Assembly: GCF_003449015.1 (NCBI RefSeq)
Contig: NZ_QRGD01000006.1
Coordinates: 62,001 to 126,000 of the forward strand
From: Aureibaculum luteum
GTDB taxonomy: Bacteria > Bacteroidota > Bacteroidia > Flavobacteriales > Flavobacteriaceae
Direction of reading: 5' to 3'
DNA length: 64,000 nt
A program made the translations under genes and the position numbers. A model generated the notes under the pieces. That model worked only from the letters and a program-made list of their open reading frames with translations, searched no databases and was not told where the DNA came from. Position 1 is the stretch's first letter, and each line of letters begins with the position of its first letter. Shown one piece after another: positions 1 to 64,000 of the stretch.

Positions 1-1
1 T

Positions 2-1549
2 GTTTTGATAAATTTAGCTTACATCGCTTTATTTTTACTTTTACTAGCTTGTATTAATTTTATCAATTTAAATACTGCCCAAGCAACACAACGGGCAAAG
101 GAAATTGGAATACGAAAAACCTTAGGGAGTTCTAAAAAACAATTAATAATTCAATTTTTAAGTGAGACTTTTTTACTTACAATTTTTGCGGCTTTGGTTT
201 CATTATTCCTATCATTTTGGCTGTTACAAGTATTTTCTGACTTTATACCCAAAGGGATCAGTTTTGAATTATTTTCAGACCCATTGGTAATAACTTTTAT
301 GCTACTACTACTAGTTGTAATCACTATTTTATCGGGCTTCTACCCTGCTTTAGTCCTATCACAATTCAAACCTATAGCCGTTTTAAAAAGTCAAATTTCA
401 CATAAAGGTGATAATGCTTCACTACGAAAATACTTAACTGTATTTCAGTTTGTTATTGCACAAATTTTCATTATTGCTACCCTCCTCGTAAGTAAACAAA
501 TTCACTTTTTAGCATCAAAAGATATGGGTTTTAAAACAGAAGCAGTTGCTTCTATCAGAACTCCATGGGAAAGTCCTGAGATAGAAAAACGCATGTTGTT
601 AACGAGTAAAATTAAGGCTCTACCAATCATACAAGCTGTAAGTTTAAGTGGTAATACACCGGCTTCATTCAGCACAAGTTCAACCAATGCCACATTTACT
701 AATGGAGACAATGAAATTAGAACACCCTTGCAATTATTATATGGCGATCAAAATTATTTAAAATTATATGACATTGAAATTTTAGCTGGTAGAAACCAAT
801 TAAATGACAGTATAAGTGAGTATGTAATTAATGAAGCGTATATGAAAAAGTTGGGATTTGAGAATCCACAAGACGCTTTAAATAAATCTGTAAAAACTGG
901 AGATGAATCGCATCTGATTGTTGGCGTAATGAAAGATTTTAATCAACGATCATTAAAAACGGGAATAGAACCAATGGCATTTTTAGGAGCAAATGTGTCA
1001 CGTTTTAACACCATTCATTTTTCCTTTCTGACTAAAAATTCTGATAAATGGTCACGAAGTATTTCACAAATAGAAAGTGCTTGGAAATCCATATATCCCG
1101 ATTCGGAATTCAAATTGACTTTTATGGATGAAACCATAAAGCGTTTTTACAAACAAGAACAGAAAACATCCGTTTTACTTAACTGGGCAACCGGATTATC
1201 TATTTTAATAAGTTGTCTAGGTTTATTAGGTTTAGTAATTCATACTACACAACGAAGAACCAAAGAAATAGGTATAAGAAAAGTATTGGGAGCATCACTA
1301 ACCCAATTGAACTTTTTATTATGTAAAGAATTTATACTCCTTGTAATTATAGCATTTGCAATTGCTGCACCGGTTGCCTGGTATGGTTTACACAACTGGC
1401 TAGAAGGCTTTACTTATAAAACAAGTATGAGTTGGTGGGTATTTTTAATAAGTGGATTCATTATGATTTTAGTTGCTATCCTCATCATGAGTATTAAAAC
1501 CTTATCAGCTGCTAATAGTAATCCTGTAGAAAGTTTAAAAACAGAATAA
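2..1549 (+). CDS. ABC transporter permease, MacB/FtsX type (5' end missing)
   Basis: The reading frame is open at the left edge, so the N-terminal part (first membrane helix and most of the periplasmic domain, roughly 280 residues judged from its neighbour) lies outside the window. The visible 514 residues hold two FtsX-like permease blocks. The first opens with 'KEIGIRKTLGSSKKQ' after a membrane helix and is followed by two more helices. The second is near residues 395-514, with 'KEIGIRKVLGAS' and three helices. The frame ends in 'NPVESLKTE', the typical tail of Bacteroidota FtsX-type permeases. It lies 9 bases before a second permease and upstream of a matching ATPase, so the three should form one exporter. 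The substrate cannot be read from sequence. Confidence 0.9.
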   Translation, partial: VLINLAYIALFLLLLACINFINLNTAQATQRAKEIGIRKTLGSSKKQLIIQFLSETFLLTIFAALVSLFLSFWLLQVFSDFIPKGISFELFSDPLVITFMLLLLVVITILSGFYPALVLSQFKPIAVLKSQISHKGDNASLRKYLTVFQFVIAQIFIIATLLVSKQIHFLASKDMGFKTEAVASIRTPWESPEIEKRMLLTSKIKALPIIQAVSLSGNTPASFSTSSTNATFTNGDNEIRTPLQLLYGDQNYLKLYDIEILAGRNQLNDSISEYVINEAYMKKLGFENPQDALNKSVKTGDESHLIVGVMKDFNQRSLKTGIEPMAFLGANVSRFNTIHFSFLTKNSDKWSRSISQIESAWKSIYPDSEFKLTFMDETIKRFYKQEQKTSVLLNWATGLSILISCLGLLGLVIHTTQRRTKEIGIRKVLGASLTQLNFLLCKEFILLVIIAFAIAAPVAWYGLHNWLEGFTYKTSMSWWVFLISGFIMILVAILIMSIKTLSAANSNPVESLKTE

Positions 1550-1558
1550 AAAAATATT

Positions 1559-3979
1559 ATGTACAAACTATACTTTAAAATTGCACTAAGATATTTACTT
1601 AAAAATAAGCTCTATTCGTTTATAAACATTACTGGCTTAGCTATTGGTATTGCCTCTTTTATTCTGATTATGCTTTACGTAAATTACGAAATGAGTTATG
1701 ATAAGTTTGAGGGGTCAGAGAATGTATATCGTGTCTTTATGGATGCCAAAGAAGGTGAGACCTTCGAGCCTTCAGATGCTCAAACTGCAAATCTTATTGG
1801 CCCAACTTTAAAACGGGAATTCCCTGAAGTTAAAGAGCAAGTTCGATTGTATCGTTTTGAAAAGATTACTTTTAAAAGAGATGAAAAAGTATTTGAATCG
1901 AACAAAGGAGCATTGGCAGATGCTACCTATTTTAAAATCTTTAACTATCCTTTATTAAAAGGGGCAAAAGAAACTGCCTTAGCAACTCCCAATACGATCG
2001 TGTTAACCAAAGATTTCTCAAAAAAAATATTTGGTAATGAAGACCCTATTGATAAAACCATTTCTGCCTTTTACAATGGAGAAGAAGCTTTATTAACAGT
2101 TAAAGGTATTTTAAAAAACATACCCGATAATACCCATATGAAAACCAATTTTTTAATCTCTATGGAGACTTTTGCAAATTGGTGGGCGTCAGATGATCAG
2201 GTAGCACCAAATTGGGGACATTGCAATTTTTTTACCTATTTAAATGTAGATAAGAAAGCGAACTACAGCTTACTTAAAAATAAGGTAATTGCCTCTGACT
2301 TTGAAGATGACCCCGACGAAAGGTACAATATAGAACCTTTGGAAAGCATTCATTTATATTCAGATAAACCATATGAAGCGGAAGCAAATGGTAGTCTCAG
2401 CAGAATTAAATTTTTGACAGCAATTGCATTTATAATTCTCATTTTATCATGGCTTAATTATGTTAACCTTTCTACTACAAAATCGTTAGAAAGAGCAAAA
2501 GAGGTAGGTATTCGTAAAGTTGCAGGTGCACAAAGAATACAACTCATTTTTCAATCGTTATCGGAATCGATTATTCTAAATTTTATTGCAATTGTACTAG
2601 CTGTTATATTGACGGTTTTTATGCTTTCTGTTTACAATAGTATAACGGGTAGCCAATTAGTCTTACAATCTTCAATGATTACTCAGTTTTTACCTATTAT
2701 CGGAATTCTTGTATTGGGTATACTACTTGCTGGACTATATCCCGCAATTTTATTAAGTGGCTACTCCCCTTCTAAGGCTTTAAAAGGCAAAGTAAGAACA
2801 TCGGCAAGCGGTTTAAATATCCGTAAAGGATTAATTATTCTACAATTTATGGCCACCATTATATTGTTAATTGGTACCATTGTCGTAACCAAACAAATTG
2901 ATTTTTTACAAAAGCAACCCATTGGAGCTAATTTGAATGAAACCATTAGTTTTCAAGGCGAATTTCTTTCTCAACTATCAGACTCGTTGGTCAGAGACAA
3001 ATACAAAACACTTGAAAATGAATTAAAAGCATTTCCATTCGTAACTGCTGTTGCCAGAACGCAAACCTATCCTGGTGGAGGTTTTGACGAATTAAATTCT
3101 TTCGTTGGTCTTACCTACCCTAATGGAACTGAAGACAGCAGAAAAACCTATTACGGCTATGCCACACAACCTGAATATTTTGATTTATTAGATATCAAGT
3201 TTCTTGGCGGAAGTACTTTCACCAACAATGCAGCTGGTCAAAGTAGGTCAATCATTATTAATGAATCCGCAATGCGAGAAATGGAAATTGCAGCTCCAAG
3301 TGATGCTATTGGAAAGGTTGCCACATTCTTTGGCATCAATTGGACAATTTCTGGTGTGGTAGAAAATTATCATCATTTTGGATTGAAAAGTTCTGTATTA
3401 CCTATGATTATAATTCACGATACAAGCAGTAATAATTTATTAGTAAAATTTAATAACAAGGTGTCTTCTAATTCAGGATATACGGCAGCTATCACCGATA
3501 TTGAAAATAAATGGAAACAAGTTTTTCCGCAAAGCACTTTTAATTATACTTTTTTAGACAAAAAGTTTGAGGCACAATATAATGAAGACAAAAAGTTCAG
3601 CTCTGCATTTCAAATTTTCACTATTCTTGCTATCTTAATTGCTTCCATGGGGCTTTTTGGATTAACTTCCTATACGTGTATACAGCGTAAAAAAGAAATA
3701 GGCATCCGTAAAGTAAATGGTGCAACTATTGGTCAAATACTAAAATTATTAAATCAAGATTTTGTAAAATGGGTTGGAATTGCATTTATAATCGCCGTAC
3801 CAATTTCGTATTACGCCATGAACAAATGGTTGGAAGGTTTTGCTTTTAAAACAACCATCAGCTGGTGGATATTTGCCTTAGCGGGTGTTTCAGCATTATT
3901 GATTGCTTTACTAACCGTAAGTTGGCAAAGTTTTAGAGCAGCAGTGGCAAATCCGGTGGAAGCTTTAAAAGATGAGTAA
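1559..3979 (+). CDS. ABC transporter permease, MacB/FtsX type, full length
   Basis: An 806-residue permease with one N-terminal helix (about residues 20-43), a periplasmic MacB-like domain (about 45-280), an FtsX block with three helices, a second helix near 430-450, another periplasmic domain, and a C-terminal FtsX block of three helices. Each FtsX block carries the coupling motif 'KE(V/I)GIRKV', which contacts the ATPase in this family. It is a paralog of the truncated permease just upstream and shares its tail ('NPVEALKDE'). MacB-family permeases use cytoplasmic ATP hydrolysis to drive periplasmic or outer-membrane events rather than classic transport. No membrane-fusion protein is visible next to it. 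Confidence 0.92.
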   Translation: MYKLYFKIALRYLLKNKLYSFINITGLAIGIASFILIMLYVNYEMSYDKFEGSENVYRVFMDAKEGETFEPSDAQTANLIGPTLKREFPEVKEQVRLYRFEKITFKRDEKVFESNKGALADATYFKIFNYPLLKGAKETALATPNTIVLTKDFSKKIFGNEDPIDKTISAFYNGEEALLTVKGILKNIPDNTHMKTNFLISMETFANWWASDDQVAPNWGHCNFFTYLNVDKKANYSLLKNKVIASDFEDDPDERYNIEPLESIHLYSDKPYEAEANGSLSRIKFLTAIAFIILILSWLNYVNLSTTKSLERAKEVGIRKVAGAQRIQLIFQSLSESIILNFIAIVLAVILTVFMLSVYNSITGSQLVLQSSMITQFLPIIGILVLGILLAGLYPAILLSGYSPSKALKGKVRTSASGLNIRKGLIILQFMATIILLIGTIVVTKQIDFLQKQPIGANLNETISFQGEFLSQLSDSLVRDKYKTLENELKAFPFVTAVARTQTYPGGGFDELNSFVGLTYPNGTEDSRKTYYGYATQPEYFDLLDIKFLGGSTFTNNAAGQSRSIIINESAMREMEIAAPSDAIGKVATFFGINWTISGVVENYHHFGLKSSVLPMIIIHDTSSNNLLVKFNNKVSSNSGYTAAITDIENKWKQVFPQSTFNYTFLDKKFEAQYNEDKKFSSAFQIFTILAILIASMGLFGLTSYTCIQRKKEIGIRKVNGATIGQILKLLNQDFVKWVGIAFIIAVPISYYAMNKWLEGFAFKTTISWWIFALAGVSALLIALLTVSWQSFRAAVANPVEALKDE

Positions 3980-4003
3980 ATTTTAGAAAAAATTAAACAG
4001 ATC

Positions 4004-4018
4004 TCTCGTACCACGAGA
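4004..4018. repeat. Short hairpin between permease and ATPase genes
   Basis: A perfect 6-bp stem (TCTCGT / ACGAGA) with a 3-base loop sits in the 58-base gap before the ATPase gene. No T-tract follows, so it is unlikely to be a strong terminator. It resembles the small palindromic repeats found elsewhere in this window. Confidence 0.4.
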
Positions 4019-4037
4019 TTACAAAAAAAGATAAAAA

Positions 4038-4700
4038 ATGTTACTACAATTAAACAAAATTTTTAAATGGGTAAATTCGGGTGGACAACGGGTCTACTTG
4101 TTAAAAGATTTCAACTTAGAAGTTGAGGAAGGAGAGTTTATTTCTATAATGGGACCTTCGGGTTCGGGTAAATCAACCTTGCTTAACATTATAGGCATGT
4201 TAGATGGTTTTGATGAAGGTGAATACAACTTTATGGATGAATCTGTTCATACCTTAAAGGAAAAGCATCGTGCGAACTTATACAAACAATACATTGGTTT
4301 TGTTTTTCAGGCCTATCATTTAATTGATGAATTGACGGTTTATGAAAACTTAGAAATGCCTTTATTGTATAAAAAAATAAGTGGTTCTGAGCGAAAAGCT
4401 CTTGTTGCAGATATGCTAGACCGATTTAATATTGTGGGTAAACAAAAATTATTCCCTATGCAGTTAAGTGGAGGTCAACAACAATTGGTTGGTGTTGCCC
4501 GTGCATTAATTGGGAATCCTAAATTAATATTGGCTGATGAACCTACAGGAAATTTAAACTCCAAACAAGGTGAAGAAATTATGGAAATTTTTAAGCAATT
4601 AAATAAAGAAGGAGTAACTATAATCCAAGTAACCCATTCAGAAAAAAATGCTGAATATGGTTCACGAATTATTAATTTATTGGATGGTAGAATGGTTTAG
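4038..4700 (+). CDS. ABC transporter ATP-binding protein, MacB/LolD family
   Basis: A 220-residue ATPase with all nucleotide-binding motifs: Walker A GPSGSGKST (39-47), Q-loop Gln91, signature LSGGQ (143-147), Walker B LILAD followed by catalytic Glu168, and a switch His in 'THSEKN'. The 'DEPTGNLN' segment is typical of the MacB/LolD/FtsE branch. It follows two FtsX-type permeases on the same strand and should energise them. Its stop codon lies inside a short dispersed repeat that runs to about 4724. Confidence 0.95.
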   Translation: MLLQLNKIFKWVNSGGQRVYLLKDFNLEVEEGEFISIMGPSGSGKSTLLNIIGMLDGFDEGEYNFMDESVHTLKEKHRANLYKQYIGFVFQAYHLIDELTVYENLEMPLLYKKISGSERKALVADMLDRFNIVGKQKLFPMQLSGGQQQLVGVARALIGNPKLILADEPTGNLNSKQGEEIMEIFKQLNKEGVTIIQVTHSEKNAEYGSRIINLLDGRMV

Positions 4701-4724
4701 GTTTCGACTCCACTCAACCTGACA
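4699..4724 (-). repeat. Dispersed repeat copy A (minus orientation)
   Basis: Read on the minus strand this segment contains CAGGTTGAG and AGTCGAAACCT, as does the copy at 20327-20350; the two differ at two bases over 24. It overlaps the stop codon of the ABC ATPase gene. This looks like a dispersed flavobacterial intergenic repeat, possibly of REP type. Confidence 0.6.
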
Positions 4725-4825
4725 ATAATACGTTGCAATTGATGTCTTTTCGAAATATATTAAAGATATATATAATTTAAGCTTTTTCAATCCCTCCGAC
4801 TTCTGACTGAAATCGTCTGAAGTCA

Positions 4826-4847
4826 CCTCCCTTCGTCTGAAGGGAGG
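4826..4847. repeat. GC-rich hairpin, REP-like
   Basis: A perfect 9-bp stem (CCTCCCTTC / GAAGGGAGG) with a 4-base loop in otherwise AT-rich DNA, between the convergent ABC ATPase and thioesterase genes. No T-run follows on either strand. The stem resembles those of the paired hairpin repeats at 30279-33436, so it is probably a solo member of that family. It could still help end transcription from both sides. Confidence 0.55.
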
Positions 4848-4861
4848 AGCCATTTAGTACT

Positions 4862-5275
4862 TTACAAACCAACTTTACGCTTCCAATCTTCAAAGAATTT
4901 AGGAGCCGTTAAAGCCAAGTCACCATTATCATCTGTAAAAACCTGAATGGTTTCACCCGTACACACAATTTTACCTTCGGGATTAAATATTTTATAGGTG
5001 AATATCATTTTTGCCGCTGGTGAATCTACAAAAGTGGTTTCTATGGTAGCAATATCACCATATTTTAACGGTAATTTATGCTCACAAGAAGATTTCACTA
5101 TCGGGGTTGCAAAACCATTTGCTTTTACATCTAAATAAGAAATTCCATGTGACCTTCCGAACGCCTCTCTACCGTCTTCAAAATAGGTAATATAATTACC
5201 ATGCCATACAATACCAAGCGGATCTGTTTCATTAAAACGAATGCGTATTTCTGACGTGTAAGTGATACTTTTCAT
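4862..5275 (-). CDS. Acyl-CoA thioesterase, 4HBT hot-dog family
   Basis: The 137-residue protein starts at the ATG at 5275 (MKSITYTSEIRIRF). The frame is open for 61 further codons upstream, but that part overlaps the SnoaL-like gene and looks non-coding. The motif 'RFNETDPLGIVWHGNY' contains the Asp and the His/Asn positions typical of 4-hydroxybenzoyl-CoA thioesterase-type enzymes, which hydrolyse acyl-CoA or acyl-ACP thioesters. Stand-alone thioesterases of this kind recur in aryl polyene and flexirubin clusters, where they may release or edit chains. It lies at the downstream end of the pigment cluster. Confidence 0.85.
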   Translation of the reverse strand: MKSITYTSEIRIRFNETDPLGIVWHGNYITYFEDGREAFGRSHGISYLDVKANGFATPIVKSSCEHKLPLKYGDIATIETTFVDSPAAKMIFTYKIFNPEGKIVCTGETIQVFTDDNGDLALTAPKFFEDWKRKVGL

Positions 5276-5297
5276 TAGCTTATGGATTGTAGTAAAT

Positions 5298-5672
5298 TTA
5301 ATACATTTTATTTTCGTTTGCTGAAGTTTTTGGTATTTGCTGAATCGCATCCCAATGTTCAACAATTTTTGCGTTGGCATCAAATCTGAAAAAATCCATC
5401 GTAACGTACTCATCATTATCAGGCCATATTTGGTGCGTATGTAATGCAACCAAATCATTTTCAGAGATTACGCGGACAAATTCAATTGATTTCTTAGGAT
5501 ATTCTCTTTGCATGCGTTCAAAATATTCTATAAAACCTTCCGTGCCATTTGCTACATCAGGATTATGTTGAATGTATGCTGCTCCTACATATAATTCTAT
5601 AGCTTTTCTTGGATTCCCTTCGTATGCCATTTTGTAAAACGCTACGGCATTTTCTTTCATTTTTTCGTTCAT
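5298..5672 (-). CDS. SnoaL-like (NTF2-fold) protein
   Basis: A 124-residue protein with the SnoaL/NTF2 pattern: an N-terminal helix pair ('ENAVAFYKMAYEGNPRKAI'), 'YIQHNPDVANGTEGF', and a C-terminal strand with 'MDFFRFDANAKIVEHWDAIQ'. Family members bind or isomerise small hydrophobic molecules, and some are polyketide cyclases. It lies 22 bases upstream of the thioesterase gene on the same strand. A link to polyketide-type pigment synthesis is possible from position, but many SnoaL-like proteins are unrelated to secondary metabolism. Confidence 0.8.
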   Translation of the reverse strand: MNEKMKENAVAFYKMAYEGNPRKAIELYVGAAYIQHNPDVANGTEGFIEYFERMQREYPKKSIEFVRVISENDLVALHTHQIWPDNDEYVTMDFFRFDANAKIVEHWDAIQQIPKTSANENKMY

Positions 5673-5739
5673 AAGATTGTTTTTTTATAGAAATAAAAAT
5701 ACTTCCTATTTTAAATCAAAATATTTAATAGATTCGTAA

Positions 5740-6558
5740 TTAATTAATAATCATGATTTTCTCTGAATTTGTATTCAATTTTGAATACATAGTAACACTA
5801 TTATTAACTTTCATATTAAACTCTAGAATGAAGCTTGAATTATCTTTAATAATTTGATTTTCCTCGATATTAAATTCTACAATTCCACTACCTTTTCCTT
5901 CTCCATCAAAATTAACTTGCTCAATTTCAGTACTAATCTGAAATTTTTCTTTTAAATCAAAAATGGCAATATCCATAATCACACTTCTTAGAGTATAAAT
6001 TTTAATATTTTCAAACACAACCAAACTGGCCCCATCATTAACTTGAAAAGTCATTGGCATTTTATGTTCAAAGCTATCACCAATTTTCAATGGTTCTTTT
6101 GGAAAATCAATATCAGGTTTTACATTTTCTAAAGCATATTTTATACTCTCTTTTATTTTATCATTTATCTTGTCAGAAATTACTTCATCAACCTTAAATT
6201 TATTTCTAAATTTATAAATACCTTTTACTAAAGTTCCTGAAAGTACATTTTCAGTTTTATTTCCATTTACGATTGAAATTATTTTACCAAGTTCAATTGT
6301 GGCAGGAATTTCATCTTTTTCATTGACTTTTTTTGTAGTTAAAGTCCGTGAGACTTCTGTTGAACTCCGCCTTTCCGTAGTTTTATCTTCTAATAAAGTG
6401 CCTTCATTAAAATACTTCATTGTGTCTACTGAAGTCATTATCATGGTCTGATTGTAAGTCTTTTCAGAGTTTATTTTACTCTCAAAACTAAATGATTTTT
6501 GCCCAAAGCTAGCGAATGAAGTCAGTATTAATATAACAAAGGAAAATCTCTTAATCAT
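5740..6558 (-). CDS. Secreted protein of unknown function
   Basis: The chosen start at 6558 gives MIKRFSFVILILTSFASFGQ, a clean signal peptide ending in the S-F-G-Q pattern common in Bacteroidota. The longer frame to 6642 would overlap the ABC permease and add a hydrophilic extension. The mature protein (about 250 residues) is rich in Lys, Ile and beta-type segments, with no recognised domain. It is the last gene after the ABC-2 exporter genes of the pigment cluster, with a 40-base gap. No function is proposed. Confidence 0.75.
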   Translation of the reverse strand: MIKRFSFVILILTSFASFGQKSFSFESKINSEKTYNQTMIMTSVDTMKYFNEGTLLEDKTTERRSSTEVSRTLTTKKVNEKDEIPATIELGKIISIVNGNKTENVLSGTLVKGIYKFRNKFKVDEVISDKINDKIKESIKYALENVKPDIDFPKEPLKIGDSFEHKMPMTFQVNDGASLVVFENIKIYTLRSVIMDIAIFDLKEKFQISTEIEQVNFDGEGKGSGIVEFNIEENQIIKDNSSFILEFNMKVNNSVTMYSKLNTNSEKIMIIN

Positions 6559-6598
6559 TCTATCAATCATATTGTTAGTAATATTTATTTTACTAAAA

Positions 6599-7888
6599 TC
6601 AAACCGCCCGTTTCCTTTTATCATACCATACTGAAATCCCAACTGTTATAATAAAAAACAATAATAACAGTCCAATATCTGGTAAGATTTCTAAAATTCC
6701 ACCATTACGAAGTAGAACATCATAAAACGCATTTAATCCCCAATTCATTGGTGAAATATTTGATATGATTTGCATAAAATTAGGCATTAAAAATACAGGT
6801 ACCCAAACACCGCCAATAGCGGCCAAAATAACAACCATAGTAGCTCCTAGCGGAGCTGACTGTTCTGGTGTGGTTGATAATGTGCCTAATAAAATACCAA
6901 AACCAATCGCTGCCAATCCTGAAAATAAAGCAACTACAAACAAGGTGAAAAAGTTAGAACCAACTTCAAGAGCATGCAAACCTAACATTGGTAATACATA
7001 AACACCTACTGCTAACATTAATAAAAACTGAACTAAACAGACTATTAAATAGGTAATCGATTTTCCACCCAGCACTGTTAAATAGGAAACTGGATTTGTC
7101 CGTAACCGAACAAACGTTCCTTGATTTTTTTCTTTTACAATATTTATAGATAATGGAATGACAATAAAAAATATGGCAAAGAGCGTCCACGCAGGTACAT
7201 TGTGTTGTGTAGAATTGGGTAAGGTTACCCCTCGCCCCTCTTTGGGATTTATTTCTTTAAATGAAACGAAATTATTTTCAGTCAATAATGGATTTTCTTC
7301 GTTGGGTTCTCCCTCACTTAATTCCGCTTGAAAAGCTTCATAAATAGATTTCGATTCTATTCTAGAAATCATTTTATCTATGTTGCTCATTACTGCATTT
7401 TTAAACGATTTTTGAACAGCAGGATCAAAATATAATTTAATTTCTTTATTTAAGATAACCTCATCGGCAACTTTAGGCTCATCATCTACGCCAAATTCAC
7501 TGAGAATTTTGGCTACATTTTGATTTACTTTTTTATCTAAGTCGGCACTTAAATGTTGTGGAATAATTACGGCGAGTTGGTATTTTCCTTTCAACACAGC
7601 TGTCTTTGCTGCTTCTTCTGTGAAATTATTTCCTGCTTGTTTGGTTACAATTTCAAAGGCATCACTTTTGTTCAGATTTTCTAAAATGGTAGCAGAAATT
7701 GCTCCATTATCTTGATCTACAAAAAGAATGGGAATTTTAGCGTCATTTATCGTTTTAAACGAACTGTCTTGAATTAAAGTAATGGTGATTATCAACACCA
7801 AAGGCATGACAAAAAGAATAACCAAACCACCCAAATCTCTTGATAAGAGTAACATTTCTTTATATGTAGAACTGATCAGTTTACGCAT
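6599..7888 (-). CDS. ABC-2 type transporter permease
   Basis: A 429-residue permease with the ABC-2/YhhJ layout: an N-terminal helix (about 20-40), a large extracytoplasmic domain (about 40-230), then five helices beginning near 'WTLFAIFFIVIPLSINIV', and the final 'WYDKRKR' tail. The coding start overlaps the end of the ATPase gene by 8 bases, implying translational coupling. ABC-2 exporters commonly move drugs, lipids or polymers. In flexirubin clusters such a pair is a candidate for export of pigment or pigment precursors, which is an inference from position. Confidence 0.9.
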   Translation of the reverse strand: MRKLISSTYKEMLLLSRDLGGLVILFVMPLVLIITITLIQDSSFKTINDAKIPILFVDQDNGAISATILENLNKSDAFEIVTKQAGNNFTEEAAKTAVLKGKYQLAVIIPQHLSADLDKKVNQNVAKILSEFGVDDEPKVADEVILNKEIKLYFDPAVQKSFKNAVMSNIDKMISRIESKSIYEAFQAELSEGEPNEENPLLTENNFVSFKEINPKEGRGVTLPNSTQHNVPAWTLFAIFFIVIPLSINIVKEKNQGTFVRLRTNPVSYLTVLGGKSITYLIVCLVQFLLMLAVGVYVLPMLGLHALEVGSNFFTLFVVALFSGLAAIGFGILLGTLSTTPEQSAPLGATMVVILAAIGGVWVPVFLMPNFMQIISNISPMNWGLNAFYDVLLRNGGILEILPDIGLLLLFFIITVGISVWYDKRKRAV

Positions 7889-8636
7889 AATCTCTTAAAG
7901 CCTCACCTGTTAATTGAATAAATACATCTTCTAAATTCTGAGCATCATTTGTGTTGTCGATAAGCTCTTTTGGAGTCCCTGAGGCAACAATTGTACCACT
8001 ATCAATTATTGATACTTGCGTACAAAATGTCTCTGCTTCATTTAAATGATGTGATGTATAAACGATTGTAGTTCCATTAGCATTTAACATTTTTAAATGC
8101 TCAATAATTACATTCTTAGATTGTACATCTACGCCTACTGTGGGCTCGTCTAAAAATAATATTTCTGGTTTATGTAAAATACCTGCAATAAGATTTACAC
8201 GTCTTTTCATACCTCCAGAAAAAGTACTCACTTTTTTATTCTTAAATTTTGAGAGTCCTAAATGATCTAAACTTTCAATAACTTTTGTTTTTAAAGTAGT
8301 ACCAGATAATCCATACATCGCTCCGAAATACATCAAATTTTCATAGGCGGATAATGTTGGGTACAAGGCATATTCTTGAGGAACAACACCAATAGCCTGC
8401 TTAATATTTTTGGCATTTTCTTTAAATGAGAGTCCGTTAATCTTGATCTTTCCAGCCGTTGGTTTCAGCAAACCACACAACATAGAAATCAACGTGGTTT
8501 TACCAGCTCCATTCGGACCTAATAAACCATAAATTTCACCTTTTTCAATGTCTAAATCCAAGTGATGGATGGAGTAATTATCCGCTCCTTTATATTTTTT
8601 GGAAACCGTATCGATTTGAATAACAGCGTCAGTCAT
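7881..8636 (-). CDS. ABC transporter ATP-binding protein (ABC-2 partner)
   Basis: A 251-residue ATPase of the CcmA/DrrA type with Walker A 'GPNGAGKTT' (about 38-46), signature 'FSGGMKRR', Walker B 'ILFLDEPTVGVD' and switch 'TSHH'. The C-terminal 'NLEDVFIQLTGEALRDYA' is the usual end of ABC-2 ATPases. It overlaps the permease gene and lies one base after the BtrH-like gene, so it belongs to the same operon as the pigment genes. Confidence 0.94.
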   Translation of the reverse strand: MTDAVIQIDTVSKKYKGADNYSIHHLDLDIEKGEIYGLLGPNGAGKTTLISMLCGLLKPTAGKIKINGLSFKENAKNIKQAIGVVPQEYALYPTLSAYENLMYFGAMYGLSGTTLKTKVIESLDHLGLSKFKNKKVSTFSGGMKRRVNLIAGILHKPEILFLDEPTVGVDVQSKNVIIEHLKMLNANGTTIVYTSHHLNEAETFCTQVSIIDSGTIVASGTPKELIDNTNDAQNLEDVFIQLTGEALRDYA

Positions 8637-8637
8637 T

Positions 8638-9633
8638 TTATATCGCTTTCTTTAATTTTTTAAAGAATACCTCTTCCCTATTGGAAAGGGCTACTAATTG
8701 ATCGGCTACTTTATTATAAGCATCTAATTCAGAGCTTCTATTTTTATAAATTCGTGAAGCATCAATAGCAAAATCACGCCAAGAATCGCCTATTTCAGTA
8801 ATTTCTAAAGACAATTCTTTTAATTTAGGATTTTTTAATATTACCGCTGCTTCTTGTAAAAAAGCACCGTAAATAAAACGGAATCCGCCACCGCCAGTCC
8901 CAATTTCTTCTTGCATTCTAACCAATTGCCCCAAATAATGATTGGCTACTTTTACACCTTTCTTTTCTGGCCATTTTCGAATCAATTTAGCTATGGTTCG
9001 CATACCTCTGACTCCAACATAGGGAACAGGTGCTAGCATATCACGACAAACCGTTTTAATTCCTTTTTTTATGGCACTTTCCAATTGCAATTCTTTTGGG
9101 AAGTGAACAGGATAATACATATGGCCTTTAGGAGCCATGGCTCCTTTGGCAAAACGTACTCTATTTAATTCTTTTTTGGTTAATGTGGTTGTCGTTTCCA
9201 TAACAGGATCACTAATTAAATAAGTATCCTCTTCTTTACCATAAACAACCAGGTTATGAGCATTAAAATGAAAACGATATTCGTCTGGAAAATAAGACAA
9301 ATGATAAACGCCAACTTGTAAACCAACAGGATTATTACGTTGCAATTCCGCTTCTAAAGCCTTTTCCGCACTACTTTCGTTTCTAAATTTAAAGCGTTTC
9401 ACTTTTATCCCTACCCGTTGAGCAAAGCGTTTAAAAATGATACCTGGCATGGGTCTAAAACTCACCACAGGAGCGTGATTCACTTTTAAAAAGGGAATGT
9501 ATACAAAGAAAAGACCAGAACCAATACCAAATACCATTGGTTCGCTAATTTGATATCCTTTATGTTTAAGTAAGTTTGAAACCACCCCATTTTCACAATG
9601 TGCAGATTGATGATGTGTAAAGTCTATCTTCAT
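8638..9633 (-). CDS. BtrH N-terminal domain protein (acyltransferase-like)
   Basis: A 331-residue protein with a papain-like BtrH N-terminal domain: Cys13 in 'HHQSAHCENG', His126 in 'HFNAHNLVVYG' and Asp142 in 'YLISDPV' are candidates for a Cys-His-Asp triad. The C-terminal half matches the helical region usually found with this domain. In butirosin synthesis BtrH transfers an acyl group from an ACP to an amine. A protein of this type sits in many flexirubin/DAR clusters, but its substrate there is not established to my knowledge. Its start overlaps the previous gene by 4 bases. Confidence 0.88.
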   Translation of the reverse strand: MKIDFTHHQSAHCENGVVSNLLKHKGYQISEPMVFGIGSGLFFVYIPFLKVNHAPVVSFRPMPGIIFKRFAQRVGIKVKRFKFRNESSAEKALEAELQRNNPVGLQVGVYHLSYFPDEYRFHFNAHNLVVYGKEEDTYLISDPVMETTTTLTKKELNRVRFAKGAMAPKGHMYYPVHFPKELQLESAIKKGIKTVCRDMLAPVPYVGVRGMRTIAKLIRKWPEKKGVKVANHYLGQLVRMQEEIGTGGGGFRFIYGAFLQEAAVILKNPKLKELSLEITEIGDSWRDFAIDASRIYKNRSSELDAYNKVADQLVALSNREEVFFKKLKKAI

Positions 9634-10037
9634 ATGTTTTTATCAATATCCTGCAATTGCTCGATGGTAATATCAAAAACATCTGCGTATTTCTGTAATA
9701 TTTTAGTATTTAATTTTTTAAAAACCTGAGGCTTAAAATGTCTTTTAACACGCCATTGCCAGAGTCCTACATAACTTGCCAAAATAGGTAAATCCATTTT
9801 ATTAACTTCCATGTAATAATCAATTGGACTAGACTCATTTGCTACTACTCTCTTTTTTGCAGCGTCAATTCGTTCTTTAATATCTTGTATGGCATTATTT
9901 AAAGCGATGGTTTTCGGATCCCAACCTGTACTGTTTTCTGTAGTATATTCACCATTTTCATCAACGGCATAACAGAGTTCACGAAAATTAGCGGACTCTA
10001 AATTACTTTTGTCTTGTGGAACTTCGCTCTTTTTCAT
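9630..10037 (-). CDS. Conserved hypothetical protein of flexirubin-type clusters
   Basis: A 135-residue, charged, soluble protein without a signal peptide or membrane helix. The C-terminal part ('FKKLNTKILQKYADVFDITIEQLQDID') resembles the last helices of an XRE-type HTH fold, but no complete DNA-binding motif is evident. The start lies 3 bases after the dehydratase stop and the end overlaps the BtrH-like gene by 4 bases, so it is co-translated with the pathway. Function unknown. Confidence 0.78.
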   Translation of the reverse strand: MKKSEVPQDKSNLESANFRELCYAVDENGEYTTENSTGWDPKTIALNNAIQDIKERIDAAKKRVVANESSPIDYYMEVNKMDLPILASYVGLWQWRVKRHFKPQVFKKLNTKILQKYADVFDITIEQLQDIDKNI

Positions 10038-10040
10038 AGC

Positions 10041-10499
10041 TTATTTTACTTCTTTAATAAATAAGTTCATTACACATTTAGCTAAAACAATTTCTGTATT
10101 TTCAATGATACAATTCAATGCACAAATACTATATCCATCAGCATCAAATCTTGAAATAAGATTTGCAGTGGTAACAATTGTCTCGTTTAATTGCGGCAAT
10201 TTAATGATATTAAACGACTTAACACCACTTATAAAACCTACAAGCTTTGTGTTTTTTCCTTCAACATCTTCCTCATCAAAATAACTTTTACCTACTATGG
10301 CCGAACATGTTTGAGCTGCATTTTCTATTAAACCCGACTCCGAAAGGTCATTTTCATCCACAAAAATACAATCAGACGTTATTGAAAAACTAGTCTTAAC
10401 ACTCTCATCATCAATAGACAATAAAGTATCTACCATTAACATAGGAACTCTATGTGGTAGAAAGTTTTTAATATCAATATGACTTGAAGTGCTATCCAA
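10041..10499 (-). CDS. 3-hydroxyacyl-ACP dehydratase, FabZ/ApeI-like (active type)
   Basis: A 152-residue hot-dog protein with the FabZ catalytic pair: His16 in 'LPHRVPMLMVD' and Glu59 in 'GLIENAAQ'. It would dehydrate 3-hydroxyacyl-ACP during chain extension. The start is a TTG directly after the TAA of the preceding dehydratase, in the same reading frame. The first internal ATG lies beyond the catalytic His, so the TTG must be used or the two frames are read together. It is paired with a dehydratase lacking the His, as in the ApeI:ApeP heterodimer of aryl polyene systems. Confidence 0.88.
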   Translation of the reverse strand: MDSTSSHIDIKNFLPHRVPMLMVDTLLSIDDESVKTSFSITSDCIFVDENDLSESGLIENAAQTCSAIVGKSYFDEEDVEGKNTKLVGFISGVKSFNIIKLPQLNETIVTTANLISRFDADGYSICALNCIIENTEIVLAKCVMNLFIKEVK

Positions 10500-10925
10500 T
10501 TATTTTGCAACTACTGTTTTCATTTCGCTAGTAGCTATTGATTTACCATTTAGTTTAACATTAATGGCAACTAAAGTTACCCCCATTACTTCGTGTAAAA
10601 TAAAAGCCGTTGTTTCTAACGTATCATTTAATTGGGGCAAGATAAGAATTTCTACGCTTTTAATAGATCCAATATATCCAGTAGGAGAAGGTTTATCTAG
10701 TAAATGGTATTTATACCCGGTGTGCAGTGCAACTGTTTGAGCCATATGCTCAATTAAACCAGGTTCTGTAAACGTATTATTTTTAGTAAAAATATTGGCA
10801 TCTGAAATTGTTAAACAAGAAGTAACCTCGCTATCCGTATAGTGTAATAATTTATCAACCATTACAAACGGTGCTTTTTGCGGAATTAAATTAGTTACCG
10901 GTATGTTTAAGGAATCATTATTCAA
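10500..10925 (-). CDS. Dehydratase-like hot-dog protein lacking the catalytic His (ApeP-like)
   Basis: A 141-residue FabZ-like protein aligned with its neighbour: 'LIPQKAPFVMVD' has Gln16 where FabZ has the catalytic His, while Glu is kept in 'GLIEHMAQ'. A dehydratase partner without full catalytic residues fits a structural subunit such as ApeP in the aryl polyene ApeI:ApeP complex. The start codon is TTG, one base after the darB stop. The gene ends in a TAA followed at once by the TTG of the active dehydratase. The role as non-catalytic partner is inferred. Confidence 0.83.
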   Translation of the reverse strand: MNNDSLNIPVTNLIPQKAPFVMVDKLLHYTDSEVTSCLTISDANIFTKNNTFTEPGLIEHMAQTVALHTGYKYHLLDKPSPTGYIGSIKSVEILILPQLNDTLETTAFILHEVMGVTLVAINVKLNGKSIATSEMKTVVAK

Positions 10926-10926
10926 A

Positions 10927-12060
10927 TTAACAAACAGTTAAAAGTGCATAATTATAAGCAAATCTTGCACTTTCTGGAACATGCAATAAAATGGTATCGC
11001 CTTTGTTTAATTTTCCAGAATCTACTAATTCTTCTAACATAATGTAAATAGAGGCTGCTCCTACATTTCCTACTTTTTCTAAATTCATAAACCATTTATC
11101 CAATGGTACTACAAAATCTTGTTTTACCATTTCTTCATACAATTTATCCTTAAAATAAAAAGATGAAATATGTGGTAAGTAGTAGGTTAAATCTTCAGGT
11201 TTCACATTATGCTTGTCTAAAGCATGTTTTAAACTATCAACGCCTTTTACTAAAATATTTTCACTTAATAATTTCACATCTTGTTTCATGGCGAACAAAG
11301 ATTGTTCACTCCAATCATGAGCTGGAAACTCACTCCAAGGCTTTAACTGGCCATTTTCCAATTTATCTCCACCAGCGTACATACATGTATCTAGCTCATG
11401 AGCATATGAATATCCTTCAATCCATTCAATTTTTAATGGTTGTTTCCCTTTTGGTTCACTTTCTAATAAAACAGCACCTGCACCATCGGAAAGCATCCAA
11501 CGTAAAAATTCTTTATTAAAAGCAATTATAGGCTGCTCTTCTAACGATTTTAAATGGTTCACCTCTTCTTCAAAAGTATTCGCCATCATCCAAGAAGAAG
11601 TACGTTCAGAACCCGCACAAACGGCATTATTAACTTGATGAGCTTTAACAGATAAGAATCCATATTTTAATGCATTCATTCCTGAACAACATGCACCTGA
11701 AGGTGAATTTATTTCTAAATTTCTATTCTTTAAAAAGCCATGAACCATTGCGGTATGCGATGGTAATATTTGATCAGGACTAGAGGTACCACAAGATAAT
11801 AATTCAATATCTTTTGTCGTAAAATCTTCATCACAAAGAAGCTCTACAGCTTCCTTAGTTAGTTGTGCATTATTGTGAGTAATTTCACCATTTTCATCAA
11901 TGGCATAATACCTCGTTTTAATCTTATTATTTCGTAAAACTATACCCTTAGCTTTGGAAGATTTTCCATTTAGAATACCTAATTTTTGTTCCATTTGATC
12001 ATTAGGAACAGGGTTGTTAGGTAAAAATTTTGCAATTCTAGTTATGTAGACGTCATTCAT
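10927..12060 (-). CDS. darB: DarB, ketosynthase III forming dialkylcyclohexanedione
   Basis: A 377-residue FabH-like ketosynthase. The active-site loop is 'SPSGACCSGM' with the probable nucleophile Cys125, His in 'LPHISSF' and Asn in 'VGNVGAAS'. In Bacteroidota DarB condenses two acyl chains and cyclises them to a 1,3-cyclohexanedione, the precursor of the dialkylresorcinol half of flexirubin. It lies directly downstream of DarA (39-base gap) and immediately upstream of the dehydratase pair, with almost no spacing, so one operon is likely. Confidence 0.93.
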   Translation of the reverse strand: MNDVYITRIAKFLPNNPVPNDQMEQKLGILNGKSSKAKGIVLRNNKIKTRYYAIDENGEITHNNAQLTKEAVELLCDEDFTTKDIELLSCGTSSPDQILPSHTAMVHGFLKNRNLEINSPSGACCSGMNALKYGFLSVKAHQVNNAVCAGSERTSSWMMANTFEEEVNHLKSLEEQPIIAFNKEFLRWMLSDGAGAVLLESEPKGKQPLKIEWIEGYSYAHELDTCMYAGGDKLENGQLKPWSEFPAHDWSEQSLFAMKQDVKLLSENILVKGVDSLKHALDKHNVKPEDLTYYLPHISSFYFKDKLYEEMVKQDFVVPLDKWFMNLEKVGNVGAASIYIMLEELVDSGKLNKGDTILLHVPESARFAYNYALLTVC

Positions 12061-12099
12061 TCTTTAAAAGTAATATTTTTTAAGGAAACTACTATTAAA

Positions 12100-13038
12100 T
12101 TAAGTATTAGATATACCCTTTAGTTTAACAGAAGCATAATATTTTTTATCTTTTTTAATTTTACCTATAAAAGGTAAATAGGTCAGCAAAAATACAATAA
12201 AAAGTACTGGTCCGAAGAACCAAATTGCAAATTTTAAGTATTTATCAAAAACCCGAACCCATTTTAATCTTTTTGGTTCTCCAGGCTTGCCTTTTTTGAT
12301 GATAAAATTAGACCATTTATCAAAAATAACATTGGCTCTTTTGTCCATTGTAATTAAAAATGGCTTTACCACTACTGCTCCAATTTTTAATAAGTTATCT
12401 TGTAAATATGTATAGTCATTTTTGTTTAAGCTTTCCAATATTGGTTTGCCAAACTTAACAGATTCATCAATATCTTTTTGAGAAACCCCTGGTTTTGGAA
12501 AAACACCTAAGTACTTTTCCTTTTTACCATTCATCATCCATTTTTCTATAGTGATAACACTAACATGATTTATGTTTCTATCTACCAACGCAATATTACC
12601 AACTAAATTCGCTTGGTTTTCAATTAATAAATGCTTCATTTTTTCTTGAGCCTTTATCCACATATTACGACACGCTATAAGTGTTATAACGGGTGTATCT
12701 TTTACTATTTTTTTAGCAGATTCCGATTTTAAAAATGAGTTTATAGGTACAGAAGGTGTGAGGTACCAAACTTGATATGCAAGTATAACTAAATCGTATT
12801 TCTTCGTAAATATTTCAGGATTTGGTTCTTCCAATTTACATGGAATTTGTAAAAATGATTCAGGAAAAACATCATAAAACTTATCTGCTTTCCATGGAAA
12901 ACCAAATTCTTCAACTGGTTTTATTTGATGATATGAAACGGAAACATTATTTGAATTTTCCAGTTCCTGTACTACATTTTGAGCAATTTCTAGCAACTGC
13001 CCAGACTGTGTGTAATATATTACTAAAACGTTTTTCAT
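12100..13038 (-). CDS. darA: DarA, dialkylresorcinol-forming enzyme (flavodoxin-like)
   Basis: A 312-residue protein opening with a flavodoxin-like fold: 'VLVIYYTQSGQLLEIAQ' gives the FMN phosphate loop, and 'YQVWYLTPSVPINSF' and 'CRNMWIKAQEKM' are hallmarks of DarA proteins. A membrane helix near residues 272-293 suggests attachment to the inner membrane. In DAR pathways DarA aromatises the DarB cyclohexanedione to the 2,5-dialkylresorcinol. It is one base downstream of the acyltransferase stop codon, in the same operon as DarB. Confidence 0.92.
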   Translation of the reverse strand: MKNVLVIYYTQSGQLLEIAQNVVQELENSNNVSVSYHQIKPVEEFGFPWKADKFYDVFPESFLQIPCKLEEPNPEIFTKKYDLVILAYQVWYLTPSVPINSFLKSESAKKIVKDTPVITLIACRNMWIKAQEKMKHLLIENQANLVGNIALVDRNINHVSVITIEKWMMNGKKEKYLGVFPKPGVSQKDIDESVKFGKPILESLNKNDYTYLQDNLLKIGAVVVKPFLITMDKRANVIFDKWSNFIIKKGKPGEPKRLKWVRVFDKYLKFAIWFFGPVLFIVFLLTYLPFIGKIKKDKKYYASVKLKGISNT

Positions 13039-13039
13039 A

Positions 13040-13918
13040 TTATTTATTATCTTCCCAAAAATCGAAATAATTAAACCATTGTAACGGGTATTGTTTTAAA
13101 ATCCACTCTATACTTTCTGTATAGTTCTGTAACAACCCCTGTGCATCTCTTTTTTTTGCTGTTGCCAATCGGGTATATAAATGATAGTGCTTGTTTGTCT
13201 CTTTCATTACATAAACAAACGCTACGGGTACTTTTAAGCGAGAAGCCAATAAAAAAGGGCCTGCTGGAAACTTCGCTTCCTTTCCAAATAAATGCTCTTC
13301 TAAAAAACGAGTTCCTTCAAAGTATCTATCTCCAGTAAAACAAATTAATTCATTATTTGCTAATGCTGAATTGATTTCAAAGATATGAGATAAATCTTCC
13401 TTTATCAATATTAATTTAATGCTTGATTTTTCTGATACCGACTCTAAATATTCCTTTATATCACTATGCTCTTGATCAGTTGTAACAATATTGATTTGTG
13501 AGTTGAAATCAATTTCTTTAAAAAAGAACTCTGCTATTTCAAAATTACCAACATGAGCACTGATTAATATTCCGCCATTTTTATTAGCAATGAGTTGTTT
13601 TAAATTATCAATACCATCAAAATCGTAAGTGAATTTATTTCGTAATCCCGATCTAATGGCTACTTTATCAATTATGGTTTGTCCAAATTTATAATAACTT
13701 TTATAAACATTGAAGACACTTTTTATTGAGGAATATTTTAACCTTTTTCTAAAATAATTATAGGAAGCTTTTGTGCCTTTGGGAGAAAATATCAAGAAAT
13801 AAAAAGCAACGAAGTACAAAATAAAATAAGCCGAACGTAAGCCCAGCTTTTTCATAAAAAAAATAAATATTCTATAACCTAAAACGGTACCTCTGGATTT
13901 ACCTTCCCATTGTGCCAT
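13040..13918 (-). CDS. Lysophospholipid/lipid A-type acyltransferase (LpxL/HtrB family)
   Basis: A 292-residue acyltransferase with the HX4E motif 'HVGNFE' (His122, Glu127) and an N-terminal hydrophobic helix (about 27-45). Family members move acyl chains from ACP to a lipid or sugar acceptor at the inner membrane. In aryl polyene and flexirubin clusters such enzymes may acylate the pigment or its lipid anchor, or join the polyene to the resorcinol. Substrate here is inferred only from position between the ACP gene and darA. Confidence 0.88.
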   Translation of the reverse strand: MAQWEGKSRGTVLGYRIFIFFMKKLGLRSAYFILYFVAFYFLIFSPKGTKASYNYFRKRLKYSSIKSVFNVYKSYYKFGQTIIDKVAIRSGLRNKFTYDFDGIDNLKQLIANKNGGILISAHVGNFEIAEFFFKEIDFNSQINIVTTDQEHSDIKEYLESVSEKSSIKLILIKEDLSHIFEINSALANNELICFTGDRYFEGTRFLEEHLFGKEAKFPAGPFLLASRLKVPVAFVYVMKETNKHYHLYTRLATAKKRDAQGLLQNYTESIEWILKQYPLQWFNYFDFWEDNK

Positions 13919-13929
13919 AACAGATTATA

Positions 13930-14172
13930 TTAAGCTAACTTCCGCTCTATTAAATTATAAAAATCATGAAGTTTAATCACGTTTACAAAATCTTCACCAA
14001 TCAGTTTTACTCCGAAATTAGATTCTACCGCAACGACCAGATCAACAAAATCTAAACTATCTAGCTCTAATGTTTCTTTTAAGTTAGCCTCAGGGCTAAT
14101 TGCATCCTCTTCAACTTCAAATTCATCTATAAGGAAATCATTAATTTTACTAATGATGTCTTCTTTATTCAT
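13930..14172 (-). CDS. Acyl carrier protein
   Basis: An 80-residue acidic ACP with the phosphopantetheine attachment motif 'LELDSLDFVDLVV' (Ser39). It sits 11 bases after the ketosynthase gene and directly before the acyltransferase. It should carry the growing chain for the ketosynthase, reductase and dehydratases of this cluster. It is the only ACP in the window, whereas full flexirubin loci usually encode more than one. Confidence 0.93.
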   Translation of the reverse strand: MNKEDIISKINDFLIDEFEVEEDAISPEANLKETLELDSLDFVDLVVAVESNFGVKLIGEDFVNVIKLHDFYNLIERKLA

Positions 14173-14183
14173 AACCGTAATAA

Positions 14184-15401
14184 TTAAATCTTTTTAATAA
14201 TTAATGCCGAGTTTGTTCCGCCAAACCCAAAAGAATTGGACAAAAATACATCAATTTTTTTATCTACAGTCTCTCTAGCAATGTTTAATTTTGCAGCATC
14301 TTCGTCTGGTGTTTTCAAATTAATATTAGGGGCTACAAATGAATGTTGCATCATTAACATTGAATAAACGACTTCACTTGCACCTGCCATCCAACACTCA
14401 TGACCTGTCATAGATTTTGTAGAACTTATATAAGGACAATTATCACCAAATATATTATAAATTGCTTTCGCCTCATTAGCATCACCTACTGGTGTAGAAG
14501 TGGCGTGAGCATTAACATAATCAATAGTTTTTTTATCTATTTTAGCTTCGTCTATTGCTTTTTGCATGGCTCTGGTAGGACCATCAGCATTGGGAGTTGA
14601 AATATGATCGCCATTTGATGAGAATCCATAACCAATAATTTCACCCAAAATAGGAGCTCCTCTTTTTATTGCTGAATCATAACTCTCTAAAATTACTGTA
14701 GCTGCACCACCGCTTGGAACTAAGCCATCTCTTTCAACATCAAAAGGTTTTGATGCTTCTGCAGGATTTTCTTCCTTTATTGAAAACACACCTAAACCAT
14801 CAAAACTAGCCATGGCTAGTTTATTTATTTCTTGAGCTCCACCACAAATTATAGTGTCTTGTAACCCACTTTTTATTAAATGATAGCCAACACCAATAGC
14901 ATGCGAACCACTAGCACAAGCAGCACTAATCGTAAAATTCACTCCTTTTAACTTGAAAATAGTAGATAGATTCATGTTTACGGTAGAATTCATCGCTTTA
15001 AAAATAGCTCCTGACCCCACTAAAGTAGTGTCTTTTTTTTCTCTTACGATATCTATAGATTCAATAACTGACCGTGCCGTACTATCATTGCCAAATAAAA
15101 TACCAACTTCATTAATATCTAAAAAATCTTGAGAAATTCCAGCATTTTTTAAGGCTTCAACGGTTGATATGTATGCAAATTGAGCTTCTTCGCCCATGCT
15201 AATGCGTTGTCTTCTTGAAAGTAACTTTTTTAAATCGGGTTCTGCAACCATTCCGGTTAGTGCAGAACGGTAACCAAACTCTTTACGTTCGGCATCAAAT
15301 ACAATTCCAGATTTCCCTTTATATAAAGATTCTTTTACTTCGTCTAAATTACTCCCTATGCAAGAGTAAATACCCATTCCTGTTATAACAACTCTATTCA
15401 T
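14184..15401 (-). CDS. Beta-ketoacyl-ACP synthase II-like (FabF/ApeO type)
   Basis: A 405-residue ketosynthase with Cys162 in 'ISAACASGSHAIG', His in 'NAHATSTPVGD', a second His in 'KSMTGHE' and the C-terminal 'FGFGGTNSALII'. All three catalytic residues are present, so it should be an active decarboxylating condensing enzyme rather than a chain-length factor. It is flanked by the ketoreductase (14-base gap) and the ACP, giving a minimal iterative type II set. It is probably the polyene-forming ketosynthase. Confidence 0.92.
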   Translation of the reverse strand: MNRVVITGMGIYSCIGSNLDEVKESLYKGKSGIVFDAERKEFGYRSALTGMVAEPDLKKLLSRRQRISMGEEAQFAYISTVEALKNAGISQDFLDINEVGILFGNDSTARSVIESIDIVREKKDTTLVGSGAIFKAMNSTVNMNLSTIFKLKGVNFTISAACASGSHAIGVGYHLIKSGLQDTIICGGAQEINKLAMASFDGLGVFSIKEENPAEASKPFDVERDGLVPSGGAATVILESYDSAIKRGAPILGEIIGYGFSSNGDHISTPNADGPTRAMQKAIDEAKIDKKTIDYVNAHATSTPVGDANEAKAIYNIFGDNCPYISSTKSMTGHECWMAGASEVVYSMLMMQHSFVAPNINLKTPDEDAAKLNIARETVDKKIDVFLSNSFGFGGTNSALIIKKI

Positions 15402-15415
15402 TTTTCTTTCAGCAA

Positions 15416-16147
15416 TTATGAATAAATTCCACCATTTATATTAATTACCTCACCAGTAATATAAGAAGATTTTTTAGAAGCTAAAAACGAAACCAAATCA
15501 GCTACTTCTTCGGCCTCACCGAATCTGTTTACAGGAATCATTCTTTTCAATTCTTTTTCATCTAACTCGGCGGTCATATCTGAATTAATAAACCCAGGAG
15601 CTACCGCGTTAACTGTTATTTTTCGTTTAGCTACTTCTTGAGCTAAAGCTTTTGTAGCGGCTACAATTGCTCCTTTTGCTGCAGAATAATTGGTTTGTCC
15701 TGGTGTACCTTTTACACCCGAAACAGAAACCATATTAATAATTCTACCGTAGCGATTACTTAACATTTTTTGAATTAAATGATTGGTAACATTATAAAAA
15801 CCATTTAAACTTGTATTGATAACACTGTGCCAATCTTCAGCAGGCATCCACATAAACAAACCGTCTTTGGTAATTCCTGCGTTGTTTACTAACACCTCAA
15901 TAATTGAACCTTCGTTTGCATCAATCCAAGTATCTAGAGCGTTTTTTACAGCATCGGCATTTGCTACATCAAACTGAATAATTTCACCAGTATTACCCAG
16001 CTCTCGCACCTGCTTTAAAGTATCTAATGCCGCTTCTTTATTTGAATTGTAATTGATTAAGATATGGTAATCAGAATCTTCTGCCAACTTTTTACAAATT
16101 GCTTTTCCAATTCCTCTAGAACCTCCTGTTACTAATGCACACTTCAT
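15416..16147 (-). CDS. 3-oxoacyl-ACP reductase (FabG-like SDR)
   Basis: A 243-residue SDR with the NADPH motif 'TGGSRGIGKAIC', 'NNAG', catalytic Ser in 'VSVSG' and 'YSAAKGA' (Tyr/Lys), ending in 'YITGEVININGGIYS'. It reduces 3-oxoacyl-ACP between the ketosynthase and dehydratase steps. It starts 3 bases after the WG-repeat gene and precedes the ketosynthase, so it belongs to the pigment operon. A housekeeping fabG is expected elsewhere. Confidence 0.92.
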   Translation of the reverse strand: MKCALVTGGSRGIGKAICKKLAEDSDYHILINYNSNKEAALDTLKQVRELGNTGEIIQFDVANADAVKNALDTWIDANEGSIIEVLVNNAGITKDGLFMWMPAEDWHSVINTSLNGFYNVTNHLIQKMLSNRYGRIINMVSVSGVKGTPGQTNYSAAKGAIVAATKALAQEVAKRKITVNAVAPGFINSDMTAELDEKELKRMIPVNRFGEAEEVADLVSFLASKKSSYITGEVININGGIYS

Positions 16148-16150
16148 TAA

Positions 16151-17299
16151 CTATTTATTTATATCTGTAAATGATTCAACTCTATCAAACCAAGTATTAT
16201 TTAATACATTACCCTTAGTATCGATAAAACCCCATTTCTTTTTCTTACTAACTCTTGCTAAGCCGTTATAAAAACCTTTCTCATTGCCTTTTCCAAAGAT
16301 TAGTCCTACAGCAAGTAATCCACGATTAGAAATTTCATAGTCATAGTCAACAACTAGTTTTCCTGATGTATCAATAAACCCCCATAGCTTATCCATTTTT
16401 ACAGGTGCCAAACCGTCTTCACTAAATATCTCAGCATCTCTAAACGTTTCAGGAATTACCATTTCTCCTTTCGTATTAATATACCCCCATTTATCTACCG
16501 TCATTACGGGAGCCAAACCATTATAAAACCCTCTTACTTTTTTATAGTTAGGTTTGATTACCCATTCTCCTTTTCTATTAATAAAACCAACTAATTTTAA
16601 GGCATCATTGGCATACGTTAATTCTTCACCATCACGAAAGTCCCAAATTTTTAACACACCTTCAACTTTTGTAAATTTACCATCGACGATCATTCCACTT
16701 ACACCATCTTTCTTAGCAGTAAGATTTCCTTCAGACCAAACTCCTAAACCTTCATATTCTGCAGGTAAAACAATTTTACCCATCGTATTTATTAAGCCAT
16801 ATGATTCGCCTTTTTTTACTTTGGCATGCCCATTTTCAAAGGCATAAATTTTATCATAAGTAGGCTCTAAAAGGATCTCTCCTTCTGGATTAATTAAACC
16901 TACAAGATCATTTTGCTTAATGTATGCTACTCCGTCTTCAAAACTATAAAGCTCTTTAGAGTCGGGCATTTCAACTTTTTCACCTTTCTTATTAATATAC
17001 ATCCATTCCTTGTTCAACAACACGATGGCTAAACCACTATTAAAGCTCTTAACTTTTGCATATGTTGGTTTTATTACGACCTCTCCTTCTCCATTGATAT
17101 ACCCCCATTCTTTACCTTCTTTAAAAGGTGCTAACCCATCTGCAAAATTACCAGCATCTTTAAGGGTAGGTTCAATTATCCAAGAACCATCTGGTTTAAT
17201 AAATCCAACTTTCTTTTTTTGAACAACTAAAGCCGCTTTTTGAGCAATAACGGATTGACTTATAAGAGCCACAACTAAAATAAATAGTATTTTTTTCAT
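16151..17299 (-). CDS. WG-repeat secreted protein
   Basis: A 382-residue protein with a signal peptide (MKKILFILVVALISQSVIAQ) followed by about eleven WG/KWG repeats ('SWIIEPTLKDAGNF', 'EWGYINGEGEVVIKPTY' and similar), each about 30-40 residues. WG repeats form beta-hairpin units of unknown molecular role. A TAnnTTTG box upstream (17318-17325) fits the chosen start. The gene lies between tyrosine ammonia-lyase and fabG with only 3 bases to fabG, so it may lead the main pigment operon. Its role in pigment formation is unknown. Confidence 0.88.
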   Translation of the reverse strand: MKKILFILVVALISQSVIAQKAALVVQKKKVGFIKPDGSWIIEPTLKDAGNFADGLAPFKEGKEWGYINGEGEVVIKPTYAKVKSFNSGLAIVLLNKEWMYINKKGEKVEMPDSKELYSFEDGVAYIKQNDLVGLINPEGEILLEPTYDKIYAFENGHAKVKKGESYGLINTMGKIVLPAEYEGLGVWSEGNLTAKKDGVSGMIVDGKFTKVEGVLKIWDFRDGEELTYANDALKLVGFINRKGEWVIKPNYKKVRGFYNGLAPVMTVDKWGYINTKGEMVIPETFRDAEIFSEDGLAPVKMDKLWGFIDTSGKLVVDYDYEISNRGLLAVGLIFGKGNEKGFYNGLARVSKKKKWGFIDTKGNVLNNTWFDRVESFTDINK

Positions 17300-17317
17300 A
17301 ATGATTAGAGTTTATTT

Positions 17318-17325
17318 CAAAAATA
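17318..17325 (-). promoter_or_regulatory. TAnnTTTG -7 box before the WG-repeat gene
   Basis: Minus-strand TATTTTTG, the Bacteroidota -7 consensus, about 19 bases upstream of the ATG at 17299. No clear -33 TTG was found at the expected spacing. It would allow the operon from the WG-repeat gene onward to be transcribed apart from tyrosine ammonia-lyase. Confidence 0.4.
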
Positions 17326-17390
17326 GAAATTAAATTGAATAATTCTGCTTTTTATGTATAACCTGTATGAAATTCGTTACAACTGGCAAA

Positions 17391-17410
17391 GAACTCCACT
17401 TAATGAGTTC
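17391..17410 (-). terminator. Weak stem-loop after tyrosine ammonia-lyase
   Basis: A 6-bp stem (GAACTC / GAGTTC) with an 8-base loop lies about 15 bases past the stop of the ammonia-lyase gene. On the minus strand it is followed by only three T bases, so termination would be partial at best. Confidence 0.3.
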
Positions 17411-17424
17411 AATTTACTAAAAAT

Positions 17425-18954
17425 TTAGTTACTCTTTGTTTCCATCAAGTATTTTTTGACAGCTCCAACATATGGATACATCACTATATCTTCTTTAAAG
17501 GCAGGTACAAGGTTTCTAACCGCATCGAATAACGTTTTGGTTGTTGACGAAACTTTATCTTGAAATTCTAAATATTCAATAGCTTGTATAATTGTAATCA
17601 TTTCAATTGCAACTACTTCAAACCCATTTTCAATTACTTTTTTAGTCATTAGTGCGGCATTTGTCCCCATACTGACAATATCTTGATTGTCGTTATTATT
17701 TGGAATACTATGCACGTACATCGGATTAGACAAGGTTTGACTTTCTGCTGTTGTAGAAGTTGCTGTGAATTGCACACCTTGCATTCCGAAATTTAATCCC
17801 AATTGTCCTAAATTAACAAATGGAGGTAGAATATCGTTCAATTTAGAATTTAATAAATAATTCAATTGACGTTCTGCCAACATGGTCATTTTTGTAGTAA
17901 CAATTTTTAATTTGTCCATTTCTAGAGAAACATAATCACCATGGAAATTACCACCATGATATACTTGTTGTTTGTTAACATCAACTATAGGATTATCATT
18001 AGCTGAATTAACCTCTTCAATTAATACTTTTTGTACACTTTTTAAAGTGTCTAAAACAGGACCTAATATTTGCGGTACACAACGTAACGAATAATACTCT
18101 TGTACCTTCTCTTTAAATACAGTGCTATTTTCATTAGCATTGTATAAATATTCTTCTCTATTTCTTATTAATGAGCTGTCTTTTAAATGCTCTCGCATTC
18201 TTTTGGCAACTTCTTGCTGCCCTTTATGTTTTTTAGTGCTGTTTAACTCTTCTGATAAATGATCACTATACGCCTCTACCACTTCATTAATAGCAGATGA
18301 ACATTTTAAAACCCAGTTTAATAATCGTTTGGTATAAATTACATTTACAATACCAATACCTGTCATTACTGAAGTACCGTTAATTAACCCTAACCCCTCA
18401 CGTAGTTCAACAGTAATTGGTTTTAATCCTTCAATTTTAAAAACTTCAGCAGTTGATACACGATCTCCTTTATAAAAAACTTCTCCTTCACCTATCAATA
18501 CCAAAGCTAAATGTGCCAATTGTACTAAATCACCACTCGCTCCTACACCACCATGCTCATAAATTAAAGGTGTAATATCTCTATTTATAAATTCTTTCAT
18601 CAATTTAACAACCGATGGGTGTACACCAGAATTTCCTAAACTTAAGGTATTTAACCTAGCTAACATTGCTGCTTTTACATACATTTCAGGGATTGGATTA
18701 CCAACACCAGAGGCATGACTTCTAATTAAGTTATATTGAAGTTGAATTCTATCTTCATCTTTGATTTTATATTGAGCCATGGGCCCAAATCCGGTATTTA
18801 CACCATAAATCACTTTGTTTTCGGAGAACTCTTTTAAGAAATTAAAACTCTTTTCTACCCTCGTTAGTAAGGTCTTATCAAGTTCAATTTTACTTTTATT
18901 AAAAATTACTTCGTAAAAATCTTTTAAATCTAATTCTCCTTTAATGTTAAGCAT
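17425..18954 (-). CDS. Tyrosine ammonia-lyase (HAL/PAL/TAL family)
   Basis: A 509-residue aromatic amino acid lyase. Ala139-Ser140-Gly141 in 'GGVGASGDLVQLAHLAL' form the MIO prosthetic group. The segments 'YGVNTGFGPMAQY', 'QLQYNLIRSH' and 'SIPNNNDNQDIVSMGTN' closely match what I recall of the tyrosine-specific FjTAL of Flavobacterium johnsoniae. It makes p-coumarate, the starter of the aryl polyene half of flexirubin. The pigment-cluster setting supports tyrosine rather than histidine. Divergent from the flavin halogenase-like gene with 93 bases between. Confidence 0.9.
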   Translation of the reverse strand: MLNIKGELDLKDFYEVIFNKSKIELDKTLLTRVEKSFNFLKEFSENKVIYGVNTGFGPMAQYKIKDEDRIQLQYNLIRSHASGVGNPIPEMYVKAAMLARLNTLSLGNSGVHPSVVKLMKEFINRDITPLIYEHGGVGASGDLVQLAHLALVLIGEGEVFYKGDRVSTAEVFKIEGLKPITVELREGLGLINGTSVMTGIGIVNVIYTKRLLNWVLKCSSAINEVVEAYSDHLSEELNSTKKHKGQQEVAKRMREHLKDSSLIRNREEYLYNANENSTVFKEKVQEYYSLRCVPQILGPVLDTLKSVQKVLIEEVNSANDNPIVDVNKQQVYHGGNFHGDYVSLEMDKLKIVTTKMTMLAERQLNYLLNSKLNDILPPFVNLGQLGLNFGMQGVQFTATSTTAESQTLSNPMYVHSIPNNNDNQDIVSMGTNAALMTKKVIENGFEVVAIEMITIIQAIEYLEFQDKVSSTTKTLFDAVRNLVPAFKEDIVMYPYVGAVKKYLMETKSN

Positions 18955-19006
18955 TCACTACAGGGTTTATTGGTAAATAATTCACTTTTTTGATATATTG
19001 AAGCGA

Positions 19007-19041
19007 CAAATTTAATATTTTTACACAGAACTTAGTCAAAA
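19007..19041 (-). promoter_or_regulatory. Putative promoter of tyrosine ammonia-lyase
   Basis: On the minus strand a -33-type TTTTG (19041-19037) is followed after 22 bases by TAAATTTG (19014-19007), a match to the Bacteroidota pattern TTTG-N(about 19-22)-TAnnTTTG. The predicted start of transcription leaves a leader of about 48 bases before the ATG at 18954. Confidence 0.5.
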
Positions 19042-19047
19042 TTAGTA

Positions 19048-20286
19048 ATGAATACAGAAAATGTAGATGTTTTAATTATTGGAGCAGGTCCTTCCGGATG
19101 TGTTTCCGCTGCCTATTTACATAAAAAAGGATTATCAGTTCTAGTGGTTGAAAAATCTAAATTCCCAAGATTTGTAATAGGTGAAAGTTTATTACCAAAG
19201 TCAATGGAACACTTTAAAGAAGTTGGTCTTTTTGAGTGTTTAGACGCCATGAATTTTGAAAAAAAACGAGGTGCACGTTTTATACGTGGAGAAGAAGTTT
19301 GCCTTTTTGATTTTAGTAAAAAATATACTGAGGGTTGGGACTGGACTTGGCAAGCACCTAGAGCAGATTTTGACAAAGCCTTGGCGGATGAAATTGTAAG
19401 AAAAGGTGTGCCTATTGCTTTTGAGTGGGCGGTTACTGATATTGAGTTTGAAGGTTCAAGTTCAAAAACTATTATTAAAAATAACAACGGTGAAGAAAAA
19501 ATAATCAATGCCAAACATGTTATAGATTCTAGCGGTTATGGTAGAGTTTTACCTAGATTGTTAGATTTAGACAAACCCTCTACCCTACCAAAGCATTCTT
19601 CTATTTTCACACATGTAATTGATACAAATAGACCTAAGGGAACTGAAGGCACGCTCATTACTTTTGACATTGTAAAGCCACAGGTTTGGTTATGGGTTAT
19701 CCCCTTTTCAAATGGAAAAACAAGTTTAGGTATCGTAGGCCCCACAGAATTTATAGAATCTTATAAAGGAAATACTTCAGAAATGTTTTCTGAAATGCTT
19801 AAACTATCTACACATTATTATAATCGGTTTAAGGATGTAGATTTTGAATTTGATCCTATTTGTATCAAAAACTACTCAAAGTCAGTTAAACAATTGTATG
19901 GAGATGGCTATGTATTAACAGGAAATAGTTCTGAATTTTTAGATCCTGTATTTTCATCTGGTGTGGCGTTTGCTACCGAGTCTTCTTTATTGGCAGCTAA
20001 ATTAGTAGAGCGACAATTAAAAGGCGAAAGTGTAGATTGGGAAAATGAATATACCAATTATATTAAAAAAGGTGTAAATGTATTTTCTACGTATGTGAAA
20101 GAATGGTATACAGAAAACCTACAAACATTATTTTTTCACAGGCCTGAAAACCCTGAAGTTAAAGAAAAAATTTGTGCTGTTTTAGCGGGCTATGTTTGGG
20201 ATGAAACCAATCCTTTTGTAAAAAAACACGATAGAGCAGTAAGCTCTATGGCCCATTTAATTGATATGGGGAAAAGCCTCCCTTAA
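19048..20286 (+). CDS. Flavin-dependent halogenase-like FAD oxidoreductase
   Basis: A 412-residue FAD protein with the dinucleotide motif 'IIGAGPSGCVSA' (10-21) and 'GESLLP' (45-50). It has 'WLWVIP' (214-219), matching the WxWxIP signature of flavin halogenases, and 'FLDPVFSSG' (297-305), matching the FxxPxxSxG motif. Lys73 in 'FEKKRGARF' aligns plausibly with the halogenase catalytic lysine. Flexirubins are ring-chlorinated in some species, so halogenation of the aromatic end is a reasonable guess. An FAD hydroxylase or a dehydrogenase is the alternative. Divergent from the ammonia-lyase gene. Confidence 0.78.
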   Translation: MNTENVDVLIIGAGPSGCVSAAYLHKKGLSVLVVEKSKFPRFVIGESLLPKSMEHFKEVGLFECLDAMNFEKKRGARFIRGEEVCLFDFSKKYTEGWDWTWQAPRADFDKALADEIVRKGVPIAFEWAVTDIEFEGSSSKTIIKNNNGEEKIINAKHVIDSSGYGRVLPRLLDLDKPSTLPKHSSIFTHVIDTNRPKGTEGTLITFDIVKPQVWLWVIPFSNGKTSLGIVGPTEFIESYKGNTSEMFSEMLKLSTHYYNRFKDVDFEFDPICIKNYSKSVKQLYGDGYVLTGNSSEFLDPVFSSGVAFATESSLLAAKLVERQLKGESVDWENEYTNYIKKGVNVFSTYVKEWYTENLQTLFFHRPENPEVKEKICAVLAGYVWDETNPFVKKHDRAVSSMAHLIDMGKSLP

Positions 20287-20326
20287 CCCCAAAATCATTA
20301 ATTAAGAGTAAAAGTTGTTACAGTTA

Positions 20327-20350
20327 TCAGGTTGAGCGAAGTCGAAACCT
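20327..20350 (+). repeat. Dispersed repeat copy B (plus orientation)
   Basis: Contains CAGGTTGAGCGAAGTCGAAA, nearly identical to the inverted copy at 4699-4724. A degraded inverted partner (TTGACTCCGATTGAACTGAC) follows at about 20373-20392, so this may be a two-armed palindromic element downstream of the halogenase-like gene. Confidence 0.6.
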
Positions 20351-20463
20351 ATATATACGCGAGATAAGTTCTTGACTCCGATTGAACTGACCATAATTTA
20401 CTTTAACTAAACGACATTGCCCCATATAAAATTATTGTTTTTTTATATCATGAATCCTATTCA

Positions 20464-21240
20464 TTACAACGCAACTGTTTTATCAATCGCTCTTAGTTCT
20501 ACTTTTAACTCTTGAAACATATTTACAATGCTACTCAGTTTCAACTCTTCTTTACTATACTCTTGAGTATTGATACAACATGTAAATTTCCATACTTCTA
20601 ATACTTCTTCTATTTTCACTTCGTAAGGAGCGTATCTTTTATTATCAGAATATAACAGCAAACTTTTCCGATCTTTAATTCTATTATAAACACGTTTATA
20701 AACTAACCCATCGTCTTTGGTAAGTACTATATAGGTTCTACCATCTTTTACATCTTCAATATCTGAGACATACTTTGCTACGATAAAAGAACCATCTTTT
20801 ACGGGCAACATAGAATCTCCTTTTATAGGAAATGCTCTGTGCGTGCCTGTAGGCAGAAAAGGCAAGTTAAATTTCTGTAAATGCTCTATATATTCAGGGT
20901 CAGAATAGCCGTTTAAATAACCCGCGGAAGCCTCTATGGTTACTACTTCTATAAGCTCTTCATTATGTTCATTAACACTTATAGGAAATAATACTCTTTT
21001 ATTCCCAATATCTATAAATGATAAATCTTTCGTTTTTCTTAAATCGACTTTAATCAAGGTATCTATCGGAATCTTTATATACTTAGACAAATCAATTAAT
21101 TTATCAATTGAAGGTTCTGTTCTACCCGACTCAAAAGAAGCAATCATGGCTCTTGACCATTCTAATTCTTCAGCAAAAAACTCTTGCGAAAAAGTCTTTA
21201 ATTCCCTTAGGTGACGAATGTTTGTTGCAATATAATTCAT
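20464..21240 (-). CDS. LexA-like repressor (XRE HTH plus S24 peptidase)
   Basis: A 258-residue protein with an N-terminal XRE helix-turn-helix (about 4-65, 'FSQEFFAEELEWSRAMIASF') and a C-terminal S24 domain. Ser143 in 'IKGDSMLP' and Lys182 in 'LVYKRV' form the catalytic dyad. Ala106-Gly107 in 'EASAGYLNGY' is the expected self-cleavage site. LexA/CI-type proteins cleave themselves when RecA filaments form. It is divergent from an error-prone polymerase operon with palindromic sites between, so it probably represses both. It uses an XRE HTH, not the LexA winged helix. Confidence 0.92.
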   Translation of the reverse strand: MNYIATNIRHLRELKTFSQEFFAEELEWSRAMIASFESGRTEPSIDKLIDLSKYIKIPIDTLIKVDLRKTKDLSFIDIGNKRVLFPISVNEHNEELIEVVTIEASAGYLNGYSDPEYIEHLQKFNLPFLPTGTHRAFPIKGDSMLPVKDGSFIVAKYVSDIEDVKDGRTYIVLTKDDGLVYKRVYNRIKDRKSLLLYSDNKRYAPYEVKIEEVLEVWKFTCCINTQEYSKEELKLSSIVNMFQELKVELRAIDKTVAL

Positions 21241-21323
21241 CTGTTATTTTATGTTTTTTTTATCTGTCAAATGGAATTCACTATTTAAAATCTGAGCATT
21301 ATATTAGAATTTTAGATAGTTTA

Positions 21324-21369
21324 TTTCATAATGTTTCAAAATTAAACAATAATTGTTTCATAATGAAAC
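21324..21369. promoter_or_regulatory. Operator array between repressor and error-prone polymerase
   Basis: Two perfect 15-bp palindromes overlap by four bases: AAACAATAATTGTTT (21344-21358) and GTTTCATAATGAAAC (21355-21369). A third partial copy of the second, TTTCATAATG at 21324-21333, lies 32 bases before its counterpart at 21356-21365, about three helical turns. The second palindrome abuts the -7 box of the downstream gene. They are the obvious binding sites for the adjacent HTH/S24 repressor. Confidence 0.65.
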
Positions 21370-21377
21370 TAAATTTG
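21370..21377 (+). promoter_or_regulatory. TAnnTTTG -7 box of the error-prone polymerase operon
   Basis: TAAATTTG begins directly after the operator palindrome ending at 21369, so repressor bound there would cover the -33 region. The GTG start at 21401 would follow after a leader of roughly 18 bases. Confidence 0.5.
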
Positions 21378-21400
21378 TAAAAAAATTATAAAGAATAAAC

Positions 21401-24373
21401 GTGTACCTCAATTGTCATACATATTATAGCCTTCGTTACGGCACTATAAGTCCAGAAAACTTATTGGATTTAGCAGTTAAAAACAACTTGCATACCATTG
21501 CCCTGACGGATATTAACAGCACTTCGGCATGTTTAGATCTTGTGCGTTTATCATTAGAAAAAAAAATTAAACCTGTTTTAGGTGTTGATTTCAGAGATGG
21601 AGTAGAACAAAAATTTATAGTCTTGGCAAAAAACAATGCTGGTTTTCAAAAAATCAACACTTATCTCTCTACTTTTTTACATGATAAAACCTTGAAAATT
21701 CCAGAGCAACCTAAATACATCAATGATACTTTTGTTATTTATCCTTTTGAAAAAGATAAAGATTACATTTTAAAAGAAAATGAATATTTAGGCATTAAAC
21801 CCAAAGACCTCAACCATTTAAAGTTTTCAAAATGGAATAACAGTCGTGAAAAAATGGTGGTATTACAGACCGTTTCTTTTCAGGATAAAAAAGACTTTAA
21901 CACACACCGACTCTTACGAGCTATTGACAACAATACCTTATTAAGCAAGCTCCCTTCAAGCGAACAAGGAGCTGAAACAGATCTATTATTATCGCTCAGT
22001 ACACTAAAACTTATTTATGCTGATTATCCTGAATTAATTAAAAATACCAAAAAGTTATTAGGCAATTGCACAATTGATTTTGACTTCTCTCAAAAGGTTC
22101 CTAACAACCAAAAATCATATACCAATAGTGAAAGTTTAGATTATCGCTTATTAGAAAAACTCACCTATCAAGGATTGAATTATCGCTATCAAAACCCCGA
22201 TGAAACAATTTATAATCGGATAAAAAAAGAATTAGATATTGTCAAACAAAAAGGCTTTGTCTCTTATTTTTTAATCAATTGGAAAATCCTCAAATATGCC
22301 CGTAGCAAAGGCTATTTCTATGTAGGCCGTGGTAGTGGTGCCAATAGTATTGTAGCATACCTTTTACGAATTACAGATGTTGACCCTGTGGAGTTAGACT
22401 TGTATTTTGAGCGTTTTATCAATCTTTATCGTAAAAACCCACCTGATTTTGATATTGATTTTTCATGGACAGACCGTGATGATATTACTCAATTTATTTT
22501 TAAACGTTTTAAAAACACAGCATTAATAGCTGTTTACAACACTTTTAAATTCAGGGCTTCTGTACGAGAACTGGGTAAGGTTTTTGGGTTACCGAAATCA
22601 GAAATGGATATATTAACCAGAGGAAAATATAATTTTAATACGTTAGATAAATTATCACAATTGGTAATTACCTACAGCAAATATATTCAAGGATTTCCCA
22701 ACTATTTAGGCATACATGCGGGAGGAATTTTAATTTCTGAAAAACCGATTCATTATTACTGTGCTACCTTTTTTCCTCCTAAAGGATTTTCCACCACGCA
22801 ATTTGATATGGTAGTTGCCGAAGATATTGGCTTGTATAAATTCGATATTTTAAGTCAACGTGGGTTGGGTAAAATAAAAGATACTGTTGAAATTGTTAAC
22901 CATAATTATCCTGAAAAAGAAGCCATAGACATTCATGATATCAAACGATTTAAAGAAGACAGACAGATTAAGTACCTGCTTAAAAATGCCAAAGCTATTG
23001 GTTGTTTTTATGTAGAATCTCCAGCCATGCGAATGTTACTGAAGAAATTACAAGTTGACAATTATTTAGGCTTGGTAGCTGCAAGTTCTGTAATACGTCC
23101 TGGTGTAGCAAAATCGGGTATGATGCGAGAATACATTTTACGATATCGGTATCCAGAACGTAGAAAAGAAGCACATCCGGTACTTTTAAACATTATGCCC
23201 GAAACTTATGGTGTAATGGTCTATCAAGAAGATGTAATTAAAGTTGCCCATTATTTTGGCGGATTAACCCTAAGCGAAGCAGATATGTTACGCCGTGGAA
23301 TGTCAGGTAAGTTCCGCTCTCGAGATGAATTTTTAAAAGTAAAACAATTGTTTTTTGACAATTGTAAAAAAGATAATAAACCAGAAACTTTAACCAGTGA
23401 AATCTGGCGACAAATTGAAAGTTTTGCTGGCTATGCTTTTGCTAAGGGACATTCCGCTTCATATGCTGTTGAAAGTTACCAAAGCCTCTTTTTAAAAGCG
23501 TACTACCCTATTGAATATATGGTAGCTACCTTAAATAATGGTGGTGGATTTTATAGTGTAGAACTCTATGTACATGAAGCCAGAATGCACGGAGCTATTA
23601 TCGAAGCTCCGTGTATTAACACCAGTTATAATCAAACAATTGTACGTGATAAAACCATTTATTTGGGATATGGTTTTTTGCAATCTTTTGAATCTAATAC
23701 CATTAAAAAAATCCTTTTAGAACGAGAAAAAAATGGATTATTTAAAAGCTTAAATGACTTTATAGAACGTGTTTCTATTTCAGTAGAACAAATTTCCATC
23801 TTAATAAAAATTAATGCTTTTCGATTTACAGGAATAAATAAACGCGAATTACTATGGCAAGCACATTTAAAAATAAGTAAAGTACCATTACAAGAAGATA
23901 GTATTACTTTATTTAAAACAGAGCGTATTTCTTATAAAACTCCAGAACTGAAAAGTACTGAGTTAGAGAATGCCTTTGACGAATTTGAATTGTTAGGCTT
24001 CCCATTGTGTAATCCTTTTAAATTATTGACAAAGCCTCAATATAATAATTCAAGGGCTATACATTTACCGCATTATAAAAACAAAACGATAGCGATTGAA
24101 GGCTATTTAGTAACTACAAAACGTACAGCAACATCGAATAACAAGACGATGTATTTTGGTACGTTTTTAGATCGTGATGGCGATTTTATAGACACCGTAC
24201 ATTTTCCGCCCGCAGCAATAAAATATCCCTTTAGGGGAAAAGGTATTTATGCTATTATTGGCAAAGTATTAGAAGAGTTTGATTGCATAAATATAGAAGT
24301 TAGTTCTATGCATAGGCTAGCTATTATTGAAGACCCGAGGTATTCAGACAAACCGAAATCAATTACAACATGA
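21401..24373 (+). CDS. Error-prone DNA polymerase III alpha subunit (DnaE2-like)
   Basis: A 990-residue C-family polymerase, shorter than the replicative DnaE (usually above 1150). The start is GTG. The N-terminal PHP domain ('LNCHTYYSLRYGTI', 'ALTDINSTS') has a degraded metal-binding pattern. The palm carries 'PPDFDIDFSW' with two catalytic aspartates, and 'GRGSGANSIVAYLL' and 'GHSASYA' are conserved family motifs. An OB-fold region lies near the C-terminus. It overlaps the Y-family polymerase gene by 4 bases. The pair should carry out damage-induced translesion synthesis. No ImuA gene is present. Confidence 0.92.
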   Translation: MYLNCHTYYSLRYGTISPENLLDLAVKNNLHTIALTDINSTSACLDLVRLSLEKKIKPVLGVDFRDGVEQKFIVLAKNNAGFQKINTYLSTFLHDKTLKIPEQPKYINDTFVIYPFEKDKDYILKENEYLGIKPKDLNHLKFSKWNNSREKMVVLQTVSFQDKKDFNTHRLLRAIDNNTLLSKLPSSEQGAETDLLLSLSTLKLIYADYPELIKNTKKLLGNCTIDFDFSQKVPNNQKSYTNSESLDYRLLEKLTYQGLNYRYQNPDETIYNRIKKELDIVKQKGFVSYFLINWKILKYARSKGYFYVGRGSGANSIVAYLLRITDVDPVELDLYFERFINLYRKNPPDFDIDFSWTDRDDITQFIFKRFKNTALIAVYNTFKFRASVRELGKVFGLPKSEMDILTRGKYNFNTLDKLSQLVITYSKYIQGFPNYLGIHAGGILISEKPIHYYCATFFPPKGFSTTQFDMVVAEDIGLYKFDILSQRGLGKIKDTVEIVNHNYPEKEAIDIHDIKRFKEDRQIKYLLKNAKAIGCFYVESPAMRMLLKKLQVDNYLGLVAASSVIRPGVAKSGMMREYILRYRYPERRKEAHPVLLNIMPETYGVMVYQEDVIKVAHYFGGLTLSEADMLRRGMSGKFRSRDEFLKVKQLFFDNCKKDNKPETLTSEIWRQIESFAGYAFAKGHSASYAVESYQSLFLKAYYPIEYMVATLNNGGGFYSVELYVHEARMHGAIIEAPCINTSYNQTIVRDKTIYLGYGFLQSFESNTIKKILLEREKNGLFKSLNDFIERVSISVEQISILIKINAFRFTGINKRELLWQAHLKISKVPLQEDSITLFKTERISYKTPELKSTELENAFDEFELLGFPLCNPFKLLTKPQYNNSRAIHLPHYKNKTIAIEGYLVTTKRTATSNNKTMYFGTFLDRDGDFIDTVHFPPAAIKYPFRGKGIYAIIGKVLEEFDCINIEVSSMHRLAIIEDPRYSDKPKSITT

Positions 24374-25590
24374 CACAAAGAGACAGAGCTATTGTACATA
24401 TGGATTTAGACACCTTTTTTGTGTCTTGTGAACGCTTATTAGATAATCGATTAAAAGGTAAACCCGTATTAATTGGCGGTACTTCTGACCGAGGGGTTGT
24501 AGCATCGTGCAGTTACGAAGCTAGAAAATTTGGCATCCATTCTGCTATGCCTATGCGTATGGCAAAACAGTTATGCCCTGAAGCAATTGTACTAAGAGGT
24601 AACTCTGGTATTTACACTAAATTTTCGCAAAATGTAACCGAAGTCATTAAAGAAAGTGTGCCTTTATATGAAAAAAGCTCTATTGATGAGTTTTATATTG
24701 ACCTTACGGGAATGGACAAATTTTTTGGATGTCATCAATTAGCAAGTGAATTAAGACAACGCATTATGAAAGAAACAGGGTTGCCTATTTCTTTTGGACT
24801 GTCCATTAATAAAACCGTATCAAAAATTGCTACGGGCGAAGCCAAACCCGATAATCAAATTCAGATTATAAAGGGAACCGAAAAACCTTTTTTAGCCCCG
24901 TTATCTATTAGAAAAATACCCATGGTAGGCGAAGTTACTTACAAATCGTTATGCGACTTAGGTATCAAACGTATTATAACTGTACAAGAAATGCCCATGC
25001 AATTGATGCATAAAGTATTGGGTAAAAATGGTTTGAGTATTTGGAAAAAAGCCAATGGTATTGACAACAGCCCTGTGATACAATACCACGAACGGAAATC
25101 AATTTCTACCGAACGTACTTTTAACAAAGACACTACTGATGTTGAAAAATTAAGAAGTATTATTATTGCTATGACTGAAAATTTGGCATATCAGCTAAGA
25201 CGGGGTCATAAATTAACGGCTTGTGTTACTTTTAAGATACGCTATTCTGATTTTCAAACTTACACCCAACAAAAAAGAATTTCTTATAGTTCTTTAGACA
25301 GTTCTATTTTACCCGTGGTATTAGACTTATTTAAAAAACTGTATAACAGACGGTTATTAGTACGATTAATTGGTGTTAAGTTTAGTCATTTGGTTGAAGG
25401 CGGACATCAAATCAACTTATTTGAAGATGATGAGAAATTAATAAATTTAAGTACCGCCATAGATAAAATGCGTGAACGCTATGGTGACCGTTCCGTGGTT
25501 AGTGCAAGTGGTATGGAAGCCAAAAGCATTAGTAGATGGAATCCCTTTACCGGAGAACCGCCACCATTGTTACCTAATAGGCGGAGATAA
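24370..25590 (+). CDS. Y-family DNA polymerase (DinB/Pol IV-like)
   Basis: A 406-residue translesion polymerase with 'HMDLDTFFVSCERL' (first catalytic Asp and steric gate region), 'SSIDEFYIDLTG' (Asp-Glu), helix-hairpin-helix near 'IPMVGEVTYKSL', and a little-finger domain ending near residue 355. The ATG overlaps the dnaE stop (ATGA), so translation is coupled. In cassettes of this type the Y-family protein may act as an ImuB-like partner for the C-family polymerase, although the catalytic residues here look intact, unlike in ImuB. Confidence 0.93.
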   Translation: MTQRDRAIVHMDLDTFFVSCERLLDNRLKGKPVLIGGTSDRGVVASCSYEARKFGIHSAMPMRMAKQLCPEAIVLRGNSGIYTKFSQNVTEVIKESVPLYEKSSIDEFYIDLTGMDKFFGCHQLASELRQRIMKETGLPISFGLSINKTVSKIATGEAKPDNQIQIIKGTEKPFLAPLSIRKIPMVGEVTYKSLCDLGIKRIITVQEMPMQLMHKVLGKNGLSIWKKANGIDNSPVIQYHERKSISTERTFNKDTTDVEKLRSIIIAMTENLAYQLRRGHKLTACVTFKIRYSDFQTYTQQKRISYSSLDSSILPVVLDLFKKLYNRRLLVRLIGVKFSHLVEGGHQINLFEDDEKLINLSTAIDKMRERYGDRSVVSASGMEAKSISRWNPFTGEPPPLLPNRRR

Positions 25591-25592
25591 AA

Positions 25593-26198
25593 TTATTTCG
25601 AAACCTTTTTTAACATTTTAGCAAATTCCTTAGCCAGTTTTGCATAACATTCTGAAATTCTATAACCAGAATCATAATCAAAACCCATAGCTCCAGCTCC
25701 TTGAACTTTAGAATATTTACCAGACCATAAAATAGTAGAAGGATTTTCAGTTTCATAAATTGTTAAAACCGCATCTATCTCTGCATTTTGCCTCCAAACA
25801 CCAACATTATATCCTGCAAAAAGTTTAGTGGTGTGAATTTTAATAGTATACTTAGCTTCAGTATTGTCTTTGCTTACGTTAAACTCACCTTCATCAAACC
25901 TCTTATCAAAAGATTCTTTAAACTTTGGTTCATATCTATTTTCGCGGTCTGCAAACCAAGACTCTTTAAATTTTTCACCTGTACCAGCTTCTTTTTCTTC
26001 CCTTTTCGCCATTTTATCTTCTAAAAATTCTTCTTCCGAATCGTATTTAGGAATCTGTACATCCGAATAATCAAACTCTAAATTATATGAAGTAATACCT
26101 TTTAAATTTTTGGTCTTTCCTTCAATAGTTTTAGGTTTTTGAGCATACATTGTTAAGGTTGCTAAGATCAATGCGAATACTAATACTTGTTTTTTCAT
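25593..26198 (-). CDS. Secreted protein of unknown function
   Basis: The ATG at 26198 gives MKKQVLVFALILATLTMYAQ, a signal peptide. The frame extends eight codons further upstream but that adds charge before the leader. The mature protein (about 180 residues) is rich in Lys and Glu, with 'SYNLEFDYSDVQIP' and 'LWSGKYSKVQGAGAMG'. Similar proteins are common secreted hypotheticals in Flavobacteriaceae, but I do not recognise a named domain. It is convergent with the Y-family polymerase with two bases between, and follows the amidase gene. Confidence 0.8.
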   Translation of the reverse strand: MKKQVLVFALILATLTMYAQKPKTIEGKTKNLKGITSYNLEFDYSDVQIPKYDSEEEFLEDKMAKREEKEAGTGEKFKESWFADRENRYEPKFKESFDKRFDEGEFNVSKDNTEAKYTIKIHTTKLFAGYNVGVWRQNAEIDAVLTIYETENPSTILWSGKYSKVQGAGAMGFDYDSGYRISECYAKLAKEFAKMLKKVSK

Positions 26199-26224
26199 AT
26201 TTAAAATTTTAATACGGTTCAAAT

Positions 26225-27523
26225 TTAAGTTTTTATCAGTTTAAAACGGGCTGTTTTATTATCAATATTTAGTTGCAACCAATACACTCCTGATGATAAA
26301 AATGATAAATCAATTTCTGCTTTTGATTTCTTAGTGGCATTACCATCTTCAAAAACCATTCTACCTGTTACGTCAAAACATTTTATTACTAACACCTCAT
26401 TATCCAAAAAAGAAGTCTCAATTGCAATTTTATCTAAAAAAGGATTAGGATAGACTTTCACTTTGTTAAGTAGCTCATCATCTATACCTAATGCCACACA
26501 ACCGCTAAGAATACCATCAACTTCCGTTCTAATAGTTGGTAACATATCATAAACCTTTTGCCCAGGACATTCTGTACTACCACCATCTCTGTGCCCAGAG
26601 ATTGTTTGTATATACGATCCTGACGAAGCATGATACTTTGTTGCGATAGGATCTATACCTTTTACACAGGCTTTCCATACCAACAAATTTTTAAGACTAT
26701 TAATCATTGCGGTTTCTGGGGTAACCGTAGTGTAGGTTCCCATCAAAGACATCCCTGAAGTTCCACCATTATGCCCTGAAAAATGAGCTCCTGTCGTATC
26801 ATCTTCTCTCCCTTCATAAACATTCCCTTCTTTATCCAGTAAAAAATTATATCCCACATCTGACCAACCGTTAGTATTTACATGATAATTCCAGATAGAA
26901 CGTACCACTGCAGCCCAATCTGAAGAGGTATTTGCTCCTGCCGTATGATGTACTATTAAAAACTTAACATCTGTAGAACTTGGGTTCGAATTTGGTGGAC
27001 AATCATTATTGGGACACCAAGAAGCTCTTGTTATTACTGTTGGAGCGGCACAATTACAAGAGGCCAATGTTTTCGTTTTGACAGTATTTAAATTACCACT
27101 TTTCTTTTGTGCTTTCGTTTCTAAAAACGCTGTTTCATAGGGATAATAAAAATTGAATTTTATATCATCTAGCGTTGCCTGCTCCTTCAAAATTATTTTT
27201 ACTTGCGTTTGCTCACTCTTAACATCCAGATAGGCCATGGCATGATACTTATTGACTTCAAAATTGTTTTCATCAACAGGAAACAACTGCCATTCATTAT
27301 TAATATCCTTATAATAAACAGCTTCAATGGCTTTAGAAATAGCATTACCTGAAACGCGAATAGAAAAAGCTATAAAAGGATTATTGGGAATCTGTTCTAC
27401 TTTTAAAACATCTGACACATAAGTTTGTTGAAACTGTTTTTCAACCTTAAGCAAGGTCGTTCTAGATTCTTGAGCAATCAAAACAAAACCAAACAAGTAA
27501 AATAAGAGTACTATTTTTTTCAT
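26225..27523 (-). CDS. Secreted PGRP-type N-acetylmuramoyl-L-alanine amidase with T9SS sorting domain
   Basis: A 432-residue protein: signal peptide (about 1-17), a beta-rich N-terminal region, a PGRP/amidase_2 domain (about 165-335), and a C-terminal type A T9SS sorting domain (about 355-432, 'VYPNPFLDKIAIE', 'SGVYWLQL', ending 'FKLIKT'). Zinc ligands are likely His in 'LIVHHTAGA' and the His and Cys in 'SGHRDGGSTECPG'. The enzyme should cut the bond between muramic acid and L-Ala in peptidoglycan. The tail predicts export to the cell surface or medium by the gliding-associated secretion system. Confidence 0.92.
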   Translation of the reverse strand: MKKIVLLFYLFGFVLIAQESRTTLLKVEKQFQQTYVSDVLKVEQIPNNPFIAFSIRVSGNAISKAIEAVYYKDINNEWQLFPVDENNFEVNKYHAMAYLDVKSEQTQVKIILKEQATLDDIKFNFYYPYETAFLETKAQKKSGNLNTVKTKTLASCNCAAPTVITRASWCPNNDCPPNSNPSSTDVKFLIVHHTAGANTSSDWAAVVRSIWNYHVNTNGWSDVGYNFLLDKEGNVYEGREDDTTGAHFSGHNGGTSGMSLMGTYTTVTPETAMINSLKNLLVWKACVKGIDPIATKYHASSGSYIQTISGHRDGGSTECPGQKVYDMLPTIRTEVDGILSGCVALGIDDELLNKVKVYPNPFLDKIAIETSFLDNEVLVIKCFDVTGRMVFEDGNATKKSKAEIDLSFLSSGVYWLQLNIDNKTARFKLIKT

Positions 27524-27574
27524 AAAACGAAGATATAAAATATATCTAGAAAGCCTAATTAGTTTATAAATTCT

Positions 27575-27582
27575 TATTTTTG
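27575..27582 (+). promoter_or_regulatory. TAnnTTTG -7 box of the kynurenine operon
   Basis: TATTTTTG lies 22 bases before the TTG start of kynureninase. It matches the Bacteroidota -7 consensus. No good -33 TTG is seen, so the site is only suggested. Confidence 0.4.
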
Positions 27583-27604
27583 TTTAAATCATAAAACTAC
27601 AACC

Positions 27605-28876
27605 TTGTCAGATTATCAATTAGGATTAGAATATGCTAAAACGCAAGATCAGTCAGATGATTTATCTGCGTATCGAAATCAATTTCACATTCCAAAAGAC
27701 ACAAACGGAAACGACCTCATTTATTTTACAGGGAACTCTTTAGGATTACAACCAAAATCAACCATGTCTTATGTTGAAGAAGAACTTAAAGCATGGGCTG
27801 AACTAGGTGTTGAAGGGCATACTGAAGGTAAGCATCCATGGTTACATTACCATGAATTTTTAACTGAAAATATGGCAAATATTGTAGGTGCAAAACCCAT
27901 AGAAGTTATCGTGATGAATACGTTAACAGCAAATCTGCATTTTATGATGGTTTCCTTTTATAAACCCACAAAAACGAAATATAAAATAGTAATTGAAGCA
28001 GATGCTTTTCCCTCTGATAAGTTTGCCGTAGAATCGCAATTGCGACATCACGGATTTGATGAAAAAGATGGTATAATTTTATGGAAGCCACGCAAAGGAA
28101 ATGAATTGGCTAGGTATGAAGATTTAGAAGCTATTTTCGACCTATATGGTGATGAAATAGCTTTGACATTAATTGGTGGCGTTAATTATTATACAGGACA
28201 GTATTTTGATTTAAAAAGAATTACATCCTTAGCTCATTTTCACGATTCCATGGTTGGTTTTGACTGTGCCCATGGTGCTGGTAATGTAAAATTAAACCTA
28301 CATGATTCTGGTGCTGATTTTGCCGTTTGGTGTACTTACAAATATTTAAACTCAGGCCCGGGAAGTCTCGCTGGCTGTTTTGTACACGAACGTCATGCCA
28401 ATGATAGAGAGTTAAACCGTTTTACAGGCTGGTGGAGCCATAACAAAGAAACACGTTTTAATATGCGTGATGAATTTGATCAATTACCTGGAGCTGAAGG
28501 TTGGCAATTAAGCAATCCTCCCATTTTATCTATGGCAGCTATTAGAGCCTCTTTAGATATGTTTGCCGAAGTAGGAATGGATAGATTGGTTGAAAAATCG
28601 AAAAAACTAACAGGCTATTTTGAATTTTTAATTGAACAATTAAACAATCCAAATATAAAAATTATAACACCAAAAGATCCCTATGAACGCGGGTGTCAAC
28701 TATCCATTCAGGTATTAAATGTAGACAAAAAATTGCATCATAAACTCACAGAGAGTGGTGTTGTAAGTGACTGGAGAGAGCCAGATGTTATACGCTGTGC
28801 CCCCGTTCCGTTATACAATACATATCTAGATGTATATACTATGGTTGAAAAATTGAAAGAGATACTAAATGACTAA
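27605..28876 (+). CDS. kynU: Kynureninase
   Basis: A 423-residue PLP enzyme that splits kynurenine or 3-hydroxykynurenine into (3-hydroxy)anthranilate and alanine. Lys246 in 'WCTYKYLNSGPG' holds PLP and Asp220 in 'FDCAHGAGN' pairs with the ring nitrogen. 'FTGNSLGLQP' and 'FTGWWSHN' are family motifs. The start is TTG: the frame has no ATG upstream and the N-terminus 'SDYQLGLEYAK' fits the family length. It overlaps the kynurenine monooxygenase gene by 8 bases and leads the catabolic operon. Confidence 0.95.
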   Translation: MSDYQLGLEYAKTQDQSDDLSAYRNQFHIPKDTNGNDLIYFTGNSLGLQPKSTMSYVEEELKAWAELGVEGHTEGKHPWLHYHEFLTENMANIVGAKPIEVIVMNTLTANLHFMMVSFYKPTKTKYKIVIEADAFPSDKFAVESQLRHHGFDEKDGIILWKPRKGNELARYEDLEAIFDLYGDEIALTLIGGVNYYTGQYFDLKRITSLAHFHDSMVGFDCAHGAGNVKLNLHDSGADFAVWCTYKYLNSGPGSLAGCFVHERHANDRELNRFTGWWSHNKETRFNMRDEFDQLPGAEGWQLSNPPILSMAAIRASLDMFAEVGMDRLVEKSKKLTGYFEFLIEQLNNPNIKIITPKDPYERGCQLSIQVLNVDKKLHHKLTESGVVSDWREPDVIRCAPVPLYNTYLDVYTMVEKLKEILND

Positions 28877-30278
28877 AAAAAATAACATACTCATAGTAGG
28901 TGCTGGACTTTGTGGTTCATTACTCGCCTTACGCTTAGGACAACGCGGCTATAACATTAGTGTTTATGAAAAACGACCCGATTTACGTAAAGTTGATATC
29001 AGTGCAGGACGCTCCATCAATCTTGCTTTTTCAGATAGAGGTATAAAAGCAATGAAATTGGTGGGTTTAGAAGAAAAGGTTAAACCGCTATGCATCCCAA
29101 TGAATGGTAGAATGTTGCACGATGTAGCAGGAAATACTGTTTTAGCACCCTATAGCGGTAGAGAACATGAATATATCAATTCCATTTCTCGGGGTGATTT
29201 AAATGCCTTGTTACTCGATGAAGCTGAAGCATTACCTAACGTAACCATCTATTTTAATCATAAATCTACTGAGGTTGATTTTGAAAATTCCATAGCTCAT
29301 TTTTACCAATATGAAACAAAATCTGAGGTTTCGAAAAAAGCAGATATCATTTTTGGAACGGACGGTGCAGGTTCTTCTTTACGAAAAAGTTACTATTTAG
29401 GTAAAAAATTCTTATTCAGTTTTAGCCAAGATTATTTGACGCACGGCTATAAAGAATTAAGTATTCTACCTGCCAAAAATGGTGGCTACAAAGCTTTTAA
29501 AAATGCCTTACACATTTGGGGAAGAGGCGATTTTATGCTTATTGCATTACCCAATTTAGATGGTAGTTTTACGGTAACCTTATTTTTAAGTTACTCGGAA
29601 GGCGAATACAATTTTAACAACTTAACAACTAAAGAGAAAGTACTAGAATTCTTTACAACATACTTTAAAGACGCCTTGGAATTGATGCCAAATCTCATTG
29701 ATGATTTCTTTGAAAATCCTACATCACCTTTAGGTACGGTAAAATGTTCTCCTTGGCATTATAAAGGAAATACCTTATTAATGGGAGATTCTGCTCATGC
29801 GATTGTTCCGTTTTACGGTCAAGGAATGAATGCTTCTTTTGAGGATGTGGTTGAATTTGATAAATACCTTGATGATGCACAAGATTGGGAAAGTATTTTT
29901 AAAGCCTTTGAAAAATCGCGAAAAATAGATACCGATGCCATTGCTGATTTAGCCATAGATAATTTTCATGAAATGAAAGGTCACGTAAACAACGCTATCT
30001 TTAGAGAAAAGCGTAATTTAGAAATGGCCTTAGAAAAAAACTTTCCAACTGAATATTCTTCAAAATATTCATTAGTTACTTTTAATGAAAATATCGGATA
30101 TTATAAAGCGATGACCCAAGGAAGAGCACAAGATAAGGCGATGTTAAATATGATTGCAGATCATGACATTTCAATATCCGAAAAAACCTCTAAAGAAGAG
30201 TTAGCAATAATTTTAAAAAAGGTACAAACTGAAACAGAAAACATTTTAGAAGAAGACAGGATTGCAAAAAACATGTAA
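28869..30278 (+). CDS. kmo: Kynurenine 3-monooxygenase
   Basis: A 469-residue FAD monooxygenase with 'ILIVGAGLCGSLLALRLGQ' (FAD Rossmann), 'DGAGSSLRKS' and the second FAD motif 'LLMGDSAHAIVPFYGQGMN'. It hydroxylates kynurenine to 3-hydroxykynurenine with NADPH and oxygen. The last part is hydrophilic, whereas the mitochondrial enzymes have a membrane anchor there. It overlaps kynU, and its stop codon is followed at once by a paired hairpin repeat that fills the gap to the next gene. Confidence 0.94.
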   Translation: MTKKNNILIVGAGLCGSLLALRLGQRGYNISVYEKRPDLRKVDISAGRSINLAFSDRGIKAMKLVGLEEKVKPLCIPMNGRMLHDVAGNTVLAPYSGREHEYINSISRGDLNALLLDEAEALPNVTIYFNHKSTEVDFENSIAHFYQYETKSEVSKKADIIFGTDGAGSSLRKSYYLGKKFLFSFSQDYLTHGYKELSILPAKNGGYKAFKNALHIWGRGDFMLIALPNLDGSFTVTLFLSYSEGEYNFNNLTTKEKVLEFFTTYFKDALELMPNLIDDFFENPTSPLGTVKCSPWHYKGNTLLMGDSAHAIVPFYGQGMNASFEDVVEFDKYLDDAQDWESIFKAFEKSRKIDTDAIADLAIDNFHEMKGHVNNAIFREKRNLEMALEKNFPTEYSSKYSLVTFNENIGYYKAMTQGRAQDKAMLNMIADHDISISEKTSKEELAIILKKVQTETENILEEDRIAKNM

Positions 30279-30426
30279 AATCCCACCCCGACCCTCCCAA
30301 AGGGAGGGGGATTTAAACGCAAAATTTCCCTATATTTATGTTTAAAATATTAATTCAACAATAAAAACATTCTTAACCACCCAGTTAGGAGTTCCTTCCC
30401 TTCGGGAAGGCTAGGATGGGATTTTA
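30277..30426. repeat. REPIN-like paired hairpin element 1
   Basis: The outer ends AAAATCCCA (30277-30285) and TGGGATTTT (30417-30425) are perfect inverted repeats. Each arm forms its own hairpin: CCCTCCC-AAA-GGGAGGG (30292-30308) and CCTTCCC-TTC-GGGAAGG (30394-30410). The element fills the gap from the kmo stop codon to the deaminase start. The right arm is nearly identical, inverted, to the left arm of element 3. Confidence 0.75.
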
Positions 30427-30427
30427 T

Positions 30428-30829
30428 ATGGATAACAAAGTAACACCTCGAGGAGCATACCCACATACCAAGCGTGTAGGTGATTTTATATTCGTATCTG
30501 GTACCAGTTCAAGAAGACCAGACAATACCATTGCTGGTGTTGATATTATTGACGAAATGGGTACAAAACACCTCAACATTGAAGTTCAAACCCGTGAAGT
30601 ACTAAAAAACATTGAACGAAATTTAGCCAATGAAGGTGCTACTTTAAAAGATATTGTTGATGTTACTACTTTCTTAGTCAACATGAATGACTTTGCAGGT
30701 TATAATAAAGCCTATGCTGAATTTTTTAACAAAGAAACGGGACCAACCAGAACAACTGTTGCTGTACATCAATTACCACATCCAGATTTAGTGGTGGAGA
30801 TTAAGGTAATGGCTTATAAAAAGATTTGA
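30428..30829 (+). CDS. 2-aminomuconate deaminase (RidA family)
   Basis: A 133-residue RidA-fold protein. '[11 protein letters not shown]', '[16 protein letters not shown]' and '[22 protein letters not shown]' match 2-aminomuconate deaminases of meta-cleavage pathways rather than the housekeeping RidA. It would release ammonia from 2-aminomuconate to give 4-oxalocrotonate. Two in-frame starts exist: an ATG at 30416 inside the repeat and the chosen ATG at 30428, just after it. With the latter, the repeat's AGGATGGGA could serve as a ribosome-binding site. Confidence 0.88.
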
Positions 30830-30860
30830 GATTTGAAATAATTACAATTGGTAGGATTGT

Positions 30861-30927
30861 CCCCTTGAGGATTAGTGAGAAACAAAATGTGTTTTGTTTT
30901 GAAGCTACCGAGCGAAGCTCATAGGGG
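30861..30927. repeat. Nested hairpin between deaminase and dehydrogenase genes
   Basis: CCCCTTGAG (30861-30869) can pair with CTCATAGGGG (30918-30927) with one bulge. Inside it a perfect 8-bp stem AAACAAAA / TTTTGTTT (30880-30899) has a 4-base loop. It differs in sequence from the other repeats of this operon but likewise occupies the gene junction. Confidence 0.55.
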
Positions 30928-30963
30928 TGTAAAACGTGAGTTTAAAAAAGAAATAAGTTAATA

Positions 30964-32406
30964 ATGACCAAAATCCTAAACTACATCAACGGAAAATTTT
31001 CGCCTCCCATTAAAGATAGATGGCTAGATAATTATTGTCCCGCCAATGGTGAAGTTTATGGACAAATTCCCAATTCAACTCAAGCAGATATAGACAATGC
31101 TGTTGAAGCTGCGAAAACAGCTTTTGATTCTTGGTCGCAAACTACATTGGACGAACGTAGTAGAATTCTCATTAAAATTTCAGAATTAATAGAAGTCAAT
31201 TTAGATCGATTTGCAGAAGCAGAGAGTAAGGATAATGGCAAACCTATCTCATTGGCAAAAACAGTAGATATTCCAAGAGCGGCGAGTAATTTTCGTTTTT
31301 TTGGAAATGCCATTACGCAGTTTGCAAGTGAGAGTCACGAGAGTGTTGGACAAAACGCCATCAATTATACCTTACGCCAACCAATTGGCGTTGTGGGTTG
31401 TATCAGTCCGTGGAACCTTCCACTCTATTTATTTACATGGAAAATTGCCCCTGCTTTAGCTGCTGGTAACTGTGTAATTGCCAAACCAAGCGAAGTCACG
31501 CCAATGACCGCTTTTTTACTTGGAGAGATACTAAATGAGGCTGGACTCCCAAAAGGGGTTTTAAATATAGTTCACGGATTAGGAACAACAACTGGGCAAG
31601 CTATTGTAGAACATCCTAAAATTAAAGCCATTTCATTTACAGGAGGTACCAAAACAGGAGCAGAAATTGCAAAAATAGCCGCTCCTATGTTTAAAAAATT
31701 ATCGTTAGAATTAGGAGGGAAAAACCCAAACATCATCTTTGCCGATTGTAATTATACGGAAATGTTAGAAACTACCGTACGCTCTTCATTTGCCAATCAA
31801 GGACAAATATGTTTATGCGGTAGTCGCATTTTTGTAGAAGCATCTATTTATGAAAAATTCAAGACGGATTTTATAAATAAAGTAAAAGCATTAAAAGTGG
31901 GACACCCTTCCAATTCTGATACGAATATTGGAGCATTGATTTCTAAAGAGCATCTTGAAAAAGTTTTAGATTATATCAACATTTCAAAATCAGAAAACGG
32001 AAATGTTTTATGTGGTGGAGAAAAGGTAACCGTCACCGATTATGAAAATGGATATTATTTGGACCCCACAGTTATTGAAATTACAACAAACGATTGTCGG
32101 ATAAATCAAGAAGAAGTATTTGGCCCTGTGATTACTATTATGCCTTTTAAAAGTGACGATGAAGCTTTACAAATGGCAAATAATGTTAAATACGGGCTAT
32201 CTGCAACTTTATGGACAAATGATTTGTCTAGAACCATGCGAATGACCAATCAGCTCGAAGCTGGAATAGTTTGGGTAAATACGTGGATGTTACGTGATTT
32301 ACGAACACCTTTTGGCGGCATAAAAGCCTCGGGAATGGGACGAGAAGGCGGATTTGAAGCCTTACGCTTTTTCACAGAAGCGAAGAATGTGTGTATAAAA
32401 TATTAG
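30964..32406 (+). CDS. 2-aminomuconate 6-semialdehyde dehydrogenase (ALDH family)
   Basis: A 480-residue NAD-dependent aldehyde dehydrogenase. Catalytic Cys283 is in 'NQGQICLCGSR', Glu249 in 'SLELGGKNP', and Asn151 in 'SPWNLP'. The latter corresponds to the Asn involved in substrate isomerisation in characterised AMSDH. It oxidises 2-aminomuconate semialdehyde to 2-aminomuconate, keeping carbon from spontaneous closure to picolinate. Its position between the deaminase and the dioxygenase supports this role over a general betaine-aldehyde type ALDH. Confidence 0.9.
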   Translation: MTKILNYINGKFSPPIKDRWLDNYCPANGEVYGQIPNSTQADIDNAVEAAKTAFDSWSQTTLDERSRILIKISELIEVNLDRFAEAESKDNGKPISLAKTVDIPRAASNFRFFGNAITQFASESHESVGQNAINYTLRQPIGVVGCISPWNLPLYLFTWKIAPALAAGNCVIAKPSEVTPMTAFLLGEILNEAGLPKGVLNIVHGLGTTTGQAIVEHPKIKAISFTGGTKTGAEIAKIAAPMFKKLSLELGGKNPNIIFADCNYTEMLETTVRSSFANQGQICLCGSRIFVEASIYEKFKTDFINKVKALKVGHPSNSDTNIGALISKEHLEKVLDYINISKSENGNVLCGGEKVTVTDYENGYYLDPTVIEITTNDCRINQEEVFGPVITIMPFKSDDEALQMANNVKYGLSATLWTNDLSRTMRMTNQLEAGIVWVNTWMLRDLRTPFGGIKASGMGREGGFEALRFFTEAKNVCIKY

Positions 32407-32507
32407 CCCATCTTCCGTCTTCCCGAAGGGAAGGAACTTGGGTGAAACTAAAAATCAAATTATTAATCTAAAATAAAACTCCTTCCCCTTGGGAAGGTTG
32501 GGATGGG
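32407..32507. repeat. REPIN-like paired hairpin element 2
   Basis: Outer ends CCCATC (32407-32412) and GATGGG (32502-32507) are inverted repeats. The arms form CTTCCC-GAA-GGGAAG (32419-32433) and CCTTCCC-CTT-GGGAAGG (32481-32497). It begins at the base after the dehydrogenase stop codon and ends within the start region of the SDR gene. Confidence 0.72.
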
Positions 32508-32508
32508 A

Positions 32509-33294
32509 ATGAACTTAAAATTAGAAAACAAAAATGCATTGGTTTGTGGTAGCACACAAGGAATTGGTAAAGCCTGTGCCATGGCATTGGCAGAATTGGG
32601 TGCTAATATTACCTTAGTGGCCAGAAATGAAGAAAAATTAAAACAGGTAGTAGCAGAATTACCAAACACCTATCAAAATCATTCGTATATCGTGGCTGAT
32701 TTTCAAAACCCTGTAGAATTAGGGCAAAAAGTAGCTCGAAAACTCGCTGAAGTTGACACTTATCACATATTAGTTAACAACACTGGGGGGCCAGCTGGAG
32801 GAGCTGCCTTATCCGCAGAGTTATCAGAATTTGAAAGTGCTTTTACACAACATTTAAAAGCGAATCATATATTGGTTCAAACAGTAGTTCCAAAAATGAA
32901 AGAAGCTGATTTTGGTAGAATTATTAACATTATTTCAACCTCAGTAAAACAACCGTTGGATGGGTTGGGCGTGAGTAATACCATTAGAGGTGCTGTTGCC
33001 AATTGGAGTAAGACCTTAGCTAATGAATTGGGAGAATATGGTATTACCGTAAATAATGTTTTACCTGGAGCAACGGCCACCACCAGATTGACTGAAATAA
33101 TCAATAATAAAGCGACTAAAACAGGCAGAAAACCTGAAGAAATTTCAAAAGCTATGAAGAATGGTATTCCTGCCAAACGTTTTGCACAACCAGGAGAAAT
33201 AGCAAATGCCGTCGCTTTTTTAGCTACGGAAGCTGCTAGTTATATCAATGGTATTAATTTACCTGTAGATGGTGGCAGAACGAAATCATTGTAA
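32509..33294 (+). CDS. SDR-family oxidoreductase of the kynurenine cluster
   Basis: An SDR of 261 residues from the ATG at 32509 (an ATG at 32503 lies in frame inside the repeat). 'CGSTQGIGKACA' binds NAD(P), 'NNTGGPAGG' replaces the usual NNAG, and 'STSVKQP' supplies Ser. The expected YxxxK segment reads 'VSNTIRGAVANWSKTLA', which lacks the catalytic Tyr and Lys spacing, so classical SDR activity is doubtful. Similar proteins are typical of Bacteroidota kynurenine clusters. Its step is unknown. Confidence 0.85.
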   Translation: MNLKLENKNALVCGSTQGIGKACAMALAELGANITLVARNEEKLKQVVAELPNTYQNHSYIVADFQNPVELGQKVARKLAEVDTYHILVNNTGGPAGGAALSAELSEFESAFTQHLKANHILVQTVVPKMKEADFGRIINIISTSVKQPLDGLGVSNTIRGAVANWSKTLANELGEYGITVNNVLPGATATTRLTEIINNKATKTGRKPEEISKAMKNGIPAKRFAQPGEIANAVAFLATEAASYINGINLPVDGGRTKSL

Positions 33295-33295
33295 T

Positions 33296-33436
33296 ATCCC
33301 ATCCTAGCCTTCCCTAAGGGAAGGGAAATTTCGATGCGAAAATTTTGTACATTTATACTTGAAAAACATTGTTTAATAACAACTCAATTTTCCCGTATTG
33401 AGTTTCTCCCCTTCGGGGAGATTAAGAGGGGCTTTT
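33296..33436. repeat. REPIN-like paired hairpin element 3
   Basis: The left arm holds CCTTCCC-TAA-GGGAAGG (33308-33324) preceded by ATCCCATCCTAG. The right arm holds CTCCCC-TTC-GGGGAG (33406-33420). The outer ends are more degraded than in elements 1 and 2. It starts at the SDR stop codon and ends four bases before the dioxygenase ATG. Confidence 0.7.
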
Positions 33437-33439
33437 ATC

Positions 33440-33973
33440 ATGAGCAAATTAGTTTCTCCTTTAAATTTTAAAGAATGGATTGAAGAAAACAGACATTTAT
33501 TAAAACCACCTGTGGGCAATAAAGTAGTCTGGAAAGATGGTGATTTTATAGTGATGGTTGTAGGAGGTCCAAACAATAGAAAAGATTATCATTACAATGA
33601 AACACCAGAATTTTTCTATCAAGTAGAAGGTGATATTGTACTAAAAATTATAGACAATGGCACTCCAAAAGATGTCCACATCAAAGAAGGTGATATTTAT
33701 TTATTACCACCAAAAGTGCCACATTCTCCTCAACGTGGTGCCAATACTGTAGGCTTGGTAATTGAATACAAACGTCCTGAAGGGATGCGAGATGCCTTAC
33801 TTTGGTTTTGCGAAAATTGTACTACCAAATTATACGAAGAAGACTTTACCGTAAAAAATATTGAAACCGATATGCCTGTAATTTTTGACACTTATTATAC
33901 GGACAAAAAGAAACGTTCGTGTCCAAATTGTGGTGAAGTTATGGAGCCACCAAAAAAAGTAAAAATAGAGTAG
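33440..33973 (+). CDS. 3-hydroxyanthranilate 3,4-dioxygenase
   Basis: A 177-residue cupin. With the ATG at 33440 the iron ligands are His51, Glu57 and His95 ('HYNETPEFFYQ', 'PPKVPHSP'), the same numbering as the well-studied Ralstonia enzyme. A longer TTG-initiated frame from 33398 would run through the repeat and is rejected. Cys124, Cys127, Cys161 and Cys164 form the C-terminal rubredoxin-like iron site of bacterial enzymes. It opens the ring of 3-hydroxyanthranilate to 2-amino-3-carboxymuconate semialdehyde. Confidence 0.95.
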   Translation: MSKLVSPLNFKEWIEENRHLLKPPVGNKVVWKDGDFIVMVVGGPNNRKDYHYNETPEFFYQVEGDIVLKIIDNGTPKDVHIKEGDIYLLPPKVPHSPQRGANTVGLVIEYKRPEGMRDALLWFCENCTTKLYEEDFTVKNIETDMPVIFDTYYTDKKKRSCPNCGEVMEPPKKVKIE

Positions 33974-33976
33974 TGG

Positions 33977-34111
33977 TAACATTAATGAGATTGCCGCGTC
34001 GCATCCATAATTACAACTTATAGATATAATTCGTTTATGCTTCTCGCAATGACAGTATTAATAAAATAATTTAACTAACATTAATAAGATTCCCGAATTC
34101 ACGGGAATGAC
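33977..34111. repeat. Second repeat family, two related modules
   Basis: Two modules each begin with TAACATTAATRAGATT (about 33977 and 34077). The first has ATTGC and GCAAT ends (about 33990 and 34046). The second contains ATTCCCG-AATTCA-CGGGAAT (34089-34108) followed by GACA. Such GATTGC/GCAATGAC and ATTCCCG/CGGGAAT palindromes are unrelated in sequence to the three GGGAAGG elements upstream. Together they fill the dioxygenase to decarboxylase gap. Confidence 0.6.
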
Positions 34112-35200
34112 ATGATGGAAAAAAAACGCAAATTACGTATTAACGGACATTCACACTTACTACCTTATCCAGAGGAAATACCTCAATACATGAAAGATAA
34201 GGGTATTTTTTGGGTAGATAAAGACCGGAAATTTATGCTTCAAAAAGATTGGAGCAGACCTGTAACCGATTCTAGTTTCTTCTTACACGAAAAATTAGCT
34301 TGGATGGAGCGTTTCAAAATAGACCATGCCGTGGTACTTAATTTGTCACAGTTATACGGAAATGGACTACGTGTTGAAGAAATGAAAAAAGCATTGCGTT
34401 TTCAAAATGATTTTAACGCTAAAATTCAACAAGAACATCCTAGTAAATTTACTTGCGGATTTGTAGTACATCCAGGTTTTGTAAAAGGTGCCTGTTGGGA
34501 AATTGAACGTTGCGTTGAACAAGGCATGCAATTGCTTTGCTTACCCACACATTATATGGATACTATTGGCACTTGGCGTTGTATTTTTGATGAAGAAAAT
34601 GAGCCTATTTTTGAATTGGCTAGTAAATTGAATTTAGCGGTGGAAATCCACCCCTATGATGGTGAAAAATTCATTAAATTAGAAAATACATCTTGGCGTT
34701 TTCATCTCATTTGGATGCTAGCTCAATGTGCTGATGCGTATCACTTTTTTACTATAAAAGGGTATCAAGAACGATTTCCAAATATGCGAACTTGCTTTGC
34801 TCATGGTGGACAGTTAGCACAAATCAACCTAGGAAGACGGATTCAAGGTTTTGATGGTAGACCTGATTTATTTGAAGGTGATTACCATCCTAGAGCTGCT
34901 GTTGGACATAAAAACATCTTTTTTGACACCCTAGTGCATGATACAGGTTCTCTGAAATTACTTATAGAAAATCAAGGAGCCAAACAAGTTTTAATTGGCC
35001 TAGACGACCCATATCCTTTAGGCGAAATGGAAAGTGTTAAACAATCTTCTTATCCCGGTAAAATTTTAGACTTGGCTATTGATAGAAATATTATTAGTGA
35101 AGCAGAAAAGGACGCTATGTGGGAAGATAATGTAATACAATGGTTGTGTGGAGATGATCAAGAGGCTAAAGATAAGTTGGTGAAGAGGATATTGAATTAA
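34112..35200 (+). CDS. 2-amino-3-carboxymuconate-6-semialdehyde decarboxylase (amidohydrolase)
   Basis: A 362-residue amidohydrolase-2 family protein. Zinc ligands are likely the two His of 'NGHSHLLP', the His in 'AVEIHPYDG' and the Asp in 'GLDDPYPLGE'. The family decarboxylates ACMS to 2-aminomuconate semialdehyde, diverting carbon from quinolinate/NAD synthesis to full catabolism. The order dioxygenase then decarboxylase is typical of kynurenine operons. An in-frame ATG at 34115 is an equally good start. The repeat upstream ends at the start codon. Confidence 0.92.
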   Translation: MMEKKRKLRINGHSHLLPYPEEIPQYMKDKGIFWVDKDRKFMLQKDWSRPVTDSSFFLHEKLAWMERFKIDHAVVLNLSQLYGNGLRVEEMKKALRFQNDFNAKIQQEHPSKFTCGFVVHPGFVKGACWEIERCVEQGMQLLCLPTHYMDTIGTWRCIFDEENEPIFELASKLNLAVEIHPYDGEKFIKLENTSWRFHLIWMLAQCADAYHFFTIKGYQERFPNMRTCFAHGGQLAQINLGRRIQGFDGRPDLFEGDYHPRAAVGHKNIFFDTLVHDTGSLKLLIENQGAKQVLIGLDDPYPLGEMESVKQSSYPGKILDLAIDRNIISEAEKDAMWEDNVIQWLCGDDQEAKDKLVKRILN

Positions 35201-35216
35201 TTTATTCAAAAAATAG

Positions 35217-35669
35217 ATGTCTTTCTTTAAAAAATTTTTTCCATACAAACCAAAAATGCCAGAGGCATTTATTGAAAAATTCATTAAAGATGCTAAATTA
35301 AGGCATCTTCAAATGGAACTTTACTATAACGAAAGAATTATTCTAACTGTCGATAGTCTAAAACATGTTCCTATATGGATTGAAAGAGGCAATGTCGATA
35401 TCGGAAATTATAAAAATGGCTATGTAGTTTTCATTTTCTTTAACAAGAATAAATTAAGCAAAAACATCTACTACCAAAATTACAAGTTATCTGAAAATTT
35501 AGAAATGACAGAATATAAAGGGAAACTAAATTTAATTTATTTACATTTTTTCAAAAGCGATACATCTTCAATCCTAATCTTGGAATATATAAAAAAGGTT
35601 GTCGATAATGTTTACAAATTAGGAAATAAAAATCCAGAGATACACTTCAACTTGAGATACTTAAATTGA
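35217..35669 (+). CDS. Hypothetical protein after the kynurenine operon
   Basis: A 150-residue, Lys- and aromatic-rich protein without a signal peptide or clear membrane helix. It starts 16 bases past the decarboxylase stop and does not overlap another gene, so it is probably real. 'RHLQMELYYNERIILTVDSLKHVPIWIERG' suggests an alternating beta pattern. No domain is recognised. Confidence 0.65.
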   Translation: MSFFKKFFPYKPKMPEAFIEKFIKDAKLRHLQMELYYNERIILTVDSLKHVPIWIERGNVDIGNYKNGYVVFIFFNKNKLSKNIYYQNYKLSENLEMTEYKGKLNLIYLHFFKSDTSSILILEYIKKVVDNVYKLGNKNPEIHFNLRYLN

Positions 35670-35700
35670 TTATCTGAGTGATTTATAGACAACAATAACC

Positions 35701-35744
35701 ACCCCACCCCGCGGGCACCCCTACTTGAAAAGGAGGGGAATTAA
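35701..35744. repeat. Solo REP-like hairpin
   Basis: A 9-bp stem with one mismatch, CCCCTACTT-GAA-AAGGAGGGG (about 35720-35740), preceded by a C-rich tract. It lies between the convergent kynurenine and tyrosine catabolic units and resembles one arm of the paired elements. Confidence 0.5.
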
Positions 35745-35776
35745 AAGTTTGAACTCTTTCTTTCGGAGTAATGATT

Positions 35777-36937
35777 TTATAAAGTTCCTCGATTGGCTTG
35801 TTCTCTTTCAATCGCTTCAAACAAAGCTTTAAAATTACCAACACCAAAAGATTGTGCTCCTTTACGCTGTATTACTTCAAAAAACATAGTAGGTCTATCC
35901 ACTACTGGTTTTGTAAACAATTGTAATAAATAACCTTCCTCATCTCTATCAATTAAAATTCCATGCTCTTTTAGCACTTCTACATCTTCATCAATTTCAC
36001 CAACACGTTCCAGCAAATCATCATAATAGGTATCTGGTACATATAGAAACTCCACACCTCTATCTCGCATTGCTCCTACTGTTTTTACAATATCATTAGT
36101 TGCTACGGCAATATGCTGAACCCCCGGTCCATTGTAAAAATCTAAATATTCTTCAATTTGCGATTTCTTTTGACCTTTGGCTGGTTCATTTATGGGGAAT
36201 TTTATTCTACCATTACCGTTTGACATTACTTTACTCATTAATGCCGTATATTCAGTTGAAATATCATCATCCGTAAAGGAGATGATTTGTGCAAAGCCCA
36301 TGGTTTTAGCATAAAAATCACACCATTGCTTCATTTCTCCCCATCCCACATTACCTACCATGTGGTCAATAAATTTTAATCCTACAGGTTCTGGGTTGTA
36401 ATGTGATTCCCATTTTTTATAGCCAGGTAAAAATAGACCCTTGTAATCTTTACGTTCTACAAATACATGAACCGTTTCACCATAGGTATAAATCCCTGAC
36501 CGAATTACAACTCCATCTTTATCTTCTTCTTTAGTGGGTTTCAAAAATGGCTTCGCTCCTCTTTTGGTAGTTTCATCAAAAGCTTTAGTCGCATCATCAA
36601 CCCAAAGAGCTACTACTTTCACACCATCACCATGCTCATTTATATGTTCATTAATTACGCCACCCTTAACCAACGAAGTAGTTAACACCAACCTGATCTT
36701 ATCTTGTTTTAGCACATATGAAACACGGTCTTTTACACCTGTTTCTAATCCCGCATAAGCTTCTGATTGAAACCCGAATGCTGTTTTATAGAAGTGTGCC
36801 GATTGCTTGGCATTCCCCACATATAATTCTACATAATCGGTACCCAGTAAAGGCAAAAAATCTTCGGCATCTTCAAATATTTTTTTGATACCATATTCTG
36901 TATTTTGTAAATCTTTTAAATTCTTTATATCTGCCAT
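35777..36937 (-). CDS. hppD: 4-hydroxyphenylpyruvate dioxygenase
   Basis: A 386-residue Fe(II) dioxygenase with two VOC-type halves. Iron ligands are His192 ('FIDHMVGNVG'), His275 ('GVQHIAVATND') and Glu354 ('MFFEVIQRKG'). The C-terminal 'GNFKALFEAIEREQANRGTL' forms the helix that closes the active site. It converts 4-hydroxyphenylpyruvate to homogentisate in tyrosine degradation. It follows homogentisate dioxygenase by 9 bases, so the two are an operon. It can also feed pyomelanin or quinone routes. Confidence 0.96.
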   Translation of the reverse strand: MADIKNLKDLQNTEYGIKKIFEDAEDFLPLLGTDYVELYVGNAKQSAHFYKTAFGFQSEAYAGLETGVKDRVSYVLKQDKIRLVLTTSLVKGGVINEHINEHGDGVKVVALWVDDATKAFDETTKRGAKPFLKPTKEEDKDGVVIRSGIYTYGETVHVFVERKDYKGLFLPGYKKWESHYNPEPVGLKFIDHMVGNVGWGEMKQWCDFYAKTMGFAQIISFTDDDISTEYTALMSKVMSNGNGRIKFPINEPAKGQKKSQIEEYLDFYNGPGVQHIAVATNDIVKTVGAMRDRGVEFLYVPDTYYDDLLERVGEIDEDVEVLKEHGILIDRDEEGYLLQLFTKPVVDRPTMFFEVIQRKGAQSFGVGNFKALFEAIEREQANRGTL

Positions 36938-36946
36938 GTTTTCTTT

Positions 36947-38113
36947 TTAATGATTTTCATCTAGCCAAGAGGTGTGATAATCTCCTGTATCAATTTTTAA
37001 TGCTTCTTCTGTAACCATGAGCGGTTTAAAAGTATCAACCATAACTGCCAATTCTTCTGTTTTGGTTTGACCAACACTACGTTCCATTGCTCCTGGGTGC
37101 GGACCATGAGGAATTCCTGACGGATGCAACGTAATTTGACCAATGCCAATATTATTTCTACTCATAAAATCGCCATCAACATAATACAGCACCTCATCAG
37201 AATCAATATTACTATGATTATAAGGAGCTGGAATAGATTGAGGATGATAATCATACAATCTAGGCACAAACGAACAGATTACAAAAGCACTAGTTTCAAA
37301 AGTTTGGTGAACAGGTGGCGGCTGATGAATTCGCCCAGTAATTGGCTCAAAATCATGGATTGACAATTTATAAGGATAATTATAACCATCCCAACCCACA
37401 ACACTAAAGGGATGACCTACATACACATATTCGTGTATCATATCTTGTTTTTTCACTTTGAGGATAAACTCTCCTTTATCCGAAAAAGTTTCCAGTTCAC
37501 TTGGTGGATGCATATCTCGTTCACAAAAAGGAGAATGCTCTAAATGTTGTCCAAACCAGTTTCGATAACGTTTTGGTGTATAAATAGGATGCTTAGACTC
37601 CACAATAAACAATCTATTATCTTCAGTATCAAATTCAATTTGGTAAATCATTCCTCTTGGAATTACCAGGTAATCGCCATATTCAAAATCAATATTCCCA
37701 AGAAATGTTCGTAATTTTCCAGACCCCTTATGAATAAACAATACTTCATCTGAATCGGTATTTTTATAAAAATAATCTCTTACTGATTTTTGTGGAGCGG
37801 CTAATGCAATATAGCAATCACTATTAGCTAACATTATTTTTCGACTCTCTAAAAAATCGGCTGTTGCTTTAACATTAAAACCATTTAAACTCAATGATTT
37901 CATATTTTTTTCCACAGCTATTTTTGGAGAAACATCATAAGATTTCAATACTGCTTTAACTTGCGTTGGTCTATGTGTATGGTACAACAAAGATGACATT
38001 CCATCAAAACCAATTGTTCCGAAAAGTTCTTCGTAATAGAAATCACCTGAATCGTTCTTAAAAATGGTGTGTCTTTTAGGAGGTATTTTACCCAATTTAT
38101 GATATCTAGGCAT
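36947..38113 (-). CDS. hmgA: Homogentisate 1,2-dioxygenase
   Basis: A 388-residue cupin-type dioxygenase that opens homogentisate to maleylacetoacetate. The His-rich region 'HDFEPITGRIHQPPPVHQTF' and 'HPSGIPHGPHPGAMERS' contain the iron ligands. The protein is shorter than the 430-440 residue human/proteobacterial type, as is usual for the bacterial short class. It is the first gene of the tyrosine unit, with a long leader holding palindromes. Fumarylacetoacetate hydrolase is not in the window. Confidence 0.92.
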   Translation of the reverse strand: MPRYHKLGKIPPKRHTIFKNDSGDFYYEELFGTIGFDGMSSLLYHTHRPTQVKAVLKSYDVSPKIAVEKNMKSLSLNGFNVKATADFLESRKIMLANSDCYIALAAPQKSVRDYFYKNTDSDEVLFIHKGSGKLRTFLGNIDFEYGDYLVIPRGMIYQIEFDTEDNRLFIVESKHPIYTPKRYRNWFGQHLEHSPFCERDMHPPSELETFSDKGEFILKVKKQDMIHEYVYVGHPFSVVGWDGYNYPYKLSIHDFEPITGRIHQPPPVHQTFETSAFVICSFVPRLYDYHPQSIPAPYNHSNIDSDEVLYYVDGDFMSRNNIGIGQITLHPSGIPHGPHPGAMERSVGQTKTEELAVMVDTFKPLMVTEEALKIDTGDYHTSWLDENH

Positions 38114-38184
38114 AATTAAAAATGTTTTAAGTTAAAAAACTCATTTTCAATTGGAAAAAAAAGTCAATATGAGTTCTGTAAAAA

Positions 38185-38206
38185 GTTTACTTACGAAAAA
38201 GTAAAC
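38185..38206 (-). promoter_or_regulatory. Hairpin in the homogentisate dioxygenase leader
   Basis: A perfect 8-bp stem GTTTACTT / AAGTAAAC with a 6-base loop. A smaller stem GCTTC / GAAGC lies at 38222-38235. Both fall in the predicted transcript leader of hmgA. Their role is unknown. Confidence 0.4.
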
Positions 38207-38271
38207 GTCATTCAGGATTTCGCTTCATCAGAAGCTTAAGAAGTACTAATAATTCTGTAAAAGAAGTTTGC

Positions 38272-38303
38272 ATTGTATATACAATTGTTCAAACTCAAAG
38301 ATA
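38272..38303 (-). promoter_or_regulatory. Putative hmgA promoter and operator palindrome
   Basis: Minus-strand TATCTTTG (38303-38296) fits the -7 consensus. A perfect 14-bp palindrome ATTGTATATACAAT (38272-38285) would lie just past the transcription start, a usual operator position. This implies a leader of about 180 bases before the ATG at 38113. The -33 element is not obvious. Confidence 0.4.
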
Positions 38304-38352
38304 GTGATTATTTTTTTAATGGTTTGAGTCCTAAAATTTTAGGAAGCCAAAA

Positions 38353-38589
38353 TTATTTAACGCTAACCACCTCTTTAATTTGTGGAGCGTATTTTTTAAT
38401 TGTGGCTTCTACACCATTCTTTAAGGTCATTTGATTAACAGAACAGCCAATACACGCTCCTAATAGCTGAACTTTTACGATATTTTTATCAATTGAAACA
38501 AGAGAAATATCTCCACCATCAGACTCTAAAAAAGGCCTAATTTCTGCCAATGCTTTTTCTACTTCGTTTTTTAATTTTTCTGCTGTCAT
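38353..38589 (-). CDS. NifU C-terminal domain protein (Fe-S scaffold)
   Basis: A 78-residue NifU-like domain with the cluster-binding CxxC in 'GACIGCSVNQMTLKNGVE' and 'IRPFLESDGGDISLVSI' at the N-terminal side. It probably assembles or carries [Fe-S] clusters. It follows the Mrp-like ATPase gene by 4 bases, suggesting that both act in the same transfer step. Confidence 0.93.
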   Translation of the reverse strand: MTAEKLKNEVEKALAEIRPFLESDGGDISLVSIDKNIVKVQLLGACIGCSVNQMTLKNGVEATIKKYAPQIKEVVSVK

Positions 38590-38593
38590 TCTC

Positions 38594-39736
38594 TTATTTA
38601 TTTACGGCACTACAACCTGCCATAGTTGTTATTTTAACAACTTCAGTTGGTGGTAAATCGTCATTTCTTTTTACTAGTTGGGTTACCAAATTTTTAGTGA
38701 TATTTATAAAAGCCTCCTCCAAAGGTGTGTCATTTTGTAACGCAACTGGATGTCCTACATCTCCTGCTTCTCTTATACTCTGTACTAGTGGTACCTCTCC
38801 TAAAAATGCTGTTTTTAAATCATCCGCCAAATTTCTAGCTCCATCCTTTCCAAAGATATAATACTTATTATCAGGCAATTCTGCTGGTGTAAAGTAGCTC
38901 ATATTTTCAACAATTCCTAACACCGGAACGCTAATGTTTTTCTGTTCAAACATCGCTACTCCTTTTTTTGCATCTGCCAAAGCAATCTTTTGCGGTGTAC
39001 TCACTATTACTGCTCCAGAAATTGGAACTGCCTGAACGATGGATAAATGAATATCACCAGTTCCTGGAGGCAAGTCAATCAACATAAAGTCAAGTTCTCC
39101 CCATTCTGCATCAAAAATAAGCTGGTTTAAAGCTTTTGACGCCATTGGTCCTCTCCAAATAACTGCTTGATCAGGTTGTGTAAAAAACCCAAGAGATAAT
39201 AACTTTACACCATAGCTTTCAATAGGCTTCATTTTAGAGCGTCCATCAACAGTAATGGCAATTGGTTTTTCATCAGCAACATCAAACATTATAGGCATTG
39301 ATGGTCCATAAACATCGGCATCTAAAACACCAACTTTAAATCCCATTTTTGATAAAGTAATGGCCAAATTAGCAGTAATAGTTGATTTACCAACTCCTCC
39401 TTTACCAGAAGCAATGGCAATTATGTTTTGAATTCCTTCAATTTTTTTACCCTTTATTAAATTACTTGGCTTTTTTTCAGGAGCAGGGGCATTCACTTTC
39501 ACATTGACTTTCACATCAATTTTCTGATAAACACGGTCGTGAATTGCCTTCATTATTTCCACTTCCACTTTTTTCTTAGCCTGTAAAGTAGGATTGCTAA
39601 TAACCACATCAACAACAACTTCATTGCCAAAAATTACGATATTACCAATAGATTTACTCTCAACTAAACTTTTACCTTCACCAGGTGCCGTAATGCTATC
39701 TAACGCATTGTATATATCTTCTTTACTAAATTTCAT
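38594..39736 (-). CDS. Mrp/NBP35-type P-loop ATPase, Fe-S cluster carrier
   Basis: A 380-residue protein with an N-terminal MIP18-like domain (about 1-80), a deviant Walker A 'GKGGVGKST' (111-119) and 'DADVYGPSMP'. Mrp/ApbC proteins transfer Fe-S clusters. The segment after 'ENMSYF' reads 'TPAELPDNKYYIFGKDG', with no CxxC where ApbC and NBP35 have their bridging cysteines. Coupling with the adjacent NifU-like gene may compensate. A C-terminal tail includes a single Cys in 'MAGCSAVNK'. Confidence 0.92.
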   Translation of the reverse strand: MKFSKEDIYNALDSITAPGEGKSLVESKSIGNIVIFGNEVVVDVVISNPTLQAKKKVEVEIMKAIHDRVYQKIDVKVNVKVNAPAPEKKPSNLIKGKKIEGIQNIIAIASGKGGVGKSTITANLAITLSKMGFKVGVLDADVYGPSMPIMFDVADEKPIAITVDGRSKMKPIESYGVKLLSLGFFTQPDQAVIWRGPMASKALNQLIFDAEWGELDFMLIDLPPGTGDIHLSIVQAVPISGAVIVSTPQKIALADAKKGVAMFEQKNISVPVLGIVENMSYFTPAELPDNKYYIFGKDGARNLADDLKTAFLGEVPLVQSIREAGDVGHPVALQNDTPLEEAFINITKNLVTQLVKRNDDLPPTEVVKITTMAGCSAVNK

Positions 39737-39887
39737 TTTGCTATAATTTTCTCACTTCTTTATATTCATTCTAAATACAAAGATAGGCTTTAGACTTAAC
39801 ATATTAAAAGAATTTAATGGAACAAATGTTACTTAAATAAGTTGTAAAACTACAGCTATTTAAAATGTAAAATTTTCGTTTTAAATT

Positions 39888-41486
39888 CTATTCCAAAATA
39901 AACGACTCTGGCATTTCCCAATTCGCCCTTACATCATTAGTAAACTCAAGGTATATTACTTTTTCTGGTTGTTCTTTACGCAGAAAATTACCCGTGTCCC
40001 ATATTTTATTTTCGTTTTCGTCATAAATAACTCTTAGAAAATATTTACCAGGCAATAAATCAATAAAATCGTATTGTTGCTCTTCAATAGCATAGATTTC
40101 CTGAACAATTTTTTCTTTACTTGATAGTAACTGAACAATAATTGGAAACTTTTGAACACCTTTTAAAGTGACAAATAACTTACCGTAATCTTCTACTTTT
40201 TTCGTGCTAAATTTATATTTTAGAGTATCATTGCTTTGTTCAAAAAAGTTAAAAATAGAATTAGGTAAAATCTCCATCGAATATTTTTGATCGTATTTTT
40301 TCTCAAAGTCGAAAATAAGTTCTGATTTATCCTCTGAAATTTTCATGTCATACTTTACTGAAATAGTATCTTGATCGAAAAAATCAATTTTAGTTGTATC
40401 TACTGATGCTAATGGTAAATTACTTAAAATTTTTAATTGATTTTTTAACTGAAATTCACTAGAGTTCAACTTTGTTAATCGGAGTGTATCTACTTTTTTT
40501 GAACGCAATTTCACAATTACGGTATCTATAACTCTTCTATTAGACACTTTAAATTGAATAGAATCAGCCACACTTCCTTTAAAAAAATAATTCAATGTAT
40601 CTTTATCTTTTTCAAAACTAGATACACTTTTAAAATCAGGAATAACGCTTAAAGGCTCTATTTTTATGCTGTCTGCTAGGCCTTCATATCCAAACTGTAT
40701 ATGCCCTTTGCTCACTTCAAAAGGTCTTGTAAACCTAAAAGGAAGTATTTCTTTAAATAATTTAATACTATAACTCGAATCTGTTGGTATTGTAATATTC
40801 TTTTGTTCAAAACCAATTTTATCCTCTTTAGGATCAAAAGTATAATTTTTAGATTTATCACCTAACGCCATTAGCAAATATTCACCTGCTTTTATATTGG
40901 TAATTTCCCAAACAGTAGAATCTAAGGTATTACCTACATAATAGGGTTTTTCCTTATAAATAACTGAATCTTTAAAAGCCTCATTTATTTCATACAGCAT
41001 TACGGTCACATTCTCATCAGTTTTCTTATTAAAGGCATCTTTTATATTACCATTTATTATAAGAGAATCTATGATAGGTCCTGTTGAAAAAACAAATTTA
41101 AAATTATTAAAAATATTACCTTCGTTATTATCGGTTACACTCTGTCCGAAATTAAAGGAATACGTTGTATTTTCTTTTAACGTATCTAAAATTTTTATAG
41201 TAATTGTTTTGCTAGCCGTACCTATTGGAGTAATTAAAGGACTGTTCTTTAAAGGAGGTGATATAATTAATTGAGTGTTTACATCTTTCAGCTTCACATA
41301 TTCATCAAATATTAGCTTTAACTCTTTCCCTTTAAAATTTGTAGAATAATTTGCTGGAAAAGATTTTTCCAATAATGGAGCATCCTCATCCTTATCTCCA
41401 CCAGTAGGTCTTCCCCTTTTAGCACAATCCGTTAAAAAAAGCACCAAAAGTAAAAGTCCAAAAAGTACAGAAAGTTGTTTCCTCAT
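39888..41486 (-). CDS. Ig-like (SbsA-type) domain lipoprotein
   Basis: A 532-residue lipoprotein from the ATG at 41486, with hydrophobic leader and lipobox 'LFLTDC'. The mature start 'AKRGRPTGGDKDEDAP' and 'PLLEKSFPANYSTNF' lead into a bacterial Ig-like domain (about 35-135). A TTG six codons upstream is less likely. Proteins of this form are near universal in Bacteroidota and are thought to be surface or periplasmic lipoproteins, but their role is not established. It lies 33 bases after comF. Confidence 0.88.
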   Translation of the reverse strand: MRKQLSVLFGLLLLVLFLTDCAKRGRPTGGDKDEDAPLLEKSFPANYSTNFKGKELKLIFDEYVKLKDVNTQLIISPPLKNSPLITPIGTASKTITIKILDTLKENTTYSFNFGQSVTDNNEGNIFNNFKFVFSTGPIIDSLIINGNIKDAFNKKTDENVTVMLYEINEAFKDSVIYKEKPYYVGNTLDSTVWEITNIKAGEYLLMALGDKSKNYTFDPKEDKIGFEQKNITIPTDSSYSIKLFKEILPFRFTRPFEVSKGHIQFGYEGLADSIKIEPLSVIPDFKSVSSFEKDKDTLNYFFKGSVADSIQFKVSNRRVIDTVIVKLRSKKVDTLRLTKLNSSEFQLKNQLKILSNLPLASVDTTKIDFFDQDTISVKYDMKISEDKSELIFDFEKKYDQKYSMEILPNSIFNFFEQSNDTLKYKFSTKKVEDYGKLFVTLKGVQKFPIIVQLLSSKEKIVQEIYAIEEQQYDFIDLLPGKYFLRVIYDENENKIWDTGNFLRKEQPEKVIYLEFTNDVRANWEMPESFILE

Positions 41487-41501
41487 TGTTTTAATTTGTT
41501 G

Positions 41502-41509
41502 CAAAAGTA
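41502..41509 (-). promoter_or_regulatory. TAnnTTTG -7 box of the Ig-like lipoprotein gene
   Basis: Minus-strand TACTTTTG ends 16 bases before the ATG at 41486. It supports that ATG, since the alternative TTG at 41504 would overlap the box. Confidence 0.4.
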
Positions 41510-41519
41510 AAGAAATAAT

Positions 41520-42206
41520 CTATTCGGTATAAGCCATTGTAACAATACTTATTTTTACATTATTTGATTTTAATATTTGATTAGCACATGCTTCTAAGGT
41601 TGCTCCCGTTGTAATAACATCATCTATTAATAACACATGCGTATTATCGAAAAAGTTAGAAGTACTTACATCAAATATTTCTTGTACGTTTTTCCATCGG
41701 TCAAAACGTTGTTTTAACGTTTGTGTTTCCGTTTTTGATTTTCGCACTAAAACATCTTCTAAATAAGGTGTTTTTATGATTTCAGACAAACTCAATCCAA
41801 AAATAGTCAATTGGTTATATCCTCTTTTCTTAAGTTTTTTTGCATGTAATGGAACGGGAACTATATAATCAACTTTTGGAAACCTTTGACTCTCTTTCAA
41901 TTGAGCTCCCATCCAATTTCCTAATAGACTACCTATATCTTGCTGACCTCTATATTTTAATTGATAGATAAGTTGTTGAGATACGCCTTTCGTTTTATAA
42001 TAAAACAATGATGCTCCAAATTCTATAGGCAAACGACCGAAGAAGGCTTTCTCTACTTTATTATCAATTTCAGTAATAAAATCTGTTATTGGGAGCTCAA
42101 ATCTACATTTTAAACATAAGGTCTCTTCATTTTGTAACAATTGTTCTTTACAACATACACAAATTTTAGGAAAAAATAAGTGATAAATATCTCTAAAAAA
42201 TCGCAT
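41520..42206 (-). CDS. comF: ComF-family phosphoribosyltransferase-like protein
   Basis: A 228-residue protein starting at the ATG at 42206 (three codons inside a TTG-started frame). The N-terminal zinc site uses 'CVCCKE' and 'CLKCRF'. The PRTase loop is 'VLLIDDVITTGATLEAC', with 'PVPLHAKKLKKRGYNQ' before it. ComF proteins take part in DNA uptake and processing of incoming single strands. It is divergent from the methyltransferase gene with only 51 bases between. Confidence 0.93.
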   Translation of the reverse strand: MRFFRDIYHLFFPKICVCCKEQLLQNEETLCLKCRFELPITDFITEIDNKVEKAFFGRLPIEFGASLFYYKTKGVSQQLIYQLKYRGQQDIGSLLGNWMGAQLKESQRFPKVDYIVPVPLHAKKLKKRGYNQLTIFGLSLSEIIKTPYLEDVLVRKSKTETQTLKQRFDRWKNVQEIFDVSTSNFFDNTHVLLIDDVITTGATLEACANQILKSNNVKISIVTMAYTE

Positions 42207-42257
42207 CTTTGACAATTATTCCGTGAATTTAACTGATATTTCACTAAAGATACGATA

Positions 42258-42815
42258 TTGAAAACAAAAAAAGCATTTATAAAAGAAGCCATTAAAAATA
42301 TTAAAGTTTCTGGTACTGTGGCTCCTAGTTCAAAATATTTAATAAATAAAATGCTAAAAGAAGTTGATTTCACAAAAACAAATGTGATTGTTGAATATGG
42401 ATCAGGTAATGGTAATTTCACAAAAGAACTTCTTAAAAAATTAAATAAAGACAGTAAATTGATCTCTTTTGAAATTAATGAAAAATTCTATGAACATTTA
42501 AAAACATTTAAAGATTCCAGATTAACTGTTTTAAACGAGTCATGTGAAAATATAAAATCGGTTTGCGAAAAATTAAACATTTCAAATATTGATTATTTCG
42601 TTTCTAGCTTACCACTCACTAACATTCCTGACAACGTTACAAAGAAAATTCTTGACGAAAGTTATGCTCAACTAAAAGATGATGGCTGCTTCTTACAATA
42701 TCAATATAGCTTAACCTATTATAAGAAATTTAAAAAAATATATAGCAATGTTGATTTAGAATTTGAAATAAGAAATATACCTCCTGCCTTTATATATAAA
42801 TGCAAAAAAAGATAA
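42258..42815 (+). CDS. PmtA-like SAM-dependent methyltransferase
   Basis: A 185-residue methyltransferase with SAM motif 'VEYGSGNGNFTKELL' and 'SSLPLTNIP', corresponding to the motif IV region of phospholipid N-methyltransferases and rRNA dimethylases. The opening 'FIKEAIKNIKVSGTVAPSSKYL' is typical of the PmtA group. The start is TTG; no ATG is available before residue 32. It could methylate phosphatidylethanolamine or another lipid. Confidence 0.8.
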   Translation: MKTKKAFIKEAIKNIKVSGTVAPSSKYLINKMLKEVDFTKTNVIVEYGSGNGNFTKELLKKLNKDSKLISFEINEKFYEHLKTFKDSRLTVLNESCENIKSVCEKLNISNIDYFVSSLPLTNIPDNVTKKILDESYAQLKDDGCFLQYQYSLTYYKKFKKIYSNVDLEFEIRNIPPAFIYKCKKR

Positions 42816-42901
42816 CGCTGAATACAATATTTTTCTAAATTTACGTTTTGCTTACATAAGTATTTAACAAACTCTAAATTAAAACTTTAATTATTTTCAC
42901 T

Positions 42902-43807
42902 ATGGAAGAACAAAAATCATCTTCAAACAAAAAAATTATAATAGGTATATTATTAGCATTGCTTGTCGGGTTAGGTGTTTACACTATGCGTACTACTTCT
43001 AAGTTTAAAGCCTCTGAAGAATTCTTGAATCAAGAAAAAGAACAAATCTTAGGTAACTTAACTGCTATGGAAGAAAAATACGACACTGCTATTGCTCAAA
43101 ACAATTCAATGTCTGAAGAATTAACTATTGAAAGAGATAGAATTATCGCTTTTAAAGATTCTGTTCAAAATCTAAAAAGTACCAACTGGTCATTAATTAG
43201 ACGTTACCGAGGGAAAATTTCAGATTTAGAAAAAACTAATGAAAGATTAATGAGTGTAGCTGATTCATTATTTTTAGTAAATAATGATTTAACCATTCAA
43301 AGAGATAGCATAACAGGTAAGTTAATTGAGCAAACCAATGCAAATGACACTTTGATGGCTCAAAACGTAAATTTATCTGAAAAAGTAAAAATTGGTGGTG
43401 CATTAAGGGTTAACTCTGTAGCTGCAATGGCTATGAGATTAAGAGGTAATGGTAAGTATGCAGAAACTACTAAAGCTCAAAAGGCAGAAGCTATTCGTGT
43501 AACTTTTAGAATTGAAGGAAACGAAATTGCTACACCTGGTGATAAAACGGCATATATTGTTATTCAAAACCCAAGTGGTAAAGTTTTAAGCGAAAAAGGA
43601 ACTTTTACCGCCAATGATGGTAAGGAAATGCCATATACTGACACTGATGTTGTTGATTATAAAAATCTTGATAAAGATGTCGTAATGTTTGTAGAAAAGA
43701 TTCCTCAAAAATTTGTAAAAGGTAATTATACTGTAAAAGTATATGTAGAAGGCAACATTGTAGGTGCTGCTAAATTAGAATTAAAAGATGCCTTTTTAGG
43801 TTTGTAA
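42902..43807 (+). CDS. Membrane-anchored coiled-coil protein
   Basis: A 301-residue protein with one N-terminal membrane helix (about 13-30, 'IIIGILLALLVGLGVYTM'), a long coiled coil (about 35-165) and a C-terminal beta domain (about 170-301, 'IRVTFRIEGNEIATPGDKTAYIVIQ'). Similar proteins in Flavobacteriaceae are uncharacterised. It ends at a strong terminator and stands alone, so it is probably a single-gene unit. Confidence 0.85.
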   Translation: MEEQKSSSNKKIIIGILLALLVGLGVYTMRTTSKFKASEEFLNQEKEQILGNLTAMEEKYDTAIAQNNSMSEELTIERDRIIAFKDSVQNLKSTNWSLIRRYRGKISDLEKTNERLMSVADSLFLVNNDLTIQRDSITGKLIEQTNANDTLMAQNVNLSEKVKIGGALRVNSVAAMAMRLRGNGKYAETTKAQKAEAIRVTFRIEGNEIATPGDKTAYIVIQNPSGKVLSEKGTFTANDGKEMPYTDTDVVDYKNLDKDVVMFVEKIPQKFVKGNYTVKVYVEGNIVGAAKLELKDAFLGL

Positions 43808-43833
43808 GATTTTAAATTCTAACATAAAAAATT

Positions 43834-43868
43834 AAAGTGTAACTAGGTAAACTAGTTACACTTTTTTA
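43834..43868 (+). terminator. Rho-independent terminator
   Basis: A perfect 13-bp stem AAAGTGTAACTAG / CTAGTTACACTTT with a 5-base loop, followed by a T-run. It closes the coiled-coil protein gene. Confidence 0.85.
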
Positions 43869-44053
43869 TTTTAGAGCATAAACTAGTTTTTTAAACTTTA
43901 TCTCTTTGACTAAACGATATTATAGAACTCCATTTTCGCCTTTATTTCCTCTTGAAATTCTACTCTAGACCTCAAAAAAGCTGTCCATTGAAAAAAAAAA
44001 TAATATTTTTAGTTTAAACGCAAAAAGTTTAAATCAATTCATGTATAATTTTC

Positions 44054-44061
44054 TATTTTTG
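44054..44061 (+). promoter_or_regulatory. TAnnTTTG -7 box of glyS, leaderless arrangement
   Basis: TATTTTTG ends 5 bases before the ATG at 44066 (TTTGCAACATG). Since transcription starts a few bases past this box in Bacteroidota, the mRNA should begin at or next to the start codon. The tetR gene has the same layout. Confidence 0.5.
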
Positions 44062-44065
44062 CAAC

Positions 44066-45610
44066 ATGATAAAACCAGAAGATCAATTTAAAAAAGTTAT
44101 CTCTCATGCTAAAGAATACGGTTATGTATTTCAAAGTAGTGAGATTTACGATGGCTTAAGTGCCGTTTACGATTATGCTCAGAACGGAGTTGAACTTAAA
44201 AAAAACATACGCGACTATTGGTGGAAAGCCATGGTGCAATTAAATGATAATATTGTGGGTTTAGATGCTTCTATCTTTATGCATCCTACTACATGGAAAG
44301 CTTCAGGTCACGTTGATGCTTTTAATGATCCATTAATAGATAACAAAGATTCTAAAAAACGTTACAGAGCTGATGTTTTGATAGAAGATTATTGTGCTAA
44401 AATAGAAGGCAAAATAAATAAAGAAGTAGCTAAAGCTGAAAAACGTTTTGGAGATTCATTTAACAAAGAAGAGTTTGTAAGCACCAATCCTCGTGTTGTA
44501 GGTTATCAAGAAAAAATTAATAGTATCTTAACTAGGATGGGGAAATCTTTAGAAAAAGAAGACCTCGTAGACGTCAAAGCTCTAATTGAAGAATTAGAAA
44601 TTGCAGATCCTTTATCTGGCTCTCGAAATTGGACTGAAGTGAAACAGTTTAACCTAATGTTTGGCACCAAACTTGGGGCTTCTGCCGATTCTGCAATGGA
44701 TTTATATTTACGTCCAGAAACGGCTCAAGGTATTTTTGTCAATTTTTTAAATGTCCAAAAAACAGGACGAATGAAAATTCCTTTTGGGATAGCTCAAACA
44801 GGTAAAGCCTTTAGAAATGAAATTGTTGCACGTCAATTCATATTTAGAATGCGTGAGTTTGAACAAATGGAAATGCAATTTTTTATTAAACCAGGAACTC
44901 AAAAAGAATGGTTTAAACACTGGAAAGAAGCCCGTTTAAAATGGCATCTATCATTGGGTATGGGCGAAGAAAATTATCGTTTTCACGATCATGAAAAATT
45001 AGCACATTATGCAGATGCTGCAACCGATATAGAGTTTAAATTCCCTTTCGGATTTAAAGAATTAGAAGGAATACACTCGCGTACAGATTTTGATTTAAAA
45101 CAACATGAGGAGTTTTCTGGTAAAAAACTTCAGTATTTCGATCATGAAGAAAATGCAAGCTACACACCTTACGTTTTAGAAACGTCTATAGGCTTAGATA
45201 GAATGTTTTTAGCAGTATTCTCAAATGCTTTAGTAGAAGAAGAATTAGATAACAATACCACAAGAACCGTTTTAAAGTTACCAGCAGTATTGGCACCTAC
45301 AAAAGCGGCTATTTTACCATTACTTAAAAGAGATGGTTTACCAGAAGTTGCGAAACAAATTGTAGAAGATTTAAAATGGGATTTTAACGTGTTTTATGAT
45401 GAAAAAGATGCCGTTGGTAAGCGTTATAGACGTCAAGATGCTAACGGAACACCTTTTTGTATTACCGTTGATCATGAGACCCTTGAAAATAATACAGTAA
45501 CCATTCGACATAGAGATACAATGGAACAAAAACGTGTTAAAATTGAAGATTTACGAGAAATTATCAAAAAGGAAGTTGACGTTAAGCATTGGTTACAAAA
45601 AATGAACTAA
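44066..45610 (+). CDS. glyS: Glycyl-tRNA synthetase (dimeric class II type)
   Basis: A 514-residue class II synthetase of the alpha2 type. Motif 2 is 'FRNEIVARQFIFRMREF', motif 3 'ETSIGLDRMF', and the C-terminal anticodon-binding domain starts near residue 408 ('LAPTKAAILPL'). It charges tRNA-Gly. A terminator follows directly and another precedes, so it is a single-gene unit. Confidence 0.96.
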   Translation: MIKPEDQFKKVISHAKEYGYVFQSSEIYDGLSAVYDYAQNGVELKKNIRDYWWKAMVQLNDNIVGLDASIFMHPTTWKASGHVDAFNDPLIDNKDSKKRYRADVLIEDYCAKIEGKINKEVAKAEKRFGDSFNKEEFVSTNPRVVGYQEKINSILTRMGKSLEKEDLVDVKALIEELEIADPLSGSRNWTEVKQFNLMFGTKLGASADSAMDLYLRPETAQGIFVNFLNVQKTGRMKIPFGIAQTGKAFRNEIVARQFIFRMREFEQMEMQFFIKPGTQKEWFKHWKEARLKWHLSLGMGEENYRFHDHEKLAHYADAATDIEFKFPFGFKELEGIHSRTDFDLKQHEEFSGKKLQYFDHEENASYTPYVLETSIGLDRMFLAVFSNALVEEELDNNTTRTVLKLPAVLAPTKAAILPLLKRDGLPEVAKQIVEDLKWDFNVFYDEKDAVGKRYRRQDANGTPFCITVDHETLENNTVTIRHRDTMEQKRVKIEDLREIIKKEVDVKHWLQKMN

Positions 45611-45632
45611 ATAGATTAATCAATTCTATTTT

Positions 45633-45667
45633 AAAAACGCAATAAGTATTTCTTATTGCGTTTTTTT
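45633..45667 (+). terminator. Rho-independent terminator of glyS
   Basis: Stem AAAAACGCAATAAG / CTTATTGCGTTTTT with a short loop, followed by further T bases, 22 bases past the glyS stop codon. Confidence 0.88.
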
Positions 45668-45788
45668 GTTCATAATATATTATCGCAGATTGTTAAATTC
45701 ATCAAACCGCATTTATTTTTTTATTAACTTGCTAGAATTCTATAACTTATCACAAGTAATTGGTTTATTTTAACTAAACAATCTTCAA

Positions 45789-46250
45789 ATGGCAAAATTC
45801 AAACTACAAGTAAATAATAAATCTTACGACATAGAGGTAAGTGAAGATACTCCTATTTTATGGGTGTTACGAGATCATCTAAACCTATTAGGTACAAAAT
45901 ACGGATGTGGTATTGGCCAATGTGGTGCGTGTACCATCCACCTAAATGGCGAACCTGTTAGAAGTTGCTCTTTACCAATTTCATCAGTTGTTGATAATTC
46001 CATAACTACTATTGAAGGTATTTCTGAAGCTGGAGATCATCCTGTTCAATTGGCTTGGAAAGAAATTGATGTTCCACAATGTGGTTACTGCCAAGCGGGA
46101 CAAATTATGACAGCCACTGCTTTTTTAGAGAAAAACCCTAAACCAAATAGCGATGAAATTAGAGATGCCATGCATAGTAATATTTGTAGATGTGCCTCTT
46201 ATAACCGTATTGAAAAAGCTGTTGCTAAAGCAGCCACTGCTAATAGTTAA
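45789..46250 (+). CDS. Molybdenum hydroxylase small subunit, [2Fe-2S] (IorA-like)
   Basis: A 153-residue protein with a plant ferredoxin-type [2Fe-2S] site (Cys40, Cys45, Cys48, Cys60) and a helical [2Fe-2S] site (Cys98, Cys101, Cys133, Cys135). It passes electrons from the molybdenum subunit. It lies 11 bases before the large subunit. The arrangement without an FAD subunit matches isoquinoline 1-oxidoreductase and related aldehyde dehydrogenases. Confidence 0.95.
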   Translation: MAKFKLQVNNKSYDIEVSEDTPILWVLRDHLNLLGTKYGCGIGQCGACTIHLNGEPVRSCSLPISSVVDNSITTIEGISEAGDHPVQLAWKEIDVPQCGYCQAGQIMTATAFLEKNPKPNSDEIRDAMHSNICRCASYNRIEKAVAKAATANS

Positions 46251-46261
46251 TTCCGAGATAG

Positions 46262-48406
46262 ATGAAATCACAAAAGAAAAACATAGATAGAAGATCGTTT
46301 TTACGAACATCAGCTCTTGCTGGAGGAGGAATGATCATTGGGTTTAATTTATTCAATGCATGTAAACCTAAGGTAAAACCTGCAATTGATATATCTAAAC
46401 TTAATTTTAATGATTTTAATGGATTCATTAAAATAGCAGACAATGGAATGGTCACCATTTTTGCACCCAATCCTGAAATTGGACAAGGTGTAAAAACGTC
46501 AATGCCAATGTTAATTGCTGAGGAATTAGATGTTTCTTGGGATAATGTTCATGTAGTCCAAGGTGGATTAGATATGGATGTATTTCAAAGACAAGTAGCA
46601 GGCGGAAGTCAATCCATTAGACATGGTTGGGAACCGTTACGGCAAACAGGAGCAACCGCCAAGCAAATGTTAGTCAATGCGGCAGCTGCAAAATGGGGAG
46701 TTGACGCTAAGGAATGTAGTGTGGAAAACGGGGTTATTTCTAACAAAAAAGGCGAAAAACTAGGATATGGTGAAGTAGTGCTCGATGCTGCAAAATTAGA
46801 AGTACCCAAAGATGTCAAATTAAAAAATCCTAAAGACTTTAAAATCATCGGTCAAGATGTTCAAAATGTTGACGTTGATGAAATTATAACTGGTAAATCT
46901 TTATTTGGAATCGATTTTAAACGTGAGGGTATGTTATATGCCTCGGTAATGAGACCACCAGCATTTGGGCAAAAATTAGTTTCTTTTGATGATGCCGAAG
47001 CTAAATCCAAAGAAGGTGTGGTTGACGTTTTTCAATTTGGGGATAAAATAGCTGTTTTAGCAACTAGTACATGGATTGCCATGCAAGCCAAAAAAAATTT
47101 AAAAGCTACTTGGAAAGAAGATACAACTCTAGAAAGCACCGAAGATCATGACAAAATATTGTTTGATTTATTAGCGGGAAACACATTTGAAACCCTCCGA
47201 AAAGATGGTGATATTAATAAAGCTTTTAAGGAAGCAGATTCTGTTTTGGAACGTACTTATGAATCTCCATTCCTACCTCATAATTGTTTAGAACCTATGA
47301 ATTTTTTCGCTGACGTCACAGATAAAAAAGTGGAATTAGTAGGTCCCATTCAAACTCCAGCAGGTACTGCCAATAGAATTGCTAAAGAATTAGAAAGAGA
47401 TATTAAAGATGTTTCTTTAGAAATGACACGTATGGGTGGTGGATTTGGAAGAAGATTATATGGTGATTTTGCCATAGAAGCGGCTTTAATATCAAATATT
47501 GCAAAAAAACCTATACAAGTACTTTTTTCAAGAGAAGATGATATGGCTGATGGTATTTATAAACCCGCCATTAAGTACAACATAAGTGCTGCCATAAAAG
47601 ATAGTAAAGTTACTGGATATCATTTAAAAGAAGCGGCTATAAATAGTAATATGTATGGATTAATTTCCAACTTTTTTCCTGCAGGTGCTATAGAAAACTA
47701 CCAAGTAGATATAGCTAATTATAAAAGTAATATTACTACAGGAGCATGGCGAGCACCTTATACTAATTTCTTAGCCTTTGCAGAACAAAGTTTCTTTGAT
47801 GAATTGGCTGAAACTATGGATGTTGATAAAATTCAATTACGTTTAGATTTACTACAAAATGTAAAAGGTACAACAGATGAACGCATTGAATATTCGCCAG
47901 AACGTTTAGAAGCCGTAATAAACGAGGCTGTAGAAAAATCAAATTGGGGAAAAGTAGACAAAAACACATATCAAGGATTTGCGGCATATTATTGCCATAA
48001 TACGCATGTTGCCGAAGTGGCTGATGTGGTTATGGAAGCTGGCGTACCTGTAGTAAAAAAAGTTACTTGTGTATTAGATTGTGGTATTGTTGTAAATCCA
48101 TTAGGAGCAAGAAACCAAGTGGAAGGTGGTGTACTTGATGGAATTGGCCACGCTATGTATGGCAATTTAGAATTTAAACAGGGTGTACCGCAGTCTACAA
48201 ACTTTCATAATTATCGTTTGGTAAGAATGAAAGAAACACCGAAAGTTGAAGTTCATTTTATTAAAAATGAAATAGCACCAACGGGTCTAGGCGAACCTGC
48301 TTTACCACCAGCAAGTGCAGCTGTAGCAAATGCTATTAAAGCTGCAACGGGTATTCGTATTACGAAACAGCCTTTTATTAATGCTAGTGAAAAAATTTTT
48401 GGTTGA
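46262..48406 (+). CDS. Molybdopterin-binding large subunit, IorB-like, Tat-exported
   Basis: A 714-residue xanthine oxidase family subunit. The N-terminus 'DRRSFLRTSALAGGG' is a twin-arginine signal, and 'LFNACKP' could serve as a lipobox. Molybdopterin-binding segments include 'GQGVKTSMPMLIAEEL', 'RMGGGFGRRLYGDF' and 'GAWRAPYTN'. 'GLGEPALPPASAA' holds the catalytic Glu. It oxidises a heterocycle or aldehyde in the periplasm; substrate unknown. Electrons would leave by the small subunit to an acceptor not encoded here. Confidence 0.93.
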   Translation: MKSQKKNIDRRSFLRTSALAGGGMIIGFNLFNACKPKVKPAIDISKLNFNDFNGFIKIADNGMVTIFAPNPEIGQGVKTSMPMLIAEELDVSWDNVHVVQGGLDMDVFQRQVAGGSQSIRHGWEPLRQTGATAKQMLVNAAAAKWGVDAKECSVENGVISNKKGEKLGYGEVVLDAAKLEVPKDVKLKNPKDFKIIGQDVQNVDVDEIITGKSLFGIDFKREGMLYASVMRPPAFGQKLVSFDDAEAKSKEGVVDVFQFGDKIAVLATSTWIAMQAKKNLKATWKEDTTLESTEDHDKILFDLLAGNTFETLRKDGDINKAFKEADSVLERTYESPFLPHNCLEPMNFFADVTDKKVELVGPIQTPAGTANRIAKELERDIKDVSLEMTRMGGGFGRRLYGDFAIEAALISNIAKKPIQVLFSREDDMADGIYKPAIKYNISAAIKDSKVTGYHLKEAAINSNMYGLISNFFPAGAIENYQVDIANYKSNITTGAWRAPYTNFLAFAEQSFFDELAETMDVDKIQLRLDLLQNVKGTTDERIEYSPERLEAVINEAVEKSNWGKVDKNTYQGFAAYYCHNTHVAEVADVVMEAGVPVVKKVTCVLDCGIVVNPLGARNQVEGGVLDGIGHAMYGNLEFKQGVPQSTNFHNYRLVRMKETPKVEVHFIKNEIAPTGLGEPALPPASAAVANAIKAATGIRITKQPFINASEKIFG

Positions 48407-48489
48407 GAAAAAACAAATTGAAATGTTAGTTTGATTACCACGCTAGTACTGCGGTGTCTCGATAACCTTCGTCCTTAATACTGAATTTA

Positions 48490-49524
48490 GTGACTCACGA
48501 ATTTAAAAAAATAATAAAAAGCTTTCAAAAAGCAATAGAAAGTCGATTACAATGCGTTATTGCCACTGTTGTAGCCTTGGAAGGCTCATCATACAGAAAG
48601 CCGGGTGTACGGATGCTCATTATCGAAAATGGTACTATGATTGGTGCTGTTAGCGGTGGTTGTGTGGAAAAGGAAATATTAAAACAATCGTTTTCTGTTT
48701 TTAAAACAGGAACTCCGAAAGTAATGACATACGATGGTCGCTATAGACTGGGATGTGAAGGTACATTATATATTTTGCTAGAATTATTTAATCCCGAACC
48801 TAGTTTTATTGATGCATTTAATTCTAGTTTAGATCAGCACAAAAGTTTTACTGTCAATAGTTATTTTTCAAAAAAGATTGATGCTGATAAAAATTACGGT
48901 TCTACAATTTTATTTGATGATTCTCTAGAGTTTACTTTTAACCAATTTGTAAATAAAAGTGAAAACCCCTCCAACAATCTTTTTAATCAGACCTTGAAAC
49001 CATGTTTTAGATTGGTCATTATTGGTGCGGAACATGATGCTGTTGAACTTTGTATCTTTGCTTCTTCATTAGGTTGGGATGTCATTATTATCACTTCCCC
49101 TACTGACCCAAAATCCATTGAAGATTTTCCTGGTGCTCACAAAATACTTCATGAAGCTCCTGGTTTGTTTGACAACTCTATTATTAAAGAGCAAACTGCG
49201 ATTGTTTTAATGACTCACAATTACGCCAAAGATTTTCAATATTTAATGGCGATGAAAGAAATAATACCTGATTATATTGGTGTATTAGGTTCTGTAAAAC
49301 GAAGAGAAACTTTACTTAACGATTATATGGAACACAATCCTCTTGTTGATGATCTATTTATCGAAAAAATTCACAGCCCAGCAGGATTAAATATAGGAGC
49401 GATAACACCACAAGAAATTGCATTATCTATTTGTGCTGAAATACTTGCCGTAACTCGCGGTGCAAATCCAACTTCACTGAAAAATGTACAACAAGGAATT
49501 CATACTGATAATTACCTATCTTAG
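48490..49524 (+). CDS. XdhC-family maturation factor
   Basis: A 344-residue XdhC/CoxI protein with the N-terminal 'VALEGSSYRKPGVRMLI', 'GAVSGGCVEKEI' and a C-terminal Rossmann domain ('LVIIGAEHDAVELC', 'SPAGLNIGAITPQEIALSI'). XdhC proteins bind molybdenum cofactor and help sulfurate and insert it. The start is GTG. It follows the large subunit gene and is specific for its maturation by position. Confidence 0.93.
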   Translation: MTHEFKKIIKSFQKAIESRLQCVIATVVALEGSSYRKPGVRMLIIENGTMIGAVSGGCVEKEILKQSFSVFKTGTPKVMTYDGRYRLGCEGTLYILLELFNPEPSFIDAFNSSLDQHKSFTVNSYFSKKIDADKNYGSTILFDDSLEFTFNQFVNKSENPSNNLFNQTLKPCFRLVIIGAEHDAVELCIFASSLGWDVIIITSPTDPKSIEDFPGAHKILHEAPGLFDNSIIKEQTAIVLMTHNYAKDFQYLMAMKEIIPDYIGVLGSVKRRETLLNDYMEHNPLVDDLFIEKIHSPAGLNIGAITPQEIALSICAEILAVTRGANPTSLKNVQQGIHTDNYLS

Positions 49525-49527
49525 ACC

Positions 49528-50145
49528 GTGAAATCAATTGTAAAACCACAAAATATAGCCATTGTTATTTTGGCTGCCGGAGCTTCATCTCGTATGAAAA
49601 GCATAAAGCAACTATTACCATGGAAAAAAACTACATTATTAGGCAATGCTATTCAACAAGGTTTATTAGCGAATGTTATTACCGTTTATGTCGTTTTAGG
49701 AGCTAATAGTGAAGTAATTCGGCCAGAAATAAAAGATTTTAATATCGAAATTATAGAAAATGAGAGTTGGGAATTAGGTATGGGAAAATCCATTGCTTGT
49801 GCTATGAATTTTATAAACAACTCCCCTACTCAGTTTGACGGTATTCTAATTACTTTAGCAGATCAACCGTTATTAATGGCAAGTCATTACAACAAAATGA
49901 TTGGTAAATTTACAGAAAACAGCACTAAAATAATAGCTACCAAGCAAGATACTACGATTGGTGTTCCTGCAATTTTTAGTCGTAAACATGTTAAACAATT
50001 AGTTTCCTTAAATGAAGATAAAGGAGCGAAGGCGGTAATCAAGAAAAACATGGATGATGTGCTTTTAGTTGATACTAATGGAATTACTGTGGATGCTGAT
50101 ACTATGAATAATTATAAAGAATTGTATGAGAAATATGGAAGGTAA
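49528..50145 (+). CDS. MobA/MocA-like nucleotidyltransferase
   Basis: A 205-residue nucleotidyltransferase with 'ILAAGASSRMKSIKQLLPW' at the N-terminus and 'ITLADQPLL' as the metal-binding Asp motif. MocA-type proteins attach CMP to molybdopterin for xanthine-oxidase-class enzymes. The GTG start lies 3 bases after the xdhC stop. It is the last gene of the molybdenum hydroxylase unit. Confidence 0.9.
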   Translation: MKSIVKPQNIAIVILAAGASSRMKSIKQLLPWKKTTLLGNAIQQGLLANVITVYVVLGANSEVIRPEIKDFNIEIIENESWELGMGKSIACAMNFINNSPTQFDGILITLADQPLLMASHYNKMIGKFTENSTKIIATKQDTTIGVPAIFSRKHVKQLVSLNEDKGAKAVIKKNMDDVLLVDTNGITVDADTMNNYKELYEKYGR

Positions 50146-50173
50146 ATATTGTTTTTAAATTTGACTCTAGGTA

Positions 50174-50290
50174 GATATTTCAAAAAGAAAGTTTAATGAA
50201 AATGAAAAAGTGGTTTGGGTATTTGTAGTTTTACTTTTCAACTTCATTGAAACAATAATATATTTTACAATTGGTAGTAAACTAAAATAA
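50174..50290 (+). pseudogene. Remnant of a small membrane protein (PLDc_N-like C-terminus)
   Basis: An open stretch of 38 codons without a start codon, preceded by stops, reads 'NENEKVVWVFVVLLFNFIET' then 'IIYFTIGSKLK'. That is the pattern of the second helix and tail of PLDc_N-type small membrane proteins. The likely upstream half appears in another frame. It looks like a decayed gene between the molybdenum unit and the hexosaminidase gene. Confidence 0.4.
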
Positions 50291-50309
50291 AAAATCGAAT
50301 TCCAAATCT

Positions 50310-52595
50310 ATGAAACTTCTCAACCTACTTATATTGTGCACTTTAGTCATAGCAATTTCGTGTAAAACGCAACCTATCGAAAAAACAGGAATAATTCCAC
50401 AACCAAACGAAATAAACTACCAAGAAGGGACTTTTACAATCGCAGAAAAAACGACAATTGTAGTAGAAAACTCAAAACAGAGTCTATTAATTGCTTCAAA
50501 ACTGAATGCCTTTTTAGCTAAAAACTTTCATCTAAATCTTAAAACCTCAACAGAACCTCAAACAAATGCTATCCAATTATTGGTAACTAGAAAAGAAACC
50601 AAAACAGAAGGATATCAATTAGATATAACCAAAACTGGTATTGTAATAACAGGAAACTCTTACCAAGGTTTGTTTTATGGTCTTCAAACCTTAAAACAGA
50701 TGCTTACTCCGAAAACATTGATAACAAAACCTACACTAAATTTTGTAAATATAAAAGATGCTCCAGAATTTGGTTGGAGAGGTATGATGTTAGATGTTTC
50801 TCGTCATTTCTTAAGAAAAGACTCCGTTAAAAAAGTAATTGATATTTTGGCAATGCATAAAATGAATAAGTTTCATTGGCATTTGGTAGATGGTATTGGT
50901 TGGAGAATTCAGATTGATAAGTATCCAGAATTAACCAAAAAGGGAGCATGGAGAAAAGTTAAAGAAAATAGTACACCATGGGAAAATTTTGAGACTACTT
51001 ATAAAGATAGCGAAGGTGAAGTATATGGAGGGTTCTATACAAAAGACGATATAAAAGAAATAGTTGCCTATGCTGCCCAACGTTATATTGATATAATTCC
51101 TGAAATTGAAATGCCTGGGCATTCTGAAGCAGCATTACAATGTTATCCAGAATTGAGTTGTGATGGTCTTGGAACATCAGGCGTTTATTGTGCAGGAAAC
51201 GATAAATCTTTTGAATTTTTACAAAACATTATCAGCGAGGTTGTACCGCTTTTCCCATACGAATATTTACATATTGGTGGTGATGAAGTAGGTAAAGACA
51301 CTTGGTTGAGTTGCGAAAAATGTAAAAAAAGAATGAAAAACGAAAACTTACATGATGGCGAAGAATTACAAAGCTATTTTGTAAAACGTATGGAAAAATT
51401 TGTACATGCTCAAGGCAAAAAGTTAATTGGATGGGATGAAATTCTAGAAGGCGGATTACCTGAAAGAGCTACTGTAATGTCTTGGAGAGGATTTGAAGGC
51501 GGTATTGAAGCTGCCAATGCAGGTCATGATGTAGTTATGTCACCAGGTTTTCCGTTGTATTTTGACCATAACCAAGGTAAAAGTGAATATGAGCCACCTT
51601 CGTGGGGCGGTTATAACGATCTGCTTAGTGTTTATAATTTCTATCCTGTACCTGAAGATATTACAGCAGATAAAAAGCATCATATCCTTGGTGCACAGGC
51701 CAATCTTTGGACTGAACAAATTAAAACTTTAAGCCATATTGAATATATGATGTTGCCAAGAATAGCTGCATTATCAGAAGCTCTTTGGACTAACCCGAAT
51801 CAAAAAAATGAACAAGATTTCATTAAGAGAATAGATATTCATTTTGATAGGCTCACAGCATTAAATTATAATTTTGCAGGCAGTGCCGTTTCACCAGATT
51901 ATAAAGTTACTTATGACAAAACCAGTAAGGAATTTGTGTTAGAATTAAAAAATGAATTGGGCATCTATGATTTAAAATATACTTTAGATGGAATTGCTCC
52001 AACAACAAGTACAGAAATTTATTCAAAACCAATTCGTTTTTCTGCTCCTATTGAATTGTATGCACAAGCGTTTCGTAAAGATGAACCTATTGGATTTCCA
52101 TTGATAAAAATGTTCTCAACTGGTTTCAGTGAAAAATGTAAAGTTACCTACACCAACCCATATAATGAAAGTTACAACGGCGGGGGTGATCAGGCCTTAT
52201 TTAACAATAAATTTGCCAACGCACGTGGCGATGACCCTAATTGGCAGGGCCTTCCTAAAAAAGATTTTGAGGTAACCATCGATTTAGGCGAATCGAATAA
52301 CCTATCATATATTGGTTTGAACTTTTTTCAACATATTGATGCTACATCTGTAATGTTACCAACTGAGGTAACAATAGCTGTTTCTGAAGATGGTATTACT
52401 TATGAAACTGTTTTTAACCAAGCGTTGATATCCATTAAGTCCAGAGCTCCAATTATAAAAAGAATAGAAGCCAAATTTACTGCACAAAATGTTTCTTTTG
52501 TTAAAATTACTGCGAAAAACAGAGGGAAATTGCCTGAATGGCATATCCGTAAAGGAGATGCTTGGGTATTTATGGATGAAATTTCTATGAAATAG
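50310..52595 (+). CDS. GH20 beta-N-acetylhexosaminidase lipoprotein
   Basis: A 761-residue lipoprotein ('LVIAISCKT' lipobox, Cys18). After a GH20b domain (about 30-150) comes the catalytic barrel (about 155-500) with Asp325-Glu326 in 'HIGGDEV', the pair that assists and protonates in substrate-assisted hydrolysis. A chitobiase-type C-terminal region ('YTLDGIAPTTSTEIYSKP') and a discoidin-like domain end the protein. It removes terminal GlcNAc or GalNAc from chitin fragments or glycans at the cell surface. Confidence 0.94.
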   Translation: MKLLNLLILCTLVIAISCKTQPIEKTGIIPQPNEINYQEGTFTIAEKTTIVVENSKQSLLIASKLNAFLAKNFHLNLKTSTEPQTNAIQLLVTRKETKTEGYQLDITKTGIVITGNSYQGLFYGLQTLKQMLTPKTLITKPTLNFVNIKDAPEFGWRGMMLDVSRHFLRKDSVKKVIDILAMHKMNKFHWHLVDGIGWRIQIDKYPELTKKGAWRKVKENSTPWENFETTYKDSEGEVYGGFYTKDDIKEIVAYAAQRYIDIIPEIEMPGHSEAALQCYPELSCDGLGTSGVYCAGNDKSFEFLQNIISEVVPLFPYEYLHIGGDEVGKDTWLSCEKCKKRMKNENLHDGEELQSYFVKRMEKFVHAQGKKLIGWDEILEGGLPERATVMSWRGFEGGIEAANAGHDVVMSPGFPLYFDHNQGKSEYEPPSWGGYNDLLSVYNFYPVPEDITADKKHHILGAQANLWTEQIKTLSHIEYMMLPRIAALSEALWTNPNQKNEQDFIKRIDIHFDRLTALNYNFAGSAVSPDYKVTYDKTSKEFVLELKNELGIYDLKYTLDGIAPTTSTEIYSKPIRFSAPIELYAQAFRKDEPIGFPLIKMFSTGFSEKCKVTYTNPYNESYNGGGDQALFNNKFANARGDDPNWQGLPKKDFEVTIDLGESNNLSYIGLNFFQHIDATSVMLPTEVTIAVSEDGITYETVFNQALISIKSRAPIIKRIEAKFTAQNVSFVKITAKNRGKLPEWHIRKGDAWVFMDEISMK

Positions 52596-52615
52596 AGCCC
52601 AGACCCAAACAATCC

Positions 52616-52632
52616 TAACAACCTGTTTGTTA
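52616..52632 (+). terminator. Weak stem-loop after hexosaminidase
   Basis: A 6-bp stem TAACAA / TTGTTA with a 5-base loop, about 20 bases past the stop codon. The following sequence is A-rich with no T-run, so it is a weak candidate. Confidence 0.25.
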
Positions 52633-52726
52633 AATAATTAAATTGCATAAATTTTAATTTTGTGATTATAAGAGTTAATCAAAGTTAAATAATAGTTAAA
52701 AACATTCGTATAGGTATGTTTTAATG

Positions 52727-52734
52727 TACATTTG
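52727..52734 (+). promoter_or_regulatory. TAnnTTTG -7 box of tetR, leaderless arrangement
   Basis: TACATTTG ends 5 bases before the ATG at 52739 (TTTGCATCATG), the same spacing as for glyS. It lies between two in-frame ATGs and therefore selects the second as the real start. Confidence 0.5.
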
Positions 52735-52738
52735 CATC

Positions 52739-53341
52739 ATGCAACAAGATTTAAAGTCAGAGCTGACCAAACAATTAATAATAGACAAAGCTTTTAACCT
52801 ATTTTACGAAAAGGGTTTTAAAACGACGAGTATTGAAAAAATAATGAAAGCGACAACGCTTTCAAAAGGTGCATTTTATCATCATTATAAAAACAAAAAA
52901 GAATTAGGACTAGAAGTTATTGGGTTGAAAATACAAAAAAGAGTTTATGATGGTATGATATTCCCTTTAAGTGAATCTGGAGATGCCTTTAAAATAATAG
53001 AATCAACTTTTTTAAATAGAATAAAATCATTTCCTTTTTATGATAAGAAACACGGATGTCCAATGAATAATTTTATTAATGAAATTGGCGATTATGAATT
53101 GGCCTATCAAAATGCACTAAAAAGTATCGTTGAAAACTGGAAAAATGCTCTTGTAGCATTAATAGAAAGAGGAAAAAAGGAAAATTCAATTAACAATACT
53201 ATTTCTAGTAAAGCGGTTGCTGTTTATTTAATAAGTGCTTTTGAAGGCATTAGAGGACTTAGAAAACTTTACGTTGACGATTTGATTCTTGACGATTACA
53301 TTATGGGACTCTCTTTATATTTAAAACAATTAAAACCTTAA
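52739..53341 (+). CDS. TetR-family transcriptional regulator
   Basis: A 200-residue TetR-type regulator with the N-terminal helix-turn-helix 'TTSIEKIMKATTLSKGAFYHHY' split over about residues 30-50 of the protein. 'CPMNNFINEIGD' in the ligand-binding half is shared with AcrR/YcdC-type members. The start at 52739 is preferred because a promoter box lies between it and the ATG at 52724. It precedes four co-oriented genes for a dehalogenase, a peroxiredoxin, a DoxX-like protein and an SDR, which it may control. Confidence 0.92.
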   Translation: MQQDLKSELTKQLIIDKAFNLFYEKGFKTTSIEKIMKATTLSKGAFYHHYKNKKELGLEVIGLKIQKRVYDGMIFPLSESGDAFKIIESTFLNRIKSFPFYDKKHGCPMNNFINEIGDYELAYQNALKSIVENWKNALVALIERGKKENSINNTISSKAVAVYLISAFEGIRGLRKLYVDDLILDDYIMGLSLYLKQLKP

Positions 53342-53392
53342 TTCTTTGCATCTAAAACATATGCAATAGAATGTTTATAAAAATTTAAAAAA

Positions 53393-54193
53393 ATGGAAAA
53401 TAACAGAAGAAATTTTATCAAAAAAACAGCACTAGTAGGATTAGCTGGTGCGGCCATACCTCAATTTGGTTTTGCCAAAAATAACGTTAAAAGTGAAATT
53501 GAGAACAACTTTATAAATAGACCTAAAGTGCTTTTTTTCGATGTAAACGAAACGTTGCTTGACTTAACGGCTATGAAAAATAGTGTTGGAAAAGCACTTG
53601 GAAATAGAAGTGATTTATTACCCTTATGGTTTACAACCATGTTGCAATACTCATTAGTCTCCACTGTAGGAAGGCAATACAAAGACTTTGGAGTAATTGG
53701 TGCTGCAGCTTTACAGATGGTAGCATCAAACAATAATATATCTATTTCTGAAACGGAAGCTAAAGAAGCTATTTTAGGTCCGATACGATCGTTGCCTGCA
53801 CATCCTGAAGTAAAAAAAGCACTTGCCGAATTAAAAAATGCCGGATATAAATTGGTGTCATTTACAAACTCATCAAACAAGGGTGTTGAAACACAATTTA
53901 AAAATGCCGGACTACTTGACCTTTTTGACGACAGATTAAGTGTAGAAGATATTGGCAAATTTAAACCACATGCCGATACTTACGATTGGGCAGCCAGAAA
54001 AATGGGTATTGCATCCAATGAATGCTTATTAGTTGCGGCTCATGGTTGGGATATTGCAGGTGCTCTTTGGGCAAATTGGAGAGCAGCCTTTATCAGTAGA
54101 CCTGGAGCACAATTATATCCATTAGCCCCTACTCCCGAAATTAACGAGTCAGATTTAGCATTGATAACTAAAAAATTAATTGCACTAAAATAA
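53393..54193 (+). CDS. HAD-family haloacid dehalogenase with Tat signal
   Basis: A 266-residue protein. The N-terminus 'RRNFIKKTALVGLAGAA' is a twin-arginine signal. The HAD domain has nucleophile Asp50 in 'FFDVNETLLDL', 'SFTNSSNKG' (motif II) and 'SVEDIGKFKPHADTY' (Lys motif), as in type II (S)-2-haloacid dehalogenases. Export of this class is unusual. The substrate may be a haloacid or another small electrophile. It follows tetR by about 50 bases. Confidence 0.88.
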   Translation: MENNRRNFIKKTALVGLAGAAIPQFGFAKNNVKSEIENNFINRPKVLFFDVNETLLDLTAMKNSVGKALGNRSDLLPLWFTTMLQYSLVSTVGRQYKDFGVIGAAALQMVASNNNISISETEAKEAILGPIRSLPAHPEVKKALAELKNAGYKLVSFTNSSNKGVETQFKNAGLLDLFDDRLSVEDIGKFKPHADTYDWAARKMGIASNECLLVAAHGWDIAGALWANWRAAFISRPGAQLYPLAPTPEINESDLALITKKLIALK

Positions 54194-54297
54194 TAGCTCC
54201 ATATTATTTCATAAATCATAAATAGAGTACTTCGTTATAGCGACATAGCCGTGCTAAACATTTTTACTATTTATAGTTGATGGTGTAAAAAACAAAA

Positions 54298-54966
54298 ATG
54301 ATCATGAAACAAAATAGCATAGAAAGACCTTTAGAAAAAGAATTAAAAGATCGTAAAGCAAGTTTTGCAGCATCTGCTTCCATTGAGAAAAAAACAAAAT
54401 ACGCAGAAGGAATAAAATCAGTAGTTAATAGTCATATTGTAAGCAACGCTTTGCAAGTAGGAGATACTGCCGTTAACTTTACCCTTACAAATGCATCTGG
54501 CAAAAACATAACTTTATCTGATGAACTTAAAAAGGGCCCCGTCATATTAATGTGGTACCGCGGTGGATGGTGTCCCTATTGTAACATGACACTACATTAC
54601 ATGCAAGAATCACTTTCTGAATTTAAGAAATATGGTGCTAGTTTATTGGCATTAACCCCTGAGCTTCCAGATAATTCAATTACAACCAAAGAAAAAAACG
54701 AATTGCAATTTGAAATTTTAAGCGATATCAATAATGAGGTCGCTCATCAATATAAAGTAGTTTTTAAATTAACTGATGACGTTGCAGAAATTTATGAAAA
54801 TAGTTTTGAATTGAGCAAATATAATGGCAATGACAAGGCTGAACTACCACTCGCTGCTACTTATATTATAGGGCAAGATAAAGTTATTAAATATGCATTT
54901 TTAGATGCTGATTATAGAAACAGAGCAGAACCGAATGATTTAATCACATTCTTAAAACAAAATTAA
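54298..54966 (+). CDS. Peroxiredoxin-like AhpC/TSA protein
   Basis: A 222-residue thioredoxin-fold protein with 'MWYRGGWCPYCNM' (Cys92, Cys95), a CxxC form of the peroxiredoxin-like family, and no signal peptide. A second in-frame ATG at 54304 is possible. It ends directly at the start of the DoxX-like gene. It probably reduces peroxides or disulfides under the same stress that induces the neighbouring genes. Confidence 0.88.
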   Translation: MIMKQNSIERPLEKELKDRKASFAASASIEKKTKYAEGIKSVVNSHIVSNALQVGDTAVNFTLTNASGKNITLSDELKKGPVILMWYRGGWCPYCNMTLHYMQESLSEFKKYGASLLALTPELPDNSITTKEKNELQFEILSDINNEVAHQYKVVFKLTDDVAEIYENSFELSKYNGNDKAELPLAATYIIGQDKVIKYAFLDADYRNRAEPNDLITFLKQN

Positions 54967-55362
54967 ATGAAGAAAATAATAGATCAAATAATCAATATTA
55001 TTACAATAGCTGTGATGACCTTTTTTGCAATTCCTAAATTATTGGCTAAACCTCAAAGTACTGCTGGGTTTATCCAATTTGAAAAAGTCATTCACTTAGA
55101 TGCCGATTTTTTTAGAATATTTACCGGAATCTCAGAATTAGGCTTAGCCCTACTTGTACTTATTTTTATATTCAATAAAAACGAAACGATTGGTAAAATA
55201 GCTTATACATTTTTATTAGTGACGATGTTAACAGCATTAGGTCTTGAATTTTTTGCTAGACCAGAACCAAAAATAGTACTTGTAATTATAGCAATTTTTC
55301 TAGCATTGTTATCTATTTACAAATTGAAAACGATAAATAATTTACCTAAAATTAAATTATGA
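54967..55362 (+). CDS. DoxX-like membrane protein
   Basis: A 131-residue protein with four predicted membrane helices ('IINIITIAVMTFFAIPKLL', 'GISELGLALLVLIFIF', 'FLLVTMLTALGLEFF', 'IVLVIIAIFLALLSIY'). The pattern matches the DoxX/DoxD-like superfamily, often linked to redox stress. It starts at the base after the peroxiredoxin stop and overlaps the SDR start by 4 bases, so the three are one translation unit. Confidence 0.83.
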   Translation: MKKIIDQIINIITIAVMTFFAIPKLLAKPQSTAGFIQFEKVIHLDADFFRIFTGISELGLALLVLIFIFNKNETIGKIAYTFLLVTMLTALGLEFFARPEPKIVLVIIAIFLALLSIYKLKTINNLPKIKL

Positions 55363-56093
55363 AATTAGAAAAAAAAGTAATTATTGTAACAGGTTCTTCT
55401 AAGGGTATAGGAAAAGAAATTGCCTTACTTTTAGCTAAGAATGGAGCTAAAGTAGTTGTAAATCATTCGAATAGTGAAGCTGAAGCACAAGCAACAGTAG
55501 AGAGCATTTTAAAAAATGGCGGTAAAGCTATTTCCATAAAAGCAGATGTGAGTCAAAAGGATCAAGTTATTCATTTATTTGATAAAACCATTGAGACATA
55601 TGGTAAAGTTGATGTTTTAATTAATAACGCTGGCATCATGATTTCTAAAAAATTAAAAGATAATACACAAGAAGATTTCAGTAAACAATTTGACATTAAT
55701 GTTCGAGGAATTTTTAACACCCTACAAGAGGCTGAAAGTAAATTGGCTGACAATGGAAATATTATTAATGTATCTTCAAGTACAGTCAAATTAATGTTCC
55801 CAACCTATGCTTTATATTCTGCTTCAAAGGCCGCAGTTGAGCAAATGACACGAGTATTTTCTAAGGAAATAGGTCGAGGAATTTCTGTAAATGCCATTGC
55901 CCCTGGAGCTACAGAAACAGATTTATTTTTAAATGGTAAAACACCAGAATTTATTGAAAAACTAAGTGCAATGAATGCATTTAATAGATTAGCACAACCA
56001 ATTGACATTGCCAACGTTGTTTTGTTTTTAGCAAGTGATGAATCCAAATGGATTTCAGGTCAAGTAATAGGAGCCAATGGTGCTTTGATATAA
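55359..56093 (+). CDS. SDR-family oxidoreductase (FabG-like)
   Basis: A 244-residue SDR with 'VTGSSKGIGKEIA', 'NNAGIM', catalytic Ser in 'NVSSST' and 'YSASKAA' (Tyr/Lys), ending with 'WISGQVIGANGALI'. All classical residues are present, so it should reduce a carbonyl with NADPH. As last gene of the TetR-led unit it may detoxify reactive carbonyls. Confidence 0.92.
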   Translation: MKLEKKVIIVTGSSKGIGKEIALLLAKNGAKVVVNHSNSEAEAQATVESILKNGGKAISIKADVSQKDQVIHLFDKTIETYGKVDVLINNAGIMISKKLKDNTQEDFSKQFDINVRGIFNTLQEAESKLADNGNIINVSSSTVKLMFPTYALYSASKAAVEQMTRVFSKEIGRGISVNAIAPGATETDLFLNGKTPEFIEKLSAMNAFNRLAQPIDIANVVLFLASDESKWISGQVIGANGALI

Positions 56094-56166
56094 ATAGAAA
56101 ACTAGGGTTTCTCTTTTATATAATTCATTAGAAGTCCTAGTCTTTAATTTCTTAATACTAAAAAAC

Positions 56167-56742
56167 TTACCATCTATATCCAATTAAAGCTCCAACTCTA
56201 CGGACAAAATCTGTAGCTATATTATCATTTGAAGTATAAAGGTTCCTTCCTACTCCTCCATAGATTTCAAAAACAAATCCTTTACCACTGACAAACTTTC
56301 CACCAACGGAAACACCTATTGCAAAATTATTTGAAGTAGCTTCGAAATCTTCAATTACAGGGTCATATTCATTTTCATAACCTGAATTATTAAAGTTTTC
56401 TTGAACATTATACATTCCAAAGCCCTCAATAAAAAAGGCCCTGGTATATCTATTTAAAAAATTGTAGCGATAGTAGGGTGTAAAGGCAAATTTTTCGTTG
56501 TAATACAATTCAAATACATCTTCAAAATCAGACAATTCATTATCTTTTAAATTGAAGAAAAAAGAGGCTCCAACTGAAGATTGCTCATTTAATAAGTGTT
56601 CATAGGAAAAATCGACCACTTTTAACCCAATAAGATTAAAAACATTTACTTTTAATTCATTTCGTCTGACATAATCATTTTCATTCTGTGCATCAGTATA
56701 CAATGAAAATAAAAGAGTAAATACTAAAATTATTTTTTTCAT
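56167..56742 (-). CDS. Outer-membrane beta-barrel-like protein, paralog 1
   Basis: A 191-residue protein with a signal peptide (about 1-18) and alternating beta strands ending in 'RVGALIGYRW', an aromatic C-terminus typical of small outer-membrane barrels. It shares 'ELKVN', 'VDFSYE', 'FIEGFGMYNVQ' and 'SVGGKFVSGKGFVFEIYGG' with the next gene upstream. The pair arose by tandem duplication. Function unknown. Confidence 0.85.
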   Translation of the reverse strand: MKKIILVFTLLFSLYTDAQNENDYVRRNELKVNVFNLIGLKVVDFSYEHLLNEQSSVGASFFFNLKDNELSDFEDVFELYYNEKFAFTPYYRYNFLNRYTRAFFIEGFGMYNVQENFNNSGYENEYDPVIEDFEATSNNFAIGVSVGGKFVSGKGFVFEIYGGVGRNLYTSNDNIATDFVRRVGALIGYRW

Positions 56743-56781
56743 AAAACGAATGCTTATGCTATACCAACGTAAAAAATTTAA

Positions 56782-57351
56782 CTACCATCTATATCCTAAT
56801 GAAGCCCCTACCCTAGGTACTAATTCCGTTGCGAAATCTTTATTTGATTGATAGATATTTCTACCTATTCCTCCATAAATTTCAAAAACAAAACCTTTAC
56901 TGCTAACAAACTTACCTCCAACAGAGATTCCTATGGCAACATTATGAGAAGTTTCATCAACAGATGTTTGCTCGATATAAGGATCAGTTATATAATCATA
57001 ATATCTGCCATCATAGTCATCTTGAACATTATACATACCAAAAGCTTCTAAAAAGAATCCCCAAGCATATTTACTAGCAAAAAACCTTCGATAAAACGGG
57101 GTGAAGGCAAATTTTTCTTCATAAATAGGTCCATCCTCATAAGTATCAGAATCTTGTAAATTAATTAATAATGAAGCCCCAAAAGAAGATTCAGAATCGA
57201 TTAAATACTCATACGAAAAATCAACTGCTTTAAAAGCAATGATGTTCAAGGCATTGACCTTTAATTCATGTTTCTTTACAGGCACATCATCATTTTGTGC
57301 AAATGTTACTACGGTAACTAATAAAAATAGGATTGCGATTAATTTCTTCAT
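56782..57351 (-). CDS. Outer-membrane beta-barrel-like protein, paralog 2
   Basis: A 189-residue protein with signal peptide MKKLIAILFLLVTVVTFAQ and a barrel-like pattern ending 'RVGASLGYRW'. It is the upstream copy of the tandem pair, 39 bases before paralog 1. The strands are best conserved between the copies, while the loops ('DVFELYYNEK' versus 'EDGPIYEEK') differ. That pattern suggests surface-exposed variable loops. Function unknown. Confidence 0.85.
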   Translation of the reverse strand: MKKLIAILFLLVTVVTFAQNDDVPVKKHELKVNALNIIAFKAVDFSYEYLIDSESSFGASLLINLQDSDTYEDGPIYEEKFAFTPFYRRFFASKYAWGFFLEAFGMYNVQDDYDGRYYDYITDPYIEQTSVDETSHNVAIGISVGGKFVSSKGFVFEIYGGIGRNIYQSNKDFATELVPRVGASLGYRW

Positions 57352-57455
57352 TGATTGATTTTAAGATAAGTAATTAAATGTTATACCATTTTTAGATGCA
57401 CGAAAAAGAAATTGGTTGCTTTTTTATATCACTGTATATTGTCAACCTAAAATAA

Positions 57456-58580
57456 TTAACCTTCATTCAATAACATAAAGGCACCCTTTACCAATATTTC
57501 TTTATCTTTTAAAACATCACTATTCAAAATTTCAATATACGCTTCCGTTTTATCTCCTATTTCTAATTTTATACTTTCAAAATTATAACCGGTATCATTT
57601 TTATTATTTACAACTAAGGTATAAAAGTCATTCCCTATTTCACCAACAGCATTAACAGGTAACGCCAAACCTTTTTTAGTATTAGTAATAATTTGGGCTT
57701 CGGCAAACATACCTACGATCAAATTAATATCTTCATTTTCTAAGTGTGCATGTACTTTAACCGTTCTATTAGCTTCATCAATTGTTGTACCCACTAAATG
57801 CACTTCTGCCATAATCACTTTATCTGAAGCTTCTGATATTTTAAACAACACCTTTTGTCCTTTTTTAACATTTAAGATGTCTTTTTCAAAAACAGACAAT
57901 TCTAAATGTAAATGGTCGGTGTCTACTATTTCCAAAATAGTATTAGCAGGTGATACGTACATTCCATTACTTACATTTACTTTTGAAATTGTACCCTCTA
58001 TTGGTGCAAATATATTTATTTGAGAAGTAAAATTACCATTTTCAACAGCTTTAGGATTGATATTCATCATCCTTAATTTTTGTTGTAATCCCTTAGATTG
58101 TGCCATTGCACTTTTATAGGTACTTTCTGCTTTTAAGTAATTTTTTTGAGAAGTAATTTTTTCTTCAAACAATGTTTTTTGTCTTTCGTATTCAGATTTC
58201 AAATAATTGAGCTGTTCTGTTATTTCAGCATATTGCTGCTGTAATTCAACAAATTCAGTATTTTCTAAGGTAACTAACAACTGCCCTTTTTTAACTTTAT
58301 CGCCAATTAAAAGAGGTGTTCTTTTAATGTAACCACCTAAAAAAGAACTTACTTTGGCCTTATTTTGTGGAGGAACATCAATCATTCCATTTACATTTAT
58401 ACTTTTATTAAAATCTTGCTCTGTAAACGAACCTAATTTCATTTTCTCAGATTCAAATTGAGCTTTAGTAACTTCAATTAAATCAGTACCTGAAGTTACT
58501 ACTTCATCATTTTCTTGTTTTTCAGAATTTCCACAAGCTGATAAAAAGAGTGCGAATAAAATAATATATAAATTTTTCAT
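57456..58580 (-). CDS. RND efflux periplasmic adaptor lipoprotein (CusB/CzcB type)
   Basis: A 374-residue membrane-fusion protein with lipobox 'LFLSACGN'. It has a biotinyl-lipoyl-like half ('GGYIKRTPLLIGDKVKKGQ'), a coiled-coil hairpin (about 110-165), a second lipoyl half ('FAPIEGTISKVNVSNGMYV') and a beta-barrel domain. It links the inner-membrane RND pump to the outer-membrane channel. It lies 86 bases after the pump gene. Metal export (Cu, Zn, Co) is the usual role of this class. Confidence 0.92.
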   Translation of the reverse strand: MKNLYIILFALFLSACGNSEKQENDEVVTSGTDLIEVTKAQFESEKMKLGSFTEQDFNKSINVNGMIDVPPQNKAKVSSFLGGYIKRTPLLIGDKVKKGQLLVTLENTEFVELQQQYAEITEQLNYLKSEYERQKTLFEEKITSQKNYLKAESTYKSAMAQSKGLQQKLRMMNINPKAVENGNFTSQINIFAPIEGTISKVNVSNGMYVSPANTILEIVDTDHLHLELSVFEKDILNVKKGQKVLFKISEASDKVIMAEVHLVGTTIDEANRTVKVHAHLENEDINLIVGMFAEAQIITNTKKGLALPVNAVGEIGNDFYTLVVNNKNDTGYNFESIKLEIGDKTEAYIEILNSDVLKDKEILVKGAFMLLNEG

Positions 58581-58666
58581 GTGTTTAAATTAATTTTAAA
58601 TGTTTGATATTTAGCTATTCCTTTTTTTAAGAAATAATACCTTTTCCTACTTCCCCCAATGAGGTG

Positions 58667-61600
58667 CTATAAGGTTAAATAATTCATGGCAATAACAGTA
58701 TCATTGTATTTATTGAGGTTCTCTAAATAGGTTAACTCAATATCCTTTGAAGTTTCAACACTTTGTATGTATTGAAAAAAGTCAATTTCACCATGTTTAA
58801 AACTTTGTTCTGCCGTTTTAATAATCTCTTCTGAAAGTTGTTTTCCTTGCGTTTCATAATACATTACGGCCTCATTATATTGATTAAGTTCGGCCATCAG
58901 TTTTGCATAACTAGTTGTTAACTTCACTTTATAATCTGTTTGCTCTTCTTTTATAATATTTTGAGCAATTTTTGATGCTTTAATTTTTGACGACTTACCT
59001 CCAAATAATAATGGAATTTTAATACCGAACTGATAGCCTATCATTTGCTGATTTAAAGAACTGTTTGAGCCTTGAAAATATTGGATACTCAAATCAGGTA
59101 ACAGGCTCTGTTTTTCTTTTTGCTGCAAGGCTTTATAATAAAAATCCGCATTTTGGTAATAATTCAAGCCCACATTATCATCTATAGCAATACGTTGCAC
59201 TGGTAGTTTTACCAATGGTTGTGACAGCACCAAAATACTATCGACCTGAACAACTGCTTTTAATTGTTCGTTCATTAAAACCACTTCTTGTTTCGCTTGC
59301 TTAAATAATGTTTGTAACTGCCGTTGTTTAGATTTTGCAGTTATCATCTCCAAATAATTAGTTTCTCCCAGTTCAAATCTACGTTCCGCTGCTTTTGCAA
59401 AATTGGCATACAAACTATCTAAGAATTGATACTTTGCTGCTTTGTTTTGAGCGTAAACAACATCGTAATATGCTAAATACACGTTACGTTTTACTATTTC
59501 TAATTTAATGTTATATTTAGACTGTTGCATTTTATAATCTGCCTTACCAACTTTTTTATCGGCAAAATAAACGGTAGGAAACTTAAAATCTTGCTGTACT
59601 CCAAAAACTCTTAAAGGCAAATTATTACTACCCAAATTACTTTCATCATAATTATAATACACAGTTGTTTTATCAAAATCAAAAGCACCACCAATTAGGG
59701 CATTACTTTTATCAGCCATTAATGCCGATGCCTTTAGCTCGGCATTATTTTTTATTGCCAATGTTACCGCTTTATCCGCAGTTAAGGGTTCTTGTTGTGC
59801 ATTTACACTTACAGTAAGCAACACTATTATTATAGATGCAATTCCTTTTTTGTTCATTTTAATTTCTTTTTTATCTTCGAACCAAGCATATAAAACGGGT
59901 AATACTACCAACGTTAAAAAAGTTGCCGTAATTAAACCTCCAATTACTACCGTTGCCAATGGTCTTTGTACCTCAGCACCCGCATTGGTAGAAATAGCCA
60001 TGGGTAAAAAACCCAATGCAGCAGCCATGGCGGTTAATAAAACAGGTCGCAAACGTTCAGAAGTTCCTCGTAAAATACGTTCATTAATATCTTTAACACC
60101 TTGCTCTTTTAGCTCTTTAAAATGTTCTATCAATACAATACCATTCAATACTGCTATCCCGAAAAGGGCAATAAAACCAACACCTGCCGAAATACTAAAG
60201 GGCAGCCCTCGCATCCAAAGTAACAATACTCCACCAACTGCAGCTAAAGGAATAGCAGAATAAACCATTAAGGCCTCTTTTATAGATCCAAAAGCAAAAT
60301 GAAGCATAATAAAAATAAGTATCAAGGCAATAGGCACCGCAATTTTTAAACGATCTTTGGCACTTTGCAAATTCTCAAATTGACCACCATAAGTAATTGT
60401 ATAACCCGGAGGTAATTTTAATTGCTCATCAATTATTGCCTGAACATCATCTACTACTGATTGTAAATCTCGGTTACGAACATTAATACCGACTACAATT
60501 CGACGTTTTGTATCATCTCTAGAAATTTTTGCTGGACCTGATGAATATTTAATTTCTGCCAATTCACTCAACGGAATTTTTTGCCCATTAGGAGTATCAA
60601 CATATAAATTTTGAAGGCTGGATAAATCTTTACGATGATTAGCATCTAAACGTAAAACCAAATCAAAACGCTTTTCACCTTCAAAAACACTTCCAAGAGA
60701 TTCACCTGCAAAGCCCATGGTTATTAATTGGTTTAAATCGGCAATGTTTAACCCATACCTCGCAATTTTGCTTCTATTAAAAGTTACACTCATTTGCGGT
60801 AAACCAGCCACTTTTTCGACAATGATATCTGAAGCACCATCAACATTTGTAATTAGTTTTTTAATTTCATCAGCTTTTTTAGCTAGGATATTTAAATCTT
60901 CTCCAAATATTTTAATAGCAACATCTGCTCTTACGCCCGTAATCAATTCATTAAATCGCATTTCAATAGGTTGTGTAAATTCGACTTCCATACCTGGAAT
61001 TACTGCGAGAGCTTCCTTAAATTTATCTGCCAGTTCATCTTTACTTGAAGCAGACGTCCATTGCTTTTTGGGTTTTAGTTTAATAATAACATCACTCTCT
61101 TCCATTGACATTGGATCTGTGGGTACTTCAGCAGCACCAATTCTGCTGACTACTTGATCTACTTCCGGAAAATTATCTAATAAAATATTTTCTATTTTAG
61201 TAGTAATATCTATGGTCTTACTTAATGAAGTTCCTGTTTTTAAAACGGGTTGAATAACAAAGTCTCCTTCATCTAACGTTGGAACAAACTCCCCTCCCAT
61301 TCTACTAAAAATCCAACCACTTACTACTAACAAAAGTATTGATAGACCTATTACTAATTTTTTATTAAAAAGTGCCCATTTAATAACTGGTTTATATTTC
61401 GTATTCACAAACTTCATCAATCTCACAGAGATATTCTTATCACTTTGCTTCGCTGGTTTTAAAAATATAGATGCTATTACTGGAACATAAGTTAAACAGA
61501 AAAGCATTGCTCCAATTAAGGCAAAACTAAATGTTAATGCCATGGGTTTAAACATTTTTCCCTCTACACTACTTAATGATAAGATTGGAATAAAAACAAT

Positions 61601-62983
61601 TAAAATAATTAATTGACCAAAGATGGCAGAGTTCATCATTTTTGAAGCTCCTTTTAGTGTAACCTGATCTATTTCACCTTGCCGTTCCTCTTTTGATAAC
61701 GCTAAAATATGTGAGCTTTTTGATGTTATTTGAAAGGCAATAAACTCTACAATAATAACGGCACCGTCAATGATAATACCAAAATCTATAGCCCCTAAGC
61801 TCATTAAATTGGCATCTATACCAAAAATATACATTAATGAAATTGCAAAGAGTAAACTAAGAGGAATTACAGATGCCACTACCAAACCAGAACGCCAGTT
61901 ACCTAATAATAAAACGACTACAAAAATAACAATGAGGGAACCTAAAATCAGATTTTCTGCCACTGTAAACGTGGTTTTTCCAATCAACTCGCTACGTTCT
62001 AAGAATCCATTGATATAAACCCCTTCAGGTAACGTTTTTTGAATGGAAGCAACACGGTCTTTTACCGCTGTAATAATTTCATTAGAATTTCCATCTTTGA
62101 GCATCATTACCTGTCCAAGGACCTTCTCGCCTTCACCATTTCCTGTAATTGCACCAAAACGTGTAGCACTTCCAAAGCCAACTATGGCAATATCTTTTAT
62201 ATAAATTGGGTTGCCCTCTGTATTTTTAACAACAATATTTTCAATGTCCACTAAAGATTTAACTAAACCCTCCCCTCGTATAAAGAAGGCCTCGTTAGAT
62301 TTTTCGATATATCCACCACCAGCAACGCTATTATTTTTTTCTAAGGCTGTATAAATATCAGCAATAGCAATATTCATGGCCTTTAATTTTGTGGGATTTA
62401 TAGCCACTTCGTATTGCTTCAAATAGCCTCCCCATGTATTTATCTCTACAACTCCTCGAATACCCGATAGCTGTCTTTTTACAATCCAATCTTGAATAGT
62501 ACGTAGCTCAGTTGTTGAGTATTTATCCGCATAGGCTGGTTTTACATCTAAAATGTATTGATAAATTTCACCTAAACCCGTAGTTATTGGTCCCATTTCA
62601 GGAGCCCCAAAACCTTTTGGTATTTTCTCAGAAGCAGATTTTATCTTTTCTGCAATTAATTGTCTTGGTAAATAGGTGCCTAAGTTGTCTTCAAAAACGA
62701 TGGTAACTACTGATAAACCAAATTTTGAAACGGAACGTATTTCAACAACCCCAGGTAAATTAGCCATCTCTAATTCTATAGGATAGGTAATAAATTGCTC
62801 CACATCTTGTGTTGATAAATTCCTTGAAGTAGTAATGACTTGTACCTGATTATTGGTAATATCGGGTACTGCACCAATAGGAATTTTAGTTAATGAAAAC
62901 ATTCCAAACCCAATAACAAATGCAATAAATAATAAAATAATTGGCTTGTTTTTTAAGCTAAATTTTATGATGTATTCTAACAT
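58667..62983 (-). CDS. CusA/CzcA-type RND pump fused to TolC-like outer-membrane factor
   Basis: A 1438-residue protein. Residues 1-1042 form a complete heavy-metal RND pump with twelve membrane helices ('GAIDFGIIIDGAVIIVEF' lies in helix 4 with proton-relay acids). Residues 1043-1438 form an outer-membrane factor of TolC/CzcC type. The junction 'EDKKEIKMNKKGIASIIIV' begins with a Met (ATG at 59857) followed by a signal-peptide-like stretch ending 'VNAQQ'. Such fusions are common in Bacteroidota. Export of Cu or Zn/Co/Cd is likely. Confidence 0.93.
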   Translation of the reverse strand: MLEYIIKFSLKNKPIILLFIAFVIGFGMFSLTKIPIGAVPDITNNQVQVITTSRNLSTQDVEQFITYPIELEMANLPGVVEIRSVSKFGLSVVTIVFEDNLGTYLPRQLIAEKIKSASEKIPKGFGAPEMGPITTGLGEIYQYILDVKPAYADKYSTTELRTIQDWIVKRQLSGIRGVVEINTWGGYLKQYEVAINPTKLKAMNIAIADIYTALEKNNSVAGGGYIEKSNEAFFIRGEGLVKSLVDIENIVVKNTEGNPIYIKDIAIVGFGSATRFGAITGNGEGEKVLGQVMMLKDGNSNEIITAVKDRVASIQKTLPEGVYINGFLERSELIGKTTFTVAENLILGSLIVIFVVVLLLGNWRSGLVVASVIPLSLLFAISLMYIFGIDANLMSLGAIDFGIIIDGAVIIVEFIAFQITSKSSHILALSKEERQGEIDQVTLKGASKMMNSAIFGQLIILIVFIPILSLSSVEGKMFKPMALTFSFALIGAMLFCLTYVPVIASIFLKPAKQSDKNISVRLMKFVNTKYKPVIKWALFNKKLVIGLSILLLVVSGWIFSRMGGEFVPTLDEGDFVIQPVLKTGTSLSKTIDITTKIENILLDNFPEVDQVVSRIGAAEVPTDPMSMEESDVIIKLKPKKQWTSASSKDELADKFKEALAVIPGMEVEFTQPIEMRFNELITGVRADVAIKIFGEDLNILAKKADEIKKLITNVDGASDIIVEKVAGLPQMSVTFNRSKIARYGLNIADLNQLITMGFAGESLGSVFEGEKRFDLVLRLDANHRKDLSSLQNLYVDTPNGQKIPLSELAEIKYSSGPAKISRDDTKRRIVVGINVRNRDLQSVVDDVQAIIDEQLKLPPGYTITYGGQFENLQSAKDRLKIAVPIALILIFIMLHFAFGSIKEALMVYSAIPLAAVGGVLLLWMRGLPFSISAGVGFIALFGIAVLNGIVLIEHFKELKEQGVKDINERILRGTSERLRPVLLTAMAAALGFLPMAISTNAGAEVQRPLATVVIGGLITATFLTLVVLPVLYAWFEDKKEIKMNKKGIASIIIVLLTVSVNAQQEPLTADKAVTLAIKNNAELKASALMADKSNALIGGAFDFDKTTVYYNYDESNLGSNNLPLRVFGVQQDFKFPTVYFADKKVGKADYKMQQSKYNIKLEIVKRNVYLAYYDVVYAQNKAAKYQFLDSLYANFAKAAERRFELGETNYLEMITAKSKQRQLQTLFKQAKQEVVLMNEQLKAVVQVDSILVLSQPLVKLPVQRIAIDDNVGLNYYQNADFYYKALQQKEKQSLLPDLSIQYFQGSNSSLNQQMIGYQFGIKIPLLFGGKSSKIKASKIAQNIIKEEQTDYKVKLTTSYAKLMAELNQYNEAVMYYETQGKQLSEEIIKTAEQSFKHGEIDFFQYIQSVETSKDIELTYLENLNKYNDTVIAMNYLTL

Positions 62984-63055
62984 AATTCATTTTAAAAATA
63001 ATTAATAATACACAAATGAAAATCATTTGTGAGCTTTTAAAATATGGAGTATGAA

Positions 63056-63445
63056 TTATGCCAATTTGGGCGGTTGAAAAACAGAAGGTTTTTCAAAACA
63101 AGAAATAGAATCTTTGTAAAAAAAATTAAAAGGAATAGATACAAACGGTTTAAAATCTAAATTATAAACAATTGGTCTAAATGTAAATGTTCCATTAACG
63201 TGCGAACAATTATGATTATGATGCTTAAATGGTAAGTCATCGTGTTCCTCATGGTTATTACCTTTTTTAATATCATCATCACTATAATGTTCAACCAAAA
63301 ATTCCATAAAAGTATCGCCATAGTTCTTCTGATGGTATTCTGCATGTTCTAGCAGCACCTTTAATTTAGAGATATCATCAATACTAATATTGAAACTCTG
63401 AAAAAGGATTAATCCTGAAGATAATATGGCAATTAATTTTGTCAT
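63056..63445 (-). CDS. Small His-rich secreted or membrane protein of the metal efflux operon
   Basis: From the ATG at 63445 it is 129 residues: a hydrophobic N-terminus (about 1-22), then acidic and His-rich segments ending in 'FKHHNHNCSH', and a C-terminal hydrophobic part. A frame extension of 14 codons upstream is less likely because the hydrophobic leader should be N-terminal. Clustered His and Cys suggest metal binding. It is 72 bases upstream of the pump gene, so it is probably co-transcribed. Role inferred only. Confidence 0.72.
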   Translation of the reverse strand: MTKLIAILSSGLILFQSFNISIDDISKLKVLLEHAEYHQKNYGDTFMEFLVEHYSDDDIKKGNNHEEHDDLPFKHHNHNCSHVNGTFTFRPIVYNLDFKPFVSIPFNFFYKDSISCFEKPSVFQPPKLA

Positions 63446-63552
63446 TGACTGCGAAGTTACACTTTTTTCTAATAAGCTATGTAACAAGTTTTACATTACA
63501 AGATTGAATACTTAGAAAAAAATCAAACAAATTTCATGATGATTTCTGAATT

Positions 63553-63903
63553 TTAATTGTCTGTCAGTAATTGAATTAGCTCTACTAACTCATCATTGTC
63601 CATCTTAACAACAGATTCTATTGTATCGTCATTATTGCTAATAATTAAAGCACTTTTTTTATCTTCCTCATAGTCAATAATTCTCATGGTGTAATTTAAA
63701 TGCTCAACATTTATCACTTTCCTTCCATCTTTAAACCAGCCATAGTCAGCTTCATAGTTTATGGTAGATTTATTAAAAACGATGATTTCTTCACCATAGG
63801 TATTCCATAATGAAATACGTAATAAATAAAAACCTAATAGACAAAAAAGAAATAAACCTATAATGTATCCGATATGAAATTCACCCCCAAATGAAATTGT
63901 CAT
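63553..63903 (-). CDS. Small membrane protein of unknown function
   Basis: A 116-residue protein with one or two N-terminal membrane helices ('IGYIIGLFLFCLLGFYLL') and a soluble C-terminal half with 'EDKKSALIISNNDDTIESVV'. Such a layout resembles small PH-like membrane proteins. The start is supported by a promoter box at 63912-63919. No specific function can be assigned. Confidence 0.7.
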   Translation of the reverse strand: MTISFGGEFHIGYIIGLFLFCLLGFYLLRISLWNTYGEEIIVFNKSTINYEADYGWFKDGRKVINVEHLNYTMRIIDYEEDKKSALIISNNDDTIESVVKMDNDELVELIQLLTDN

Positions 63904-63911
63904 ACTTATTC

Positions 63912-63919
63912 CAAAAATA
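63912..63919 (-). promoter_or_regulatory. TAnnTTTG -7 box of the small membrane protein gene
   Basis: Minus-strand TATTTTTG ends 9 bases before the ATG at 63903. The reading frame is open further upstream but has no start codon, which agrees with this promoter. Confidence 0.35.
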
Positions 63920-64000
63920 GGGGCTACAAAAAATAAAAAATGAAAGATGGGAGTTTAATGATTTTTACATAAATTGATGGTTGATGTACAGCGTACTCAG

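Follow-up and report, generated by a model that had tools for sequence, protein, structure and literature searches.

Oriented paired repeats with a putative three-strand mirror code at gene junctions of the kynurenine operon of Aureibaculum luteum

Three gene junctions in the kynurenine operon of Aureibaculum luteum, a marine-type bacterium, are occupied by pairs of inverted repeats that are probably best explained as copies of an oriented, junction-swapping triplex-repeat element, with two putative three-strand arms whose tails point outwards. In sequence statistics the arms keep a mirror-image constraint, the element is polar and exactly placed between genes, it recurs in kynurenine operons, and a junction carrying it has been replaced between close relatives. 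The DNA analysed, here called the window, is a stretch of 64,000 nt (assembly GCF_003449015.1, contig NZ_QRGD01000006.1, positions 62,001-126,000, forward strand). The operon belongs to the tryptophan-breakdown pathway, and the genes with paired repeats at their junctions are all codirectional. The genes are as follows:

27605-28876, + strand, kynureninase (PF22580 KYNU_C, PF00266)
28869-30278, + strand, kynurenine 3-monooxygenase-like FAD enzyme, KMO, name inferred from the pathway (PF01494)
30428-30829, + strand, RidA-like protein (PF01042)
30964-32406, + strand, aldehyde dehydrogenase, ALDH (PF00171)
32503-33294, + strand, short-chain dehydrogenase, SDR (PF13561, PF00106)
33440-33973, + strand, 3-hydroxyanthranilate dioxygenase, 3-HAO (PF06052)
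34112-35200, + strand, amidohydrolase, probably ACMSD, name inferred from the pathway (PF04909)

Inspection of the sequence placed three two-armed elements at the junctions KMO/RidA, ALDH/SDR and SDR/3-HAO (six arms in all), where the preliminary description had located them, and the coordinates of the flanking stop and start codons agree at all three junctions with its claim that each element runs from a stop to the next start. Starting at the KMO stop (TAA, 30276-30278), element 1 extends to just upstream of the RidA ATG (30428). Element 2 directly follows the ALDH stop (32404-32406); the SDR ATG at 32503 lies within its GGATGGG tail. Element 3 directly follows the SDR stop (33292-33294) and ends just upstream of the 3-HAO ATG (33440). 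Each arm is read as a pyrimidine strand (Y), a 3-nt loop, a purine strand (R), a linker of 3-4 nt and a tail (R'), the tail being the mirror image of R under the rule that each G of R is answered by G and each A by A or T. The arms and accessory stem-loops are as follows, with arms on the - strand given in - strand reading:

30282-30308, - strand, arm 1L after the KMO stop, CCCTCCC-TTT-GGGAGGG-TCG-GGGTGGG, mirror code 7/7 (A to T)
30368-30393, + strand, SL1 of element 1, an extra stem-loop 5' of arm 1R with ACCCA in the loop
30394-30420, + strand, arm 1R before the RidA start, CCTTCCC-TTC-GGGAAGG-CTA-GGATGGG, mirror code 7/7
32407-32434, - strand, arm 2L directly after the ALDH stop, stem CCTTCCC/GGGAAGA, linker CGGA, tail AGATGGG, mirror code 7/7 given the 4-nt linker (by eye)
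32481-32507, + strand, arm 2R running into the SDR start, CCTTCCC-CTT-GGGAAGG-TTG-GGATGGG
33298-33324, - strand, arm 3L after the SDR stop, CCTTCCC-TTA-GGGAAGG-CTA-GGATGGG
33381-33404, + strand, SL1 of element 3, an extra stem-loop 5' of arm 3R with CCCG in the loop
33405-33431, + strand, arm 3R before the 3-HAO start, TCTCCCC-TTC-GGGGAGA-TTA-AGAGGGG, mirror code 7/7

The inverted hairpin doublet design proposed earlier is borne out by the sequence of the elements and by the pairing of arms 1R and 3L, which, after inversion of 3L, differ at one position in 29 nt (the pairing alignment covers 40 nt at 88%). The matching outer ends ATCCCATC/GATGGGAT described for the elements hold for these two arms only, the other four ending differently (1L ATCCCACC, 2L GCCCATC, 2R GGATGGGAA, 3R AGAGGGGCT). 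Likewise, the common GGGAAGG/CCTTCCC-type hairpin does not extend to arm 3R, which is a separate subtype, TCTCCCC/GGGGAGA. The variant of arm 2L, which is also found in Winogradskyella, was considered as a descent mark of the ALDH/SDR element and rejected. Loci L129 and L149, where the arm matches adjoin a gene of 2-oxoglutarate dehydrogenase E2 type (name by eye), carry the same variant CCCATCTTCCGTCTTCCC, so that it is a subtype of no value as a junction mark.

The layout of the arms is, at the level of sequence, the code of a putative intrastrand purine-motif DNA triplex (PIT/TM elements). This code comprises antiparallel Y-R-R' strands with the triads GGC, AAT and TAT, a stem length of 6-15 nt (at most one mismatch from 7 nt upwards) and loops of 1-6 nt, and all six window arms conform to it at 7/7 (five by scan, 2L by eye with its 4-nt linker). 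The mirror-image tail, which the preliminary description did not mention, is the most constrained feature of the arm. Over 34 distinct purine stems the mirror score was 0.853 against 0.675 (sd 0.023) with tails swapped (0/5000 as high), 11 of the 34 stems scoring below 0.75. In a blind set of 41 matches from 14 other genomes of the family, collected with a search pattern silent on the mirror code, 159 of 164 free tail positions obeyed it (97.0, sd 5.8, when swapped; 0/10000), and 184 of 205 free stem positions kept Watson-Crick pairing. At the KMO 5' site eight arms with five differing purine strands all keep the mirror, seven of them at 8/8 and one at 7/8. In an early unbiased mirror scan, which mixed both sides of each palindrome, the means differed little (0.393 against 0.331 for direct repeats, at offset 3). 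It is very improbable that R, linker and R' form a two-layer G-quadruplex instead of a pair of triplex strands; the four runs of at least two G in GGGAAGGCTAGGATGGG would allow it, but other subtypes (GGGGAGATTAAGAGGGG, GGGGAAATTAAAAGGGG) obey the mirror with two G-runs only, and the pyrimidine strand is conserved as well, as the stem pairing above indicates.

The element is polar and its two halves are not equivalent. Among loci selected by one arm type, with ORFs called from ATG only, an SL1 of at least 6 bp accompanies 24/65 start-adjacent arms, 0/68 stop-adjacent arms and 4/101 other arms; a simple symmetric REPIN was rejected on this one-sidedness of SL1. All 22 pairs with both tails at most 30 nt from ORF ends lie between codirectional genes. 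Of the 41 tail-out pairs, eight stand between convergent or divergent genes, and in each of these one or both tails exceed that distance. Of 68 start-facing tails, 40 are no more than 21 nt from the start; of 71 stop-facing tails, 48 are no more than 14 nt from the stop codon; 22 of 149 arm matches fall inside a called ORF.

Orientation and exact placement would also be expected of a cis-acting RNA, with an SL1-SL2 leader before each start and a hairpin after each stop, the tails being part of the leader and DNA structure irrelevant. Local hairpins and arm-to-arm pairing are indeed predicted (for element 1, -50.3 kcal/mol, compared with -35.3 kcal/mol when pairing is local). Rfam gave no match up to E 1 in the region 27500-36000, so that a known RNA family was rejected and, in favour of this alternative, a motif outside Rfam would be possible. 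We nevertheless consider it unlikely, since the mirror covariation is non-Watson-Crick and better kept than the stem, SL1 is missing from 41/65 start-side arms, the KMO arm lies within the reading frame in some genomes, and purine-motif triplexes are poor in RNA. Intercistronic terminators or attenuators, to which GC-rich hairpins directly after stop codons might point, are highly improbable. The left hairpins have no T-run downstream (sequence read by eye), and an earlier study, as cited in the excerpts of PMC4666352, reported neither promoter nor terminator activity for the E. coli PIT/TM elements.

The elements had been described as confined to one pathway, and within this genome they are strongly concentrated there: a broad pyrimidine/purine pattern has six matches in the whole 5.1-Mb genome, five of which are window arms, and none in the same 5.1 Mb when read backwards. 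The five operon matches are expected by construction because the pattern was designed from those arms, and its informative outcome is its rarity elsewhere in the genome; arm 2L falls outside it by its 4-nt linker. Exact palindromes number four. A strict scan covered 1.157 Mb of this genome, in stretches picked to include earlier matches. It found 13 distinct arms, five in the operon and four around one transposase gene, and none in a locally shuffled control. A direct-repeat control code gave 16 rows against 23 for the mirror code because G-rich, near-symmetric stems fit both codes. Related copies occur elsewhere in this genome and also in other genera.

We consider it quite improbable that the elements are classical REPINs, that is, REP doublets that a RAYT or IS200-like TnpA acting in trans mobilises in single-stranded form, as the preliminary description had proposed. 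The palindromes are inverted, as the two REP palindromes of a REPIN are, the arms are present or absent by junction among relatives, an IS200-type TnpA gene (G000:C12:282591, L046) sits amid mirror-tailed palindromes, with four arms around it, and matches to PF01797 occur in 8/10 genomes of the genus with a palindrome and in 3/7 without. However, copies are very few in this genome, not the high number of REPINs, no GT[AG]G foot stands beside any of the six stems (by eye), and the halves are asymmetric, with an orientation that follows the genes. The palindromes around the TnpA gene are related to the window arms but different, and its product scores 72.9 bits as IS200 (cut-off 55) and only 22.4 as REP-transposase (REP_Tyr_transpos, cut-off 80). 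It is the best candidate, and no cognate RAYT was identified. The link to a RAYT is weakened by the poor agreement between arms and PF01797: neither G016, with 11 palindromes, nor G003, with three (68% complete), has a match to this family.

Comparison of the operon among relatives, which had been proposed as a check, showed both presence/absence of arms across the genus and the replacement of a whole junction. In the same genus, 7 of the 14 genomes in which SDR was found have no arm at the window junctions. Between G000 and G009, SDR and 3-HAO are 97.8% and 97.9% identical, yet the SDR/3-HAO junction is 42.1% alike (148 and 242 bp, respectively), the other junctions being 94-99% alike. In a blind GTDB scan the kynurenine operon accounted for 15 of 119 loci and 23 of 149 matches. 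Its arms span genera patchily (4/40 other genera, one of them marginal), and in the other genomes of the family 1/41 non-own blind matches lies in a kynurenine operon. Descent of the KMO 5' arm from one ancient gain was rejected: on a tree of 63 KMO proteins, 13 of them picked for carrying an arm somewhere, seven changes are needed, at least six of them forced by well-supported branches, although 136/500 shuffles of the arm label need as few. The arm has therefore been repeatedly gained, exchanged or lost. In the SDR/3-HAO spacers TAnnTTT[GA] occurs in 10/12 (shuffled mean 2.7; the rows are related and TTTA was accepted), and an internal promoter was dropped as an explanation, as the arm-free G011 junction also has this motif (by eye).

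In the triplex-repeat model that we favour, Y, R and R' of each arm would fold as a triplex in single-stranded DNA, and the two inverted arms, tails outward, would fill the stop-to-start space of a codirectional gene pair. The DNA triplex may enable copying of the unit from one junction to another, or its exchange, via recombination or some recombinase. In the mRNA the same sequence may form one hairpin behind the stop and another ahead of the start; these would shield the end of the upstream message and separate the two cistrons, which would explain the retention of one orientation only. A wider reading, which we offer tentatively, is that Y, R and the third strand co-vary under selection, even for arms inside reading frames, as oriented exchangeable cassettes between Bacteroidota cistrons, with the kynurenine operon as their preferred home. 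Potential intrastrand triplexes have long been tallied in genomes, and to our knowledge there has been little evidence so far for selection on the third strand itself. In the present arms the strands of many different stems change jointly so that the third-strand code is retained, no less strictly than Watson-Crick pairing of the stem; short oligonucleotides and three-strand compensatory mutants would thus allow a natural triplex to be tested directly. Moreover, the exact stop-start fit and the one-way orientation offer a new handle on cistron division in Bacteroidota operons.

With REPINs and REP-RAYT systems, as portrayed in the excerpts of PMC3116915 and PMC6006769, the window elements share short, extragenic, inverted palindrome doublets and turnover between relatives; REP insertions that preserve reading frames are also reported there. 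Unlike REPINs in these excerpts, they are low-copy, have asymmetric halves and a mirror-image tail, and come without a GTRG foot or a RAYT found. The Bacteroidetes TnpA_Y1 subclass 2.6, to which excerpts of PMC6006769 attribute atypical flanking secondary structures, is similar in having odd palindromes near a Y1 transposase and copies elsewhere in the genome. The gene found here differs in its motif (YIKNQ against YIH[QN]NP) and scores as IS200, the flanking structures being compared by description only. In the open-licence PubMed Central papers searched we found no description of such elements in Flavobacteria, and the terms Bacteroid- and Flavobacter- are absent from the main-text portion of PMC4666352 (Holder et al. 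2015), which deals with TM_ECO. As depicted in excerpts of that paper, TM_ECO is alike in the order Y, loop of at least 3 nt, R, second loop of 3 nt and R', in the triads GGC, AAT and TAT, in its mostly intergenic position, in some inverted pairs and in local variation between strains. It is a single conserved 9-nt sequence that shows no strand bias and stands at no set distance from genes, and its consensus CCCTCNCCC...GGGNGAGGG is not matched by the window arms, whose stems are of 7 nt and of other sequence. Unlike TM_ECO, the window-type elements have many stem sequences whose strands change together under the code, abut stop and start codons, follow the orientation of the genes and recur in one operon.

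The three elements that the preliminary description had read as REPIN-like paired hairpins lie where it had placed them, as confirmed by inspection of the sequence, at the KMO/RidA, ALDH/SDR and SDR/3-HAO junctions (elements 1 to 3) of an operon ordered kynureninase, KMO, RidA-like, ALDH, SDR, 3-HAO and ACMSD-like amidohydrolase, in a genome of 5.1 Mb (48 contigs). All six arms share one layout, namely a pyrimidine strand (Y), a 3-nt loop, a purine strand (R), a linker of 3-4 nt and a tail (R'), and in all six the tail is the mirror image of R, with A to T permitted. A mirror repeat is distinct from both a direct and an inverted repeat. The arms (L, after the upstream stop; R, before the next start) read, as R-linker-tail:

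Arms 1R and 3L: GGGAAGG-CTA-GGATGGG
Arm 2R: GGGAAGG-TTG-GGATGGG
Arm 1L: GGGAGGG-TCG-GGGTGGG
Arm 3R: GGGGAGA-TTA-AGAGGGG
Arm 2L: GGGAAGA-CGGA-AGATGGG

Judged from these sequences, the mirrored tail fits a third strand that runs antiparallel along the hairpin's purine strand.

The mirror code was tested on hairpins picked by stem only in about 1.1 Mb (135 sequences: 119 GTDB loci among the matches listed, the window and 15 others), with a single tail per distinct stem and orientation set by G content only. The 34 stems gave a mirror score of 0.853 versus 0.710 for a direct repeat; swapped tails scored 0.675 (sd 0.023) and none of 5000 reached 0.853. For the 30 asymmetric stems these scores were 0.838, 0.675 and 0.665, respectively. 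Twenty-three of the 34 stems scored at least 0.86 and 11 at most 0.71, some of the latter being chance hairpins within genes. A second test used a broad pattern, with purines and pyrimidines fixed and the mirror left free, which had 47 matches, spread over 15 of the 120 family genomes searched (almost every genus being represented once). Excluding the six from the genome under study, the remaining 41 obeyed the code at 159 of 164 free tail positions, the swapped-tail expectation being 97.0 (sd 5.8, maximum 121 in 10000); the 18 distinct strand pairs obeyed it at 67 of 72, versus 36.9 swapped. Since 184 of 205 free stem positions in the same 41 matches carry Watson-Crick pairs, the third strand is conserved no less strictly than the stem.

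GTDB genomes were scanned blindly for CCTTCCCNNNGGGAAGGNTNGGATGGG, which gave at least 119 stretches, and at least 149 matches were placed relative to our own ORF calls (ATG, at least 80 aa). Among the matches listed, the start was no more than 21 nt away for 40 of 68 start-facing tails and the stop no more than 14 nt away for 48 of 71 stop-facing ones, and 22 of 149 matches fell inside a called ORF. Codirectional ORFs flanked 33 of the 41 tail-out pairs listed and, among these, all 22 in which neither tail was more than 30 nt from an ORF end. Every mirror-tailed arm in the listed GTDB loci (234 among the matches listed) was also inspected for an extra 5' stem-loop (SL1) of at least 6 bp. SL1 accompanied 24 of the 65 arms next to a start, none of the 68 next to a stop and 4 of the remaining 101; exact matches only gave 17/39, 0/47 and 3/51, and shuffled sequences 3-4%. 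Gene direction should be invisible to a blindly inserted DNA element.

The preliminary description had confined the elements to the kynurenine operon. This holds for most matches in the genome itself, where the operon makes up about 0.15% of the sequence and contains five of six broad-pattern matches; the pattern was derived from these arms. Among the GTDB matches listed, 15 of 119 loci have at least three kynurenine genes and kynurenine blocks contain 23 of 149 matches, the carriers being Winogradskyella (6 loci), Tenacibaculum (2), Polaribacter, Bizionia, Aureibaculum and four MAGs; recurring neighbours of other kinds are scarce, the largest being a fatty-acid-oxidation type enzyme (named by eye, 6 matches). 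The 120 family genomes hold five exact arms, three in this operon, one at the KMO/RidA junction of G149 and one elsewhere in G123. Arms occur in the kynurenine block in four (one of them marginal) of the 40 other genera taken from the top of the 103 genomes with 3-HAO. Altogether the blocks contain 11 arms in 288 kb, versus 4 non-canonical ones in 506 kb of surrounding DNA. This patchiness, and the fact that only 1 of the 41 broad matches in other family genomes lies in the operon, speak against kynurenine placement as a general rule.

In Prevotella pectinovora NZ_JXQI loci (L106, L109, L148 and others), mirror-tailed arms such as GGGGAGG-CTA-GGTGGGG are densely packed, several to a few hundred bases, with no obvious tie to single operon junctions. 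Directly behind the operon lie two opposite-strand genes (35777-38113), the second of which (36947-38113) resembles, by eye, a homogentisate dioxygenase-like arm neighbour in L136 and L185.

In a third test, an arm was present at a single site, the 5' end of KMO, in 8 of 55 loci; a ninth match (L281) was left out as an apparent chance match. The R/R' pairs are GGGGAAGA/AGAAGGGG in two loci, GGGGAGGA/AGGAGGGG in three, GGAGAGGA/AGGAGAGG and GGAAAGGA/AGGAAAGG, and one more arm fits 7/8. The KMO frame stays open across the arm in all seven translated loci (KVxPxGEDLxGA), four with an in-frame ATG upstream and three in which the true start is uncertain. On the KMO tree this arm requires 7 changes, of which no fewer than 6 are forced. 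In L088, L157 and L179 the kynureninase frame terminates within a left arm (tail TFPKGRN...), the repeat supplying a C-terminal extension. The KMO/RidA junction of L104, L115 and L147 has an additional small ORF whose 3' end enters a left arm, so that the predicted product would end in HPNLPKGKE or a similar sequence.

Junctions vary freely among the 14 genus genomes in which SDR was located, and seven of these (G002, G004, G005, G006, G008, G011 and G013) have no arms at these junctions. The seven genes of A. luteum and G009 are 95.7-98.4% alike and their junctions 94-99%, except SDR/3-HAO (148 versus 242 bp, 42.1% alike), which has a different arm subtype in each. G007 shares the A. luteum version of this junction (97.3%), its ALDH/SDR junction is only 61.6% alike, and at RidA/ALDH it has 4 bp in place of the 137 bp of A. 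luteum and G009. On the tree of 3-HAO, which has 62 rows (13 of them positive), arms at SDR/3-HAO require 7 changes. From these single-junction differences and repeated tree changes it follows that junctions are exchanged separately from the genes.

In both A. luteum and G009 the RidA/ALDH junction (30830-30963) contains a further insert, absent from G007, that bears a palindrome (CCCCTTGAGG...CTCATAGGGG). The 3-HAO/ACMSD junction (33974-34111) ends in a different repeat (AGATTCCCGAATTCACGGGAATGAC) adjoining the start codon, and G016 and G001 have similar repeats there. In L088 the start-side arms before RidA and before 3-HAO have the same rare AAT loop, as if one arm had overwritten the other within the genome.

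REPINs are mobilised by RAYT transposases in other bacteria. PF01797 has three places in the genome, one of which (L046:4092-4541, where L046 is contig C12, 278500-286000) lies within a nest of palindromes with mirrored tails, GGAAAGGG-CTG-GGGATAGG four times and GGAGGGGG-CTA-GGGGGAGG, read by eye. This gene scores as an IS200-type TnpA (72.9 bits, cut-off 55) and falls below the REP transposase cut-off (22.4, cut-off 80). G016 has no PF01797 match despite 11 palindromes. A link between this TnpA and the arms is possible. The nest holds at least two types of mirror-tailed palindrome and several other tandem palindromes, and G009 has the same nest at a different copy number.

RNAfold predicted arm-to-arm pairing, at -50.3 versus -35.3 kcal/mol with local pairs only for element 1, -31.7 versus -28.0 for element 2 and -41.0 versus -34.7 for element 3; one of 13 junctions folded (L157) gained nothing from it. 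Such pairing would draw stop and start codons close to each other, but the outer complementarity results from the inverted design and is in itself no proof. As the mirror code is no RNA pairing rule, at least part of the constraint likely acts on DNA. The box TAnnTTT[GA] occurs in 10 of 12 SDR/3-HAO spacers (shuffled mean 2.7), the rows being related and an arm-free junction having it too; we take it to resemble the Bacteroidota -7 promoter box.

We are inclined to suggest that the unit is a three-strand DNA fold, which may allow elements to be copied or exchanged between junctions, the turnover of junctions itself being observed. The one-way orientation is taken as a sign of use in the transcript too, where one hairpin behind the stop and another ahead of the start might, on a rather tentative reading, protect cistrons and set them apart.

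In the open-licence papers searched no precedent was found for a many-sequence family with joint change of three strands, for the stop-to-start placement, for the polarity or for the kynurenine recurrence. Potential intrastrand triplexes are a class already known: PMC4666352 defines them by the triads GGC, AAT and TAT, which are those that the mirrored tails described here would form.
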